64,000 nt of DNA, from NCBI GenBank assembly GCA_018675425.1, contig JABGYD010000035.1:1-64000 (forward strand), read 5' to 3'. A model generated the notes under the pieces. It was not told the DNA's origin. It did not search any database and saw nothing but the letters and a program-made list of their open reading frames with translations. A program made the position numbers and the translations under genes. Shown here in pieces: positions 1 to 64,000 of this stretch; position 1 is the first letter of the stretch; every line of letters starts with the position of its first letter. The stretch comes from Kordiimonadaceae bacterium (lineage in GTDB: Bacteria; Pseudomonadota; Alphaproteobacteria; Sphingomonadales; Emcibacteraceae).

Positions 1-85
1 AAGATGAGATATTGTAAAGACTTTTTAACTCATCGCAATATTTTGCACAAACGTGTGACTACTGATTGTAACTGAGGCTGCTAAA

Positions 86-226
86 ATGAGGGTACGACTA
101 CATAAACCATTTTTAATTTGTTATGCTTTAGTTGCGGTAGTTAGTTATAATACTATTTATATTTCTAATAAAAGCTCTTTTCAAACAGAACTTTTGCTGA
201 TAAATGATTTACACTCTGGGTTATAG
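86..226 (+). CDS. possible 46-residue membrane peptide
   Basis: A short open frame starts with ATG at 86 and stops with TAG at 224-226. A GAGG ribosome binding site lies 8 bases upstream (74-77). The product has a basic start (MRVRLHKP), one hydrophobic segment at about residues 9-26 and a short polar tail, so it would be a single-span membrane peptide. I recognise no family. It lies upstream of and parallel to the orphan membrane protein at 441-1139. The good ribosome binding site is the main argument that it is translated; the small size and lack of any known relative keep confidence low. Confidence 0.33.
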   Translation: MRVRLHKPFLICYALVAVVSYNTIYISNKSSFQTELLLINDLHSGL

Positions 227-440
227 AACTCAGTTACTCGATATCCACTTATATTATTAATCTTCTAACTAACTAACCCAGTAAATGAGACGGATCAATG
301 AAATTTCCTAAAAAGTTAATTAAATGGCTCTTATTTATCTCCCAGCTTAGATCAACTGCGGAGATTGATTTTTAATTTAACCAGTTTGTAAAATATATAT
401 TAACCAAGGGATACGAATAACAATTAGGGTGAAAAGTTAA
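227..440. other. AT-rich non-coding stretch before the orphan membrane protein
   Basis: No recognisable gene, RNA or terminator is seen here. A 25-codon frame at 298-375 (MKFPKKLIKWLL...) with a basic, hydrophobic start could be a tiny peptide but has no strong ribosome binding site. The stretch probably carries the promoter for the gene at 441, though no convincing -35/-10 pair was found. Confidence 0.4.
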
Positions 441-1139
441 ATGGCAAAATCTGTGATCGAAGGTATGGTAATAGTGTGCGGTATTTTACTCTCTTTTTTT
501 ATTGGAGAGTTGAACACCGAAAAAAATAACATAGAAATAAAAAAGGAACTAATTCACGATTTAAGTCAATCTCTTAATGATGATCTTAAACAAATAAGTA
601 TAATTCAAACTATTCTCATGGATAGTTTAAATCAAATATCCAAGTTACAAGATGATATTGAAAGTAATCATCAGAATCTTTCTGATCAAGAGGCAATAAA
701 TCTTATTTTAGATATTGAAGTAGCGGCTTCTTTTTTTCCAAGCATAGGTGTATATAACGAATTAATATCAACAGGCTCATACGAATTAGTTAATAATTCA
801 GAATTAAAAAGAACCTTAATTGATTTATATGAAACCCAAAAAGAGCGAAACTATACGATGTCTATATCTCTTGATAATTTGATGCTTCAATACATAAGGG
901 AAACGCTAGAAGGGTTCAGTATAAGGTTTAGCTATAATAAAATGGAGGGTGAGGTTTATGGTGATAGAGTCATACAAAATTATAAATTTGATCAAAAGTA
1001 CTACTTATCGAAGAAATTTTATGGACTTTTATCGACATTAAGTTTCCCTGCTAATAATTATAATAAACTTTTAATTACTGCCAAAAAATCTATAGAGGAT
1101 GCAAAGAAGCTAATCATCATAGAGGTTGCTGATACTTAA
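441..1139 (+). CDS. membrane-anchored protein, DUF6090-like
   Basis: The product is 232 residues: a single N-terminal membrane segment (about residues 5-22), then a predominantly helical soluble part. The start, with a hydrophobic helix followed directly by a conserved-looking GELN and then charged helical residues, resembles the DUF6090 type of proteins found in many marine bacteria (VxxGILIAxxIxxWN in their case). That resemblance is from memory and is not a database match. The function of such proteins is unknown. The gene stands alone: its base composition is more AT-rich than the flanking operon, it has no partner, and 259 bases separate it from yfgM. The ATG at 441 is preceded by GGGTGAAAAGTTAA, a weak ribosome binding site. 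Confidence 0.6.
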   Translation: MAKSVIEGMVIVCGILLSFFIGELNTEKNNIEIKKELIHDLSQSLNDDLKQISIIQTILMDSLNQISKLQDDIESNHQNLSDQEAINLILDIEVAASFFPSIGVYNELISTGSYELVNNSELKRTLIDLYETQKERNYTMSISLDNLMLQYIRETLEGFSIRFSYNKMEGEVYGDRVIQNYKFDQKYYLSKKFYGLLSTLSFPANNYNKLLITAKKSIEDAKKLIIIEVADT

Positions 1140-1280
1140 GATAAAATGTAAATTCTTTTATTTATAAGTTTCTCGGTTTCCAAAACAAATATAAAAATGT
1201 TAGAACTTATGTATTAAAATCCTTATTTTCAGCTGCTTCATAGGTTCTTTTCACTTTGGAACATATAAAATTAGCATTTG

Positions 1281-1307
1281 TTGTGATTTTTGTGATTTTT
1301 GTTATTT
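1281..1307. repeat. three 9-bp tandem repeats upstream of the yfgM promoter
   Basis: The unit TTGTGATTT occurs twice in a row (1281-1289 and 1290-1298), followed by a one-mismatch copy TTGTTATTT (1299-1307). The array ends 17 bases before the likely -35 element at 1325. It may be simple slippage sequence or an AT-rich upstream element of the promoter. Confidence 0.5.
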
Positions 1308-1324
1308 TTAAGAGTAATGCTTGA

Positions 1325-1353
1325 TTGCCTTTGTGTCTAAGATCGGTTATTTT
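1325..1353 (+). promoter_or_regulatory. likely sigma-70 promoter of yfgM-bamB-der
   Basis: TTGCCT at 1325-1330 and TATTTT at 1348-1353 are separated by exactly 17 bases. The predicted start of transcription would be near 1360, about 40 bases before the GTG start of yfgM. The same -35 hexamer, TTGCCT, is seen in the ribosomal protein promoter at 15653-15680. Confidence 0.5.
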
Positions 1354-1398
1354 CCGGCTGTATTTTATAATTTAATAACTTAATGACAGGAGACGCTG

Positions 1399-2031
1399 GT
1401 GTCAGATGCATTTATTCGCGAAGTAGATGAAGACCTTCGCCAGAAGCAGATCAATAATCTTTGGAAAAAATACGGCAAATTTATTATTGGGATCGCCTTT
1501 GGAATTGTTTTGCTTGTTTCTGGACGTGCCCTCTACTCCTCATTTGTTGAAAGTAAATATATTGAACAAGCTAATGCTTTTTCAAAAGCTGTTAAATTAG
1601 ACGGTTCAGAAATTACTGCTGCCCTTGAACCTGTGATAGCAAGTGATGTTGATGGTTATGAAATTATAGCCACCTTTAAAAAAGCTGAGCTTGAAACTGC
1701 CGCTAACAACATTCAAGGCGCAATTTCTACCCTTGATCAATTTATAAAATTTGGAACGGTAGCTAGTGTTTATAAAGATATGGCAAATATTCAAGCAGCA
1801 ATTCTTGAACTTGATACCGAAGAGAGTGATGTTGTGCGTGCGCGCCTTGCTCTAATTTTGAATGGCACATCAAAGTTCAGATATATTGCTAATGAAATTC
1901 TTGCCCTTTCCGAATTGAGGAACGATGAAATAGAAGCTGCAATTTTAAGACTTGAAGCTCTTGTTGTGGATGTTGAAACTCCTGCTGGCGTCAAAAATCG
2001 GGCAGATCAATATTTAAGCGTTATTAAATAA
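1399..2031 (+). CDS. YfgM-like TPR membrane protein
   Basis: This 210-residue protein has an N-terminal cytoplasmic stretch with the typical EVDEDLRQKQ sequence, one membrane helix at about residues 28-46 and a periplasmic TPR-like helical domain (TPR_21/PF09976 type). YfgM proteins are ancillary to the SecYEG translocon and periplasmic chaperones in enterobacteria; the role here is inferred from family and context. The start is GTG, fixed by AGGAG at 1388-1392 six bases upstream. The stop is directly followed by the bamB translation start, and der follows, the usual alphaproteobacterial yfgM-bamB-der arrangement. Confidence 0.85.
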   Translation: MSDAFIREVDEDLRQKQINNLWKKYGKFIIGIAFGIVLLVSGRALYSSFVESKYIEQANAFSKAVKLDGSEITAALEPVIASDVDGYEIIATFKKAELETAANNIQGAISTLDQFIKFGTVASVYKDMANIQAAILELDTEESDVVRARLALILNGTSKFRYIANEILALSELRNDEIEAAILRLEALVVDVETPAGVKNRADQYLSVIK

Positions 2032-2046
2032 ATGCAAGGAAACTTT

Positions 2047-3405
2047 ATGATCGGGATCAGAACTTTATTGATTAAAAAATATAATGCCTATAAATCTGTC
2101 TTCTTGGTTTGCATGATGTCGCTTGCAATATCTTCCTGTAGTTCTTCTGGCGGTGCGGATCTCCGAGATACTATTGAGGGTGATAGAATTTCCGTCCTTT
2201 CGTTTGAACAGGAACTTAAAATTGACCCGCAACTTGGGGGTTCAACAGTTTTACTTCCTAAGCCTTACCTTAACGAAAACTGGGCTCAACCGGGTGGAAA
2301 CAAGCAGCATATTCTGCATCACTTAGAAATTTCTGATAATCCAAAACGTATTTGGAGTTACGATATAGGCGAGGGATCTAATGGACGGAAAGTTCTAGTA
2401 TCTGAACCAGTCGTTAAGAGTGGTATACTGTACGTTATTGATGCCAACTCACTTATATCAGCACTTAATGCTGATACAGGAATAAAAATTTGGGAAAAAC
2501 AAATTTTTATGGAAGGTGAGACCGAGATGCTTGGATACGGTGGTGGTGTTACCATTGGTGATGATGCCCTGTATTTCATAACTGGATACGGTCATTTCGG
2601 TGCACTTGACATTTTTGATGGAAGCGAATTATGGGTTGAGGATATAGGTGTTCCTATGCGCGGTGCCCCTACGTATGCCGATGGAAGAGTATTCGGTGTT
2701 ACACATGATAACCATATTTTTGCTCTAAATGCAGAAGATGGTGAGATTATTTGGGATGAGGTTGGTATTGCAGAAACAGCTGGCCTAGCTGGGAATGCGA
2801 GCCCTGCAGTTATTGGAAATACTATTATTGTCACTTATTCATCGGGTGAAGTTTATGCAATGCGTGTTGAAAATGGTCGAATACTTTGGACTGATACACT
2901 GAACCGCCAGGGTCGCCTTACGGCAATGGCTTCACTACGTGATATTGATGGGCACCCAGTTATCTATGACGGTAATGTTTACTTGATAAGTCATAGTGGG
3001 AGAATGGTTGCCGTTAATTTACGTAGTGGCGTCCGTCTTTGGGAGCAAAGTGTAGGTTCTGCAGACACACCTTGGGTCGCAGGGGAATTTATTTATGTTG
3101 TCACTACTGAATCTGAAGTAATCTGTATGACAAGACGTGAAGGACGTATTATTTGGATAACCCAACTTGAGCGGTTTTCAGATCCGGACCTTCGTAAAGA
3201 ACCGGTTCAATGGCATGGTCCTACATTAGCTGGGGATAGGGTTATCGTTACATCATCGCATGGATACGCATTAACTCTTTCTCCTTATACTGGAGAAGTC
3301 ACCGGAGGTATCGACCTTCCAGATGATAGTTCTATGGGACCTATTGTATCTAACGCTACGCTTTATTTTTTAGTTGAAGATGGCGAAATTGTAGCTATGC
3401 GCTAG
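2047..3405 (+). CDS. bamB: outer membrane protein assembly factor BamB
   Basis: BamB is the beta-propeller lipoprotein of the BAM complex, which folds outer membrane beta-barrels. The protein (452 residues from this start) has a signal peptide ending in a lipobox (Ile-Ser-Ser-Cys, Cys31), so it should be lipid-anchored in the outer membrane. The rest is a PQQ-type eight-blade propeller, seen as repeated blade motifs such as LYVIDANSLISALNADTG, ILWTDTL and GRIIWITQL. The start at 2047 is preferred over the in-frame ATG at 2032 because AAGGA at 2036-2040 sits six bases upstream; the 2032 ATG would immediately follow the yfgM stop. It is co-transcribed with yfgM and der. Confidence 0.9.
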   Translation: MIGIRTLLIKKYNAYKSVFLVCMMSLAISSCSSSGGADLRDTIEGDRISVLSFEQELKIDPQLGGSTVLLPKPYLNENWAQPGGNKQHILHHLEISDNPKRIWSYDIGEGSNGRKVLVSEPVVKSGILYVIDANSLISALNADTGIKIWEKQIFMEGETEMLGYGGGVTIGDDALYFITGYGHFGALDIFDGSELWVEDIGVPMRGAPTYADGRVFGVTHDNHIFALNAEDGEIIWDEVGIAETAGLAGNASPAVIGNTIIVTYSSGEVYAMRVENGRILWTDTLNRQGRLTAMASLRDIDGHPVIYDGNVYLISHSGRMVAVNLRSGVRLWEQSVGSADTPWVAGEFIYVVTTESEVICMTRREGRIIWITQLERFSDPDLRKEPVQWHGPTLAGDRVIVTSSHGYALTLSPYTGEVTGGIDLPDDSSMGPIVSNATLYFLVEDGEIVAMR

Positions 3406-3437
3406 GCTGCTTCACTTTCATTATGAATTGAATAAAC

Positions 3438-4853
3438 ATGACTTTTACTGTTGCAATTATTGGTAGGCCCAATGTGGGTAAATCAACCCTTTTCAATCGA
3501 TTGGTTGGTAAGCGCCTGGCACTTGTTGATGATACGCCTGGGGTTACACGGGATCGTCGTGATGCTATGGCTTCGCTGGGGGAATTTAAGTTTAGGATCA
3601 TTGATACGGCTGGCCTTGAAGAAGGCAAAGATGATAGCCTATCAGCACGCATGAGACATCAAACTGAAATGGCAATTGAAGAGGCTGACTTTTCACTTTT
3701 TATAATTGATGCCCGTGCCGGTGTAACACCTTTGGATAAACACTTTGCAGATATTTTGCGGCGGGGTAAAAAACCTACGGTTCTTGTTTGTAATAAAGCG
3801 GAAGGAAGGGCAGGTGATGCTGGTCGTTATGAGGCTTATACACTTGGTCTTGGAGACCCGATACCCTTCTCGGCAGAACATGGTGAAGGACTTGCAGACC
3901 TCAGTGATGCGTTTGATGAAGCATTAAGAGAACTTGGTATGGATCCGCTGGCGAAGCCACAAGAAGAAGTAACTATAAAATCAATAATCATTAAAGGTGA
4001 GGTAAGTGAAGAAGACGCGCTTCTTAGTGAAGAAGATGACGGGCTGCCAATGCAAATGGCCATTGTTGGTCGCCCTAATGTTGGTAAATCTACTTTAATT
4101 AATAAGTTGCTTGGTGAAGAACGAATGCTTACTGGGCCTGAAGCTGGTCTAACTCGGGACAGTATTGGTGTTAATTATACATACGAAGGCCGTGAACTTA
4201 GAATATTTGACACTGCTGGGTTGCGTCGTAAATCCAGAGTTCAGCAAAAACTCGAAAAGCTATCTGTAGCTGATACTATCCGCGCACTTAATTTTGCGGA
4301 GGTGGTTGTCTTGCTTATAGATGCAACTCAACCTTTTGAAAAACAGGATTTATCTATTGCCAGCTTAATCGTTCAGGAAGGGCGTGCGTTAGTTATTGGT
4401 CTGAACAAATACGATCTTTTAGAAAATCGTCAAGAAGTTATGAAGGATATAGCTCATAAGCTTGAGCATAGTCTTCCTCAAATCAAAGGTATACCCATTG
4501 TTCCGATTTCTGCTCTAACTGGACGTGGGATTGAAAAACTGATGCCTCAAATTTTTTCTACATATAAACTGTGGAACCGACGTATAAGTACGGCAAAACT
4601 TAATAAATGGCTGGCACAGACTATGGCTTATCATCCGGCACCTTCGGTAAAAGGTAGACGGACAAAAATGCGCTATATTACGCAGGTTAAAACAAGACCT
4701 CCGTCATTTGCTATTTTTACAAATAGACCTAGTGATGTTGCGGACAGCTATGTTAGATATCTCTTAAATGAGATAAGGTGGGACTTTGATATGCCAGGTA
4801 TTCCAATTCGGATCATGTTGCGAAAGGGTGACAACCCTTATAAAAAAGATTAA
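3438..4853 (+). CDS. der: ribosome biogenesis GTPase Der (EngA)
   Basis: Der is a tandem-GTPase protein needed for maturation of the 50S subunit. At 471 residues it has the full family length. Two complete GTPase domains are visible: Walker A motifs GRPNVGKST at residues 9-17 and 211-219, DTAGL switch II motifs in both, and NK(A/Y)(E/D)-type base-recognition motifs (NKAE, NKYD). An acidic linker joins the domains, and a C-terminal KH-like domain starts near residue 385. It lies 32 bases after bamB with no strong ribosome binding site of its own, so it probably depends on the operon transcript. A hairpin about 60 bases downstream may end the operon. Confidence 0.97.
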   Translation: MTFTVAIIGRPNVGKSTLFNRLVGKRLALVDDTPGVTRDRRDAMASLGEFKFRIIDTAGLEEGKDDSLSARMRHQTEMAIEEADFSLFIIDARAGVTPLDKHFADILRRGKKPTVLVCNKAEGRAGDAGRYEAYTLGLGDPIPFSAEHGEGLADLSDAFDEALRELGMDPLAKPQEEVTIKSIIIKGEVSEEDALLSEEDDGLPMQMAIVGRPNVGKSTLINKLLGEERMLTGPEAGLTRDSIGVNYTYEGRELRIFDTAGLRRKSRVQQKLEKLSVADTIRALNFAEVVVLLIDATQPFEKQDLSIASLIVQEGRALVIGLNKYDLLENRQEVMKDIAHKLEHSLPQIKGIPIVPISALTGRGIEKLMPQIFSTYKLWNRRISTAKLNKWLAQTMAYHPAPSVKGRRTKMRYITQVKTRPPSFAIFTNRPSDVADSYVRYLLNEIRWDFDMPGIPIRIMLRKGDNPYKKD

Positions 4854-4914
4854 CAACTAAATAATAATATACATATTTTGAAATTATAGATGCAAATAAA
4901 ATTTTAGCAGTTGG

Positions 4915-4937
4915 AAAACCTGTTGATAAGGTTTTTT
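4915..4937 (+). terminator. possible rho-independent terminator after der
   Basis: AAAACCT (4915-4921) can pair with AGGTTTT (4929-4935) across a 7-base loop, followed by a short T run. The stem is A/T-rich, so it would be a weak terminator. Its position after der and before the separate VOC gene fits. Confidence 0.45.
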
Positions 4938-5040
4938 CAGTTTCACATTTAATTGTCTGGTATTTTTCCTAATTATACGAGCCTGATGTTAGTAAAAATG
5001 TTTATCAAAAATTTGAGATGGGGTAAAGTGAAGTGAAGTT

Positions 5041-5427
5041 ATGAAAATTGGTTATACAATGATTGGCGTTAATGACATTGCTAGATCTGCTCAATTTTAT
5101 GATGTCGTTCTCGGTACTATTGGTGCTAAACGCATAATGGAAAATGAAAAATTTGTTCTTTGGAGCGATAATTCGGGTCAACCTTCTTTTTCTATTTGCA
5201 TCCCATTTAATGGTAGTGAGGCAACCATAGGTAATGGTTCAATGATAGCCTTTGCATTAGATAATAATGAGATGGTTCATAAAATTTATGACTGTGCTAT
5301 CAAGACTGGAGCATCATGTGAAGGGCCTCCGGGTATTCGAAATGGTGACTATTATATTTGTTATTTTCGAGATTTTGATGGTAATAAATTAGCTGCTTAT
5401 CATTATCCACATGATGATCATTTATAA
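5041..5427 (+). CDS. VOC family (glyoxalase/dioxygenase fold) protein
   Basis: The 128-residue product has the length and pattern of a single-module VOC protein: an N-terminal YTMIGVNDIARSAQFYDVVL motif, a mid-protein stretch with GNGSMIAFAL, and a C-terminal YICYFRDFDGNKLAAYH, which matches the DPDGN-like metal/edge-strand motif of the glyoxalase/bleomycin-resistance superfamily. Substrate cannot be told. It is monocistronic, with 187 bases upstream and convergent to the SDR gene at 5525. No motif specific to fosfomycin or bleomycin resistance proteins was noticed. Confidence 0.85.
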   Translation: MKIGYTMIGVNDIARSAQFYDVVLGTIGAKRIMENEKFVLWSDNSGQPSFSICIPFNGSEATIGNGSMIAFALDNNEMVHKIYDCAIKTGASCEGPPGIRNGDYYICYFRDFDGNKLAAYHYPHDDHL

Positions 5428-5524
5428 AAGTGATAAAATAATAAGTGCTGGGTAGTGGTAAGAGAATATTTTCGACTAGCAGTGTTTAGTGTATGGATAA
5501 ATTGACCAGTAAATTCCTAATAAG

Positions 5525-6265
5525 TTAAAAAAAGAAGTTATCTTTATCTTCTTTCCACATTACATAATCAACAATCTTTCCATTATCATTAAAGTCGGGC
5601 GAACAAAGTTTGAGCATCAGCGGCATTAGATCAGCGGGAGTGTCTAGGATCTGCGCATTCTCCCCCGGGACTGCACGTGCGCGCATGGCGGTTCTAAGTG
5701 CACCAGGGTTTAAAATATTGACCCGAAGGTTCGATGTTTCAATTTCTTTTGCATAGGTATTTATCAAACATTCTAAAGCAGCCTTACTTACTGCATAACC
5801 ACCCCAGAATGGTCGTGGGTCTCGGACGATATTTGAAGATCCTAGAAAAATAGCTCTTCCATTCCTAGATGCACGTAGAAGTGGATCCAGAGACCTAATT
5901 AACCGATAATTTGCACTAACATTTATATCCATTAGCTCCTGCCAGACCTTTGGCTTTAAATGGCTGATAGGGGTAATATCACCGAGCGTAGCTGCATTTC
6001 CAACTAGAATATCAAGCTTACCATATTTTTCCGCAATTACACTTCCTAACCTATCCAGAGCATCATAATCAGTGATATTAAGAGGAACTAATGTAGCTGA
6101 GCCGCATCCATTTGCTTTAATATCGTCATCCAAGTCTTCTAGAGAACCCACGGTGCGGGCAATAGCTATGACATGTGCACCATTAGCGGCGAGGGCTTTC
6201 GCTGTGGCGTAGCCGATACCTCGAGACGCACCTGTCACAACTGCAATATAATCTTTAAACATCAT
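5525..6265 (-). CDS. SDR family NAD(P)-dependent oxidoreductase (purF-linked)
   Basis: This is a classical short-chain dehydrogenase of 246 residues: the cofactor-binding TGASRGIG motif near the N-terminus, GNAA in place of the usual NNAG, a catalytic Ser in LGSSN, and the YAVSK catalytic Tyr/Lys motif. The substrate is unknown. The start codon overlaps the purF stop by one base (TAATG), so the gene is translationally coupled to purF at the end of the long dnaB-to-purF run. Such an SDR directly after purF is a familiar arrangement in alphaproteobacteria, but I know of no assigned function. Confidence 0.88.
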   Translation of the reverse strand: MMFKDYIAVVTGASRGIGYATAKALAANGAHVIAIARTVGSLEDLDDDIKANGCGSATLVPLNITDYDALDRLGSVIAEKYGKLDILVGNAATLGDITPISHLKPKVWQELMDINVSANYRLIRSLDPLLRASRNGRAIFLGSSNIVRDPRPFWGGYAVSKAALECLINTYAKEIETSNLRVNILNPGALRTAMRARAVPGENAQILDTPADLMPLMLKLCSPDFNDNGKIVDYVMWKEDKDNFFF

Positions 6266-7761
6266 TAATGGCTATCTGTAAGGAGTGAGAATTGTTTATC
6301 ATCATCAGACGCATTATTATCGGTAAGTTGAGTTGGATATTCGCCGCTGAAACAGGCATCACAGTACTGGGGTATTAAGTTATTTCTTCCATTTTCACCA
6401 ACAGCACGGTAAAGGCCGTCAATGGAAATAAATTTAAGGCTATCAGCTCCAATATGCTTTGCCATTTCCTCGAGAGACATACGAGAAGCAAGAAGTTTAT
6501 CTTTATCCGGTGTATCAACCCCATAAAAGCATGGGTTGGTGGTTGGTGGGCTGGCAATATATAAGTGGACCTCTTTGGCACCAGCCTGACGCACCAAATC
6601 AACAATTTTAACCGATGTGGTACCTCGAACGATGCTATCGTCAACAAGAACAACAATTTTACCCTCAAGCTCACCACGGTTTGCATTATGTTTAAGTTTT
6701 ACTCCAAGATGGCGAATGGTATCCGATGGCTCGATAAAAGTCCGGCCTACATAATGGTTCCTTATAATACCAAGCTCAAATGGAATATTTGCTTCTTGTG
6801 CATAACCAATTGCTGCTGGAACACCACTATCAGGGACTGGAACTACAAGATCTGCATCAAGCTTACATTCTTTTGCTAGTTCTTTGCCAATATTTTTACG
6901 CACTTTGTAGACGCTAGTTCCATTTGTGAGACTGTCTGGTCGAGAGAAATAAACATGTTCAAATATGCATGGTCGCGGATTTGATAAAGGAAAAGGTTTA
7001 ACGCTAGTCATACCTTCTTTAGTGACAGTAACCACTTCGCCAGGCTCTACATCCCGAATAAAGTCTGCGCCAATAATATCAAGAGCACATGTTTCAGAAG
7101 CAAAGATATAACCGTCGTGAGGGAGTTTTCCAATGACAAGTGGACGAACGCCAAGCGGATCCCTAGCACCGATAAGGCAGTCTTGACTGAGTGCAACAAA
7201 AGCAAATGCCCCTTCAACTCGGCGCATAGCATCAATGAATTTATCTTGTAAAATTGGATATGTGCTAGTGGCAATTAAATGAATAACAACTTCAGAATCT
7301 GATGTAGATTGAAAAATAGCCCCTTTATTGACCAGTTGTTTTTTAAGCGTTAAGGCATTAGTAAGATTGCCGTTGTGGCAAACAGCGAACCCGCCCCTTG
7401 CAAGGTCTGCAAAAAGTGGTTGGACATTACGTAGTCCAGTCCCGCCAGAGGTAGAATAACGAACATGGCCAATAGCGCTATCCCCTGGCAACGATTCAAT
7501 CACGGGCTTAGTATTAAAATTATCAGCAACATGTCCTAAAGACTTATGGGAATAAAACTGTCCATCGGCTTGGCTAACAATACCAGCGGCCTCCTGTCCT
7601 CTGTGTTGAAGAGCATGAAGACCGAGCACAGTATGGGTTGAGGCTTCTGGGGTCGCAAACACACCAAACACACCACATTCATCATTAAATTTATCATTAT
7701 TCAATTGATGTGTATCAAAATGAGTAGGGGAGAAATTCGAGGAACTTATATGATCCGTCAT
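6265..7761 (-). CDS. purF: amidophosphoribosyltransferase PurF
   Basis: PurF catalyses the first step of purine synthesis, converting PRPP and glutamine to phosphoribosylamine. The 498-residue protein has an N-terminal glutaminase domain with nucleophile Cys29 (DECGVFG), a phosphoribosyltransferase domain with the PRPP motif VVLVDDSIVRGTTS, and later cysteines (in CIFEHVYF, NPCFYG and YCDACF) that match the 4Fe-4S ligands of the Bacillus-type enzyme. The 28 residues before Cys29 are a propeptide that would be removed to expose the cysteine, longer than the Bacillus one. It is co-directional with cvpA and radA upstream and coupled to the SDR downstream. Confidence 0.97.
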   Translation of the reverse strand: MTDHISSSNFSPTHFDTHQLNNDKFNDECGVFGVFATPEASTHTVLGLHALQHRGQEAAGIVSQADGQFYSHKSLGHVADNFNTKPVIESLPGDSAIGHVRYSTSGGTGLRNVQPLFADLARGGFAVCHNGNLTNALTLKKQLVNKGAIFQSTSDSEVVIHLIATSTYPILQDKFIDAMRRVEGAFAFVALSQDCLIGARDPLGVRPLVIGKLPHDGYIFASETCALDIIGADFIRDVEPGEVVTVTKEGMTSVKPFPLSNPRPCIFEHVYFSRPDSLTNGTSVYKVRKNIGKELAKECKLDADLVVPVPDSGVPAAIGYAQEANIPFELGIIRNHYVGRTFIEPSDTIRHLGVKLKHNANRGELEGKIVVLVDDSIVRGTTSVKIVDLVRQAGAKEVHLYIASPPTTNPCFYGVDTPDKDKLLASRMSLEEMAKHIGADSLKFISIDGLYRAVGENGRNNLIPQYCDACFSGEYPTQLTDNNASDDDKQFSLLTDSH

Positions 7762-7829
7762 TAATTAAACTCAGTTGGAATTACTTGTACATCTATATAT
7801 TGTTATTTGAAGTTATTGTGAACCTTTTT

Positions 7830-8471
7830 TTATGTTTTTGTATCATTGCGAATAAGTTTATCCAATTCCTCCCTACTTTTATTATCATACTGGGTTTCAG
7901 CATCTATATTTTTTTTACTAGAGGGGAATGCAGGAACAACATTTTTAAGAATATTAAACCATTCTTTACCAAAATGGTTTTCTTCAAATAAAGGCTCATC
8001 CTTATAAGGGTTCATGGAATTCAAAATACTTGCCCCGTACTCAACCAATGGACGGGCCTTTGCTTCCATAAACATCTTAGGGTATTCATCTCTTGAAAAA
8101 AAAGGGGTTGTCAGTAGATAGGCAAAACTAATTAGTAGCATCCCACGTGCCATTCCAAAAAGAATACCAAGGGCACGATCTAGTGCCCCGATATGACTAT
8201 TTTTTATTGTTTTACCTATTATTGAACCCACATACTTAAAGGTAATTAAACTAATAATACCAATCGTTGCATAACTAATAATGCTGGCCATAATATCTGG
8301 TTGAACTAAATCAGCTATATAAGGATAAAGTATTGGGTGACATTGAAGCGTTACAAAAAGTGCTAAAATCCATGCTACAAGACTGAGGGCTTCGGTTGAA
8401 AAACCTCGTGTTAGGGCGATTAAAACTGACGATCCTATTATCAATAGAACTATGATATCTATGGCGTTGAT
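7830..8471 (-). CDS. cvpA: CvpA family membrane protein, apparent ATC start
   Basis: CvpA proteins are inner-membrane proteins named for colicin V production. The product shows at least four hydrophobic segments and the typical LTRGF...LSLVAWILA start of the family. Read only from ordinary start codons, the gene begins at TTG 8444 inside the first membrane segment. The frame continues upstream through a sequence encoding xNAIDIIVLL, the expected CvpA N-terminus, and the codon in the start position is ATC at 8469-8471. AAAGGA at 8479-8484 sits exactly 7 bases from it. I therefore place the start at 8471 (213 residues). The C-terminus is a polar, cytoplasmic-looking tail. Confidence 0.85.
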   Translation of the reverse strand: MNAIDIIVLLIIGSSVLIALTRGFSTEALSLVAWILALFVTLQCHPILYPYIADLVQPDIMASIISYATIGIISLITFKYVGSIIGKTIKNSHIGALDRALGILFGMARGMLLISFAYLLTTPFFSRDEYPKMFMEAKARPLVEYGASILNSMNPYKDEPLFEENHFGKEWFNILKNVVPAFPSSKKNIDAETQYDNKSREELDKLIRNDTKT

Positions 8472-8496
8472 GTTTTTATCCTTTATGTTTATTATA

Positions 8497-9867
8497 TTAT
8501 TCTAGATTTGGGGCAATAATATCAACAAGTTTTATTAATTGATCCAATTCAGCTATTTTTATTTTTTTATTTTTATGGTTAAGTTTTGATGGAATAAATG
8601 CTTGAGAAAAGCCTAGTTTTTGTGCTTCTTTCAGTCGAGAATCGGCCTGGCCAACAGGTCTAATTTCACCGGAAAGAGCTATTTCACCAAAAATTATTGT
8701 TTCTTTTGCAATTGGGTCACCAGAAAGCGATGATATTAATGCTGCTGCGACTGCTAGATCAGCGGCGGGCTCTGATATTTTAAGGCCACCGGCAACATTA
8801 AGATAAATATCAAATGCACCAAGGCCAAGACCGCACCGTGCATCAAGAACAGCGATGATCATTGCAAGACGAGCACTGTCCCAGCCGACAACAGCTCGAC
8901 GAGGAGTTCCAAGAGATGACTGAGCAACAAGTGCCTGAATTTCAACAAGCATTGGTCGAGAGCCCTCCATTCCAGCAAAGACTGCTGCTCCGATTACATC
9001 TCCGTCACGATCACCAAGGAATAATGCGGATGGGTTTGGTACTTCTGTAAGACCCAGTTCCCCCATTTCGAAAACACCTATTTCATCGGTACCACCAAAA
9101 CGGTTTTTTACTGCCCGAAGAATTCTAAATTGGTGGCCACGATCTCCTTCAAAATAAAGGACGGTGTCGACCATGTGTTCAAGAACACGTGGGCCAGCAA
9201 TCTGTCCATCCTTTGTGACGTGCCCAACAAGTATAACGCAAACATTTTTTTTCTTAGCAAACCGGATCAACTCCTGAGCACAAGTCCTGACCTGTGATAC
9301 ACTTCCAGGGGCACTTTCAATAGTATCTGCGTACATAGTTTGGATGCTATCTATCACTACCACGTCTGGGCACTTACCCTTGGTAAGGGTTGCTAGGATA
9401 TCGCGAAGATTAGTTTCGGAAGCAAGACTTACGGTGCTATCAGAAAGACCAAGCCTCTCAGCCCGCATCCTTACCTGTGCAACTGACTCTTCACCTGAAA
9501 TATAGACGGTTGATACATTATTTCCTGCAAGCTTACTAACGGCCTGTAGGACTATGGTTGATTTTCCTATACCAGGGTCACCACCAATTAGTATTGCAGA
9601 GCCGTGCACGAGGCCGCCACCAGTAACTCGATCAAATTCACCAATTTTTGAGATCATGCGGGGGAGGATTTCTTCATCGCCTTTCAAGGCTGATAGGGTA
9701 ATGATGTTACCTTTGGCTGTGGCTAGTTTACCAAGGCCAGTAGGAGAGTTTTCTGACGCCTCCTCGACTAATGTATTCCATTCGTTGCAGCCTTCACATT
9801 GACCTATCCACTTACTATATGTGGATCCACAACAATTACAGATATATATATGCTTTTGTTTTGCCAT
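8497..9867 (-). CDS. radA: DNA repair protein RadA
   Basis: RadA (Sms) is a RecA-like branch-migration ATPase that helps process recombination intermediates. All parts are present in 456 residues: a C4 zinc finger (Cys10, Cys13, Cys24, Cys27), Walker A GDPGIGKST near residue 95, Walker B VVIDSIQTMY, the RadA-specific KNRFG motif, and a C-terminal Lon-protease-like domain. It lies between mlaF and cvpA on the same strand, with AAGGA inside the end of mlaF 12 bases before the ATG. Confidence 0.97.
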   Translation of the reverse strand: MAKQKHIYICNCCGSTYSKWIGQCEGCNEWNTLVEEASENSPTGLGKLATAKGNIITLSALKGDEEILPRMISKIGEFDRVTGGGLVHGSAILIGGDPGIGKSTIVLQAVSKLAGNNVSTVYISGEESVAQVRMRAERLGLSDSTVSLASETNLRDILATLTKGKCPDVVVIDSIQTMYADTIESAPGSVSQVRTCAQELIRFAKKKNVCVILVGHVTKDGQIAGPRVLEHMVDTVLYFEGDRGHQFRILRAVKNRFGGTDEIGVFEMGELGLTEVPNPSALFLGDRDGDVIGAAVFAGMEGSRPMLVEIQALVAQSSLGTPRRAVVGWDSARLAMIIAVLDARCGLGLGAFDIYLNVAGGLKISEPAADLAVAAALISSLSGDPIAKETIIFGEIALSGEIRPVGQADSRLKEAQKLGFSQAFIPSKLNHKNKKIKIAELDQLIKLVDIIAPNLE

Positions 9868-9875
9868 TTAAGGCG

Positions 9876-10655
9876 TTATCCTTTTAAAAGTTCCATTTTG
9901 ATAGGCCCACTAGCTTTACCATTAACAAACTGTTCAATGTAATTGTTATTACTATTATCAATTTGATCGCGGGGGCCAGTCCAAATGATATTGCCTTGAT
10001 AAATCATTGCTACATTATCAGCAATCTTTCGGACACTTGACATATCGTGTGTGATGGTGACTGCTGTTGCGCCCACATCTTTTACGCATTCAACAATCAA
10101 TTCGTTAATCACATCGGACATTATTGGATCAAGTCCAGTCGTAGGTTCATCAAAAAAGATAATATCTGGGTTTGTAGCTATTGCACGAGCAAGGCCTACA
10201 CGTTTTTGCATGCCTCCAGATAACTCTGATGGATTTAGTGCTCCTACATCAGGAGAAAGACCCACGCGTCGTAGTTTTTCAATTGCGATTGCTTTAGCTT
10301 CCTTGCGGTCATAAGTTCTTTGGGCAAGTAATCCAAAAGCAACGTTTTCCCAAACAGTAAGACTATCAAATAGTGCGGCACCTTGAAAAAGCATACCAAA
10401 TTTACTAAGAATTTTTTTGTGATCTTTGATGGATATGTTGACCATTTCAGTACCATCAATTTTAATGCTGCCACTATCAGGATACATTAGCCCAAGGATA
10501 CATTTAAGGGTCACTGATTTACCAGATCCAGAACCGCCTATGATGACCATGCTTTCGCCGGGCATAATTTTAAGATTAATACTATCAAGGACAATCTTTC
10601 TATTAAATTTCTTTTGGAGTCTTTTAAGTTCAATTTTTGGAGTTATATTACTCAT
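9876..10655 (-). CDS. mlaF: MlaF-type ABC transporter ATPase
   Basis: This is the ATPase of an Mla-type phospholipid transporter, which keeps outer membrane lipid asymmetry. Motifs: Walker A GGSGSGKSVT, Q-loop region, signature LSGGMQKRVGLARA, Walker B IIFFDEPTTGLDP, and the H-loop TITHDM. The start is set at 10655 because that ATG overlaps the mlaE stop in an ATGA junction; an upstream in-frame start at 10709 would add 18 residues of mlaE antiframe sequence. This gives 259 residues, the normal family length. No mlaD, mlaC or mlaB gene follows; radA comes next. Confidence 0.92.
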   Translation of the reverse strand: MSNITPKIELKRLQKKFNRKIVLDSINLKIMPGESMVIIGGSGSGKSVTLKCILGLMYPDSGSIKIDGTEMVNISIKDHKKILSKFGMLFQGAALFDSLTVWENVAFGLLAQRTYDRKEAKAIAIEKLRRVGLSPDVGALNPSELSGGMQKRVGLARAIATNPDIIFFDEPTTGLDPIMSDVINELIVECVKDVGATAVTITHDMSSVRKIADNVAMIYQGNIIWTGPRDQIDNSNNNYIEQFVNGKASGPIKMELLKG

Positions 10656-11428
10656 GATGAAAAAAACATCTCCGTGACTACATAGTTTGATACGAGGATC
10701 ATGATGCAAGCAGAAACAACTGCATTTGTGGTTGAAATACCAACACCCTGAGCACCACCACGAGCATTAAAACCATGGTAACAACCCATTAATGATATAA
10801 AGAAACCAAAGACAGTAGCTTTGGTCAAGGAGGCTATTACATCAATGGTTTCAAGGAAGTCTATCGTCGATTTCATATAATTAGCACTATTAAAACCGAG
10901 TTTGGTAGTTGCAAGTAAATAACCGCCCAGCACTCCAATAGTATCTGCAACCACAACTAACATTAATGGCATCATTATTACAGTTGCAATGATCCTTGGG
11001 GCTATCAAATATTTAAATGGATCTGTGGATAAGGTATGAAGTGCATCAATTTGTTCTGTGACCCTCATGGTGCCAAGTTCGGCCGCCATAGATGCGCTGA
11101 CCCGTCCGGCAACAATCAAGCCACAAAGTGTTGGTCCTAGTTCTCGAACCATACCAATAACTACAATCGTTGGTAATGTACTTTCTGCATTAAAACGTGA
11201 ACTTCCTTCATAAATATTAACAGCAAGTGCAGCACCAGTAAAAAGAGTTGTAAGACCAACAACAGGCAATGAATAATAGCCTATATTTATCATATGACGT
11301 AATAGTTCGCGAGGATAGTAGGGTGGTGTGAGCATACAAGTAATGGCATTGGAGGCAAAAATGCCAATTCGCCCGGACGTCCTTAAAAAAGATATGATAA
11401 CCCGTCCGATAACGGCCAAGAAATTCAT
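10652..11428 (-). CDS. mlaE: MlaE-type ABC transporter permease
   Basis: MlaE is the membrane permease of the Mla lipid transporter. The 258-residue protein has several membrane helices and family-typical stretches: YYSLPVVGLTTLFTGAALA, ELGPTLCGLIVAGRVSA and ELGTMRVTEQIDAL. Two starts compete: TTG at 11431 (seven bases after AAGGA) and ATG at 11428 (ten bases after); the ATG is given here. It lies a few bases after the alr stop and overlaps mlaF by four bases, so alr-mlaE-mlaF are probably translated from one transcript. Confidence 0.92.
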   Translation of the reverse strand: MNFLAVIGRVIISFLRTSGRIGIFASNAITCMLTPPYYPRELLRHMINIGYYSLPVVGLTTLFTGAALAVNIYEGSSRFNAESTLPTIVVIGMVRELGPTLCGLIVAGRVSASMAAELGTMRVTEQIDALHTLSTDPFKYLIAPRIIATVIMMPLMLVVVADTIGVLGGYLLATTKLGFNSANYMKSTIDFLETIDVIASLTKATVFGFFISLMGCYHGFNARGGAQGVGISTTNAVVSACIMILVSNYVVTEMFFSS

Positions 11429-11433
11429 CAAAT

Positions 11434-12525
11434 TTATATCCTTAAATTATAATTTTTATTATATCTAAAACCGATGCCGGTCAAAATTTCATATTGCTCT
11501 AAAGTAGAGACTTTAGCTATCATTTCAAGTGTTATATGCGAACCCAGTATTTCCACAATATCTGTAACTCCGACACCATCAAATACTCTTTCTGTAATAT
11601 CCACAGCTATCATATCCATAGATACTTTTCCGATCACTGGTGCCAACGCACCAGCGACAAAGACTTGAGCATTTCTATCCGAAGTTTTAAATATTCCATC
11701 TGCGTAACCTACGTTAAGAAGAGCCACCCTTGAGGGTTGGCGGGCAGTCCAAATTGCTTTATAGCCCACGGACATACCAGGATTGAGATTTCTGATTTGC
11801 AAAATTCGTGCGCTTAAAGTAATGACATCATGAATTCCACTAGGGCGCTTAGGAAGTCCAGGGTTTCCTCCATAGAGCATTATGCCTGGTCGAACTAAGT
11901 CAAAATGATAATTTGCACCAAGATAGATACCAGCCGAATTTGAGAGACTAGCCGGAATGTTTTTTAACGCGCGGGTAATTTTAGTAAATTTATTAAGTTG
12001 ATCTATATTACTCTTATGATCAGGATCTTCGGAATTGATTAGATGGCTTAAAATAAGAGTTATATTTAAATCATTGGTGCTATTTAGAAATTTTTCAGTA
12101 TCATTCTTACTCAAACCTAGCCGATTAATACCTGTATCAAAATGTATTGCGCAGGGTTGCCGGCGGCTATTCCACATTTTTATTTGGTTTAAATCATTCA
12201 GTATTGGGCGAATATTATGAGTGAGATAGGTATCAACCTGATCTTGGAAAAGCCCATCAAAAACGTAAATTGTTGCGTCCACTAGGATTGATCTTAAGGT
12301 TATAGCTTCACTAAGGCTTGCAACAAAAAAAACATTACATCTAGTATTATAGTAGATCGCCGGCACTACTTTTTCTAAACCAAGACCATAAGCATTTGCC
12401 TTAACTACAGCAGCACAGCTTGCGCCTGGAGACGCAGAAGAAAGAGTATTATAATTATTAATTATATTTCCTAATTCTACATCAAGTTGGGCAGAAGATT
12501 TTTTTAAAACGTCAGAGATGTTCAT
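11434..12525 (-). CDS. alr: alanine racemase
   Basis: Alr makes D-alanine for peptidoglycan using pyridoxal phosphate. In 363 residues it shows the PLP lysine motif (AAVVKANAYGLG), LVRPGIMLYG, the second catalytic tyrosine motif SVGYKAIW, and C-terminal beta-domain motifs such as IGKVSMDMIAVDI and EILTGIGFR. It starts two bases after the dnaB stop and is followed immediately by mlaE, so it is embedded in the dnaB-to-purF run. Confidence 0.95.
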   Translation of the reverse strand: MNISDVLKKSSAQLDVELGNIINNYNTLSSASPGASCAAVVKANAYGLGLEKVVPAIYYNTRCNVFFVASLSEAITLRSILVDATIYVFDGLFQDQVDTYLTHNIRPILNDLNQIKMWNSRRQPCAIHFDTGINRLGLSKNDTEKFLNSTNDLNITLILSHLINSEDPDHKSNIDQLNKFTKITRALKNIPASLSNSAGIYLGANYHFDLVRPGIMLYGGNPGLPKRPSGIHDVITLSARILQIRNLNPGMSVGYKAIWTARQPSRVALLNVGYADGIFKTSDRNAQVFVAGALAPVIGKVSMDMIAVDITERVFDGVGVTDIVEILGSHITLEMIAKVSTLEQYEILTGIGFRYNKNYNLRI

Positions 12526-12527
12526 AT

Positions 12528-14066
12528 TCAGTGTTTTTCTGCATGGTATCCTGGGCTTAGTGGCCTATCACTGAATTTTGTGATTTCAGCTTCAAATTGG
12601 AGTTCAATAATTCCAGTCGGCCCGTGACGTTGCTTGCCAATAATAAATTCGGCGAGACCTAATAGTTTTTCGCCTTCTTCTAGCCACTGCATATGTTCAG
12701 GTGTGCCGTTATCCGGCTCTTGCTGCTGATGATAATATTCCGGACGGTAAACGAAGGTCACCATATCAGCATCTTGTTCAATAGTGCCGGATTCACGAAG
12801 GTCTGATAAGAGCGGTCTCTTATTATCGCGACTTTCAATAGCACGGCTTAGCTGCGACAAGGCAATCACGGGGATCTCGAGCTCCTTTGCCAACGCCTTG
12901 AGACCACGAGTAATTTCCGAAACTTCTTGAACTCTATTTTCTGGTCCTTTACCTTTCCCTCTTGTTCCGCTTAGTAACTGTAAATAATCAACAATTACCA
13001 GTCCCAGCCCCTTTTGGCGCTGTAGACGACGAGCTCGTGTACGTAGAGCACCAATCGAAAGTCCAGCTGTATCATCAATGTGAAGGGGTAGGCCCTCAAG
13101 CTCCATAGCAACGCGAGAGAGCCGGTTAAATTCTTCCTGGCTCAATTTACCCTGACGCATATCCTGGGAAGATAAACCGGCCTGTTCTGCCAAAATACGA
13201 CTTGCCAGTTGATCCGATGCCATTTCAAGCGAAAAAAAACCAACTACAGCGCCTTTATTTTGATCATCTGGGACACCAGATGCCTTATCTTGCACGTAAG
13301 CCTTAGCAGCGTTGAAGGCAATATTCGTGGCCAAGGCTGTTTTGCCCATTGCTGGTCTTCCAGCAATAATCAATAAATCAGATTTATGAAGGCCACCTAT
13401 TTTTTTATTTATACTTTCAAATCCAGTAGTTATTCCTGCAAGGCCGCCTTTGCGTTGAAGCGCGCCACCTATTACATTTATGGCAGTAATGGCCGATGTT
13501 TTAAAATCTTTAAATCCACCCTCGGCCGTTCCATTTTCGGCCATAGAATAAAGCTGCCTTTCAGCATCCTCAATTTGTTCTTTTGAAGTTTCATCTACGT
13601 CAAACTCGTATGCTTTGTTTACTATGTCGGTACCAAGGTCTATCAGGTTACGTCGAACAGCATGATCGTATATTAACAGGCCGTAATCAATAGCATTTAT
13701 AATTGTAATTGCTGATGCCGCAAGTTTAGAAAGATACTTTGACCCACCAACATCATCAAGCAACTGATCTTTCTCAAAGAATGGTTTTAAAGTAACTGGA
13801 GTTACCAGTTGTCCTTTTTCAATCATAATTTGGCTAGATTCAAAAATTTTTTTATGTGCGCCATTAGCAAAATGCTCTGGTTGCAGAAAATCCTGCACCT
13901 TTTCCATAACATCGTTGTTAACAAGGATAGCTCCAAGTAAAGCTTGCTCAGCCTCAAGATTATGGGGAACTTCCTTATAGGGAATATCCTCATTAGGGGT
14001 GCTTTCTGAGCGATTATTATCTTGAATAATCGGAATTTCTGAATAATCTGACATTGGAATACCCAT
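12528..14066 (-). CDS. dnaB: replicative DNA helicase DnaB
   Basis: DnaB is the hexameric helicase that unwinds DNA at the replication fork. The 512-residue protein has the N-terminal DnaG-interacting helical domain starting with the typical PHNLEAEQALLGAIL, a linker, and the RecA-like ATPase core with Walker A GRPAMGKTALA, SLEMASDQL, VIVDYLQLL and SQLSRAIESR. The first start (14066) and a second ATG four codons on (14054) both lack a clear ribosome binding site. A promoter at 14090-14117 would give a 5' leader of only about 17 bases. Confidence 0.96.
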   Translation of the reverse strand: MGIPMSDYSEIPIIQDNNRSESTPNEDIPYKEVPHNLEAEQALLGAILVNNDVMEKVQDFLQPEHFANGAHKKIFESSQIMIEKGQLVTPVTLKPFFEKDQLLDDVGGSKYLSKLAASAITIINAIDYGLLIYDHAVRRNLIDLGTDIVNKAYEFDVDETSKEQIEDAERQLYSMAENGTAEGGFKDFKTSAITAINVIGGALQRKGGLAGITTGFESINKKIGGLHKSDLLIIAGRPAMGKTALATNIAFNAAKAYVQDKASGVPDDQNKGAVVGFFSLEMASDQLASRILAEQAGLSSQDMRQGKLSQEEFNRLSRVAMELEGLPLHIDDTAGLSIGALRTRARRLQRQKGLGLVIVDYLQLLSGTRGKGKGPENRVQEVSEITRGLKALAKELEIPVIALSQLSRAIESRDNKRPLLSDLRESGTIEQDADMVTFVYRPEYYHQQQEPDNGTPEHMQWLEEGEKLLGLAEFIIGKQRHGPTGIIELQFEAEITKFSDRPLSPGYHAEKH

Positions 14067-14089
14067 ATTTAAGAATAATTTACTATATT

Positions 14090-14117
14090 ACTATAATTTG
14101 AAAATGTATATCTTCAA
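14090..14117 (-). promoter_or_regulatory. likely promoter of the dnaB-alr-mla-radA-cvpA-purF run
   Basis: On the minus strand TTGAAG (14117-14112) and TATAGT (14095-14090) are 16 bases apart. Transcription would start near 14083, leaving a very short leader before dnaB. No ribosome binding site lies in that leader. Confidence 0.5.
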
Positions 14118-14167
14118 AGATGCAAAAATTATGATAATTTTTAATTAATGCTAAAATATAAGATTTA

Positions 14168-14199
14168 TATAAAAAAGGGCTACCAAAAGGCAGCCCTTT
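14168..14199 (-). terminator. rho-independent terminator of rpsF-rpsR-rplI
   Basis: Read on the minus strand, AAAGGGCTGCC pairs with GGTAGCCCTTT (one G-T wobble, 11 pairs, TTTT loop) and runs into a T-rich tail. It sits 21 bases after the rplI stop and before the dnaB promoter, so it separates the two transcription units. Confidence 0.85.
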
Positions 14200-14219
14200 A
14201 AAAATTATGTAAAAGAAGA

Positions 14220-14849
14220 CTACTTCTGTACTTCATCTTCATCAGGAGGTGTATCTATTACAACTGGAGCATCTTCATCTTTAGCAACAGGGTTTAGAGC
14301 TGTATCAGCGTCTTCTTCATTTTCAAAGAAGTCCTCAACCGCAAACTCTTCGCTTGCTGCTTCTGCATCGATGTCTCCTCCGGCAGCTTGAATTTCTGCC
14401 TCTTCGGCAGAGCGTGCGACGTTAACAACAATACTAACATCAACTTCTGCATGAAGGCGGACTGTAATATCATAAAGCCCAAGTGTCTTAAGAGCCCGAT
14501 TAAGAATAATTTGGTTTTTACCAACTTTATAACCGGTTGCATCGAGAGCGTCAGCGATATCACGTGATGATACTGAACCAAATAGCTGACCACTTTCCCC
14601 AGCTTGACGGATAAGTATAACAGATATATTTGTCATTTTAGCAACAAGTGCTTCAGCTTCTGATTTTGCTACAAGATTATTTGCTTCAATGTCTTTCCGC
14701 TGTACTTCAAAAACAGCCATGTTAGCTTTGGTCGCTCGTAGGGCTTTCTTCTGCGGAAGAAGAAAATTACGTGCAAATCCATTTTTAACAGAGACAACGT
14801 CACCGATTTGGCCAAGTTTTGCTACACGTTCGAGTAGGATAATATCCAT
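14220..14849 (-). CDS. rplI: 50S ribosomal protein L9 with acidic C-terminal extension
   Basis: L9 binds 23S rRNA near the L1 stalk. Residues 1 to about 148 are the normal two-domain L9, beginning with the conserved DIILLERVAKLGQIGDVVSVK and the long helix linker. The remaining 60 or so residues form a strongly acidic, low-complexity tail rich in Asp, Glu and Ala, so the protein is 209 residues against about 150 in E. coli. Start: ATG with AAGGAG upstream. It is last in the rpsF-rpsR-rplI operon and followed by a terminator. Confidence 0.96.
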   Translation of the reverse strand: MDIILLERVAKLGQIGDVVSVKNGFARNFLLPQKKALRATKANMAVFEVQRKDIEANNLVAKSEAEALVAKMTNISVILIRQAGESGQLFGSVSSRDIADALDATGYKVGKNQIILNRALKTLGLYDITVRLHAEVDVSIVVNVARSAEEAEIQAAGGDIDAEAASEEFAVEDFFENEEDADTALNPVAKDEDAPVVIDTPPDEDEVQK

Positions 14850-14860
14850 GCTAGTTCTCC

Positions 14861-15121
14861 TTATTTATTTAGGTATGAGATGAGAGCTAAATTACGTGCA
14901 CGTTTAATGGCCTTTGCAAGCTCGCGCTGTTTTTTTGCTGATACGGCTGTGATGCGGCTTGGAACTATTTTACCGCGTTCCGACACATAACGGGAGAGGG
15001 TACGAACGTCTTTGTAATCAATTTTCTGTGCATGAGACCCTGAAAAAGGGCATGTCTTACGACGTCGAAAGAATGGACGGCGTGCACCTGCCTGTGATGA
15101 TGATGCGCTATCTATACTCAT
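14861..15121 (-). CDS. rpsR: 30S ribosomal protein S18
   Basis: S18 forms a dimer with S6 on the 30S platform. The 86-residue protein has the conserved [13 protein letters not shown], the [19 protein letters not shown] region and the C-terminal [16 protein letters not shown]. Its ATG overlaps the rpsF stop in an ATGA junction, so the two are translationally coupled, which fits their 1:1 assembly. Confidence 0.97.
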
Positions 15122-15549
15122 GACTTGTCTCCCTCAGTTTTTTCTTCGCGTTTAAAGCTTGGCTTCTCGTCGCGATTAAAGCTTGGGCGAGGCCCTCGTT
15201 CGTCTCGGCTTGGGCGACTATCGCGGTCTCTTGAACGAAGTACAACACTATCGCCTTCTTCAAATTCATCTACACGAATTGTCATGAAGCGTATTACATC
15301 TTCGTGAAGACGTGCATTACGCTCTAATTCTGCAACAGCTGAGTGAGGGGCATCTAGGTTCAGATGAACATAATGACCTTTTTTATATTTTTTAATCCGG
15401 TAAGCAAGAGGGCGAAGACCCCAAGATTCTGTCTTGGCAACGTCACCACCATTATCAGAGATAATTTTAGTGAAGAATTCAGTTATCGCGTCAACCTGTT
15501 GAGGTTGGATATCCTGCCTAGCGATATATGTGTATTCATATAAAGACAT
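15118..15549 (-). CDS. rpsF: 30S ribosomal protein S6 with charged C-terminal tail
   Basis: S6 ([15 protein letters not shown]..., with [19 protein letters not shown] and the [14 protein letters not shown] strand) binds S18. After about residue 98 a 45-residue tail of Arg, Asp, Ser and Lys follows, with the short repeated element PSFNRDEK / PSFKREEK. Such tails are common in alphaproteobacterial S6 but differ in detail. The start has AAAGGA eight bases upstream. The gene opens the rpsF-rpsR-rplI operon behind a strong promoter. Confidence 0.96.
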
Positions 15550-15552
15550 TTA

Positions 15553-15600
15553 GCAATTTCCTTTAGTAGTTACTCTATCGGGGTAGCAGCGAATATCAAA
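15553..15600 (-). promoter_or_regulatory. possible S6:S18 autoregulatory leader of rpsF
   Basis: The leader between promoter and rpsF carries GCTACCCCGATAGAGTAAC, where imperfect flanking arms (GCTAC/GTAAC) could present a CCG trinucleotide. A structured leader with a conserved CCG is known to bind the S6:S18 pair in many bacteria. The match here is by eye and incomplete, so this is only a candidate. Confidence 0.27.
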
Positions 15601-15652
15601 AAGCCACATTACAAAATTAACCGAGCACTTATTTAATTCATAAGAAGCGCGC

Positions 15653-15680
15653 AATATACATGAAACCTTATGTAAGGCAA
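15653..15680 (-). promoter_or_regulatory. promoter of rpsF-rpsR-rplI
   Basis: On the minus strand TTGCCT (15680-15675) and TATATT (15658-15653) are 16 bases apart, followed by a GC-rich start region (GCGCGC). Transcription would begin around 15646, giving a leader of nearly 100 bases before rpsF. Confidence 0.65.
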
Positions 15681-15732
15681 GGGATATATGAAGGTTTTTA
15701 ATTTTTTTTATTAATTAAAAATTCAGCTTTTC

Positions 15733-15760
15733 TTGACAGTGTGGGGTGATTTGTTATGAG
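15733..15760 (+). promoter_or_regulatory. likely promoter of the fabD operon
   Basis: A perfect -35 hexamer TTGACA (15733-15738) is followed after 16 bases by TATGAG (15755-15760), a weaker -10. It lies divergently from the rpsF promoter and about 35 bases before the fabD start. Confidence 0.55.
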
Positions 15761-15797
15761 TTGGTTAATAATTTAATTTAATCGAGGAATTTTTTAT

Positions 15798-16745
15798 ATG
15801 AAAAGAGCATTTGTATTTCCTGGACAAGGTAGTCAAATTGTAGGAATGGGTAAAGAATTAGCTGAAAATTCAACTCACGCACTTTCTGTTTTTAATGAAG
15901 TAAATGATGCACTTGATCAAAACTTGTCATCTCTGATGTTTGAAGGTCCCATTGAGGATTTAACACTTACATTTAATGCGCAACCGGCACTAATGGCATC
16001 AAGTATGGCTATTGTTCGGGTCCTTGAAACGGAATTTGGATTAAGGGTCGGTGACGAGGCTACATATATGGCTGGGCATTCCCTTGGTGAATATTCTGCT
16101 CTTGCAGCCACGGGTACTCTTGGTTTATCGGATACGGCAAAGTTACTAAAAATTCGTGGGCAGGCCATGCAACGTGCTGTGCCAGTTGGTGTTGGTGCTA
16201 TGGCGGCGATTATGGGAGCTGAATTTTCAGTTGTTGTAGATATTGCTGCCAAGGCTGCTGGTGAAGAGGTGTGCACGGCAGCAAATGATAACGCCGATGG
16301 TCAAGTCGTAATCAGTGGACATAAGGGTGCTGTAGAGCGAGCAATGGAAATAGCAAAAGAAGCTGGCATTAAAAGAGCTATTTTACTTCCGGTCAGCGCA
16401 CCATTTCATTGTATGCTGATGCAACCTGCCGCCGATGAAATGGCTGATGCGCTTGCAGAAACAACTTTTAATTCTCCAAATGTTCCCATAATTACTAACG
16501 TAAGTGCAGACGAAGTGACTGATCCAAATGTACTTAGAAGTCACTTAGTTAAACAGGTAACTGGTCGTGTAAGATGGAGAGAAAGTGTTTTGAGAATGGG
16601 AGAACTTGGAATTACTGACCTTATAGAATTAGGCACAGGCAAAGTTTTGGGTGGCCTAGTTAAAAGGATTAATAAGAATATTTCAGGAAAATCTATTCAA
16701 ACAATGGCTGATATGGAAGCTTTTGTTGATGAATTAAATTTATAA
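15798..16745 (+). CDS. fabD: malonyl-CoA:ACP transacylase FabD
   Basis: FabD moves malonyl groups from CoA to acyl carrier protein at the start of fatty acid elongation. The 315-residue protein has the GQGSQ oxyanion motif at residues 9-13, nucleophile Ser95 in GHSLGE, and His204 in APFHCML. The start has GAGGA upstream. It opens the fabD-fabG-acpP cluster, with fabG 15 bases downstream. Confidence 0.97.
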   Translation: MKRAFVFPGQGSQIVGMGKELAENSTHALSVFNEVNDALDQNLSSLMFEGPIEDLTLTFNAQPALMASSMAIVRVLETEFGLRVGDEATYMAGHSLGEYSALAATGTLGLSDTAKLLKIRGQAMQRAVPVGVGAMAAIMGAEFSVVVDIAAKAAGEEVCTAANDNADGQVVISGHKGAVERAMEIAKEAGIKRAILLPVSAPFHCMLMQPAADEMADALAETTFNSPNVPIITNVSADEVTDPNVLRSHLVKQVTGRVRWRESVLRMGELGITDLIELGTGKVLGGLVKRINKNISGKSIQTMADMEAFVDELNL

Positions 16746-16760
16746 TGGAGAGTATAAAAA

Positions 16761-17498
16761 ATGTTTAATTTAATTGGTAAAAGTGCGTTAATTACAGGTG
16801 CCTCAGGTGGTCTTGGTAGTGCAATTGCACATACTCTTCATGGTGCAGGAGCAAGCGTAGTTCTTTCAGGCACACGTGAAAAACCATTGAAAAAGCTTGC
16901 AGATGAACTTGGTGATAGAGCTTTTGCCGTGTCGGCTAATCTTAGTGACCCTGATAGCATAAAAGCACTTTCGAAAAGGGCGTCTGAAATATTGGGTGCA
17001 GTTGATATTTTAGTAAATAATGCTGGAATTACTCGTGATAATATCTCCATGCGGCTTAAAGACGAAGACTGGGATGACGTGATGCAGGTGAATTTGAAAG
17101 CAGCTTTTAATCTGACCCAAGGTGTGATGAGGGGTATGATGAAAAATCGTTGGGGTCGAATTATTAATATCACTTCGGTTGTGGGCGTAACGGGAAATCC
17201 AGGACAGGTTAATTATGCTGCATCTAAAGCAGGTATGATTGGTATGTCAAAAAGCTTTGCTCATGAGCTTGCATCAAGAAACATTACCGTTAATTGTGTT
17301 GCCCCAGGTTTTATCGAGAGCCCAATGACAGATAACCTCACAGAAGATCAAAAAATAGCGTTATTAACCAACGTTCCTGCGGGTCGCTTAGGCAAAGGAA
17401 ATGAGATTGCGGCAAGTGTTTTATACTTAGCAAGCCCAGAATCTGCCTACATTACGGGACAAACTTTGCACATAAATGGTGGTATGGCGATGATTTAG
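16761..17498 (+). CDS. fabG: 3-oxoacyl-ACP reductase FabG
   Basis: FabG is the NADPH-dependent reductase of the fatty acid elongation cycle. The 245-residue SDR has the TGASGGLG cofactor motif at residues 12-19, NNAG, and the catalytic triad Ser139, Tyr152 and Lys156 (YAASK). The C-terminal [14 protein letters not shown] is typical of FabG. It lies between fabD and acpP, with GGAG before its ATG. Confidence 0.97.
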
Positions 17499-17608
17499 GG
17501 CTTGGCAAATCCTATTTAAGTGTGTTAGGAAGCCCCAAACTCTATTTAGAGTTATATGAAATGTTTAACAGAGGCTTTATTGAAAGCCCTTTATTTGAGG
17601 ATTATGAA

Positions 17609-17842
17609 ATGACTGATGTAGTTGAAGCCGTTAAAAAAATTGTTATAGAACATCTTGGTGTTGATGAAGATAAAGTAACAAACACAGCAAGTTTTATTGA
17701 CGACCTAGGTGCCGACAGTCTTGATACGGTTGAATTGGTCATGGCCTTTGAAGAAGAGTTTGGTTGTGAAATTCCAGACGATGCAGCAGAAAAAATTCTT
17801 ACTGTTCAAGATGCTATTTCATTCATTGAAGCAAATGGTTAA
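17609..17842 (+). CDS. acpP: acyl carrier protein
   Basis: AcpP carries growing acyl chains on a phosphopantetheine arm. It has 77 residues, with the attachment Ser37 in GADSLD and the acidic helix [16 protein letters not shown]. The start at 17609 is chosen over an in-frame start at 17522 because GAGG lies 8 bases upstream and the product then has the standard ACP length. A pair of hairpins separates it from fabF. Confidence 0.97.
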
Positions 17843-17932
17843 TTTCTGAGTTTATCTCAGAAAAATAAAATGACCGCGAACTAAATTATCTATATTATTT
17901 AGATAAAATTACGTTCGCGGTCTTGTTATATG
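17843..17932 (+). terminator. two hairpins between acpP and fabF
   Basis: The first, TTTCTGAG/CTCAGAAA (17843-17863), starts at the acpP stop but has no T run after it. The second is long: GACCGCGAAC (17872-17881) pairs with GTTCGCGGTC (17913-17922), with a further inner stem TTATCTA/TAGATAA, then TTGTTATAT. The second may terminate or attenuate transcription, letting acpP be made in excess over fabF. Confidence 0.6.
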
Positions 17933-17940
17933 AGGTTTTA

Positions 17941-17968
17941 TTGGTTAGCATTCGCATCAATATATAAT
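17941..17968 (+). promoter_or_regulatory. possible separate promoter of fabF
   Basis: TTGGTT (17941-17946) and a perfect TATAAT (17963-17968) are 16 bases apart. The predicted start of transcription lies at or just before the ribosome binding site of fabF (AAGG, 17975-17978), so the leader would be very short. It would restore fabF expression after the hairpins. Confidence 0.4.
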
Positions 17969-17986
17969 ATTTGTAAGGTTTAATGA

Positions 17987-19252
17987 ATGAGAAGAGTTGT
18001 TGTAACGGGGCTTGGGTTAGTAACTCCACTGGCATCTGGCCTCGAAAAATCGTGGAAACGGTTGATTGCTGGTCAGAGTGGCGCGGGGTCGATTACTAGA
18101 TTTAACCCAGTAGGTCTTTCGGCACAGGTTGCCTGTGAAGTTCCTTTAGGGGACGGGACTAATGGGACATTTAACGCTAATGACTGGATGGAACCCAAAA
18201 ACCGTAAGCGTGTTGATGATTTTATTCTATACGGTATGGCTGCTGCAGATATGGCGATGGCTGATAGTGGTTATATAGCTGAAACTATTGAACAAAAATG
18301 GCGTTCTGGTGCTCTTATTGGTGCTGGAATTGGTGGCCTTCCGGGTATTGAAAAAGAAAGTATAAATATGAACGAACGCGGCGTTCGTAAGGTGAGCCCG
18401 CATTTTATACCTCGTTGTTTAATTAACCTTGTTGCGGGAAATGTTTCAATTCGTCATGGCTTAATGGGACCCAACCATGCTGTCGTAACTGCCTGTGCAT
18501 CTGGCACACACGCGATCGGCGATGCAGCCCGAATGATAGCACTCGATGACGCAGATGTTATGGTAGCTGGAGGTGCGGAAGCAGCTATTTGTGGCGTCGG
18601 CGTTGCTGGTTTTAATCAGGCCCGAGCGCTAAGTACTCATTTTAACGATACACCAGAACGTGCATCGAGACCTTATGACAAAGACCGTGATGGTTTTGTA
18701 ATTGGCGAAGGTGCGGGGATGCTGATACTTGAAGAATATGAGCACGCTAAGGCTCGTGGGGCTAATATTTATGGCGAAGTAATTGGTTATGGCCTATCAG
18801 GTGATGCTCATCATGTTACGGCACCATCACCGGATGGAAGTGGAGGTTATCGGGCTATGCAAGCAGCTTTTAAGCGAGCTCAAATTGACCCTTCTGAAAT
18901 TGGATATGTTAATGCTCACGGAACCTCAACTCCGCTGGGTGATGAAATTGAATTTAACGCAGTTAAGCGTATGTTTGGTAGTGCATCAGGTAAAATTGCT
19001 ATGTCATCCACAAAGTCAGCAATTGGCCACTTACTTGGCGCTGCTGGCGCAGTTGAGGCGGTATTCAGTATTCTTGCTATGCACCGGGGGGAAATTCCAC
19101 CAACTTTAAACCTTGATAATCCATCAGATGGAATTAATGGTATTAATCTTGTACCCCATGAGGCGCAGCAAAAATCAGGAATAAATGCTGTACTGTCTAA
19201 TAGCTTTGGTTTTGGCGGAACAAATGCATCAATTATTATCAAGCGAGTTTAA
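17987..19252 (+). CDS. fabF: 3-oxoacyl-ACP synthase II FabF
   Basis: FabF is the condensing enzyme of fatty acid elongation. The 421-residue protein has the Cys-His-His triad: Cys170 in TACASGTHA, His311 in NAHGTSTPLGD, and His348 in GHLLGAAGAVE, with the C-terminal NSFGFGGTNAS. AAGG eight bases upstream fixes the start. The stop overlaps the mltG start by one base (TAATG). Confidence 0.97.
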   Translation: MRRVVVTGLGLVTPLASGLEKSWKRLIAGQSGAGSITRFNPVGLSAQVACEVPLGDGTNGTFNANDWMEPKNRKRVDDFILYGMAAADMAMADSGYIAETIEQKWRSGALIGAGIGGLPGIEKESINMNERGVRKVSPHFIPRCLINLVAGNVSIRHGLMGPNHAVVTACASGTHAIGDAARMIALDDADVMVAGGAEAAICGVGVAGFNQARALSTHFNDTPERASRPYDKDRDGFVIGEGAGMLILEEYEHAKARGANIYGEVIGYGLSGDAHHVTAPSPDGSGGYRAMQAAFKRAQIDPSEIGYVNAHGTSTPLGDEIEFNAVKRMFGSASGKIAMSSTKSAIGHLLGAAGAVEAVFSILAMHRGEIPPTLNLDNPSDGINGINLVPHEAQQKSGINAVLSNSFGFGGTNASIIIKRV

Positions 19253-20247
19253 TGAGAGGCATAACAAAGTATATAATTTTATTATTTTCAGGCAGTATTA
19301 TATTTTTTATAATATTTGCATATTTACTTTACCAGGCCTTTCATATTTCTTCTCAAGTAAATTTCGATAGTGTTTTTTTTGTACCCGAAGGACAAGGACT
19401 TACTCTTACATCCCGCTATCTTGAAGAAAAAAAACTGATTAGCAACAGTGATATCTTTAGATTTGGTGTAACGTTTAAAGGCGAGGACAATAATCTAAAG
19501 GCAGGCGAGTTTTTGATACCAGCCCAGCAAAGTATGGATCAGATAATGAAGATCCTAGTCCAAGGAGAGGCTATTCAACATAGTCTTACCATCCCTGAAG
19601 GTTGGACTAGTTATCAAATTGTAGAATATTTAAACAATATCGAAAATCTCAGTAATACTGTCGAAAAACTACCTTTGGAGGGTAGTATTTTGCCAGAAAC
19701 CTATAATTATATTCATGGTGCTAGTCGGATTGATGTTCTAAAACGAATGCAAGAGCAGCAGCGCAGTTTACTAAAAGTACTTTGGAGCGCGCGTGACCCT
19801 GACTTACCTCTAGAAAACATTAATGAAGTTATAATTCTTGCATCTATAGTAGAAAGGGAAACGGGTCTTTCTGATGAAAGGTCGCATATTGCGGGTGTGT
19901 TTATTAATCGACTTCGGCGTTCTATTAGACTTCAATCAGACCCAACAGTTATTTATGGGATTAATAAAAAAGGATTTTTAAGCCGAGGACTAAAACGTAG
20001 TGAATTGAATGATAGTAATAATCTCTACAATACATATAAAATTGACGGTTTACCACCAACTCCGATTGCACATCCGGGCAGGGCTTCCATTCAAGCTGTT
20101 TTAAATCCGATGTTGACAGATGACATTTACTTTGTTGCTGATGGAACAGGGGGACATGCCTTTGCGGTAAGTCTTGATGAGCATCAAAAAAACGTAAGAG
20201 AGTGGAGAAAAATTGAAGTAACTAAAAATAAATTACTTTTGAGGTAA
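19252..20247 (+). CDS. mltG: endolytic murein transglycosylase MltG
   Basis: MltG cleaves nascent glycan strands and is thought to set their length. The 331-residue protein has one N-terminal membrane helix (about residues 6-30) and a periplasmic YceG-like domain with the catalytic Glu201 in ASIVERETG, plus LQSDPTVIYG and the C-terminal GGHAFA motif. It is translationally coupled to fabF. Its 3' end overlaps the convergent SDR gene by 15 bases. Confidence 0.95.
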   Translation: MRGITKYIILLFSGSIIFFIIFAYLLYQAFHISSQVNFDSVFFVPEGQGLTLTSRYLEEKKLISNSDIFRFGVTFKGEDNNLKAGEFLIPAQQSMDQIMKILVQGEAIQHSLTIPEGWTSYQIVEYLNNIENLSNTVEKLPLEGSILPETYNYIHGASRIDVLKRMQEQQRSLLKVLWSARDPDLPLENINEVIILASIVERETGLSDERSHIAGVFINRLRRSIRLQSDPTVIYGINKKGFLSRGLKRSELNDSNNLYNTYKIDGLPPTPIAHPGRASIQAVLNPMLTDDIYFVADGTGGHAFAVSLDEHQKNVREWRKIEVTKNKLLLR

Positions 20248-20985
20248 TTTTTTTAATAAATAATCAAGTACAAAATTTGGAACTAACCGTTGAGCAATAA
20301 AAGTTATGACATGCATCTGCCAAGGAAAAATAATGTGTGGTTTGTTTATTTTAAGGCCTCTACAGATGATTTTTGCCGCTTGATCAGCTTCAATTAAAAA
20401 TGGCATTTTAAATTTATTTTTATCTGTTATACGGCTTTTTACAAAACCAGGACTGATAACGTTTATTTCAAGGCCATCCTTATAATAAAGCCCCCTGAGG
20501 GCCTCGCCGTAGGCCTTTACGGTAACTTTACTTGTTGAATAAGCAGGTGCAGAGGGAAGCCCGCGAAAACCTGCTACCGAAGCAACTACAGCAATTTGTC
20601 CCTGGCCACTTGGTTTCATACATTTAATTGCAGGGTGGATAGTATTAAAAACACCAAGGACATTAATATCGAAAATATTTTTAGTATGAGCTGAAATATT
20701 GTCTAAATTGGATAAGCTGCTAGATACTCCAGCATTTGCAATAACAAGATCAAGTGGGTGACAACTGAGTACCCAGTCGGACATAGATACTTCATCCGTA
20801 ACATCAATTGTATAAATGTGGGCCGTGGCACCTCTTGTTTCACAATCGGCTTTGATAGCCTCCAAACGTCCCTTGTTTCTACCCGATAAATGAAGAACAA
20901 TACCAGGTTCAGCATATTCGTTTGCTAATGCTGCTCCAATACCGCTGCTTGCACCAGTTATTAATATAGATTTAGGGTTTTTCAA
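20233..20985 (-). CDS. SDR family oxidoreductase
   Basis: This is a 250-residue short-chain dehydrogenase with TGASSGIG at residues 10-17, ANAG, a catalytic Ser in VASVAG, and YSTSK. The C-terminal part after the catalytic core is hydrophobic and basic (IIFPWQMHVITFIAQRLVP), suggesting membrane association, as in SDRs acting on lipids; that is inference. The start is TTG, with AGGAAG seven bases upstream. The gene ends inside the 3' end of mltG on the other strand. Confidence 0.88.
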   Translation of the reverse strand: MKNPKSILITGASSGIGAALANEYAEPGIVLHLSGRNKGRLEAIKADCETRGATAHIYTIDVTDEVSMSDWVLSCHPLDLVIANAGVSSSLSNLDNISAHTKNIFDINVLGVFNTIHPAIKCMKPSGQGQIAVVASVAGFRGLPSAPAYSTSKVTVKAYGEALRGLYYKDGLEINVISPGFVKSRITDKNKFKMPFLIEADQAAKIICRGLKINKPHIIFPWQMHVITFIAQRLVPNFVLDYLLKKLPQK

Positions 20986-21037
20986 ACGTATTCTTCCTGT
21001 TATAGTTTACTTAATTTTAATAATAATACAGTGCAAT

Positions 21038-21925
21038 ATGACATTATCAAGTATGACAGGTTTTGGACGTTCTAATAATAGTTTTGAGAACTATAGTTGG
21101 GTCTGGGAATTAAAAAGTGTTAATGGTAAGGGCCTTGATTTGCGTACGCGCATTCCACAAGGTTTTGATACTTTGGATAAACATGTAAAAAGTGTTGCTA
21201 AAAAGGTATTATTTCGAGGCACACTTAATATAGTATTACAAATAAAGAAAGATGGTGTCGAGACAGTTTTAAATGTTAATGAAGATGTACTTAATAAATT
21301 AATAATTATTGCAAAGGATGCTGCAATTAAACATAATTTACCCATGCCATCTATAGATAACCTTTTAACAATTCGTGACGTGATAGAAGTTAATAATGAT
21401 GATACGCCAGATTACACAGAAAAGGGGCGAGATAAGGCTGTAAAGCTAAGTTTTGATGAGGCACTGAAATCACTAATAAGTTCTCGGGAAGAAGAGGGGG
21501 CTGCAACTTACTGTATGTTAAGTCTTATTCTTGATGATATTAATCGATTATTAAGTGAGGCAGAAGTTATTGGCTTAAAACAGCCTGAGTTATTAAAAGA
21601 AAAATATGAAAAAAAACTGGGGTCACTCTTTGATAATAAACAAGATATTGATCAGGGCAGACTTGCTCAAGAAATTGTTCTTCTTGCCTTAAAGTCCGAC
21701 ATTAAGGAAGAAACGGATCGCCTAAATGCTCACATTGTTTCAGCGCGAAAACTGCTTTTGACTAATGGTCCTGTTGGTAGAAAATTAGAATTTCTAACTC
21801 AAGAATTTAATCGTGAAATCAATACCTTATGCTCTAAATCTTCAGATATAAGATTAACTAATATAGGTTTATCCCTGAAGGCATCTATCGACCAGTTTAG
21901 GGAGCAGGTACTCAATGTTGAGTAA
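21038..21925 (+). CDS. yicC: YicC family endoribonuclease-like protein
   Basis: YicC proteins are stress-linked; E. coli YicC has been reported to act as an endoribonuclease on a small RNA. The 295-residue protein begins with the signature SSMTGFGR and WELKSVNGKGLDLR, and ends with the conserved region containing GRKLEFLTQEFNREINTLCSKS. It lies upstream of gmk, the usual neighbour, with 146 bases between. Confidence 0.93.
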   Translation: MTLSSMTGFGRSNNSFENYSWVWELKSVNGKGLDLRTRIPQGFDTLDKHVKSVAKKVLFRGTLNIVLQIKKDGVETVLNVNEDVLNKLIIIAKDAAIKHNLPMPSIDNLLTIRDVIEVNNDDTPDYTEKGRDKAVKLSFDEALKSLISSREEEGAATYCMLSLILDDINRLLSEAEVIGLKQPELLKEKYEKKLGSLFDNKQDIDQGRLAQEIVLLALKSDIKEETDRLNAHIVSARKLLLTNGPVGRKLEFLTQEFNREINTLCSKSSDIRLTNIGLSLKASIDQFREQVLNVE

Positions 21926-22071
21926 TAATTTTTTCAAATAAACTGTAGGTTAATTTTTAGTATTGATTGGTCTATATTTTAGAAATATAAAAGATGTTTA
22001 TCCATTCAAAATTTGTTGGTGGACCTTTTTTTGGAATAATGTTTATATAAACAATAAATAAATTTTTTTTA

Positions 22072-22725
22072 ATGACCCGGAATGTTTTTGTGCAAAACCA
22101 TAAAATAAAAAGAAGAGGACTACTTCTTGTGTTGTCTTCACCGTCAGGTGCAGGAAAATCGACACTCTCAAAGTTACTTCTGGAAAAAGATGATAATATT
22201 ATTTTATCGGTTTCAAGTACAACCCGGGCCTCTCGTAAGGGGGAAATTGAAGGCAAAGATTATAATTTTATTAGTCAATCTGTATTTGAAGACATAGCCC
22301 GCCGAAATGGATTTTTAGAACATGCAACCGTTTTCAATCATTCTTATGGCACACCAGCTGCACCAGTTGAGGATCTGTTGTTAAATGGAAGTGATGTTCT
22401 TTTTGATATTGATTGGCAGGGTACGCAGCAACTGAACGAGAAGGTGGGGGCTGATCTAGTTAGGGTGTTTATCCTGCCACCAAGCAAGCATGAGCTGGAA
22501 AAAAGACTTAAATCCAGAGCACAGGATAGTGATAAGGTTGTATCAATTCGTATGGCGAAAGCTGATGCTGAAATAAGTCATTGGGCTGAATATGATTATG
22601 TGATTATTAATGATGATATTAATCAAGCTGAAGCTGAACTCTTTACTATTTTAAAAGCTGAGAGGATGAAGCGGTTTAGGCAATCGGGAATTGCAGCATT
22701 TGTTGGTGCTTTAACCCAAAACTAA
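22072..22725 (+). CDS. gmk: guanylate kinase
   Basis: Gmk phosphorylates GMP to GDP. The 217-residue protein shows the P-loop SSPSGAGKST (about residues 22-31), the GMP-binding SSTTRASRKGEIEGKDYNFI stretch, and FDIDWQGTQQL. No ribosome binding site is visible before the ATG at 22072; the upstream 60 bases are almost all A and T. It is convergent with rsmA, with 12 bases between. Confidence 0.96.
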   Translation: MTRNVFVQNHKIKRRGLLLVLSSPSGAGKSTLSKLLLEKDDNIILSVSSTTRASRKGEIEGKDYNFISQSVFEDIARRNGFLEHATVFNHSYGTPAAPVEDLLLNGSDVLFDIDWQGTQQLNEKVGADLVRVFILPPSKHELEKRLKSRAQDSDKVVSIRMAKADAEISHWAEYDYVIINDDINQAEAELFTILKAERMKRFRQSGIAAFVGALTQN

Positions 22726-22737
22726 ACACTCAATATT

Positions 22738-23586
22738 TTAACTTTGATATTCTAATGCTAATTTGGAGAAATCTTCAACTGATAACTCTTCAGCGCGGGC
22801 AGTTTCTAAAATACCGGCAGCATAAAGTTTGGGACTTGGATCCGTACCAAGGGCTTTTAAGCTTGCACGGAGCATTTTTCTGCGTTGATTAAATGCCGCA
22901 GAGACAACTCTTTCTAGTATTTTTTGCTTTGGTGCATCCACTGCCTCAGAACGTGGAGTAATATGTACAATAGATGAGGTAACTTTGGGCGGGGGAATAA
23001 ACGCTTGTCTTGGAATATCAAATAATATTTCAACATCGGCTCTGTACTGACAAAGTACCGATAGACGACCATATGCTTTACTTCTAGGTTCTGCAACTAT
23101 TCTCATGCCAACTTCTTTTTGGAACATCAAAGTTAAGGATGAAAACCATGGCTTCCACTTTTGGGCTGTCATCCATTTTACTAGCAGTGCTGTTCCCACG
23201 TTGTAAGGAAGATTAGCGATAATATGTATATCTTTATCTTCTGTATCCCCTATGAGTTCGCATTCATCTATCTCTAGGGCGTTTCCATGAAAGACTGTTA
23301 GAGCTCCATTGTAAGCCTTTGATACATCATTAAGTGCTTCTATACATCTGTGATCCATCTCTACGGCAACCACTCTTGAGGCACCCTGCATTAATAGTCC
23401 TCGGGTTAATGCACCTGGCCCAGGACCAACTTCATAAACAATCGAATTTTGGAGGTTGCCGGCAGCTCGTGCAATTTTTTGGGTCAAATTGAGGTCTGTT
23501 AGAAAATTTTGACCTAAGGCTTTTTTTGCACGAAGATCATATTTGTTTATAACATCTCGCAGTGGTGGAAGGCCATCATTATTCAT
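22738..23586 (-). CDS. rsmA: 16S rRNA dimethyltransferase RsmA (KsgA)
   Basis: RsmA dimethylates A1518 and A1519 of 16S rRNA late in 30S assembly. In 282 residues: the N-terminal KALGQNFLTD motif, the SAM-binding VYEVGPGPGALTRGL, and the catalytic NLPYNVGTALL, followed by the C-terminal helical domain with FNQRRKMLRASLKAL. Its ATG overlaps the pdxA stop by four bases (ATGA). Confidence 0.97.
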   Translation of the reverse strand: MNNDGLPPLRDVINKYDLRAKKALGQNFLTDLNLTQKIARAAGNLQNSIVYEVGPGPGALTRGLLMQGASRVVAVEMDHRCIEALNDVSKAYNGALTVFHGNALEIDECELIGDTEDKDIHIIANLPYNVGTALLVKWMTAQKWKPWFSSLTLMFQKEVGMRIVAEPRSKAYGRLSVLCQYRADVEILFDIPRQAFIPPPKVTSSIVHITPRSEAVDAPKQKILERVVSAAFNQRRKMLRASLKALGTDPSPKLYAAGILETARAEELSVEDFSKLALEYQS

Positions 23587-24623
23587 TTTTTTTCGGTAGG
23601 GCTAACAGTTCTTGATAACCGATCTGCTAACTGTAATGAATTTATCATACTTGTTGGATTTGCAAGTCCATGACCTGCTATATCAAAAGCAGTGCCATGA
23701 TCTGGTGAAGTTCTAATTATGGGAAGACCAAGGGTGACGTTTACACCTGCATCGAAATCAATTGTTTTAATAGGGATCAACGCTTGGTCATGATACATAC
23801 AGATTGCTACATCATACTTTGACCGGGCAGACTTATGAAACATAGTATCTGCTGACATGGGACCAAAAATGTGAATATTTTTTTTCTTAAAAATATCAAT
23901 TACAGGGGCTATTATATTGCTGTCTTCGGTACCCATTGAGTTATCTTCACCCGCATGGGGGTTTAAACCAGCGACTGCTATTCTTGGAAATGAAATATCA
24001 AAGTTCTTCTTCAAAGATTCGTATACTGTCTGAATGGTAGATTTAAGTAATTTTTGATCTAAGATTGCTGGTACTTTACTGAGTGCTACATGGATTGTCA
24101 CAGGTACAACACGAAGTTCATCACTGGCAAGCATCATAACTGGTTGATAATTTTTACCCGTATATTTCTTTGAGAGGGCGGCGAGATATTCCGTGTGGCC
24201 TGGAGATTTGAAGCCTGCACCATAAAGGGATGCCTTATGAATGGGGCTGGTAACCATAGCACACGCGCTACCATTTGTTATAAACTCTACTGCCTTATCA
24301 ATAGCACCTAATACCATTGGTGCTGTTTCTGTTTTTGGATGTCCAAATTTAAAATTCACTGCACAGTCAAAATCAAATACTGGTAGTGATTTTTTAAATA
24401 AAGTGAGAGCCTGATGTGGGGAAGTAATAATACTTATGGGAATGTTTAAACCAAAATTTTCTGCTTGTTTTTTTAGAATAATAGCGCTGCCAATAACAAA
24501 AAAAGGATTAAGGTTATTTTCGCTTCGTTTATCCCAAGCTTTAAGAATTACTTCGGGACCGATACCAGAGGGTTCACCTATAGTTACTGCAATGGGGAGT
24601 GGTATTTTTTTTGAATTTTTCAT
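23583..24623 (-). CDS. pdxA: 4-hydroxythreonine-4-phosphate dehydrogenase PdxA
   Basis: PdxA catalyses an NAD-dependent step of the DXP-dependent pyridoxal phosphate pathway. The 346-residue protein starts with the family motif PIAVTIGEPSGIGPE and has metal-binding histidines in SPIHKASL, AGLNPHAGEDNSMGTED and CMYHDQALIPIK. It lies between surA and rsmA, the standard cluster, and is coupled to rsmA by a four-base overlap. Confidence 0.97.
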   Translation of the reverse strand: MKNSKKIPLPIAVTIGEPSGIGPEVILKAWDKRSENNLNPFFVIGSAIILKKQAENFGLNIPISIITSPHQALTLFKKSLPVFDFDCAVNFKFGHPKTETAPMVLGAIDKAVEFITNGSACAMVTSPIHKASLYGAGFKSPGHTEYLAALSKKYTGKNYQPVMMLASDELRVVPVTIHVALSKVPAILDQKLLKSTIQTVYESLKKNFDISFPRIAVAGLNPHAGEDNSMGTEDSNIIAPVIDIFKKKNIHIFGPMSADTMFHKSARSKYDVAICMYHDQALIPIKTIDFDAGVNVTLGLPIIRTSPDHGTAFDIAGHGLANPTSMINSLQLADRLSRTVSPTEKK

Positions 24624-24634
24624 ATATTTTCTAT

Positions 24635-25936
24635 TTACCGGTAATCGATAATAGCATCGCGGCGAAGGTCGCGCAAATGTCGTCTAGCAATAATTTGAAG
24701 CCTCGACGATGTCATATCCTCAAGTACAGCTTCATATTCTGGAAGTATTATTTGGGGTATATCCTTACTGCAAAGCACATAACTTCTATAACCCTTATCT
24801 TCATCAATAAGGGGTGTGCCATAACCAACGTCAAGTTTTAAAATCTCTGCTCTTATTTCAGCAGGTAAATTACCAACACGAATTACATCGGTCATACCCG
24901 TATTGGTAGCATTAAGAGTTGTTGCTATTATTTCAATTTCTTCACAGGTATTTGAAGACTGAACTACCTCTAGCACTGATTTTTTTAGTTGCTTTAAAGC
25001 ATCATTTTGAAATTCTTCTTTTGAGAAAAATAAAAACCTAAGGTTGACTGCGATATCATTCTCGTCAAGTGTAAGGATCCGCCTCTTGTTATTAAGTTTT
25101 AGAATGTAAACACCCTGTTCTGTGACAATAGGTTGAGTAATAGTACCCGTTTCAAGTAAACGAATTTCCGTATTTACCTCATTTGGCAACTCATTTTCCA
25201 TGATCCAACCCATATCACCCCCCACAGAGGCAGTAGAGGATTGTGAAAATTGTTGAGCAACCCTTGGAAAGTCAATTCCTTTAGTGAGTTGCTCATACAT
25301 TATATTTGCAGCAGATTTAACTTCTTCTCTCTGTGCATTATTAGTAATGGGTAAAAATATTTCACTAACTTGAAACTCAAACTTTCCTTTGTCGCGTTCC
25401 ATTTTCTCTATATAATTCATAACTTCATCATCGGTAACGTTTACCATCGGCTCTAAAAGGCCGAATGTAACACGTTGCCAAGCCATGGAACTTCCTAATT
25501 GTGCTTCTAAAGTTTTCTTTTCAACACCAGCTTCATTTAGGATGGTTTCAAGCACATCAGGTTCCATATTAAACTGACGCGCATAGTTTCTATATGAAGT
25601 TGCCATTTCAGTTTCAGATGCTATGGCCTCGTATTTTTCTGCCTCTTCGAGTTTTAGTTTATCATCGATGAGACCTGACATTGCTTGTTGTTGAAGCAAT
25701 TGTTCCTGTTCCTGATTAATCTGACCGGAGCCACTAGACAGAGCTAGCAATAGAGTTCGCTGCTTGAGATCATAAAGTGAAATAACTTCATCATTAACGA
25801 TGGCCACTATTTCTTGAACATCTTCTAGATTATCGGTTGACTGTTGTGCGTTGACAATACCATTTTGAAATACTGAATATATAGAAAAGATAATCAGTAT
25901 ATTTAATAATTGTCGTTTATAATATTTCGTGATCAT
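24635..25936 (-). CDS. surA: periplasmic chaperone and peptidyl-prolyl isomerase SurA
   Basis: SurA escorts outer membrane proteins through the periplasm. The 433-residue protein has a signal peptide (hydrophobic residues about 10-25, cleavage likely after VNA), a SurA N-terminal domain with EIVAIVNDEVISLYDLKQR, and one recognisable parvulin domain with FSQSSTASVGGDMGW. A second parvulin domain is weak or absent, as in many alphaproteobacterial versions. It lies between lptD and pdxA, matching its role in LptD folding. Confidence 0.92.
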   Translation of the reverse strand: MITKYYKRQLLNILIIFSIYSVFQNGIVNAQQSTDNLEDVQEIVAIVNDEVISLYDLKQRTLLLALSSGSGQINQEQEQLLQQQAMSGLIDDKLKLEEAEKYEAIASETEMATSYRNYARQFNMEPDVLETILNEAGVEKKTLEAQLGSSMAWQRVTFGLLEPMVNVTDDEVMNYIEKMERDKGKFEFQVSEIFLPITNNAQREEVKSAANIMYEQLTKGIDFPRVAQQFSQSSTASVGGDMGWIMENELPNEVNTEIRLLETGTITQPIVTEQGVYILKLNNKRRILTLDENDIAVNLRFLFFSKEEFQNDALKQLKKSVLEVVQSSNTCEEIEIIATTLNATNTGMTDVIRVGNLPAEIRAEILKLDVGYGTPLIDEDKGYRSYVLCSKDIPQIILPEYEAVLEDMTSSRLQIIARRHLRDLRRDAIIDYR

Positions 25937-26053
25937 TTTGTATTCAAACGCCTAACTTACTGTGCAGAGCACTAATATTTAAAAAATACTTATATAACGA
26001 ATTAATTCCTGATCCTAGAATTATGTTAAAAAAATATACATAACTTGTGGCAA

Positions 26054-28243
26054 CTATCCTAAATTTTTAAGAATTAGTCGAAATTGTATCGTATTTGAGG
26101 GTGCAATGTCTCGATCACTTGTAAGCCGTCGCTCGTAACTCAGACCAAATTCAAGGCAGTCATCTTGGTATACCACGCCTGCGTTGTAGGAAACTGTTTT
26201 ATTGTTTAGTATGTCTTTAATCCAACTTCCTTGAAGACCCCAATTTTTATCAATATTTATATTCAGGGCAGTGCCAATCTCTTTGCGGTTTTCAAGTTCT
26301 GTACCTATCAGTTTAGCTCCATCGACAAGGTCTAGATCAAGATATCTAAATGAAAGTTTCATCCACTCTGGACCAGTTGAGAGAATTAGTTCGTTTTTCC
26401 GCAATTGAAGACTTCTTTTATCAAGGCGAAACCTATGGACATAATCTATGAAATTACCAACTGAGAGGTCGAGCCTGCCTACAAAGTCTGATGCTTTACC
26501 CTCGTAGCCAGAACCTATGGGAAATGTTTCGGTGTCATTGAGCCGCACGCTTTGACCAATAGTTGCAATCATGTTGATATCATCGGTATATAAATTATAA
26601 CGCAAACCGTAATTTAGACGGGAGCCTCCCTCCCATCGATCATATCCATTAAACCGATTATGACTAAAAAGATTGTTTTCATCAAATTCAAAGTTGCGGC
26701 TATCTTCATTTGAAAAATTAATCACATTTTCCGAGAGGTTTGGTTTTGTTGGTGCTATTATAATTGAGAACATTGGCTCGAGCACATGGCTGCTGGTTCC
26801 ATTGGATTTTAAAAATGGCAGGCGCCAATCCAGAGCAATTTTAGGCAGTATTCGTGTGTGAGTGCCATCAAGGCCAGCATATTGCTTTTGATCAGGCATG
26901 TGAGAGTTACTGTTGTTATAAACATCGCTTCGCACCGAAGCTGTAAGATTATAAAAGTCACCTATGGGTGACTGAAAAGGAACCTGAAATGCAAGTTTTG
27001 TACTGAAGCGTCTACTGCGCATACCCTGAGCCCTATATACTTGGGCACCGCTACTTTCAATTTTTACTGTACTATTTAAAAGACCAATATTTTTATTTAT
27101 ATTAATATCAAAAGTAGGTAGGGCTTGGCCAGTCAAGTTAGTATTGTCGTCTGCATTTAAACCCTGAAATGCGTAAGCACCAGCTGTTGCATAACTTTTA
27201 TCCCAAAACCTTTCAATTTTTACATGGCTTTCAAGAACATCTGCCTTATCGTCATAATATCGTCTGAGGTAGGTGTCGTCACTAACCCAATTTGCTGCGT
27301 AATCCCACTGCCAATCACCACTAAAATTATCTAATGCTTTAAGGTCAAAAGCACCTTCAGAAAAAAAGTGACCTCTTAACTCATGGTCTCCTGTTTTTTC
27401 AAAACTATTGTTTCTTTCGTTGACATTAGTAATAGATCCTGAGGTAATTATTGTGCCATTACCTGTATTTTGACGATATTTACCTCCAAATACAATACCT
27501 TCACGATTGGTTAAAATAGGTTCAAAAGTGAAGTCCTGATGTGGGCTAATGTTTATATAATAAGGTATCTGAATATATGCGCCAAGTTCAGAAGAACGTC
27601 CTAGCCTTGTTGGGGGTAAAAACCCTGTTCTTGAGCGCACAGTTGGGTCTGGATGGGAAAAATAAGGTGAATAAAAAATCGGAATACCAGCAATTTCAAG
27701 GATAACATTTTTATAAAGTATAGTTTTATCTTCGGCGTCGTGAGTGATTTTATCAGCCCTAATTTGCCACGTTGGTTCGCCTTTTCCTTCTTCTAAGCAA
27801 AACTCACATGGAGAATAAATTGCATTTTCAAGAATTGTAAGTTGACCAGTACGCTCTCCTCTTCTGGCTATTAATTTTGAACCATCGGTAAAAATTATTC
27901 TAGTGTGATTAATAAAACCCTGCTTAAGGTCTCCGGTAAGAATTGCATCATCCATAAAGAGTAGGTTTCCAGAGGCTTCACGGATGGTTATACCGCCTAG
28001 GGCTTTTACTTCTCCAGACTTTACATAAAAAATTACTCTTTGGGCGTTCAATCGATTACCATTTTGTTGGAGTACAACGTTTCCGCTAGCGGTGATCACA
28101 TCAGTTTTTTGATCATAGACTACTTCATCAGCTGCAAAGTCGATTGGGTTTGCCTTGCTAGGTAATACCTGCGCATGAATGGTTAATTGGCCTAGGAGAA
28201 CTAGTCCAATGGAAATAAAAACTATGTGTGCTATTTTAATCAT
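26054..28243 (-). CDS. lptD: LPS-assembly protein LptD
   Basis: LptD is the outer membrane beta-barrel that inserts lipopolysaccharide. The 729-residue protein has a signal peptide ending near IHAQ, an N-terminal OstA/LptA-like jellyroll (DFAADEVVYDQKTDVITASGNV), the family motif IFYSPYFSHPDPTVRSRTGF, and a long C-terminal barrel. Cysteines at PCEFC and near the C-terminus (DDCLEF) may form the disulfides known in LptD. The ATG at 28243 is preferred to TTG at 28252, since it gives a cleaner signal peptide; no clear ribosome binding site helps. Confidence 0.93.
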   Translation of the reverse strand: MIKIAHIVFISIGLVLLGQLTIHAQVLPSKANPIDFAADEVVYDQKTDVITASGNVVLQQNGNRLNAQRVIFYVKSGEVKALGGITIREASGNLLFMDDAILTGDLKQGFINHTRIIFTDGSKLIARRGERTGQLTILENAIYSPCEFCLEEGKGEPTWQIRADKITHDAEDKTILYKNVILEIAGIPIFYSPYFSHPDPTVRSRTGFLPPTRLGRSSELGAYIQIPYYINISPHQDFTFEPILTNREGIVFGGKYRQNTGNGTIITSGSITNVNERNNSFEKTGDHELRGHFFSEGAFDLKALDNFSGDWQWDYAANWVSDDTYLRRYYDDKADVLESHVKIERFWDKSYATAGAYAFQGLNADDNTNLTGQALPTFDININKNIGLLNSTVKIESSGAQVYRAQGMRSRRFSTKLAFQVPFQSPIGDFYNLTASVRSDVYNNSNSHMPDQKQYAGLDGTHTRILPKIALDWRLPFLKSNGTSSHVLEPMFSIIIAPTKPNLSENVINFSNEDSRNFEFDENNLFSHNRFNGYDRWEGGSRLNYGLRYNLYTDDINMIATIGQSVRLNDTETFPIGSGYEGKASDFVGRLDLSVGNFIDYVHRFRLDKRSLQLRKNELILSTGPEWMKLSFRYLDLDLVDGAKLIGTELENRKEIGTALNINIDKNWGLQGSWIKDILNNKTVSYNAGVVYQDDCLEFGLSYERRLTSDRDIAPSNTIQFRLILKNLG

Positions 28244-28398
28244 ATGGTTCAATTATTAAATTTTTTAAATGGTATAGCGATTTATCGAAAAATCCACAAT
28301 AATAATATCTATTTCACTTGATAACACTTTAACCAACCTTTATCTCTTGAAAGATTATATTGTTATATTAGTAAAGCTAGACCAAATTGAGGCATAAA

Positions 28399-29880
28399 AT
28401 GAAAATCAGCATAAAAGAATTATCAAATAACTACTTAAATACTGAGGGAGCTGTAGTAGTTTTCGCAATAAATATAGAAGGTGGGTATGAGTTTCAAAAA
28501 CCAGCGCTTGAGTTTAATAAAAAAACTAATGGTGCCCTATTAAATGCCGCAAATTTATCTAAATTTCAAGGAAAGTATGGCCAAATGGTCGAATTGCTTG
28601 CGCCGAACGGTGTTGCTGCAAGTAGAATTATTCTATTTGGATTAGGTGACCTGGATGGTCTTACTCCTTTAAATTCTGAGCATGTCGGCGGTAAAGTCAT
28701 AAATAAAATCATGTATAGTGGTGAAAAAAATGTAACTTTTGTGGGTGGTGTTGTAGCCGCAAATGCAGCATTAGGCGTTCGACTGCGGTCATATAAATTT
28801 GATAAATATTATACTACCGAGAAAAATTTGAAAAAAAAATCAGTTCATTCTGTTACTTTTTTAACTGTGGATGCAGATCTTTCCAACAATACCTTTTCTG
28901 ATCTTGATAAGATTGCTGATGGAGTAATTATGGCCCGTGACCTTGTTTCAGAGCCCGGGAATATACTTTATCCTGAAAGTTATGCTGAACAGATAAAAGA
29001 ACTTAAAAACCTTGGTTTAGAAATTGAAATTCTTGATGAAGATATCATGGAAGAATTAGGTATGGAGTCTATCCTTGGTGTAGGACAAGGGAGTTCCTCA
29101 GAAACCTTAATAGTAATTATGAAATGGTATGGTTCGAAAGATAAGAAAGCTCAGCCCTTAGCACTCGTTGGTAAAGGGGTAACCTTTGATACAGGTGGTA
29201 TTTCCCTCAAACCTGGTCCTGGTATGGGTGATATGAAATTTGATATGGGCGGCAGTGCTGCTGTTGTCGGTGCAATGAAAGCAATTGCTGGTCGTAAGGC
29301 AAAGGCAAATGTCATCGGTATTGTTGGTCTAGTTGAAAATATGCCATCTGGGACGGCTCAACGACCAGGTGATGTAGTTAGCTCCATGTCTGGGCAAACA
29401 ATAGAAGTTCTAAATACCGATGCTGAAGGTCGCTTAGTCTTGGCAGACTGTTTGTGGTATTGCCAAGAAAAGTATAACCCAAAATTTATGATTGATTTAG
29501 CCACTTTAACTGGAGCAATAATGGTTGCCCTTGGTCAGGAGTATGCTGGTATCTTCTCAAACGATGATAAACTTTGTGAACAACTTTGTGTGGCTGGTAA
29601 AACAGTTGATGAACCAGTGTGGCGAATGCCAATTGGAGAAGCATACGATAAGCAGATTGACTCTGATATAGCCGATATGAAAAACATCGGTGGTAAATTT
29701 GCTGGAAGTATTACAGCAGCGCAGTTTTTGCAGCGTTTTGTTAACGGCGTTCCTTGGGTGCATATTGATATGGCTGGCACTGCTTGGAAGCAAAATTCTT
29801 CCAATATAGCTGAAAAAGGTGCTACTGGTTACGGAGTTAGGCTTCTTGATCAGCTAATTCGTGATAATTACGAAGATTAA
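28399..29880 (+). CDS. pepA: leucyl aminopeptidase PepA
   Basis: PepA is a two-metal M17 aminopeptidase. The 493-residue protein has the catalytic-domain motifs VGKGVTFDTGGISLKP, MKFDMGGSAAV and the signature NTDAEGRLVLAD. The start at 28399 is preferred to TTG at 28387 because GAGG (28389-28392) overlaps that TTG and lies six bases before the ATG. It is divergent from lptD and precedes holC by three bases, the common pepA-holC pair. Confidence 0.95.
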   Translation: MKISIKELSNNYLNTEGAVVVFAINIEGGYEFQKPALEFNKKTNGALLNAANLSKFQGKYGQMVELLAPNGVAASRIILFGLGDLDGLTPLNSEHVGGKVINKIMYSGEKNVTFVGGVVAANAALGVRLRSYKFDKYYTTEKNLKKKSVHSVTFLTVDADLSNNTFSDLDKIADGVIMARDLVSEPGNILYPESYAEQIKELKNLGLEIEILDEDIMEELGMESILGVGQGSSSETLIVIMKWYGSKDKKAQPLALVGKGVTFDTGGISLKPGPGMGDMKFDMGGSAAVVGAMKAIAGRKAKANVIGIVGLVENMPSGTAQRPGDVVSSMSGQTIEVLNTDAEGRLVLADCLWYCQEKYNPKFMIDLATLTGAIMVALGQEYAGIFSNDDKLCEQLCVAGKTVDEPVWRMPIGEAYDKQIDSDIADMKNIGGKFAGSITAAQFLQRFVNGVPWVHIDMAGTAWKQNSSNIAEKGATGYGVRLLDQLIRDNYED

Positions 29881-29883
29881 GCT

Positions 29884-30330
29884 ATGGAAATCAGCTTTTA
29901 CCACCTAACCGTTCAGTCCTTGGATATTGCCCTTCCTAAACTTCTTTCGAAGGTCCGGCTGGCTAATATGAAGGTTTTGGTAAAAGTTAAGAGTACAGAG
30001 GATATGAATGATCTTGATCTTCTACTTTGGACATTTGATGCTGAAAGCTTTCTAGTTCACGATACTTTAAAAAGTAAATATCAAAAAGATCAGCCGATTT
30101 ATATCACCACTGGTGATGAAAATCCTGCTTTTGCTGATGTTCTTGTTTTAACTGACGGGACAACTTCTACGTCTATGGACGGTTATAAGCGGGTTCTCGA
30201 GATCTTTGATGGCACTAATTCTCTAGCAGTAGACGCAGCGCGCGAACGCTGGTCTAAATATAAAAATGATGGACATAATATCAGTTACTTTCAGCAAAGT
30301 GAAACTGGTGGATGGGTTAAGAAAGGTTAA
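29884..30330 (+). CDS. holC: DNA polymerase III chi subunit HolC
   Basis: HolC belongs to the clamp loader and links it to single-strand binding protein. The 148-residue protein begins with ISFYHLTVQSLDIALPKLL and has LLWTFDAESFLVHD and ENPAFADVLVLTDG, which match the chi family (LWtf...sFLPH...). It follows pepA by three bases and is convergent with the ABC-F gene (13 bases apart). Confidence 0.92.
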   Translation: MEISFYHLTVQSLDIALPKLLSKVRLANMKVLVKVKSTEDMNDLDLLLWTFDAESFLVHDTLKSKYQKDQPIYITTGDENPAFADVLVLTDGTTSTSMDGYKRVLEIFDGTNSLAVDAARERWSKYKNDGHNISYFQQSETGGWVKKG

Positions 30331-30343
30331 GCTGTCAAAATTA

Positions 30344-32242
30344 TTATTGATTAAATCTACTTTCTAGATCAATCCATCGTTCTTCTGCTTCCACTAACTT
30401 TTCTTCAAGTTCTTTTTTCTCACGAGTAAATTGTTGTAAGGCACGTTTTGCAGCTGGGTCGTTGTTGTTGTAAAGCTTAGGATTACCAAGGGCCTTAGTA
30501 TACTTTTTAACTTCTTTGTTCAAATAATCCACACGACGTTCTACATCACGGATTTTGTCACGAAGGTAATTTTTTTCGGCACCAGATATTTTTTTCTTTG
30601 GTTTTTTATTAGAGCTATCAATTTTCTCAGGTTCTTTGATCTCTTTTTTCTCGATTTTTTCTTTTTTCTTTAAGGTAGCTTTATTGCCAATGACTTCGGC
30701 TTTATAATCATTAATATCACCATCAAAATTGTGAACGCCGCCATTTTCAATTACCATAATTCGGTCAGCGCAGGCTTCTACTAAGTAACTATCATGGCTA
30801 ATAAGAATAACTGCACCTTCGTATTCGTTAATGGCGTGGATGAGAGATTGTCTGCTATCCATATCAAGATGATTTGTTGGTTCATCAAGAATAATCATTT
30901 GAGGAGCTTTGAAGCTCATAAGAGCAAACAGAAGTCTTGCTTTTTCACCACCGGATAGCGTCGAGATTTGATTAGTAGCTTTATCAACTCCAAAACCAAA
31001 TCCACCCAGTCGACCGCGAACCTGAGCCTCAGTTGCCCCCTTCATTAATAAACGTAAATGCGAGAGAGGAGTACCCTCTTTATCAAGTTCATCTTGTTGG
31101 TGCTGAGCAAAATATCCTATGGAAAGTTTTCTTGAACGTTTAATTTGTCCATCCATTGGTGTAAGGCGGTCAGCGAGTAATTTAGCAAAGGTTGACTTTC
31201 CGTTGCCATTTTGACCTAAGAGGGCAATACGGTCTTCCATATCCATACGCATATTAATATTACGCAGTATTGGCTTACCTTTTTCGTAACCAACACTACA
31301 TTTCTCAATTGATATGAGGGGTGGTGCAAGCTCCTCAGGGTTTGGAAAATTAAACTGAACGGTATTTTCTTCGGCAAGAGCGGCAAGTGGTTCCATCTTT
31401 TCAAGCATTTTAATACGGCTCTGTGCTTGTTTTGCTTTACTTGCTTTATAGCGAAAACGATCAACATACTTTTGTATATGTGCTCGCTCTAGGCTTTGCT
31501 TCTTAATTGCTGCTTGTTTAAGTTTTTTTTGTTCCCGATAAGTTTTTTCAAATTTGTCAAAATTACCGCCATAAAAAGTAAGTTCACGATTTTCTAAATG
31601 AACAATAGCGCTTGCCGCTTGATTTAATAAATCACGATCATGGCTAATTATGAGGATCGTATAGGGATAATTTTTAATAAAATTTTCAAGCCAGAGAACT
31701 CCTTCAAGATCAAGGTAGTTTGTAGGCTCATCAAGAAGTAAAAGGTCTGGTTGCGTAAATAAGGTACATGCAAGCGCTACACGCATTCGCCAACCACCAG
31801 AAAACTCACTACAAGCTCGACGCTGTTCTGTATCACTAAAGCCAAGGCCGGACAGGATACTAGCAGCCCGAGCTTCTGCTTCGTATGCACCTATATCTTG
31901 AAGTCGTTCGTGAATTTCAGCGATCCTGTTAGGATTATTTGTAGTTTCAGCTTCGTTTTGTAGCGCAACAAGTTCGGGGTGTGAGGAAAGTACTGTTTCA
32001 AGAAGAGTTTCAGGGCCGCCCGGTGCTTCTTGAGCAACTTGACCTACTTTTGCACTCTTGCGTACCCGAATTTGTCCATCGTCATTCTCTAGCTCCCCAA
32101 GAATTAATTTGTATAGTGTTGTTTTGCCAGAACCATTACGGCCGACTATGCCAATTTTATGGCCAGCTGGTATAGTAACGTTGGCATTTTCTAGAAGAAG
32201 TTTTCCAGCAATACGATAAGTTAATTCTGAAATTTGTAACAT
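30344..32242 (-). CDS. ABC-F family ATPase (YheS/Uup-like)
   Basis: ABC-F proteins are soluble twin-ATPase proteins that act on the ribosome. Two ATPase modules are seen: Walker A GRNGSGKTTLY and GQNGNGKSTF, signatures FSGGWRMRVALA and LSGGEKARLLFALM, and Walker B LLLLDEPTNYLDLEG and IILDEPTNHLDM. An arm-like linker of basic helices joins them. A Lys/Glu-rich linker and a C-terminal coiled coil (from about residue 565) complete 632 residues. The length and tail fit YheS or Uup rather than EttA; exact subgroup is not certain. Confidence 0.93.
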   Translation of the reverse strand: MLQISELTYRIAGKLLLENANVTIPAGHKIGIVGRNGSGKTTLYKLILGELENDDGQIRVRKSAKVGQVAQEAPGGPETLLETVLSSHPELVALQNEAETTNNPNRIAEIHERLQDIGAYEAEARAASILSGLGFSDTEQRRACSEFSGGWRMRVALACTLFTQPDLLLLDEPTNYLDLEGVLWLENFIKNYPYTILIISHDRDLLNQAASAIVHLENRELTFYGGNFDKFEKTYREQKKLKQAAIKKQSLERAHIQKYVDRFRYKASKAKQAQSRIKMLEKMEPLAALAEENTVQFNFPNPEELAPPLISIEKCSVGYEKGKPILRNINMRMDMEDRIALLGQNGNGKSTFAKLLADRLTPMDGQIKRSRKLSIGYFAQHQQDELDKEGTPLSHLRLLMKGATEAQVRGRLGGFGFGVDKATNQISTLSGGEKARLLFALMSFKAPQMIILDEPTNHLDMDSRQSLIHAINEYEGAVILISHDSYLVEACADRIMVIENGGVHNFDGDINDYKAEVIGNKATLKKKEKIEKKEIKEPEKIDSSNKKPKKKISGAEKNYLRDKIRDVERRVDYLNKEVKKYTKALGNPKLYNNNDPAAKRALQQFTREKKELEEKLVEAEERWIDLESRFNQ

Positions 32243-32291
32243 GGGTCATGCTTTTAACAGGTCAATCAAAAAGATCAATGGGAAATAATTA

Positions 32292-32320
32292 TTGATGTTT
32301 AGAAAAATACCACCTATAAC
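32292..32320 (+). promoter_or_regulatory. likely promoter of ndk
   Basis: TTGATG (32292-32297) and TATAAC (32315-32320) are 17 bases apart. Transcription would start near 32327, about 35 bases before the ndk ATG. Confidence 0.55.
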
Positions 32321-32361
32321 GCCCGCGAATAGTTAAGAATTTTAAGTTTAAAGGATAAATT

Positions 32362-32787
32362 ATGGCTTTATTACAACGTACTTTTTCAATAATCAAACCA
32401 GATGCGACAAAACGCAACCTAACTGGCTCTATAATCAAAAAATTTGAAGACGGTGGGCTTCGGATAGTTGCATCGAAGCGTGTTCGTTTAAGTCGTGAAA
32501 AAGCTGAGGGTTTTTATGCAGTGCATTCTGAACGACCGTTTTTTAATGAGCTTGTTGAGTTTATGATTTCAGAGCCGGTAGTATTGCAAGTCCTTGAAGG
32601 CGAGAATGCTGTCTCAATTAATCGGGAAATAATGGGTGCTACTAACCCCGATGACGCTGCAGAAGGCACAATTCGCAAAGAATTCGCTCTTGATATAGGA
32701 GAGAACTCTGTTCATGGTTCGGATAGCCTTGAAAATGCAAATATAGAAATAAAATATTTTTTTAAAGAAGATGAAATTGTTGGCTAG
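32362..32787 (+). CDS. ndk: nucleoside diphosphate kinase
   Basis: Ndk balances nucleoside triphosphates by phosphate transfer through a histidine. The 141-residue protein has [14 protein letters not shown] at the start, the active-site NSVHGSDS and the C-terminal [18 protein letters not shown] lies upstream of the ATG. It stands alone between a promoter and a strong terminator. Confidence 0.98.
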
Positions 32788-32871
32788 TTTTAATTATCTT
32801 CCTTTATAAATTAAGTGCTGAGTATTAGGTTCCAATAATAGTTGTGCTTTAATAACAATTTATAATATTTT

Positions 32872-32910
32872 AAAAGTCGTCTTGAGGTTATCTCAAAACG
32901 ACTTTTTTCT
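32872..32910 (+). terminator. rho-independent terminator after ndk
   Basis: AAAAGTCGT-c-TTGAG pairs with CTCAA-a-ACGACTTTT around a five-base loop, followed by more T. The A run on the 5' side means it could also stop purN transcripts arriving from the minus strand. Confidence 0.85.
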
Positions 32911-33013
32911 TATTAACAACTATTATAATTTTTTTGACATTTCTCACTGGTATCAAATAATCATAATTTATTCTAATACAAACTAATCAGGTTATTAAAG
33001 GGAGACGGATGGA

Positions 33014-33658
33014 TTAAGTTATGGGACTTATCATGTATTCACTAGCGTAGGTTACGCCCTTTATTGTCACTTTGTTACCTACAACGCGGATGCGACCTTC
33101 TGCAACAAGCTTTAAAGCCGGAGGGTAAATTGCATGTTCTTGTATCAAGACCTTAGCTGCAAGGCTATCTGGGGTATCGTCATTATTAATTGCAATTACT
33201 GCCTGAGCTATGATTGGGCCATCATCTAGCTCAGGATTTACAAAATGGACAGTGCAACCGGTGAAAAGAACTCCTGCCTCTAGGGCACGTTCGTGAGTAT
33301 GTAGTCCTTTAAAGCTTGGTAGTAATGACGGATGAATATTAAGAATTCGATTGCGCCAGAGATTTATAAAATTAGCACCAAGAATACGCATAAAACCAGC
33401 TAAACAAATTAGCTTAATTCTATTATCTTTTAAAACTTTATGCAGGCTTTCCTCAAAAAGTTCGCGATTTTCAAAATGGCGATGATTAACTATTTTAGTA
33501 GGTATACCGGCGGCCTTGGCTCGAATTAGACCTTTGGCGTGGGGATTGTTTGAAATAACAAGTGCGATGCGTGCGGGAAAATTATCGTCACTACAAGAAT
33601 TAATAAGTGATTGAAGGTTTGTACCATTGCCGGATATGAGCACTGCAACATCAACCAT
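33014..33658 (-). CDS. purN: phosphoribosylglycinamide formyltransferase PurN
   Basis: PurN transfers a formyl group from 10-formyl-tetrahydrofolate to GAR in purine synthesis. The 214-residue protein has LISGNGTNLQSL, the catalytic NIHPSLLPSFKG motif and the Asp of ELDDGPII. The start at 33658 is chosen over an upstream frame to 33724 because the latter runs back into purM; AGGG lies ahead of this ATG, seven bases after the purM stop. Confidence 0.96.
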   Translation of the reverse strand: MVDVAVLISGNGTNLQSLINSCSDDNFPARIALVISNNPHAKGLIRAKAAGIPTKIVNHRHFENRELFEESLHKVLKDNRIKLICLAGFMRILGANFINLWRNRILNIHPSLLPSFKGLHTHERALEAGVLFTGCTVHFVNPELDDGPIIAQAVIAINNDDTPDSLAAKVLIQEHAIYPPALKLVAEGRIRVVGNKVTIKGVTYASEYMISPIT

Positions 33659-33665
33659 AATTACC

Positions 33666-34766
33666 CTACTGTGTTGATTTGGCTGTCCACGGACCTGGGT
33701 AACCCCAGCTTCCGGCACACCCATTTACTGTCGTTGATGGCTCGTCGCCAGCTTTAGAACTAACTGTACCGATATAATAGGCCACTTCACCATTTTTTTC
33801 GAAAATTTTCTTTGCCTGTTCTGCTTTGTCAGCGGGAACAATCACAGCCATCCCTATGCCACAATTAAAAGTTTTAGCCATCTCAATTGGCGTTATGTTT
33901 CCTGCAGTTCGAAGCCATTCAAATACCGGAGGAAGCTCCCAAAGGCTAGCGTCAACATCAACCTTAACACCTGGCGGAAGAATGCGGGGAATATTTTCAA
34001 CAAATCCGCCACCAGTAATATGACTAAGCCCTTTAATACAGTCAGCCTTTAATGCGGCTAGGCAGCTTTTAACATATATTTTTGTCGGGCAAAGAAGGGC
34101 TTCACCAAAAGTTTTTCCATTCTCAAATGAACAAGGATCATTATAATCAACCTTAGATACCTCTATTAATTTACGAACGAGTGAAAAGCCGTTTGAATGG
34201 ATACCGCTTGAGGCAAGCCCGAGCACAATATCACCTGCACATACAGTGGTTCCATCAATTATGCGCGAACGTTCTACAGCGCCCACGCAGAAACCGGCGA
34301 GATCATAGTCATTATCTGAATACATCCCTGGCATTTCTGCCGTTTCACCGCCAATAAGTGCAGTATTTGATTGGCGGCAGCCTTCAGCAATACCTTCAAT
34401 TATTGCTTTACCAGTATTAATATCTAAATGTCCTGTGGCGTAATAGTCCAAAAAGAAAAGGGGCTCTGCACCCTGAACTATAAGATCATTAACACACATA
34501 GCCACTAGATCAATACCAACCGTATCATGTCTGCCACTTTCAATCGCAACTTTGAGTTTTGTGCCTACCCCATCTGTTCCTGATACTAAGATAGGGTCTT
34601 TGAAACCCGCTGCCTTCAAATCAAAAAGCGCACCAAAGCCGCCAAGGCCAGTGTCAGAACCTAGCCTTCGAGTAGATGCTGCAGCTGGCTTGATGGCTTC
34701 AACAAGTGCATTTCCAGCATCGATATCAACACCAGCACCTTTGTAACTATATGACTTATTACTCAA
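33666..34766 (-). CDS. purM: phosphoribosylformylglycinamidine cyclo-ligase PurM
   Basis: PurM closes the imidazole ring (AIR synthetase). The 366-residue protein begins with [23 protein letters not shown] and has [23 protein letters not shown] and [15 protein letters not shown]. The start codon is TTG; the sequence [12 protein letters not shown] fits the family N-terminus exactly, so an alternative downstream start is unlikely. It is followed closely by purN. Confidence 0.96.
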
Positions 34767-34968
34767 TCGTAAACACTTTCTTGTATGCCTATTAATATAA
34801 ACAGATATAATGTGACTTAATCAAAAATGCTATAGAAATATCTTTTAAAAAATTGAATTCTATTATTGCAAAGTTTCTGTAAGATAAGATATTTATACTA
34901 TCTGCCACAGTCATGACATGATAGTTTATTAAACCGTACTGCTTTAAATAATTAAAAAGTTTTTAATT

Positions 34969-36165
34969 TTGAAAATTAACACATATATATCAATAGTTTA
35001 TATACGCCAATTAATCTTATTTATTAGCATTTATTTGTGTTCAATAGAACTTTCGTATGCACAAATTAATTTGGGCGGGATGAACCGTGAAGCGACTATC
35101 TACAGCCTTTATAATATTAAGGTTGACGAAACTTCAAGTAACGTGGCGGCTGCAAGAGACCGGGCTCTTCGCAAAGGACAGAGAATTGCGTTAGAACAAT
35201 TATTTCGTAGAATAATATTAAAAAATGATCGTAAGAAACTGCCAACCTTTAAAGATAATGAGGTTGTTGAATTTATTAGTGGTTTTGAAATAAATGAAGA
35301 AAAACGCTCTAGTGTTCGCTATATTGCGTCTTTGGTGGTCCATTTTAATAGATCTAAAATTAATGATGTGCTTAGTTTTTATAAAATTCCCTTTGCGGAA
35401 ACTCTTGGTACGTCAGTAAGTGTGCTGCCCGTGCTTGAAAAAGGTGGTGCAATCTTGCTTTGGGAAGAAGGTAATGGTTGGCTAGATGCATGGCATCAGC
35501 ATGATGTAATTAATAATCTTGTTCCAATTAGTACGCCCTTTCCAACCCTAAAAAATAAATTGTATATTAGTGGGCTCCAGGCTCGCACTAATAATCAAAA
35601 ACTTATAGAGACTTTTATTAGCGAGAACAGAATTAACGACCTAATAATTGCATATGCAGTTATTGGAAAAAATCTCTCGGCTGGTAAGTTAACTCTCGAC
35701 ATTGAGTTAAAGCGAAATAGTTTGAAGAATAAAGACGACAGCGTAGCTCTTCTAAGTGTCTCGGTTCCCTATCTCGATGAAACAGAAAAGCTTAATTACA
35801 CAGCGCTTTTCAAAGCTGGAGTTGATGTTACAACCGATTGGGTTGACGATAGCTGGAAATCAAAAGTTTTAGTCAGTTATGGTTCAGCTTCGACTATTTT
35901 GGTCAAAGGGAACCTGCTTGCAGTTGATGACTGGTTATTTATGCAGAAGCAACTTGCAAAAGTTAACCTCGTAAGAAAGGTCAGTTTGAAGGGTATTTCT
36001 ACTCAAGCGGTTGACCTTGAAATTGAATTTGCAGGCGATCCTGAGCAATTAAGTCTTTCTCTTGAACAGCAAGGGTTAAGTTTAGAGAAATCTAAGAAGG
36101 ATCAGGTATGGATTATCTCGCTTGGCAAGCGTTTTGGTGGCAAGGATAATCTAAATGTGTATTGA
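34969..36165 (+). CDS. exported DUF2066 protein
   Basis: This 398-residue protein has a signal peptide (hydrophobic residues about 12-28, cleavage likely before QINLGG) and the DUF2066 pattern, including an N-terminal region with SSNVAAARDRALRKGQRIAL and an Arg/Leu-rich helix. The function is unknown; such genes often sit upstream of the hda homologue in alphaproteobacteria, as here. The start is TTG with a poor ribosome binding site; the next ATG would remove the signal peptide. It overlaps hdaA by 11 bases. Confidence 0.8.
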   Translation: MKINTYISIVYIRQLILFISIYLCSIELSYAQINLGGMNREATIYSLYNIKVDETSSNVAAARDRALRKGQRIALEQLFRRIILKNDRKKLPTFKDNEVVEFISGFEINEEKRSSVRYIASLVVHFNRSKINDVLSFYKIPFAETLGTSVSVLPVLEKGGAILLWEEGNGWLDAWHQHDVINNLVPISTPFPTLKNKLYISGLQARTNNQKLIETFISENRINDLIIAYAVIGKNLSAGKLTLDIELKRNSLKNKDDSVALLSVSVPYLDETEKLNYTALFKAGVDVTTDWVDDSWKSKVLVSYGSASTILVKGNLLAVDDWLFMQKQLAKVNLVRKVSLKGISTQAVDLEIEFAGDPEQLSLSLEQQGLSLEKSKKDQVWIISLGKRFGGKDNLNVY

Positions 36166-36868
36166 TAACCCTGAAAAACCTGAACAATACTTATTTAACT
36201 GGCCAACCAATGAAAAATTTGCTCAAGCTAATTTTCTTTCATCTTTTTCCAATGAAAAGGCAGTTAAATTAATTGACAATTGGCCTAATTGGGATCGTGG
36301 AAATGAAAATTTTTATGCACTAATTATCTATGGACCGACTGGATGTGGTAAAACTCATCTTTCTTATGTATGGAGCGATATATCAAAAGCACGCACAATA
36401 ACTGCAAAGCAGCTTATCGCCCACGAATTTCTTGAAAGTAAAAACTTGGTATTTATTTTTGATGATATTGATCGTTATATTTTTGAGCCTGCTATTCAGG
36501 AAGCTTTTCTGCACCTTTTTAACTGGACAAAAGAACAGGGGGGCTACCTGCTATTAACCGCTACAAAGCGACCGAAAGAATGGGGTGTTTCTCTTAAGGA
36601 CCTCTCATCGCGATTATTATCTTTAGAGACGGTTCAAATAAAAACTCCGGATGATTATCTTTTAAGAGCTGTCATTATCAAACAATTTTTTGATCTTCAG
36701 ATTACGCTAAGTGATGATGTTTTAAACTATATGATGCCGCGTATAGAGAGGTCGTTTAATGGAGTACGACAACTAGTAAAAAATATAGACAGGTTATCAC
36801 GTATTGAAAAAAAGAAAATTTCTATTGCTATGGTTAGAAGAGTAATAGGGTTGGATAACGATGGTTGA
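36155..36868 (+). CDS. hdaA: DnaA-like regulatory ATPase HdaA
   Basis: Hda proteins, bound to the sliding clamp, stimulate ATP hydrolysis by DnaA to prevent over-initiation. The 237-residue AAA+ protein has Walker A GPTGCGKTHL, Walker B VFIFDDID, and the sensor TATKRP, but no DnaA DNA-binding domain. A possible clamp-binding motif QYLFNWP lies at residues 11-17. AAGGA eight bases upstream fixes the ATG inside the end of the DUF2066 gene. It overlaps ppk1 by eight bases. Confidence 0.9.
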   Translation: MCIDNPEKPEQYLFNWPTNEKFAQANFLSSFSNEKAVKLIDNWPNWDRGNENFYALIIYGPTGCGKTHLSYVWSDISKARTITAKQLIAHEFLESKNLVFIFDDIDRYIFEPAIQEAFLHLFNWTKEQGGYLLLTATKRPKEWGVSLKDLSSRLLSLETVQIKTPDDYLLRAVIIKQFFDLQITLSDDVLNYMMPRIERSFNGVRQLVKNIDRLSRIEKKKISIAMVRRVIGLDNDG

Positions 36869-38990
36869 TAATTTGATTATAAATTCTAAGGAAAATAATA
36901 AAACGTCTAATAGATTAATTAACCGTGAGGTGTCATGGCTTTCGTTCAATATGCGCGTAATGGAGCAGTCATCAAATAAAATCTATCCACTTCTTGAACG
37001 TCTCCGTTTCCTATCTATTTCTGCGAGTAACCTTGATGAGTTTTACATGGTGCGAGTTGCAGGTCTTAGAGCTCTCATGTTGGCCAATACAAAAATCAAA
37101 AGTGATGACGGTCTTACACCGCTGGAACAACTGAAAAAAATCAAAAAATTAACTGATAGTCTTGTTGAAATTCAGCAGAATGAGTGTTGTTCAATTCTAA
37201 CACAACTTCGCGACAAAAACCTTAACCTGATTTGTATAGATAACCTTAATGACGAAGAAAAAAAATGGCTTGAAAAATATTTTTTAGAAAATGTGTTTCC
37301 TATTTTAACTCCGTTAGCTATCGATCTAGAGCATCCATTTCCATTTATTCCTAATTTAGGTTTTTCGCTTATGGTTGAATTAAAGCGAAACTCCGATGAT
37401 GAAACTTTACTCGTACTTGTGCCAATTCCCTCGCAGATAAAGCGTTTTATAAGGTTGCCAGACAAACAAAGCGACATTCGTTTTATATCACTTGAAAATA
37501 TTATTAGTATTTTTATTAAGCTAATTTTTCCAAATTATCAACTTGTCAGTGAAGGAGTGTTCAGAGTTATTCGTGATAGTGAGCTTGAGGTAGAGGAAAA
37601 AGCAGAAGATCTTGTTATGGTATTTGAAAGCGCACTTAAAAAACGTCGTCGTGGTGATGTGGTTCGGCTTGAAATAAATAAAGCTATGCCAAAAAATTTA
37701 AGTTCATTTATTTTTAGAAACCTTAATATTCTAGCAGATGAAGTAATTAGTATTGATGGTATCCTTGGACTATCAGAATTAGATAATTTAATTGTTGATG
37801 ATCGTGCGGATTTAATATTCAAGCCATTTATTCCTCGTTTCCCAAATCGAATTGAAAAATTTGATGGAGATATATTTGCGGCTATTAATCAAAAAGACTT
37901 TGTGGTTCATCATCCTTTTGAAACCTTTGATGTCGTGGTAAGTTTTTTAGACCAGGCTGCATCAGATGAAAATGTATTAGCGATTAAACAGACCCTCTAT
38001 CGAACTGGTGATAATAGTCCGATTGTTAAAGCGCTAATTAAAGCGGCTGTGGCAGGGAAGTCTGTTACAGCTTTAATTGAATTGAAGGCACGCTTCGATG
38101 AAGCTCAAAATATAAAATGGGCACAAGATATGGAACGGGCAGGGGTTAAGGTTGTTTTTGGCTTTCTGAAATTGAAGACCCATGTAAAAATTTCTGTTAT
38201 TGTTCGTCAAGAAAATTTAAAATTAAAATCATACGTACATTTTGGAACTGGTAACTATCATCCACAGACTGCCAAAGTTTATACAGATATTTCCTTTTTT
38301 ACAGATAATAAAGCGTTAGGACGTGATGCGGTACAAATTTTTAACTATTTAACAGCTGAAAGTGTACCAGATAAATTAGAGAAAGCTAAAATTTCTCCGT
38401 TTGAAATTCGTTCAACATTAATGGAATTAATTGATCAGGAAATTAGGTTTGCTAAAGAGGGAAAGCCTGCAAATATTTGGGTAAAACTTAATTCTTTGGT
38501 TGATAGTATCATTATTGAAAAGCTATATGAGGCTTCGCAGGCTGGTGTCTCAATTGATATGGTGATAAGAGGTATTTGTTGCTTGAGACCTGGTGTTAAA
38601 GGTCTTTCAGAAAATATTCGAGTAAAAAGTATTGTAGGCAGGTTTTTAGAACATTCTCGTATTGTTTGCTTTGGTAATGGTAAGTTATTACCGTCGGAGG
38701 ATGCTAAGGTATTTATTTCTTCTGCCGATTGGATGCCAAGAAATTTTGATCGTAGAGTTGAGATTTTAGTACCGTTAGAAAACCCAACTGTTCATTCACA
38801 GGTTCTTGACCAAATTATGAAAACAAATATTAAAGATACTGAAAATAGCTGGTCTCTTGGTCTTGGGGATAATTATAGAAACTATGAAGTTAAAAGTAAT
38901 TCTTTCTCTGCTCATCACTACTTTATGACAAATCCTAGTTTATCAGGAGTTGGCTCAGCTATTAGGGAAGATGATGATAAAGATGAATAA
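36861..38990 (+). CDS. ppk1: polyphosphate kinase 1
   Basis: PPK1 makes polyphosphate from ATP. The 709-residue protein has the N-terminal NREVSWLSFNMRVMEQ, the catalytic histidine motif KLKTHVKISVIVR, HFGTGNYHPQTAKVYTD, and IRGICCLRPG with a second conserved region. It overlaps hdaA upstream and its stop codon overlaps the ribosome binding site of ppx, so the synthetic and degradative enzymes are coupled. Confidence 0.97.
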   Translation: MVDNLIINSKENNKTSNRLINREVSWLSFNMRVMEQSSNKIYPLLERLRFLSISASNLDEFYMVRVAGLRALMLANTKIKSDDGLTPLEQLKKIKKLTDSLVEIQQNECCSILTQLRDKNLNLICIDNLNDEEKKWLEKYFLENVFPILTPLAIDLEHPFPFIPNLGFSLMVELKRNSDDETLLVLVPIPSQIKRFIRLPDKQSDIRFISLENIISIFIKLIFPNYQLVSEGVFRVIRDSELEVEEKAEDLVMVFESALKKRRRGDVVRLEINKAMPKNLSSFIFRNLNILADEVISIDGILGLSELDNLIVDDRADLIFKPFIPRFPNRIEKFDGDIFAAINQKDFVVHHPFETFDVVVSFLDQAASDENVLAIKQTLYRTGDNSPIVKALIKAAVAGKSVTALIELKARFDEAQNIKWAQDMERAGVKVVFGFLKLKTHVKISVIVRQENLKLKSYVHFGTGNYHPQTAKVYTDISFFTDNKALGRDAVQIFNYLTAESVPDKLEKAKISPFEIRSTLMELIDQEIRFAKEGKPANIWVKLNSLVDSIIIEKLYEASQAGVSIDMVIRGICCLRPGVKGLSENIRVKSIVGRFLEHSRIVCFGNGKLLPSEDAKVFISSADWMPRNFDRRVEILVPLENPTVHSQVLDQIMKTNIKDTENSWSLGLGDNYRNYEVKSNSFSAHHYFMTNPSLSGVGSAIREDDDKDE

Positions 38991-39000
38991 GGAGTTGATA

Positions 39001-40467
39001 GTGGGGAAATTTGCAGTCATTGATATTGGCTCTAATACAATACGTTTAGTAGTTTATGAAAACCTTGAACGTGCACCATATGTAATATTTAATGAAAAAG
39101 TTTTTTGCAGTCTCGGGCGTGGTGTATCTGAAACTGGCTTTATGCGAGAGAAATCTATCACTAAAGCGGCAAAAACTCTTCGGAGATTTTCAATTTTACT
39201 CATAAAAATGAATGTGACTAACTATAGAACAGTTGCAACCTCAGCAGTAAGAGATGCAGATAATGGAAAGATGTTTGTTAACCATATCAAAGATGTATCT
39301 GGACTAGATATTCATGTACTTAGTGGTGCAGAAGAAGCCCGCCTTTCTGGACAAGGCGTTATTTGTGCATTGCCCAGAGCAATGGGAATTATTGGTGACC
39401 TTGGTGGAGGAAGCCTTGAACTTGCGACTGTTTATGATAAAGAAGTTAGCAATGAAAGTACTTTGCCACTTGGACCATTGCAGCTTCAAGACCTAGAAGG
39501 TAATAGAGTTTCATCAGTAAAACAAAAAATTGATGGACATTTTACTTCTATGTTTTGGCTTAGGGATAGGCAGAATGAAAAGTTTTATGCTGTTGGTGGT
39601 TCGTGGCGTACTCTCGCTAGGATCCATATGATAGAAACTAAATACCCGCTTATCAACATGCATAACTACGTAATACCCGTAACTGAAATTACTGAACTAG
39701 CCAGTCGTATTTCAAAAATGTCTAAAATTGAACTTGAGCAATATCGACCCCATATAAGTGCAAAAAGAATTAAGACCCTGTCCCTCGCTGCAATGGTTCT
39801 TTCTCGGTTGTTAAAAGTTATAAACCCAAGCAAGTTTATTGTATCAGTTTTTGGAGTGCGTGAGGGCTTGCTCTATAATCAAATGGAACCAAATATCAGA
39901 AAACAAGACAGCTTAATTACGAGTTGTCATCAAGTGGCACAAATGACGGGACGTTTTCCCGAACATGGAGAGCGTCTTTACGAGTGGATTGATTGTCTTT
40001 TTGATGACGAAAGTCTTGATCATAAGCGTCTTCGTTTAGCAATTTGTATTTTAAGTGATGTTGGTTGGCGTGGACATCCAGAATACCGTGCAGAAAAAGT
40101 TGTGTCAGAAACGCTTTATGGTCGATTAGGGGGGCTCAATCACTCGGACTCTTCATTGATTGCGATGAGCCTTTATACTTGTTATGGGGGTCTCAGTCAT
40201 AATGTTCCACAAGTAGAAACTGCCAAAATACTGCTTAGCAAAGAAGATACAAAATATGCTAAGAAGATTGGACTTGCACTTAGATTTGCGCAACGTATTT
40301 CTGGTGGCACTTCGGACGGTTTGAAGGTGGTTAAGTTAGTTAAGGACAATACTGCGCTTACGCTTCTAGTAGAGCCTGATATGTTAGACTTAGTAAATGA
40401 TGTAGTTGAAAAAAGATTTAAAAAATTAGCCAAATTTTTAGAGCTAGATGATAATATTTCAAGTTAA
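39001..40467 (+). CDS. ppx: Ppx/GppA family exopolyphosphatase
   Basis: Ppx removes terminal phosphates from polyphosphate; GppA relatives hydrolyse pppGpp. The 488-residue protein has the actin-like ATPase start FAVIDIGSNTIRLVVYE, TVATSAVRDA, GAEEARLSGQG, and GDLGGGSLEL, then a C-terminal HD-like domain. The start is GTG at 39001, because AAGGAG (38990-38995) lies six bases upstream; in-frame ATGs at 38971-38983 lie inside ppk1 and lack such a site. Adjacent ppk1 supports the polyphosphatase role. Confidence 0.94.
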   Translation: MGKFAVIDIGSNTIRLVVYENLERAPYVIFNEKVFCSLGRGVSETGFMREKSITKAAKTLRRFSILLIKMNVTNYRTVATSAVRDADNGKMFVNHIKDVSGLDIHVLSGAEEARLSGQGVICALPRAMGIIGDLGGGSLELATVYDKEVSNESTLPLGPLQLQDLEGNRVSSVKQKIDGHFTSMFWLRDRQNEKFYAVGGSWRTLARIHMIETKYPLINMHNYVIPVTEITELASRISKMSKIELEQYRPHISAKRIKTLSLAAMVLSRLLKVINPSKFIVSVFGVREGLLYNQMEPNIRKQDSLITSCHQVAQMTGRFPEHGERLYEWIDCLFDDESLDHKRLRLAICILSDVGWRGHPEYRAEKVVSETLYGRLGGLNHSDSSLIAMSLYTCYGGLSHNVPQVETAKILLSKEDTKYAKKIGLALRFAQRISGGTSDGLKVVKLVKDNTALTLLVEPDMLDLVNDVVEKRFKKLAKFLELDDNISS

Positions 40468-40586
40468 ATTTTTAATAATATCAGATTAATTGAAATTATT
40501 TGCGCACTAAGGTTTGCTGCATAAAGGGTATTCACAAGAATAGTTAATAAAGTGAATATTTGCGATTGTCAGACAAATTTAGATTT

Positions 40587-41738
40587 TTACTTATGTTCAA
40601 AAATTACAATTTTACCATCTTTAATGGCAAAGGCAACTTCGCCATTTTTAAGTGCAATTGCATCTTTACCAAAAATATCATAACGCCAACCATAAAGAGC
40701 TTTTACATCAACAACATCATTTTCTGCTATTTTTTCAAGATCATCTGCGCTGGCAAGTAATTTAGGAGCAACATTCTCTCTTTTACATACGAGCTTAAGG
40801 AGAACTTTTAGTAATTCAACAATAGGGTCTGTATTTTGTGAAGGTGGTCGCTTGCGTGAAATTTTAGGTAAATCAACTTCATCCATTTCCATAGCTTCTG
40901 CAATTGCTGATATTATTGCATCACCCCTCCGGCTTGAGGAAAAATTAGCACCGAGGCCACGGACGCTAGTCAAAGCATTTTTGTGTGTTGGGCGCACCGC
41001 AGAAAGCTCTAAAAGGACCTCGTCACGCATGACACGGTTACGGGGTATATTACGCTTTTGTGCCTCTGTTTCGCGCCACTGAGCGACTTTATGGACAATT
41101 GCATTGAACCGACGGTTACTATTGCGAATTTTGATACGTTTCCATGCATTTACAGGTTGTATTATATAACTTCCTTTATCAAGCATGTGGGCAAGTTCTT
41201 CACTGAGCCAGTGTTCCCGTCCATTTTCTTTAAGTTGAGCGGCTAGTTTCTTATATATAACACGAAGATGTGTTACATCTCCGAGTGCATAGTCAATTTG
41301 TCTTTGGGTGAGCGGCCGTCTTGACCAATCGGTAAATCGGGTGCTTTTATCTAATGTCTGATTACAAAGCGCCATGACAAGCTTTTCATATCCGATACTA
41401 TCACCAAAACCGCAAACCATCGAGGCTATTTGACTATCAAATAGTGGTTTTGGAACTACGCCGGCCATGTTGACAAATATTTCAATGTCCTGCTTAGCTG
41501 CATGAAAAACTTTAAGTACTTTTTCATTTTCCATTAAATCATAAAATGGTGTAAGATCAATTCCAGCTGCTAGTGTATCGATAGCATGAAATTCATTATC
41601 GTCGGCAATTTGAATTAAGCATAGAATAGAATAGTAGGTTTTATCTCGTAAAAATTCTGTATCAACAGTCACATAGTCTGACTTTTCAAGACGCATGCAA
41701 AGTTCTTTGAGGGCTTTGCTTGTAGTTATTACACTCAT
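40587..41738 (-). CDS. rnd: ribonuclease D
   Basis: RNase D trims the 3' ends of tRNAs and small RNAs. The 383-residue protein has the DEDDy exonuclease motifs VDTEFLRDKTYY, FHAAKQDIEIF and YALGDVTHLRVIY, then an HRDC domain. AAGGA lies five bases before the ATG. It is divergent from aspS and convergent with ppx. Confidence 0.95.
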   Translation of the reverse strand: MSVITTSKALKELCMRLEKSDYVTVDTEFLRDKTYYSILCLIQIADDNEFHAIDTLAAGIDLTPFYDLMENEKVLKVFHAAKQDIEIFVNMAGVVPKPLFDSQIASMVCGFGDSIGYEKLVMALCNQTLDKSTRFTDWSRRPLTQRQIDYALGDVTHLRVIYKKLAAQLKENGREHWLSEELAHMLDKGSYIIQPVNAWKRIKIRNSNRRFNAIVHKVAQWRETEAQKRNIPRNRVMRDEVLLELSAVRPTHKNALTSVRGLGANFSSSRRGDAIISAIAEAMEMDEVDLPKISRKRPPSQNTDPIVELLKVLLKLVCKRENVAPKLLASADDLEKIAENDVVDVKALYGWRYDIFGKDAIALKNGEVAFAIKDGKIVIFEHK

Positions 41739-41846
41739 TTGTATCCTTAATATATTGGATCCGGTTAAAGATTAACTTGACAAAGTGACAATAAAGCACA
41801 AAAAGACAATAAATTAAAACTGTATATTTAAAAAGGTGTAGAAAAA

Positions 41847-43649
41847 ATGCACGAATATCGATCACATAACTGTAGTGAGATACGAAGCGGTCAAGTTGGC
41901 GAAATAGCACGTCTTTCTGGATGGGTCCATAGGAAGCGTGATCATGGCGGACTTCTTTTTATTGATTTACGTGATCATTACGGTATTACTCAATGTGTTT
42001 TTGATAGTGATTTTAAAGAAATATTTGATATCGCAGAAAATGTACGGGCTGAAAGTGTTATTCGTGTTGAGGGTGAAGTTATTAAACGAGATACTGTAGC
42101 CGTTAATTCTGACTTACCAACTGGTGATATTGAGATACTTGTTAAAAAAGTGGATGTACTCAATGAAGCGGCAGAACTTCCAATGCCTGTTTTCGGTGAT
42201 CAGGAATACCCAGAAGATATACGTTTAAAATATCGTTTCCTTGACCTGCGGCGTGAACGTATACACAACAACATTGTTTTACGCTCTGATATTATTACTA
42301 GTATTCGACGTCGTATGATTGACCAGGGATTTAAAGAATTTCAAACACCCATCCTTACCGCTTCTTCACCGGAGGGAGCGCGAGATTTCCTAGTGCCTTC
42401 GCGCATGCATCCAGGCAAGTTTTATGCTCTACCACAAGCACCGCAACAATTTAAACAGTTACTTATGATTGCTGGATTTGATAAATATTTCCAAATTGCA
42501 CCATGTTTTCGCGATGAAGATGCACGTGCAGACCGAAGTCCTGGTGAATTTTATCAATTAGATATGGAAATGTCATATGTAACACAGGATGATGTTTTTG
42601 CCGCTATTGAACCTGTAATGCATGGTATTTTTGAAGAATTTTCTGACAAAAAAGTTACTCCAGCACCATTCCCACGCATAACTTTTAAAGACAGTATGCT
42701 TAAATATGGAAATGATAAGCCAGACCTTAGAAACCCAATCGAAATTTGTGATGTTTCTGAAGTTTTTGATGGTTCAGGTTTTAGTATTTTTGCTAGTGCT
42801 ATTAAAAATGGTGCAGTTGTTAGAGCTATTGCTGCCCCTGAAGCTGGTGGAAGGATGCCACGAAGTTTTTTTGATAAGATGAATGATTGGGCTCGCGCTG
42901 AAGGTTTTGCAGGGCTTGGATATATTCGTTTTAAAGATGGGGAGGCTATGGGCCCTATTGCTAAAAATCTTAATGAAAAATGTATTTCAAAATTAAAAAA
43001 TATTGCCTCATTAGGTGATAACGATGGTGTGTTTTTTGCCTGTGGTAAGGTCGATGAAGCGTCTAAACTAGCGGGCTTTGCTCGCACAAAGGTGGGCGAA
43101 GATCTCCAGCTTATAAGTAAGGATGAATTTAAATTTTGTTGGATCGTTGATTTTCCGATGTATGAATATGATGAGGTGGAAAAGAAACTTGATTTCAGTC
43201 ATAATCCTTTTTCTATGCCACAAGGCGGTTTAGAAGCATTAAATACAATGGACCCTAAAGATATTTTAGGGTATCAGTATGATATTGTATGCAACGGTAT
43301 TGAACTATCATCTGGTGCCATAAGAAACCATGTTCCCGAAATTATGTATAAGGCATTTGAGTTGGCTGGTCATGGGCCAGAAGTTGTAGAGGAACGTTTT
43401 TCGGGAATGCTTAATGCTCTGAAGTATGGGGCTCCTCCCCATGGTGGTATAGCTCCAGGTATTGATCGTATAGTTATGCTGTTAGCTAACGAACCAAATA
43501 TTCGTGAAGTTATTTTATTCCCAATGAATCAAAAAGCTGAAGATTTAATGATGAAGGCTCCCAGTGAGGTAGAAACAAAGCAATTAAGGGAACTCCATCT
43601 TCTTACGGTTTTGCCCAAAATAAAACCAGAACTTAAGCCTAAAGATTAA
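41847..43649 (+). CDS. aspS: aspartate-tRNA ligase AspS
   Basis: AspS charges tRNA with aspartate. In 600 residues it has the OB-fold anticodon-binding domain ([24 protein letters not shown]), class II motif 2 [24 protein letters not shown], the GAD insertion domain, and motif 3 [18 protein letters not shown]. The length is normal for the bacterial type. Such enzymes in organisms lacking AsnRS may also misacylate tRNA-Asn, but that cannot be judged here. Confidence 0.97.
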
Positions 43650-43721
43650 ATTTAAATATGATTAATATTATAATAAAAGGCATGTTGTCTGGATGTTCCT
43701 CTTTATATGGATCTTTAAAAA

Positions 43722-44069
43722 ATGGAACTTGAAAAATTTGTTAAAATATTATGTTTGAAGCAGGAAAGCTGCGAAAATATGGCTGAACTCCGTGTTGAGA
43801 TTGATACTCTTGATGAGAGAATTGTCGAGATCCTCGCTCTTCGTAAAAGTTATATGGATCAAGCGGCTAGAATAAAGAAAAGTCGAGATCAGATCAGAGA
43901 CAGTGAACGTGTTAAAGATGTTATTGAAAAGGTATCAAAGCACGCGAAAAAAACTGGTGTTGATCCAGAACTTATTACAAATTTGTATAATACAATGATA
44001 GAGTGGTCAATAAACTATGAATTTGGTGAGTTTGATAAAATTAATGAAATAAGAAGGGACACTAATTAA
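43722..44069 (+). CDS. chorismate mutase, AroQ type
   Basis: Chorismate mutase converts chorismate to prephenate for Phe and Tyr synthesis. The 115-residue all-helical protein has the monofunctional AroQ pattern: the leading C-x-N-M-AELRVEIDTLDERIVEILALR, a helix with YMDQAARIKKSRDQI, and SERVKDVIEKV. Similar small proteins act as isochorismate-pyruvate lyases, so the activity is inferred. It is after aspS by 72 bases; whether the ATG at 43722 or the internal ATG of the NMAEL motif is used is uncertain. Confidence 0.85.
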   Translation: MELEKFVKILCLKQESCENMAELRVEIDTLDERIVEILALRKSYMDQAARIKKSRDQIRDSERVKDVIEKVSKHAKKTGVDPELITNLYNTMIEWSINYEFGEFDKINEIRRDTN

Positions 44070-44096
44070 CCCTTGCAGAGACCCAGGTTTGTCTTT

Positions 44097-44279
44097 TTAA
44101 ATATCTGTTTGGGTGCAAATTTTTATTGAAGAATACTTAAATTCCATCTCTATTATTCCTGTATTTTTTATTTCATAATAATTCTTTAAGCCGTAATAAA
44201 TTTCTGTTAACCCGTTGAAAATAAGTATACTAAGCAGCGGAATAAAGCACAGGCTACTGTATTGTATTAATATAGTCAT
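44097..44279 (-). CDS. possible small membrane protein, 60 residues
   Basis: A minus-strand frame starting with ATG at 44279 encodes one hydrophobic helix (about residues 2-24, MTILIQYSSLCFIPLLSILI) and a polar tail. GAGA lies upstream. A TTGACT (44340-44335) and TATAGA pair 15 bases apart could serve as promoter. I recognise no family. The frame can also be opened further upstream to a TTG at 44345. The rest of this 379-base gap between the chorismate mutase gene and 44449 holds only the forward promoter at 44389. Confidence 0.33.
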   Translation of the reverse strand: MTILIQYSSLCFIPLLSILIFNGLTEIYYGLKNYYEIKNTGIIEMEFKYSSIKICTQTDI

Positions 44280-44388
44280 TTTTTTTCTCTTCTGATTTTG
44301 TTCACTATATGTTCTATATAAATTTTGAGAACAAGTCAAGCACAAGACAGAGAATAATGATTCAATAATTGCAAATTTAATAATGATG

Positions 44389-44417
44389 TTGAATCAGTTC
44401 GCTTATAAAAGTATAGT
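44389..44417 (+). promoter_or_regulatory. likely promoter of the Cys-X4-Arg protein pair
   Basis: TTGAAT (44389-44394) and TATAGT (44412-44417) are exactly 17 bases apart. The predicted start of transcription is about 25 bases before the ATG at 44449, which has AGGA eight bases upstream. Confidence 0.6.
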
Positions 44418-44448
44418 TTTAAGATAATAATAATTTAGGAATACTAGT

Positions 44449-45531
44449 ATGATCTTTCAAAAAATTGTAGCTGTGCCTACATATAAAATCCTGTGTTTTA
44501 GTCTTTGTTTATTAATTACTATAAGCTCTGCTAAATCACAAAATTCATCGCTTGCTGTTAATACTAATATTGCCTCTTTGGGAAACCACTCAGTAATTAG
44601 CCAATGGGGAAATGTGATTTTTGCTGATCAACCCGATCTGGCTACTATTGGTTTATATAAGGATTTGGATGTCAAAATAGTCATCAATATTCGGGGTGAG
44701 GCTGAAGATGAAGGGTACGACGAACAAAAAGCAGTTGAGGCTGCAGGAATGTCATTCGTTCAAATACCTTACATGGAAGGACGGGGCATAAATGAAAATA
44801 GTGTTGATGAATTACTTTCTCTTTTAAATATAACAGAAAAAAATGGAACTAAAGTAATTTTGCATTGTACTCATTCGCAGAGAGCCGGATCACTCCTTGG
44901 AGCGGCCCTTTACAAGGCTGGTCATTCCCGAGAAGTAGCAAATTCAGCCGCCGAGAAAGCTGGTATGACAAGCAAATTCTTAATTAAAGTCCATAATGAG
45001 TTCTTGGATACAATAGAAATTGATCCTGTGATAGACCTTATTAGTGGGAGTATGCAAACGCCATTCGGAAACCTTGATAAGACCCCACAACTTGGACATG
45101 TGGTATACAGTCGGCAACCGGATGAATTAACAATTCCAATGCTAAAAGAAAAAGGTTTTGATTTTGTTTTAAGTGCTCGTTTTGATGATGAGCCAGTTGG
45201 TTTTGATAGTAAAAAATTACTTGAAGATCATGGTGTTCCATTCAAACAAATTTCTTTTTACGGTGGTAATATGTCTGATCGGCCACGAGGAATTGACGCG
45301 GAGGCGATTGATGAAATTAGTAAAATTTTGAAGGACACCGCATTACGTGGCCAAAAAGTACTTTTCCACTGTCAATCTGGTCAACGCTCTGCTGGTGCAC
45401 TAGCCGCGGTTTTAGTTAAAGATTATGGCTACGCCCCTGATGATGCTCTTGTATATGCAGCCAATGCTGGGCTTACAAGCGAAGGTGTTATTGCGGCCTT
45501 GGATGAGTACTTTATTAGCCTCGAAAGGTAA
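44449..45531 (+). CDS. exported protein with two Cys-X4-Arg phosphatase/sulfurtransferase-like domains
   Basis: The 360-residue product has a signal peptide (hydrophobic residues about 14-27, likely cut near SSAKS), so it should be periplasmic or exported. Two tandem copies of one domain follow, each with a QPD start motif (residues 61-63 and 223-225), an I(N)IRG/SARF strand, an aromatic PYM/FYGG loop and an active-site loop HCxxxQRxxG: Cys140-Arg145 and Cys308-Arg313. The spacing Cys-X4-Arg is that of the DUF442/TIGR01244 (Blh-like) group and rhodaneses, one residue shorter than the Cys-X5-Arg of tyrosine phosphatases. Enzymatic function is not known; a phosphatase or a sulfur transferase is possible. 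Confidence 0.82.
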   Translation: MIFQKIVAVPTYKILCFSLCLLITISSAKSQNSSLAVNTNIASLGNHSVISQWGNVIFADQPDLATIGLYKDLDVKIVINIRGEAEDEGYDEQKAVEAAGMSFVQIPYMEGRGINENSVDELLSLLNITEKNGTKVILHCTHSQRAGSLLGAALYKAGHSREVANSAAEKAGMTSKFLIKVHNEFLDTIEIDPVIDLISGSMQTPFGNLDKTPQLGHVVYSRQPDELTIPMLKEKGFDFVLSARFDDEPVGFDSKKLLEDHGVPFKQISFYGGNMSDRPRGIDAEAIDEISKILKDTALRGQKVLFHCQSGQRSAGALAAVLVKDYGYAPDDALVYAANAGLTSEGVIAALDEYFISLER

Positions 45532-45534
45532 ATA

Positions 45535-46173
45535 ATTAAAATTCAGAGTAAAGCTTTTATTATATCAAAACTTATTTTTAAATTTTTTATTATTCTGATG
45601 TTTTTTATAAGTGTTTCTAACGCACAGTACATTACATTATCCGAACTTGACCGGATAAACCCTAAACTTCAACTTCCTTTTGGTAATCTTGATAAAACTC
45701 CTTATTTTGGGAACGTTGTATATGCTGCCCAACCTGATCTGGATACGGTTAAAATATTAAAAGATCAGGGTTTTGATCTAATTATAAATATTCGAGAACT
45801 AAATGAAAATATTGGTTTTGATGAAAAGAAACTTTTAGAAAAACAAGGTATTTTATATGTTCAAATTCCTTATATGCAAGAGCCATCATTTAATTCTGAA
45901 TTTTCTGATGTTGCCCTCAACAAGATAAAACTTGCTATTGATGATGGTACACGTAAAGGACTAAAAATATTGCTTCATTGTAGCCATGGTCAAAGGGTTG
46001 CATCTACTCTGGGTGCAATACTTTATAGAGATTATGGTTATACTGTAGAAGAGGCATTTGGGGCAGCTAATAAGGCAGGGATGATGTCAGAGTGGTCAGT
46101 ACCCCGTTTTTATCGTTTGGTTGAGCGGTTGGATCAAATGGTTCCAGCCAATGTAATGTCAACCGAGGAGTAA
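45535..46173 (+). CDS. exported single-domain Cys-X4-Arg protein, apparent ATT start
   Basis: This is a paralogue of the preceding protein, with one domain: QPD, INIREL, PYMQE and HCSHGQRVAS (Cys and Arg at 149 and 154 counted from 45535). It shares PFGNLDKTP almost exactly with the second domain of its neighbour, evidence of recent duplication. The first ATG, at 45598, would leave only ten residues before the mature part. The frame stays open upstream to the neighbour's stop and encodes a textbook signal peptide (K-rich start, then LIFKFFIILMFFISVSNAQ). Only ATT at 45535 (or ATA at 45532) can start it, with AAGG at 45525-45528 about six bases ahead. An ATG start at 45598 remains possible. 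Confidence 0.72.
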   Translation: MKIQSKAFIISKLIFKFFIILMFFISVSNAQYITLSELDRINPKLQLPFGNLDKTPYFGNVVYAAQPDLDTVKILKDQGFDLIINIRELNENIGFDEKKLLEKQGILYVQIPYMQEPSFNSEFSDVALNKIKLAIDDGTRKGLKILLHCSHGQRVASTLGAILYRDYGYTVEEAFGAANKAGMMSEWSVPRFYRLVERLDQMVPANVMSTEE

Positions 46174-46211
46174 GTATATTTCCTGAGAAAATTTTATTGC
46201 TTATTTAAAAA

Positions 46212-47573
46212 TTAGCGAGTTAGAAAATCAGGCATATGTCCACCCATTCCAAGGGTTTTTTCTAAAGAATTACTATCTTGCGATGTTTCTTTTTTAATTG
46301 GCTTTTCATCATGGTGTATTTGTTTTTTTGTTGGTTTTTTATTTATAGAATTATGTCTAGAGGTATTTTTAGTCTTCTGATGATGCTTAGAAGCAGAGTT
46401 GTTCGCTTCAGAACTAGACTGACGTTGAGTTTTATTATCTTCTAGTGCTTCATTGGGGACATTATAAAGTGGTATTTCTTTAGCAAGAAATTTAAGGAGA
46501 CCATCCAAATACTTTTTATCCAACTGAGTACTGAGGGTAAAGGAGGTGCCTTTTTTTCCGGCACGCCCAGTTCGACCTATACGGTGGACATAATCTTCAG
46601 GATTTGAGGGCACATCAAAATTAAATACATGGCCAACATCAGGGATGTCTAGTCCACGTGCTGCGACATCACTAGCTACAAGTATTTTAGTTTTACCTTC
46701 TTTAAAGGCAGTAAGTACTTCCATGCGAGTACTTTGATGTAAATCACCATGTAACTCTGAAGCACTAAATCCATGGACCTGAAGGGATTTATTAACTATC
46801 TTAACTTCTTTTTTGCGATTACAAAAAATAATAGCGTTAGTCACGTTTTCAGCTTTAAGTAAATGACGAAGTACCTGCCTCTTTATACTATCTGTTCCCT
46901 TAAATTTTACCAGGTGTTGTTCGATGGTTACGGCTGTTTGCGTTGGTGAAGAAACCTCAAACTCCCTAGGATCTTTAAGAAAACTATCAGTGAGTTTCTT
47001 TACTTCTGAGGGCATAGTTGCTGAAAAAAATAATGACTGGATTTTTTTAGGTAACATTTTACAAATTTTTTCGATATCAGGAATAAAACCCATATCAAGC
47101 ATCCTATCTGCTTCATCAACAACCAAAATTTGTACACCGCTAAGCATCACGTTTCCACGTTGCATATGATCAAGAAGTCGCCCCGGTGTAGCGATCAGTA
47201 CATCAACGCCTTTATCAAGTTTTTTAACTTGGCCAACAAAATCAGTCCCACCAATAAGCAAAGCACAGGAGAGTTTTGAATTTTTTCCATATTTTATAAA
47301 ACTCTCTTCTACTTGTGCAGCAAGTTCACGAGTAGGTTCTAAAATGAGAGATCGTGGCATCCGAGCACGTGCACGACCCTGAGCAAGAATATCAATCATT
47401 GGAAGTGTAAAGCCAGCAGTTTTACCTGTCCCGGTTTGGGCTATACCAAGAATATCACGGCCCTGTAGAACACCTGAAATGGCTTTTTTCTGGATAGGTG
47501 TTGGTTCGCTATATCCTGCATCTTTGATTGCAGAGAGTAGTTCGTCACTTAGGCCTAAATAATCAAAACTCAT
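46212..47573 (-). CDS. DEAD-box RNA helicase, RhlE-like
   Basis: DEAD-box helicases remodel RNA, often in ribosome assembly or cold adaptation. Motifs in order: Q motif (FDYLGLS...PTPIQ), AQTGTGKT, PTRELAAQ, TPGRLLDH, DEAD, SAT, ARGLD and HRIGRTGRAG. A C-terminal tail rich in Lys, His, Ser and Asn follows. The start MSFDYLGLS at 47573 is chosen by similarity to RhlE proteins; the frame is open to 47678, and an AAGGA 13 bases ahead of 47573 is rather far. It is convergent with the Cys-X4-Arg pair. Confidence 0.92.
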   Translation of the reverse strand: MSFDYLGLSDELLSAIKDAGYSEPTPIQKKAISGVLQGRDILGIAQTGTGKTAGFTLPMIDILAQGRARARMPRSLILEPTRELAAQVEESFIKYGKNSKLSCALLIGGTDFVGQVKKLDKGVDVLIATPGRLLDHMQRGNVMLSGVQILVVDEADRMLDMGFIPDIEKICKMLPKKIQSLFFSATMPSEVKKLTDSFLKDPREFEVSSPTQTAVTIEQHLVKFKGTDSIKRQVLRHLLKAENVTNAIIFCNRKKEVKIVNKSLQVHGFSASELHGDLHQSTRMEVLTAFKEGKTKILVASDVAARGLDIPDVGHVFNFDVPSNPEDYVHRIGRTGRAGKKGTSFTLSTQLDKKYLDGLLKFLAKEIPLYNVPNEALEDNKTQRQSSSEANNSASKHHQKTKNTSRHNSINKKPTKKQIHHDEKPIKKETSQDSNSLEKTLGMGGHMPDFLTR

Positions 47574-47753
47574 GTGTTGGTCGACATCCTTTTTAGTACG
47601 ATCAATTTTGGGCAGAATAGGGAAATAAGGTAAATTGTCAATGATTTCCTTAGAGTTGCATATGAGGCCATAAATCAATTAAAATATAATAAAACTAATA
47701 TTGCATTATTCATTAAATTAATGAATGAACTCTAAATCAAAATAAAATATTGT

Positions 47754-49733
47754 CTAAATATCAAGTTCTGCAACCTTTGCGGCATTTTCTTGGATGAACT
47801 GAAAGCGAAGTTCAGGTTTTTTACCCATAAGTTGATCAACCTTTTCAGCCGTCTCAAGACGAGTGCCTTCTTCAATTACAACACGCAGCAGAGTTCTCTT
47901 TCCTCGAAGCATTGTGGTCTCTTTAAGTTGTGAAGCAGGCATTTCACCAAGACCTTTAAAGCGGCTCACTTCGATTTTACCACGGCCATTAAATTCATTT
48001 TCCATAAGCTCGTCTTTATGTACATCATCTCGTGCATAATGAACTGTTCCACCTTGGGCTATTCGGTAAAGAGGTGGCTGTGCGATAAAAAGATGGCCAT
48101 CTTTAATTAGCTCAGGCATCTCTTGATAAAACATTGTGATTAGAAGGGTTGCAATATGGGCTCCATCGACATCGGCATCGGTCATTATAATTACGCGTTC
48201 ATACCTGAGTTCGTCTTTTATATATTTATCACCACTACCGCAACCAAGGGCTTGATTGATATCGGCAATTTCTTGATTAGCGTTAATTTTATCGCGTGTG
48301 GCCGATGCTACGTTGAGTATTTTACCCCGAATTGGAAGGATAGCTTGAGTTTTTCGATCTCTGGCTTGTTTTGCAGAACCACCCGCACTATCACCCTCTA
48401 CAATATAAATTTCAGTGCCATCTGCTGCAGCATTCGAACAATCTGATAGTTTTCCTGGTAGTCGAAGTCTGCGCTTACTAGTAGCAGTAGCTCGTTTTAC
48501 ATCTTTTTCTGCACGGCGACGAAGACGTTCTTCCATCCGTTCAAGCGACCAACTTAGTAGATCATTTGCCATGGCCGGTGAACCAGAAAGCCAGTGGTCA
48601 AAGTGATCACGAAGAGCATTCTCTGTGAGCCGAAGAGCCTCTGGATTTGTAAGTTTGTCTTTCGTTTGTCCTTGAAACTGAGGATTTTTAATGAATAGTG
48701 ATATAAGTACGCAAGCACCATTAAAAATATCATCTCCAGTTAGGTTTGACGCTTTTTTGTTACCAACAAGTTCACCGTATGCCTTTATTCCCTTAAGTAG
48801 TGCCCCTCGCACACCACTTTCATGAGTGCCGCCTTCTGGTGTCGGTACAGTATTGGTATATGATGATATGCTGCCATCACCATATTCTGGCCAAGTTATA
48901 GCCCACTCAATCTGCCCTGCTTGATCTGCAAGAGGGACTTTACCATGAAAGTTCTCTGATGTGACTAAGCTTCGGCTTTTAGAGAGCAGGGCTAAGTAAT
49001 CATTGAGACCACCTGGAAAATGAAGAGTTTCTTTTTGAGGAACAGTTTCTTTTTCTTTTTCAGAAATAAGTGAAGGATCGCATTGCCAACGAATTTCAAT
49101 GCCTTTAAAAAGATACGCCTTAGAACGCGAAAGTTCGTAAAGAATACTTGGTTTAAAGGTTGTGTTACCAATCCCAAAAATTTCATGATCTGGAAGAAAT
49201 GTAACTTTGGTCCCTCTGCGATTTGGAGTTGATCCATTATTGGTTATTTTACCTGTTGCTTTACCCCGAGAAAAGTTTTGGGTCCAGAGTTTTTTATCTC
49301 GGGCAACCTCTACGTTGGTCCATTCTGAGAGGGCATTAACAACTGATATTCCGACACCATGAAGGCCACCAGAAGTTTCATAAACCTTACTATTGAATTT
49401 TCCTCCAGAATGAAGAGTAGTGAAAATAACCTCAAGGGCAGATTTATCCTTATGCTTTGGATGAGGGTCTACTGGAATGCCGCGGCCATTGTCAGCTATA
49501 GTTATGGATCCATCAACATTCATGGCAATTTCAATGCGGGTTGCATGTCCTGCTACTGCTTCGTCCATACTATTGTCAAAAACTTCAGAAACCAAATGGT
49601 GGAGGGCCCGCTCATCAGTACCTCCTACATACATTCCTGGACGTAATCGTACGGGCTCTAATCCTTCAAGAACTTCAATATCTTTAGCAGAGTAATCGGC
49701 AGTTGTGACAGCCGTTTCAAACAAGTCGGTCAT
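47754..49733 (-). CDS. parE: DNA topoisomerase IV subunit B ParE
   Basis: ParE is the ATPase subunit of topoisomerase IV, which separates daughter chromosomes. The 659-residue protein has GHKL motifs EVFDNSMDEAVAG, DNGRGIPVD and GGLHGVGISVVNALS, and the Toprim motifs EGDSAGGSAKQARDRKTQAI and IMTDADVDGAHI. Length and the region before the Toprim domain fit ParE better than GyrB, but the two are close relatives. It lies between trpE and the helicase gene, all on the minus strand. Confidence 0.93.
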   Translation of the reverse strand: MTDLFETAVTTADYSAKDIEVLEGLEPVRLRPGMYVGGTDERALHHLVSEVFDNSMDEAVAGHATRIEIAMNVDGSITIADNGRGIPVDPHPKHKDKSALEVIFTTLHSGGKFNSKVYETSGGLHGVGISVVNALSEWTNVEVARDKKLWTQNFSRGKATGKITNNGSTPNRRGTKVTFLPDHEIFGIGNTTFKPSILYELSRSKAYLFKGIEIRWQCDPSLISEKEKETVPQKETLHFPGGLNDYLALLSKSRSLVTSENFHGKVPLADQAGQIEWAITWPEYGDGSISSYTNTVPTPEGGTHESGVRGALLKGIKAYGELVGNKKASNLTGDDIFNGACVLISLFIKNPQFQGQTKDKLTNPEALRLTENALRDHFDHWLSGSPAMANDLLSWSLERMEERLRRRAEKDVKRATATSKRRLRLPGKLSDCSNAAADGTEIYIVEGDSAGGSAKQARDRKTQAILPIRGKILNVASATRDKINANQEIADINQALGCGSGDKYIKDELRYERVIIMTDADVDGAHIATLLITMFYQEMPELIKDGHLFIAQPPLYRIAQGGTVHYARDDVHKDELMENEFNGRGKIEVSRFKGLGEMPASQLKETTMLRGKRTLLRVVIEEGTRLETAEKVDQLMGKKPELRFQFIQENAAKVAELDI

Positions 49734-49889
49734 ATTTTTTATAAGGTCTCATTAAATAAGGTTTTTTTATTATTGTTACCCTATAGAGTATGTTGATAAA
49801 CCTCAACACCCAGATATTGATTTTATTTATTTTTTTACTAAAATCATCAAAAGGCTGCAATACATCTTCGTATTATTATTTTTTTAATA

Positions 49890-51395
49890 TTAACTGGCTA
49901 AATTAATTGCTTCCTCTGCTGCGCGGACGACTGCTTTCGCTTTCGCTTCGCATTCAGCATATTCGTTTTCCCAATCACTATCTGCTACAATGCCCGCACC
50001 TGCCTGAACGTGCATTGTACCTTTTTTAACAACAGCCGTCCTTAGAACAATACACGTATCCATGCTGCCATCAGCTGAAAAATAACCTACAGCACCAGCA
50101 TAAATTCCTCGCTTTTCGTGTTCGAGTTCATCAATTATTTCCATCGCTCTTACTTTTGGTGCCCCTGATACTGTTCCTGCGGGAAAACCAGAAGAAAGGG
50201 CCTCTAATGCGTCACAGTCATCACGTATTTCACCCCTTACGTTTGATACAATATGCATTACGTGGGAATATAATTCGATAATCATTTTATCTGTTAATAA
50301 AACCGAACCAACCTTACTTACTCGGCCAACATCGTTACGTCCAAGGTCAAGCAACATTAGATGTTCGGCGAGTTCTTTTGGGTCAGAAAGAAGGTCCTGC
50401 GCATTTTGATTGTCTTCACTGGCACTTTTACCCCTTGGACGTGTCCCAGCGATCGGGCGAATGGTGACTTCATTGTCTCGAAGGCGAACAAGAATTTCAG
50501 GACTTGAACCTACAATGGAAAAATCACCAAACTTTAAATAATATAAAAATGGTGAAGGGTTTATCCTACGTAAGGTTCTATAGAGTGAAAATGGCGGTAA
50601 ATTAAAAGACATTGAGAACCGTTGTGAGAGAACAACCTGAAAAACATCGCCGGCAGCAATATAATCCTGGGCACGCTTTACCATACTTTTAAATTGATTT
50701 TTTGAAGTGTTTGATACTAAGTCATTAGTAAATTTATTTTTTGAAGAAGCGCCGCTCAATGTATTAAGGGGCTTAGACAGGCTAACAATAATATCTTTAA
50801 GACGCTCTTGACCAAGCCGATAGGCAAAATCAGCGCTTATGTCACTTTTTGGTCTCACAGGCGTCACTATTGTTATTAAATCAGTTATATTATCAAAAAC
50901 AACCATGATAGTAGGGCGCATAAACATACTGTCTGGAGTAAATAGGATGTCTTCGTTAACCTCAGGTAACTTCTCCATCAATCTAACAAAATCATAACCC
51001 ATATAACCTATAATTCCAGCTGCAGAAGGTGGTATTTCAGCGGGTAAGTCAATAAGACTTTCTAAAAATAAATCGCGCAGACTATCCAGAGTACTTTTAT
51101 TAATAGAAACAAAATCATCTTCACTAATTCTATCTAGGCTACAGCGGTTGATTTCTGGATTATTACCATTTGCTCGCCAAATTATATCAGGTTTAATTCC
51201 TATAAAGGTATAGCGGCCACGAATAGCGCCCCCTTCTACAGATTCAAGTAGGCTTGAGTAGACATCATTTTCAGCAAGTTTAAGATAAGCACTAACAGGT
51301 GTTTCAAGGTCAGCAATAAGTGTTGTCCAAAGAACCTGTTTTTTCCCTTTATCGTAGGCAGTAATAAATTCACTTTTTGATGGTAAAGGTGTCAT
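49890..51395 (-). CDS. trpE: anthranilate synthase component I TrpE
   Basis: TrpE converts chorismate to anthranilate with ammonia from TrpG. The 501-residue protein has an N-terminal LLES motif (residues 49-52), which in relatives binds tryptophan for feedback inhibition, and the chorismate-binding core with VVLSQRFS, PIAGTRPRG, ELAEHLMLLDLGRNDVGRV and FPAGTVSGAPKVRAME. It begins two bases after the ppiD stop, so the two are probably co-transcribed. No trpG, trpD or trpC follows in the window. Confidence 0.95.
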   Translation of the reverse strand: MTPLPSKSEFITAYDKGKKQVLWTTLIADLETPVSAYLKLAENDVYSSLLESVEGGAIRGRYTFIGIKPDIIWRANGNNPEINRCSLDRISEDDFVSINKSTLDSLRDLFLESLIDLPAEIPPSAAGIIGYMGYDFVRLMEKLPEVNEDILFTPDSMFMRPTIMVVFDNITDLITIVTPVRPKSDISADFAYRLGQERLKDIIVSLSKPLNTLSGASSKNKFTNDLVSNTSKNQFKSMVKRAQDYIAAGDVFQVVLSQRFSMSFNLPPFSLYRTLRRINPSPFLYYLKFGDFSIVGSSPEILVRLRDNEVTIRPIAGTRPRGKSASEDNQNAQDLLSDPKELAEHLMLLDLGRNDVGRVSKVGSVLLTDKMIIELYSHVMHIVSNVRGEIRDDCDALEALSSGFPAGTVSGAPKVRAMEIIDELEHEKRGIYAGAVGYFSADGSMDTCIVLRTAVVKKGTMHVQAGAGIVADSDWENEYAECEAKAKAVVRAAEEAINLAS

Positions 51396-51397
51396 AA

Positions 51398-53320
51398 TTA
51401 TTGTGCGGGGGCTGCTATAGCGTTAAGCGTGGCCTGAACGTTACCTTCTTTTACAATAACCGGAAGAGTTTCGTATAGGTGTGTAATGTATGATTGCATT
51501 AAGTCATTTTGATATGATCTTTGTATTTGAGCTTTAGTATCAATTAGGACACTTTCATCCACATTAATACCAAAGGTTCTGTCTTTAACGCGAATTATTA
51601 CAGAGCCGTCACCGTTAGATGCGGGTATAACTTTAATGCTTCCTACGTCCTGAGAAAAGATACTACTATGTATTTCTGAGGAAACAACATTATCGTTAGC
51701 GCGACTAACAATGACTTCATTGACAGTAAGTTGTGACAGAAGCCCTTCATATTCAGCAAGTGTTTTATCAATATTTTCAGCTGTCTCATATTCACTGCTT
51801 ATACGGGAGGCAAGTTCAGATGCAAGTGTTTCACGGCGGAATTGTGACCAATCCTCATCGACGGTATCTCTAACATCTACAAACTCTTGAAGTTTACTAA
51901 CAATTATATTATCAACGGAAAGCATATAAAATTTATTTGAAACACCTTCGTAAAGTTCAAGTTCTTCTCCAATATTATTGCGAAAGCTATAGTCAATAAA
52001 ATCAACAATAAGAGGAAGTTCAGTTGATGCTGACCCATCTGGTGTCATACCCTCGATGTTGAAATTTGAGACAGTCTTTAGAGGAACCCCTGCTGCTTCG
52101 GCAACAATATTAATTGGTGAGCCTGCTGCTAGCTCATCATCAATTAGATTTCTAATATCAAAAAGCGTGTCTATCGCACGTTCCATTTTAAGGTCATTAA
52201 CAATTATTTCTCTTACATCTTCAATAGTTTGAGAGCTGCCTGGTTTAATACTTATTATTTTAAAAATATAAACACCAAAATCAGTGTTAATTGGCTCTGT
52301 GTAACCATTAAGGGAAGCATTATAAATCTGGGTTGTAATTTCTTCTCCATAATTATCTGTAATTTCATTTTTTGGCATAGGGTCAAATGTTGCTTCATCT
52401 TGCGTATCACCAGTGCGGTCAACAATTACTTCAGAAAAACTTTTCCCATTTTCAAGGTCTGTGTAGGCTTTATTTGCCATTTCAAGGTCATCGAAGAACA
52501 TTTGTACAAAGCTTCGCTCTTCTTCCCTAGTGAATTCGCTGATGCGACTTTCATAATTAGCAATGACTTCTTCATTACCTATGCTGATAGTTGAAGCAAC
52601 TGTTGCTGCGGAAACTTCAAAATAACTAATGTCACGATATTCGGGCGACATATAATTCAATTTGTTTTCTTCAAAATAAGTTTTTAAAATTTCATCATTC
52701 ACCTCACCGATACCCGTCATTAAACTAGCCGGAATTGCAAGAATTTCAGAAGTTCTCTCTTCAGACGCATATTTGGTTAGGGTGGTTGTAGCTATATCGG
52801 AAGATATAACATTACCGATAAGTGATTCTATTAAGCTTGCTCGTGCCATTTCTTCCCGTAAAAGTGCTTCAAAGTCCTTAGTAGTATAACCTTGAGAACG
52901 AGTGTACTGGTCAAAATAACTACGATTAAACTGGCCAGTTTCATCCTGAAATGTCTGTATATTATATATATAATCACGCAAATCTTCGTCTGAAGTACGT
53001 AGTCCGAGGTTAGAAGTTTCAACATCATAAGCTTTTAGTTCTACGAGTTTAGCGATTGCTTGAGATCCAATCCCAACTTGAATAGCTAATTCCCGGGTAA
53101 GACTATCACCAGCTTGTTGCTGAATTCTGAGATATTCACTTTCAAATGCTCTTTCAAGATCAAAAGGAGTTATTTTTTCGTCACCAACTTCAGCAATGTC
53201 GTCTGAACCAAGAGTGCTGAGAGGGTCTCCGACCCCCCATAATACAAAACTGGCAATAAGCATAGCGAGTAGACCGCCAGCAAATATTGATCCCATGCCT
53301 TTTCTAAAAAAGTCAAACAT
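51398..53320 (-). CDS. ppiD: PpiD-like periplasmic peptidyl-prolyl isomerase
   Basis: PpiD is a membrane-anchored chaperone near the Sec translocon. The 640-residue protein has an N-terminal cytoplasmic stub (MFDFFRKGMGSI), one membrane helix at about residues 13-29, a SurA-like N-terminal domain with EVGDEKITPFDLERAFESEY, and a degenerate parvulin domain (residues about 265-355). In alphaproteobacteria this gene typically precedes trpE and faces tpiA, as here. A good promoter lies 65 bases upstream. Confidence 0.9.
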   Translation of the reverse strand: MFDFFRKGMGSIFAGGLLAMLIASFVLWGVGDPLSTLGSDDIAEVGDEKITPFDLERAFESEYLRIQQQAGDSLTRELAIQVGIGSQAIAKLVELKAYDVETSNLGLRTSDEDLRDYIYNIQTFQDETGQFNRSYFDQYTRSQGYTTKDFEALLREEMARASLIESLIGNVISSDIATTTLTKYASEERTSEILAIPASLMTGIGEVNDEILKTYFEENKLNYMSPEYRDISYFEVSAATVASTISIGNEEVIANYESRISEFTREEERSFVQMFFDDLEMANKAYTDLENGKSFSEVIVDRTGDTQDEATFDPMPKNEITDNYGEEITTQIYNASLNGYTEPINTDFGVYIFKIISIKPGSSQTIEDVREIIVNDLKMERAIDTLFDIRNLIDDELAAGSPINIVAEAAGVPLKTVSNFNIEGMTPDGSASTELPLIVDFIDYSFRNNIGEELELYEGVSNKFYMLSVDNIIVSKLQEFVDVRDTVDEDWSQFRRETLASELASRISSEYETAENIDKTLAEYEGLLSQLTVNEVIVSRANDNVVSSEIHSSIFSQDVGSIKVIPASNGDGSVIIRVKDRTFGINVDESVLIDTKAQIQRSYQNDLMQSYITHLYETLPVIVKEGNVQATLNAIAAPAQ

Positions 53321-53385
53321 AATAACTACCTATATAATTGTAATTTTTGGAGCATTCTCAAGCGCTCGTTGAATTTAATTTTACT

Positions 53386-53414
53386 ATAATAGTATCCTCA
53401 CACCTTAATCGCAA
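53386..53414 (-). promoter_or_regulatory. likely promoter of ppiD-trpE
   Basis: On the minus strand TTGCGA (53414-53409) and TATTAT (53391-53386) are 17 bases apart. Transcription would begin near 53379, about 58 bases before the ppiD start. Confidence 0.6.
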
Positions 53415-53512
53415 CAATAAAAGTGTCCATAATTTAAGAAAGATTATAGAAAATTTTATAAATATCTGCTAGTAAATCTATTATCAGTTATCATTTAGGG
53501 ATCAATCAAGTT

Positions 53513-54271
53513 ATGACAAGACCAAAGGCACTCGTTGCAGGAAATTGGAAGATGAATGGTCTCAAGGGTGCGGTGGATGAAATTATCAAATTAAATGATC
53601 TTGTCGGTAGAAGTGACGCTAAATGTGATGTGTTGATTTGTCCGCCGGTTACGTTAATCGGTTCCATAATTCAGTTAAATTTGAAACACGTATCAATTGG
53701 TGCGCAGGATTGTCATGTAAAATCGATTGGAGCTCATACGGGTGATGTATCTGCTGAAATGTTAAAAGACCTTGGGTGTACCCATATTATTATTGGTCAT
53801 TCAGAGCGGCGTGTGGGTCACGGTGAAAATAATGTAATAGTAAATAAAAAGGCGTCGCAAGCGCAGAAATTTGGAACAACTGCTATCATTTGTGTTGGGG
53901 AAACTATTGATGAGTATGAAGCTGGAAAAACTCTTGAAGTAATAGTATCTCAGGTCAAATCATCTATACCAAGTAATGCTATTGTCGAGAATACTATTAT
54001 TGCTTATGAGCCATTATGGGCAATTGGTTCAGGAAAAGTACCAACAGTAGGAGGTGTGGAGGAAGTTCATACTTCTATTAGTAAAGTTCTTGTTGAGCGT
54101 TTTGGAAGTGAGGGAGCTAAAATTAATATACTTTATGGTGGCTCCGTTAACGCATCTAATGCTCACGCGCTTATGTCGACTGTTAATGTAAATGGTGCGC
54201 TTGTTGGTGGTGCTAGCCTTAAGGCAGATGATTTTTTTAATATAATTTCAGTATATGACCAAGTTGACTAA
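53513..54271 (+). CDS. tpiA: triosephosphate isomerase
   Basis: TpiA interconverts dihydroxyacetone phosphate and glyceraldehyde 3-phosphate. The 252-residue protein has the substrate Lys in AGNWKMNG, catalytic His in GHSERR, catalytic Glu in AYEPLWAIGSG, and the phosphate-binding YGGSVN and GALVGGASL. It is divergent from ppiD and starts the tpiA-secG-pyrG-eno run. Confidence 0.98.
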   Translation: MTRPKALVAGNWKMNGLKGAVDEIIKLNDLVGRSDAKCDVLICPPVTLIGSIIQLNLKHVSIGAQDCHVKSIGAHTGDVSAEMLKDLGCTHIIIGHSERRVGHGENNVIVNKKASQAQKFGTTAIICVGETIDEYEAGKTLEVIVSQVKSSIPSNAIVENTIIAYEPLWAIGSGKVPTVGGVEEVHTSISKVLVERFGSEGAKINILYGGSVNASNAHALMSTVNVNGALVGGASLKADDFFNIISVYDQVD

Positions 54272-54381
54272 TTTTATACTAGCCATTCTTCTGCCATTAG
54301 GTTAAAAGCCTCTTGTAATTAACACTAAGCGCGCTAACTATAAACGGTGCGATAATTTATTAACGAATAGAGAAAAATAGC

Positions 54382-54711
54382 ATGGAAGAAGTCGTTCTTG
54401 TTATACATTTAATGTTAGCGATTGCCCTGGTAATAACGGTTCTACTACAGCAGTCCGAAGGTGGTGGCCTTGGAATTGGCGGTGGCCAAGGCAGTATGAT
54501 GACTGGTCGTTCTGCAGCTAATTTGCTGAGCCGCCTGACAACAATTTTTGTTGGCTGTTTTTTTGTAACGAGCCTAACCCTTGCTTGGATGGCAAAAAAC
54601 GATGCGATAAGCACATCGGTTCTTGATGGATCAGTGTCGGGTGCATTAAGTGAGAAAATGCCCGAGTTAGCAGATGATGAGATGACGCCGCAAGTACCCG
54701 TTTCAAATTAA
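54382..54711 (+). CDS. secG: preprotein translocase subunit SecG
   Basis: SecG is a small partner of SecYE in protein export. The 109-residue protein has two membrane helices (about residues 2-21 and 49-70) around the conserved VLLQQSEGGGLGIGGG loop, then a polar C-terminal tail. It lies between tpiA and pyrG, the usual place. Confidence 0.95.
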   Translation: MEEVVLVIHLMLAIALVITVLLQQSEGGGLGIGGGQGSMMTGRSAANLLSRLTTIFVGCFFVTSLTLAWMAKNDAISTSVLDGSVSGALSEKMPELADDEMTPQVPVSN

Positions 54712-54748
54712 ATTATAAGCGGCACTTGGATATGGAGTTTATTTTTAA

Positions 54749-56422
<1,674 letters not shown>

Positions 56423-56439
56423 GTAACCAGGGACATTAA

Positions 56440-57711
<1,272 letters not shown>

Positions 57712-57871
57712 ATTAATTTAGTAGGACTTTATTTTTAATATTTTTTTATCCTAAACTCATTAATATAAAGTTATTACACTCCCCCTAAGTTTCTTCGCTA
57801 TGTAACTGACATTATTCGATTTTTTTTATTTTTTTCTTGACCTGTCGAATCGGATATGATTCTCTCGTGCT

Positions 57872-58171
57872 ATGAAGAATAAAAAATCAGTTTTTACCCG
57901 TCTCCGTGGAGTTACAGCGCCCCTTTTAGCTCTGCTTGTAATCTTTTATTTTGGGGCACATGCAATTAAGGGGTTGGCGACAAAAGATATGCTTTCTGAC
58001 GATATTACATTATTAGAGCTTCGTCATGATAGTTTAAAATCTCAACGAAAAATTCTTGAGTTTCATGTAGGATTGCTCTCTAGTAATCATGTAGATCCAG
58101 ATTATCTTGATGAACTCGTCCGAAAAAATCTTGGCTTTTCTCATCCCGATGAGATTATTATTCCCAGGTAA
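57872..58171 (+). CDS. septum formation initiator (FtsB/DivIC-like) protein
   Basis: FtsB-like proteins are small bitopic members of the divisome. The 99-residue product has a basic cytoplasmic start, one membrane helix (about residues 15-31), a coiled-coil stretch (LLELRHDSLKSQRKILEFHVGLL) and the family C-terminus DPDYLDELVRKNLGF. Position between eno and pdhA is typical in alphaproteobacteria. Confidence 0.9.
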   Translation: MKNKKSVFTRLRGVTAPLLALLVIFYFGAHAIKGLATKDMLSDDITLLELRHDSLKSQRKILEFHVGLLSSNHVDPDYLDELVRKNLGFSHPDEIIIPR

Positions 58172-58208
58172 AGATTGTATGCATAGATTATTTCTGCTTT
58201 AAAATCAT

Positions 58209-58237
58209 TTGTTTTCATGTCGTTATAGTGTTATAAA
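58209..58237 (+). promoter_or_regulatory. possible promoter of the pdh operon
   Basis: TTGTTT (58209-58214) and TATAAA (58232-58237) are 17 bases apart. The leader to pdhA would be about 190 bases of very AT-rich sequence. Other weak pairs exist nearer the gene, so the choice is uncertain. Confidence 0.3.
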
Positions 58238-58432
58238 TTATATATAGATCGTACTATTACAATTATAGATTAACCATATTATAGTTAATTATAAATAAGT
58301 GTTGTATTTCAATAACTTTTGGTGATTATGAGGTATATTTTAAAGATAATTTGTTATCTTTATTTTAAGTTTATTTCATAGTTTTATGTAGATAAATCTA
58401 TCAAACTTATATCAACTAAGTGAGTTAAGAAT

Positions 58433-59485
58433 ATGGCTAAAAAATCTATCCCCCGTAAAACTAAAAGCGGGAAGCCTGCAGCTCGTCGCAAGGCAGTAAA
58501 AAAACATACCCCTACTCCCATTGTTACCAATGAAGAATTAATGGAATACTATAAAGGTATGCTTTTAATGCGCCGTTTTGAAGAAAAGGCTGGCCAAATG
58601 TATGGAATGGGTCTGATTGGAGGATTTTGCCATCTTTATATTGGTCAAGAAGCCGTTGTGACGGGCATCCAGGCAACCCTCAAGGAGGGTGATAGTGTTC
58701 TAACTAGTTACCGTGATCATGCCCACATGCTCGCCTGTAAAATTGATCCTAAATTAATACTTGCAGAACTTACTGGTCGTGCAACAGGTATATCTAAGGG
58801 TAAGGGGGGGTCCATGCACATGTTTAGTGTTGAACATGGGTTTTATGGTGGCCATGGTATTGTTGGTGCTCAGGTGCCTATTGGTGCAGGTCTTGCATTT
58901 GCGCATAAGTATCGTAAAAATGATAATGTCTCTGTTACATATTTTGGTGATGGGGCTGTAAATCAAGGCCAAGTTTATGAAAGTTTTAACATGGCTAAAT
59001 TGTGGAACTTACCCGTTGTATTTGTTATTGAGAATAATCAATATGCCATGGGAACATCAATTGCCCGATCATCGTCAGAGGTTGAGCTATTCCGGCGCGG
59101 GGAAAGTTTTAAAATTAAAGGCGAATGTGTTGATGGTATGGACGTTTTTGCTGTTAGGGAAGCTGCTGAGCGTGCCGTTGCTAAATGTAGAGCCGGCGAT
59201 GGACCTGCACTTTTAGAAATGAAAACATATCGCTATCGCGGCCATTCAATGTCCGATCCTGCAAAATATAGGTCTAAAGAAGAGGTCTCAAAAATGCGTT
59301 CCGAGTTTGACCCAATTGACCAGGTTAAAAAACGGATCCTTGAGGCTAATATATTATCAGAGGATGAACTTAAGGTTATAGACAAAGACATTAAGGCACG
59401 TGTTTCAGAAGCTGCTGATTTTGCACAAAATAGTGCTGAGCCAGATCCATCAGAACTTTACACCGACGTTTTAGTCGCTGAATAA
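58433..59485 (+). CDS. pdhA: pyruvate dehydrogenase E1 alpha subunit
   Basis: E1 alpha and beta decarboxylate pyruvate with thiamine diphosphate. The 350-residue protein has a basic N-terminal tail (residues 1-28, rich in Lys and Arg), then the E1-alpha core with RRFEEKAGQMYGMGLIGGFCH, the thiamine-binding GDGAVNQG...ENN motif, and the phosphorylation-loop-like RYRGHSMSDPAKYRSKEE. It is followed by pdhB after 18 bases. Confidence 0.97.
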   Translation: MAKKSIPRKTKSGKPAARRKAVKKHTPTPIVTNEELMEYYKGMLLMRRFEEKAGQMYGMGLIGGFCHLYIGQEAVVTGIQATLKEGDSVLTSYRDHAHMLACKIDPKLILAELTGRATGISKGKGGSMHMFSVEHGFYGGHGIVGAQVPIGAGLAFAHKYRKNDNVSVTYFGDGAVNQGQVYESFNMAKLWNLPVVFVIENNQYAMGTSIARSSSEVELFRRGESFKIKGECVDGMDVFAVREAAERAVAKCRAGDGPALLEMKTYRYRGHSMSDPAKYRSKEEVSKMRSEFDPIDQVKKRILEANILSEDELKVIDKDIKARVSEAADFAQNSAEPDPSELYTDVLVAE

Positions 59486-59503
59486 GAATAGGAAAATAAT
59501 AAT

Positions 59504-60889
59504 ATGTCAGTAGAAATTCTTCTACCCGCAATGTCTCCTACTATGACAGAAGGAAATATTGCTAAATGGACAAAAAAAGAGGGTGAAAAGGTTTCACCTG
59601 GAGATGTTATAGCAGAAATTGAGACCGATAAGGCAATCATGGAGCTTGAAACCGATGAAGATGGTGTGTTGGGTAAAATTTTAATTGCTGAAGGATCTGA
59701 AGGTATTGCGGTTGGAACTCTTATAGCTGTAATTTTAGAAGATGGCGAAAGTGAAAGTGTTCTTGATGGAATTACTGCCTCTGTTGTTTCAGTACAGTCA
59801 GTTCCTCCATCTGCTATTGCTATTGAAGCGCATGAAACTATCGTTAAGGCTCCCGTTATGATAAGCCCATCTGAAGCTGTATTGCCAGAGGGGACTGGTT
59901 TTTCTAATATGACAGTGCGAGAAGCACTTAGAGATGCCATGGCTGAAGAAATGCGTTTGGACGATAGTGTATTTGTAATGGGTGAGGAGGTTGCCGAATA
60001 TCAGGGTGCTTATAAAGTAACCCAAGGTTTACTTCAGGAGTTTGGTGAGGAACGTGTTATAGATACACCAATTACAGAGCATGGTTTTGCTGGTCTTGGG
60101 GTTGGTGCGGCCATGGCTAATCTTAAACCTGTTGTTGAATTTATGACTTTTAACTTTGCTATGCAAGCAATTGATCAAATAGTAAACTCTGCTGCAAAAA
60201 CAAATTATATGTCAGGCGGTCAAATCCGGTGCCCAATAGTTTTCCGTGGGCCAAATGGTGCAGCAGCTAGAGTAGGGGCGCAGCATTCACAAAATTATGC
60301 GTCTTGGTATGCTCATATACCTGGACTTATAGTAATTGCACCTTATAGCGCAGCAGACTGTAAAGGCCTGCTTAAGGCTGCTATTAAAAATCCAAATCCT
60401 GTTATATTTTTGGAAAATGAAATTACTTATGGTTATAGTTTTGATGTTCCTGATATGGACGATTATACAGTTCCTATTGGGAAAGCTAGTGTTGTTCGTT
60501 CAGGAAGTGATGTGACACTTGTCGCTTATTCAATCGGTGTTAAATTTGCGCTAGATGCTGCTGAAAAACTTGCCTCTGATGGTATTGATGCTGAAGTTAT
60601 CGACCTTAGGACTATTCGTCCTCTTGATATGGAAACAATTATCGGATCTGTAAAGAAAACCAACCGTGTTGTTTGTGTCGAGGAAGGTTGGGCGACGTGT
60701 TCCGTGAGCTCAGAGATATCTGCAAGGTTAATGGAGGGGGCATTTGATTATCTTGATGCACCTGTAACCCGCGTTACAAATGAAGATGTGCCAATGCCGT
60801 ATGCTGCAAATCTAGAAAAACTGGCGGTTGTTAATGATGATCGTATTGTGTCTGCTGCTAAAGCTGTTTGTTATAAAGAGGAAAAATAA
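59504..60889 (+). CDS. pdhB: pyruvate dehydrogenase E1 beta subunit with N-terminal lipoyl domain
   Basis: Residues 1 to about 80 are a lipoyl domain with the modifiable lysine in [10 protein letters not shown]; an Ala/Pro-poor linker follows to about residue 130; the rest is the E1-beta transketolase-like core ([60 protein letters not shown]). At 461 residues it is about 130 longer than E1-beta without a lipoyl domain. This fusion is characteristic of alphaproteobacteria. AGGAA lies upstream. Confidence 0.97.
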
Positions 60890-60891
60890 AT

Positions 60892-62160
60892 ATGGCTATT
60901 TCACTCACTATGCCTGCTCTTTCTCCTACAATGGAGACCGGGACACTTGCTAAATGGCTTGTAAATGAGGGCGATGTTGTTGAAAGTGGTACTGTTTTAG
61001 CTGAAATTGAAACTGATAAAGCCACTATGGAACTTGAAAGTATTGATGATGGTACGGTTGGTAAACTTTTTGTTGCTGATGGCGCGGAAGCAATACCTGT
61101 AGGTCAACTTATTGCAGTGATACTTGAGGATGGCGAAGATGCTTCTGTCATTGATAATTTAGAATTACCCACTGATGCTAATATAGTTTTACCATCGACT
61201 TCTTCCTCTCTTATAGTTGATGAACCTGTCTCTAAAACAGCTCCTTCTGAGGTAATTTCATTAGTTCCCACAACTGAGTCTGAACCTGTTATCAATTCTA
61301 ATAATCGTATACTAGCATCACCCCTTGCGAAACGGATTGCGCAGCAGAATGGATATGATATTTCTAAAATTTCTGGCTCCGGCCCCCGTGGCCGTATTAT
61401 TAAGAGGGATGTAGAAAACTATTCAAATGTAATTAATTTAACTGAAAAAACTACGACTATAGATCCGGATGGCGATGCGTCATTTGATATAATCAAACTT
61501 AGCAACATGCGTAAAACAATTGCTAAGCGTCTAACAGAGAGTAAACAAAATGTTCCGCATTTTTATCTTAGCGTAGACATTGAGCTTGATAACCTCCTGT
61601 TAGCCCGCAAAGAACTAAACTCTCTGTCTGACGAATATAAAATTTCCGTCAATGACTTTGTGATAAAATCTTGTGCGGCAGCCCTCATTAAAGTTCCGGA
61701 AGCCAACGTTCAATATTGCGGTGATGTTATGCATCAGTTTAAGCGGGCTGATATTTCTGTGGCAGTTGCAATTGAAGGGGGACTTATTACTCCAATAATA
61801 CGTGGTGCAGATAAAAAAGGCCTTCGTCAAATATCTGAAGAAGTAAAAGAACTAGCAATTAAAGCTCACCAGGGAAAGTTAGCGCCAGAAGAATACGAAG
61901 GCGGAACTTTTTCGATTTCAAACATGGGCATGATGGGTGTTAAACAGTTTGATGCTGTAATTAATTCACCGCAAGCTGCCATTCTTGCTGTGGGGGCTGG
62001 GGAACAACGCCCAATCGTTAAAAATGGTGAGTTAAGCATAGCTACTGTGATGACAGTGACACTTTCGTGTGATCATCGTGTTATCGACGGTGCGGTTGGT
62101 GCAGCTTACCTTGCTGCAGTTAAGACGTTTCTTGAGCAACCTTCTGCAATGTTGCTTTAA
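60892..62160 (+). CDS. pdhC: pyruvate dehydrogenase E2, dihydrolipoamide acetyltransferase
   Basis: E2 is the core of the complex and transfers acetyl groups to CoA. The 422-residue protein has one lipoyl domain (lysine in ETDKATMELES), a linker, a peripheral-subunit-binding domain with ASPLAKRIAQQNGYDISKISG (about residues 141-175), and the catalytic domain ending in SCDHRVIDGA, which holds the catalytic His and Asp. It begins two bases after pdhB. Confidence 0.97.
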   Translation: MAISLTMPALSPTMETGTLAKWLVNEGDVVESGTVLAEIETDKATMELESIDDGTVGKLFVADGAEAIPVGQLIAVILEDGEDASVIDNLELPTDANIVLPSTSSSLIVDEPVSKTAPSEVISLVPTTESEPVINSNNRILASPLAKRIAQQNGYDISKISGSGPRGRIIKRDVENYSNVINLTEKTTTIDPDGDASFDIIKLSNMRKTIAKRLTESKQNVPHFYLSVDIELDNLLLARKELNSLSDEYKISVNDFVIKSCAAALIKVPEANVQYCGDVMHQFKRADISVAVAIEGGLITPIIRGADKKGLRQISEEVKELAIKAHQGKLAPEEYEGGTFSISNMGMMGVKQFDAVINSPQAAILAVGAGEQRPIVKNGELSIATVMTVTLSCDHRVIDGAVGAAYLAAVKTFLEQPSAMLL

Positions 62161-62173
62161 AAAAGGGCTAATT

Positions 62174-63592
62174 ATGAGTAATCAAAAATTTGATATAGTA
62201 GTGCTTGGATCTGGTCCAGGTGGATATGTAGCAGCAATCCGTTCTGCACAACTTGGTTTTAAAACAGCAATTGTTGAGCGCGCTGAACTTGGTGGAATTT
62301 GCCTTAATTGGGGCTGTATTCCCACAAAGGCGCTCCTAAGGTCTGCAGAAGTTTTTCATAATATGAAAAATGCGAGTGAATACGGCCTTAGTGCTAATCA
62401 GCCAGGGTTTGATCTTGAAAAAGTTGTTGCACGTAGTCGTGGTATTGCTGCTCAATTGAGTGGTGGTATTAAGCACTTGATGAAGAAAAATAAAATAACA
62501 GTAATTGAGGGTAACGGTGTGCTGGTTTCACCCGGTAAACTGTCTGTTGAGAAAGATGGTAAAAAAATACTAATTGATGCAACAGATATTATTTTATCAA
62601 CTGGAGCACGTGCAAAGGAACTCCCCCACCTAAAACCCGATGGAGACATGATTTGGAACTATCGCCATGCATTAGTACCCAAAAAGATGCCAAAAAAGAT
62701 GTTAGTTATAGGATCGGGTGCTATTGGAATAGAGTTTGCTAGTTTTTATAACGAACTTGGGGCTGATGTAACAGTTATTGAAATGATGGACCGGGTATTA
62801 CCTGTAGAAGATGAAGAAATTTCAGCGTTTGCTGCGAAGTCATTTAATTCACAAGGAATTAAAATTTTGACTTCGGCCTCCGTAACTAATCTTGATAAGA
62901 AACAAACAAGTGTTGTGTGCACCGTTGAGCATAAAGGCGGTAAATCAGAAAAAATTGAAGTTGATGTAGTTATTGTAGCTATTGGTATCGACGGAAATGT
63001 TGAAAATATTGGTCTTGAAGTTAATAAAATAAGAGTAGAGCGGGGTCATGTTGTTACAGATGAGTGGGGACACACTGGAGTGAAATCAGTTCACGCAATT
63101 GGTGATCTTACAGGTCCACCATGGCTTGCGCACAAAGCAAGTCATGAAGGGGTCATCTTGGTTGAAAAAATTGCACGAGATAAAGGTAATAAAGATATCA
63201 AAGATCTGCATCCGATAAACAAGGGTAACATTCCAGGTTGTACATATTGTCGCCCTCAGGTAGCTAGTGTAGGATTGACAGAGAAAGCAGCTATTTCAGC
63301 TGGTCATAATGTTAAAGTTGGACGTTTTCCTTTTATTGGCAATGGCAAGGCCATTGCAATGGGTGAAGCAGAAGGAATGGTTAAGACAGTGTTTGATGCT
63401 CAAACAGGAGAGCTGCTTGGTGCTCATATGATTGGAGCCGAAGTGACGGAAATGATCCAAGGTTATACAATCTCTAAAACTTTAGAGACAACGGAAACAG
63501 AGCTGATGCACACAGTTTTCCCACATCCAACAATGTCTGAAATGATGCACGAAGCGGTTCTCGATGCGTTTGATAAAACATTGCACATGTAA
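62174..63592 (+). CDS. lpd: dihydrolipoyl dehydrogenase
   Basis: Lpd (E3) reoxidises dihydrolipoamide. The 472-residue flavoprotein has the FAD motif GSGPGGYVAAIRSAQLG, redox cysteines in GICLNWGCIPTKALL, the NAD motif VIGSGAIGIEFASFYNELG, and the C-terminal His-Glu pair in HTVFPHPTMSEMMHEAV. The start at 62174 is chosen over an upstream frame to 62069, which lies inside pdhC; AAGGG precedes it. Confidence 0.97.
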   Translation: MSNQKFDIVVLGSGPGGYVAAIRSAQLGFKTAIVERAELGGICLNWGCIPTKALLRSAEVFHNMKNASEYGLSANQPGFDLEKVVARSRGIAAQLSGGIKHLMKKNKITVIEGNGVLVSPGKLSVEKDGKKILIDATDIILSTGARAKELPHLKPDGDMIWNYRHALVPKKMPKKMLVIGSGAIGIEFASFYNELGADVTVIEMMDRVLPVEDEEISAFAAKSFNSQGIKILTSASVTNLDKKQTSVVCTVEHKGGKSEKIEVDVVIVAIGIDGNVENIGLEVNKIRVERGHVVTDEWGHTGVKSVHAIGDLTGPPWLAHKASHEGVILVEKIARDKGNKDIKDLHPINKGNIPGCTYCRPQVASVGLTEKAAISAGHNVKVGRFPFIGNGKAIAMGEAEGMVKTVFDAQTGELLGAHMIGAEVTEMIQGYTISKTLETTETELMHTVFPHPTMSEMMHEAVLDAFDKTLHM

Positions 63593-63603
63593 TAGGAACT
63601 CTT

Positions 63604-63631
63604 ATGAGTGAAGATAAATGAGTGAAGAAAA
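63604..63631 (+). repeat. 14-bp tandem duplication at the lipA start
   Basis: ATGAGTGAAGATAA (63604-63617) is followed directly by ATGAGTGAAGAAAA (63618-63631), 13 of 14 identical. The first copy opens a five-codon frame (MSEDK, stop TGA at 63619-63621) that overlaps the second ATG. AGGA at 63594-63597 is six bases from the first ATG and 20 from the second. Confidence 0.85.
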
Positions 63632-64000
63632 AAAATTGCAAGAATATAAACGTAAACCGGACTGGATACGAGTGAAAGCCCCTACATCTAAGGGGTATAA
63701 TGAAACTCGCAATCTTATGCGAGGTCTCAAACTCACTACAGTATGCGAAGAAGCAGCTTGCCCAAACATTGGTGAGTGCTGGACAAAAAAACACACGACT
63801 GTGATGATTTTGGGTGACACGTGTACGCGTGCCTGTAAATTTTGTAACATTAAAACAGGTAAAGGAAACCCTGTCGATCCAGACGAACCTGCTCATGTTG
63901 CTGAAATGGTTTTAGTTACCGAGATGAAACATATTGTTATTACTTCTGTTGACCGTGATGATCTTGATGATGGTGGTGCAGATCAATTTGTTAAAGTGAT
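63618..64000 (+). CDS. lipA: lipoyl synthase LipA, cut by the window end
   Basis: LipA inserts sulfur into octanoyl-proteins to make lipoyl groups, here for the PdhB and PdhC lipoyl domains encoded upstream. About 127 codons are present. Visible: [19 protein letters not shown], the LipA-specific auxiliary cluster C-x4-C-x5-C ([12 protein letters not shown]), the radical SAM cluster C-x3-C-x2-C (CTRACKFC), and [16 protein letters not shown]. The ATG used must be 63618, because the ATG at 63604 is out of frame. It follows lpd by 25 bases in the pdh operon. Confidence 0.95.

Follow-up and report, generated by a model that had tools for sequence, protein, structure and literature searches.

Two adjacent genes with three C-X4-R domains

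The window, that is, the whole stretch of 64,000 nucleotides that was analysed, comes from a marine bacterium of the Emcibacteraceae (Alphaproteobacteria) and contains two adjacent and intact open reading frames on the same (+) strand, separated by 66 nt, as an earlier note on this DNA had described. ORF1 (44449..45531, + strand, 360 aa) encodes a signal peptide and a fusion of two Cys-X4-Arg (C-X4-R) domains, A and B, and ORF2 (45598..46173, + strand, 191 aa from its ATG) encodes a third domain, C. Domain A (44539..45030, +) has the P-loop HCTHSQR, in which Ser replaces the loop Gly, and its general-acid loop is devoid of a conserved acidic residue. Domain B (45049..45528, +) has the P-loop HCQSGQR, and the Asp in the insert of its general-acid loop is invariant in all 12 B domains compared. 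The P-loop of domain C is HCSHGQR, and the His-Cys-X4-Arg signature is kept in all three domains. The homology of the three copies proposed in the earlier note is confirmed by a genus-plus-family profile, with E-values of 1e-59 to 3e-66 per domain, far beyond chance. Pairwise identities in the window are 34% for A-B, 35% for A-C, and 39% for B-C. A search with the same profile found no fourth domain copy in the 2.2 Mb window genome.

A promoter-like element, TTGAAT-17-TATAGT (44389..44417, +), lies upstream of ORF1, and the positions of its TTG and TATA are conserved in 11 aligned genomes. The intergenic gaps between the corresponding genes in relatives range from -1 to 40 nt, and it is plausible that ORF1 and ORF2 form one transcription unit.

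Signal peptides and the start of ORF2

The signal peptides of ORF1 and its relatives were judged by eye and by hydropathy. The ORF1 signal peptide (MIFQKIVAVPTYKILCFSLCLLITISSAKS, 44449..44538, +) has a hydropathy of 2.9 and a basic n-region, and aligns with the signal peptides of all relatives. A Sec export signal is present in ORF1 and in the relatives and is absent from ORF2 read from its ATG; thus, the claim of signal peptides on both proteins holds for ORF1 only. From its only standard start (ATG 45598), ORF2 begins with MFFISVSNAQ, which leaves nine residues ahead of the likely cleavage site, is too short, lacks a basic n-region, and reaches a best 12-residue hydropathy of 1.05. The in-frame codons upstream of this ATG (45532..45597, +) would encode a full signal peptide (IIKIQSKAFIISKLIFKFFIILMFFISVSNAQ) with a hydropathy of 2.8, ending in SVSNAQ, and contain no ATG, GTG, or TTG. 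The frame of C is open directly after the ORF1 stop codon (TAA, 45529-45531), such that ORF1 and C share one frame with a single stop between them. The codons following the stop are ATA ATT AAA ATT CAG, and a Shine-Dalgarno-like GAAAGG lies six bases ahead of the ATT at 45535. Domain C of the sister genome G116 likewise has no ATG at the start of its signal peptide. Either ORF2 uses a rare AUU or AUA start, or the export of C has been lost, or the assembly contains an error, and the export of C in the window species is doubtful.

A divergent small gene beside the array

A conserved small gene encoding 60 residues with one likely membrane segment lies upstream on the opposite strand (44097-44279, -). 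The sequence GTTC-N7-GTTC is the LexA site of alphaproteobacteria, and SidA is a small SOS-induced membrane protein that inhibits division. One such box is present in the window (44300-44314), which is unremarkable alone, as 0.93 are expected by chance on average. Homologues of the small gene (32-77 aa, with a conserved N-terminus and a variable C-terminus) are present in 28 of the family's 33 genomes, and in other genera they sit elsewhere in the genome. Of the 16 homologue loci read, 15 have a GTTC-N7-GTTC or GAAC-N7-GAAC box at most 80 nt from the start, mostly overlapping TTGACT and TAGAAC promoter hexamers, and the lexA promoter of the window genome carries a GAAC-N6-GAAC repeat of similar look. 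The small membrane protein matches no Pfam family. It looks like an SOS-controlled, SidA-like candidate division inhibitor of the family; PMC4211646 treats SidA and DidA of Caulobacter. LexA control of the array itself was considered and rejected, since the box lies approximately 150 nt upstream of ORF1 but approximately 20 nt from the divergent gene and thus more likely serves the latter. As the small gene is located elsewhere in other genera, it is not tied to the array; it is an incidental finding, but a more striking one than the array.

A four-domain array and its erosion

The genus, coded g1, is represented by 14 genomes in the collection, and the locus is present in 12 of them. The closest named records are MAGs that carry the labels Emcibacteraceae, Kordiimonadaceae, or unclassified Alphaproteobacteria. 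Four domains are found at the locus in 10 of the 14, A and B each in a gene of its own and C-D fused in a third, with C and D lying on separate contigs in 2 of these 10 genomes. Each of these genes begins with ATG and nearly always has a clear ribosome-binding site and a signal peptide, and in several C-D proteins the signal peptide ends in a lipobox-like Cys when read from the sequence. The gene order in relatives is AspS, a TPR-SPOR lipoprotein, chorismate mutase, A, B, C-D, in some genomes an enoyl-CoA hydratase, a GGDEF protein, and a DEAD-box helicase.

The A-B fusion of the window lineage came about when A lost its stop codon and B its signal peptide. The fusion is common to the sister genome G116 (81% identical), whereas other relatives keep separate genes. 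The window lacks domain D as well as the genes for the GGDEF protein and the TPR-SPOR lipoprotein. The synteny comparison places at 46134..46212 the deletion that removed D and whatever separates C from the DEAD-box helicase in relatives, namely the GGDEF gene and, where present, the enoyl-CoA hydratase gene. Given the four-domain locus of the relatives, the fused A-B, and the lost D, the two-plus-one layout is a reduced state of a four-domain array and not its typical form. Domain C of G116 (L095, G116:C19:63722-64132) is a pseudogene with frameshifts and five stop codons, while the fused A-B gene there is intact. The statement that no copy is decayed is correct for the three loops of the window, but the array as such is eroding, as D is lost in the window and C is dead in the sister species.

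Between the window and G116, A+B shows a dN of 0.107 and a dS of 1.13, with divergences of 14/7/41% at codon positions 1/2/3, and is under strong purifying selection. The corresponding values for the window C and the G116 pseudogene are 24/20/34%, as expected if the window C was kept under constraint while the G116 copy decayed. The best explanation is that C and D are being lost in the window lineage and that A and B were fused and kept under selection. A partnership with the upstream TPR-SPOR lipoprotein or chorismate mutase was rejected; both are common neighbours, but the window no longer has the lipoprotein gene, and a separate promoter region precedes the array. A plasmid origin was also rejected, with no match for ORF2.

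Ancestry of the domains

A phylogeny built from 62 domains recovers A, B, C, and D as one clade each (100/99, 99/92, 100/99, and 100/100, respectively), and A+B+C as one clade as well (100/98). The sister group of A+B+C (92/89) consists of exported single-copy proteins from g4, a neighbouring genus in the family. Domain D sits on a very long branch, and a single origin of all four domains is not rejected (p-AU 0.2).

The earlier note had taken the shared PFGNLDKTP as a mark of recent common ancestry of B and C. The tree contradicts this, as B and C are separate clades that each span the genus, their identity is 39%, and C groups with A rather than with B (95/85). The B-C split predates the diversification of the genus. 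The sequence PFGNLDKTP represents one form of a motif that both B and C have retained across the genus; it is an old motif and does not point to a recent duplication. Exported single-domain homologues are common in the same order, where they occur in many genera and several families, which does not support the view that stand-alone exported members are unusual, and G065 provides a second case of adjacent copies. The kind of protein is already known, and the array is what is new.

Fold and family

AlphaFold models of the domains are DUSP folds, with a mean pLDDT of 81 and a pTM of 0.55 for A-B and a mean pLDDT of 85 and a pTM of 0.80 for the C-D protein of a relative. In the alignment from which ORF1 was modelled, all B rows fell on domain A, such that the B half of the model rests on two sequences. 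The top 50 Foldseek matches are DUSP-fold or PTP proteins, and the best single-domain matches include 3GXH, 2F46, and TpbA. The TM-scores, normalized by target, are 0.63-0.73 for the nearest C-X4-R structures 3GXG/3GXH and 2F46. In profile comparisons with solved structures, 3GXG, annotated as a putative phosphatase of DUF442, ranks first (E 7.7e-13), followed by NMA1982 (2F46, 8.3e-9) and the periplasmic TpbA (5.8e-6).

PF04273 (BLH_phosphatase/DUF442) scores 26.9 bits with the whole of ORF1 against a gathering cut-off of 26.1. Domain A alone falls below this cut-off at 21.1, B and C are not reported, and the single-copy relative L048 passes with 36.8. TIGR01244 gives 35.4 bits for ORF1, under its curated cut-off of 85.85, and no match for ORF2. 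Of the grouping proposed in the earlier note, the DUF442-like character and the C-X4-R loop are supported. The only Pfam call for ORF2 is DSPc (33.9 against 33.5), and ORF1 additionally passes for PTP-SAK, Tc-R-P, and, on a short segment, Rhodanese. This last match (PF00581) is confined to the loop-helix segment, no rhodanese appears among the top 50 Foldseek matches, and the domains do not have the rhodanese fold.

The QP motif, the E-loop Glu, and the loop His, Cys, and Arg are invariant in A-D and the aligned single copies. Predicted structures, Foldseek, and the alignment agree on a DUSP fold with a C-X4-R loop and a Glu pairing with the Arg. The C-X5-R loop of dual-specificity and protein tyrosine phosphatases is absent from the array domains and the single-copy relatives, which have C-X4-R. 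The loops of the paralogues are constant over the genus: HCTHSQR in A, HCxSGQR in B, HCSHGQR in C, and HCGSGDR in D. In the general-acid loop, A has no conserved acid, B has the invariant Asp, C has Asp or Glu in 8 of 10 sequences, and D has several Asp, with positions that shift with gaps. By profile and predicted fold, A, B, and C are DUSP-fold proteins nearest to DUF442 (3GXG, NMA1982), a domain family that is known but poorly characterised.

The DUF442 proteins (the Blh domain, the SQR-fused DUF442, NMA1982, and Shewanella 3GXG/3GXH) share with the array domains the DUSP fold, the H-C-X4-R loop, the E-loop Glu, and a near full-length profile match. In contrast to them, the array has signal peptides, a tandem layout, and no fusion to SQR or a persulfide dioxygenase; domain A lacks the loop Gly, and single array domains stay under the PF04273 cut-off. 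In some of the same genomes, the classical cytoplasmic DUF442-SQR operon is present apart from the array. Cdc14 proteins have one active site, of the C-X5-R type, and classical tandem rhodaneses usually have one inactive domain. Cdc14-type proteins resemble the array in having two consecutive DUSP-fold domains and are the top Foldseek matches, but the two-domain superposition is poor (rmsd 13-17). The periplasmic PspE (PMC2593051) and the tandem-domain rhodaneses have a C-X4-R loop like the array, and classical rhodaneses are also tandem; on the other hand, they have the rhodanese fold and not the DUSP fold, and the catalytic Cys is kept in all array domains. TpbA, the periplasmic DUSP of P. 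aeruginosa (PMC4409338), is likewise exported, with a single DUSP domain of similar fold, but has a C-X5-R loop (HCKHGNNR) and the general acid Asp105, and its profile E-value to the array is only 5.8e-6.

Genomic context

SQR is found in 9 of the 10 g1 genomes with a full array and in 1 of the 4 where the array is reduced or missing (hypergeometric 41/1001, with no correction for kinship). A search found no SQR in the window genome and no SoxB in genus g1. In genus g4, only one of the genomes with a single-copy relative has an SQR match at the same cut-off. A tie of the array to sulfide oxidation through SQR is suggestive in g1 but fails in g4, where the single-copy protein occurs largely without SQR, and it was not retained. 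In the seven g4 genomes whose flanks were read (L015, L017, L018, L022, L023, L025, L027), the single-copy exported relative lies between a convergent formate dehydrogenase gene and the divergent cysD sulfate-assimilation genes; a fatty-acid desaturase takes the place of cysD in a few g4 cases. As support for sulfur chemistry, the genomic context is weak.

A classical sulfide operon is present in two other loci (L091, L094; G049:C32, G091:C348) and consists of an ArsR-type regulator, an MBL-fold dioxygenase-like protein, a DUF442-SQR fusion, and a SulP permease; in L091 it adjoins cytochrome bd-like genes. A search did not find this operon in the window genome. In G027 (L044:6722-7787), a glutathione peroxidase gene is followed by an overlapping single-copy relative.

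Sulfur transfer or phosphate hydrolysis

The best explanation of the whole is a reduced, exported four-domain array that arose by tandem duplication and whose domains would work as periplasmic sulfur transferases, to which a probability of approximately 0.5 is assigned; the sulfur-transfer function by itself has about even odds. A single-copy exported DUF442-like protein would have undergone tandem duplication to give the genus-specific A, B, C-D array. The mature proteins would lie in the periplasm, where the loop Cys may pick up sulfane sulfur, supplied by thiosulfate, polysulfide, or a persulfide. The sulfur would be held as Cys-SSH in the anion pocket that the loop forms together with the Arg/Glu pair, before passing to a thiol acceptor; the loops, which differ among the paralogues, suggest distinct donors or acceptors.

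The DUF442 domain of Blh is a thiosulfate sulfurtransferase, and full-length Blh has a Vmax of 18 umol/mg/min (PMC5823870). The DUF442 domain of a fused SQR forms an active-site persulfide and is a sulfur transferase (PMC6441731). On the other hand, NMA1982, also a C-X4-R enzyme, is a very slow phosphatase with a kcat of 4.4e-5 per s; it hydrolyses DiFMUP by the PTP mechanism, and D71A costs just about half of its kcat/Km (PMC10716126). Sulfur chemistry is favoured because of the short loop, the lack of an acid in A, and the contrast in rates among these published enzymes. The acidic residues that B, C, and D carry in the general-acid loop speak against it, as do the Pfam matches to DSPc (ORF2) and PTP-SAK (ORF1), and B, C, and D could hydrolyse phosphate.

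The strongest rival sees the domains as phosphatases of the periplasm, comparable to NMA1982 and TpbA, with phosphoproteins or small phosphorylated compounds as substrates and a short loop still able to bind phosphate. Phosphatase activity of the array domains is the less probable of the two chemistries; in its favour are the DUSP fold, the DSPc and PTP-SAK matches, the profile matches to NMA1982 and TpbA, and the general-acid loop, which has an invariant Asp in B and acidic residues in most C and all D. Hydrolysis of DiFMUP by NMA1982 proves that a C-X4-R enzyme can act in this way (PMC10716126), but its turnover is extremely low, and A has neither a conserved acid nor the glycine that all NMA1982 homologues keep in the loop. 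In the cited literature, the sulfur transferases are the only enzymatically robust C-X4-R members of the DUSP fold. Moreover, no kinase or phospho-target gene is linked to the array, and the GGDEF protein near the arrays of several relatives has no evident membrane segment by eye, unlike TpbB. Regulation of a neighbouring GGDEF protein in the manner of TpbA and TpbB was rejected, as the protein of the relatives looks soluble and its gene is missing in the window.

A rather improbable alternative is that the paralogues differ in chemistry, with A (no acid, CTHSQR) acting as a sulfur carrier or transferase and B, C, and D as hydrolases or as partner or regulatory domains. Across the genus, a distinct loop and a distinct acid-loop pattern are maintained in each paralogue, and D has its very long branch; however, the same chemistry with different substrates would yield the same pattern. 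More speculative, and a long shot, is the reading of A, B, and C-D as a relay in the periplasm, in which the four active-site cysteines of the tandem DUSP-fold domains hand sulfane sulfur from one specialised paralogue to another, with SQR or some other periplasmic supplier of sulfide or thiosulfate acting upstream; a sulfur carrier of this type would be new. That the system is already useless in the window species and on its way out, with no function to be sought, would fit the deleted D, the signal peptide of C without a start codon, the dead C of the sister species, and the missing SQR, but it is very improbable, as A+B has been strongly constrained since the split from G116, the loop of C is intact, and the divergence of C equals the expectation for one constrained and one dead copy.

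Meaning for the family

The locus of the window is by itself a modest variation on a known family. The C-X4-R domains of the DUSP fold stand between phosphatases and sulfur transferases, and their published activities disagree. Within one genus, the array offers four exported paralogues whose loops are conserved but differ from one another, along with naturally occurring stages of fusion and loss, which makes it well suited to asking which loop residues determine the choice between the two chemistries.
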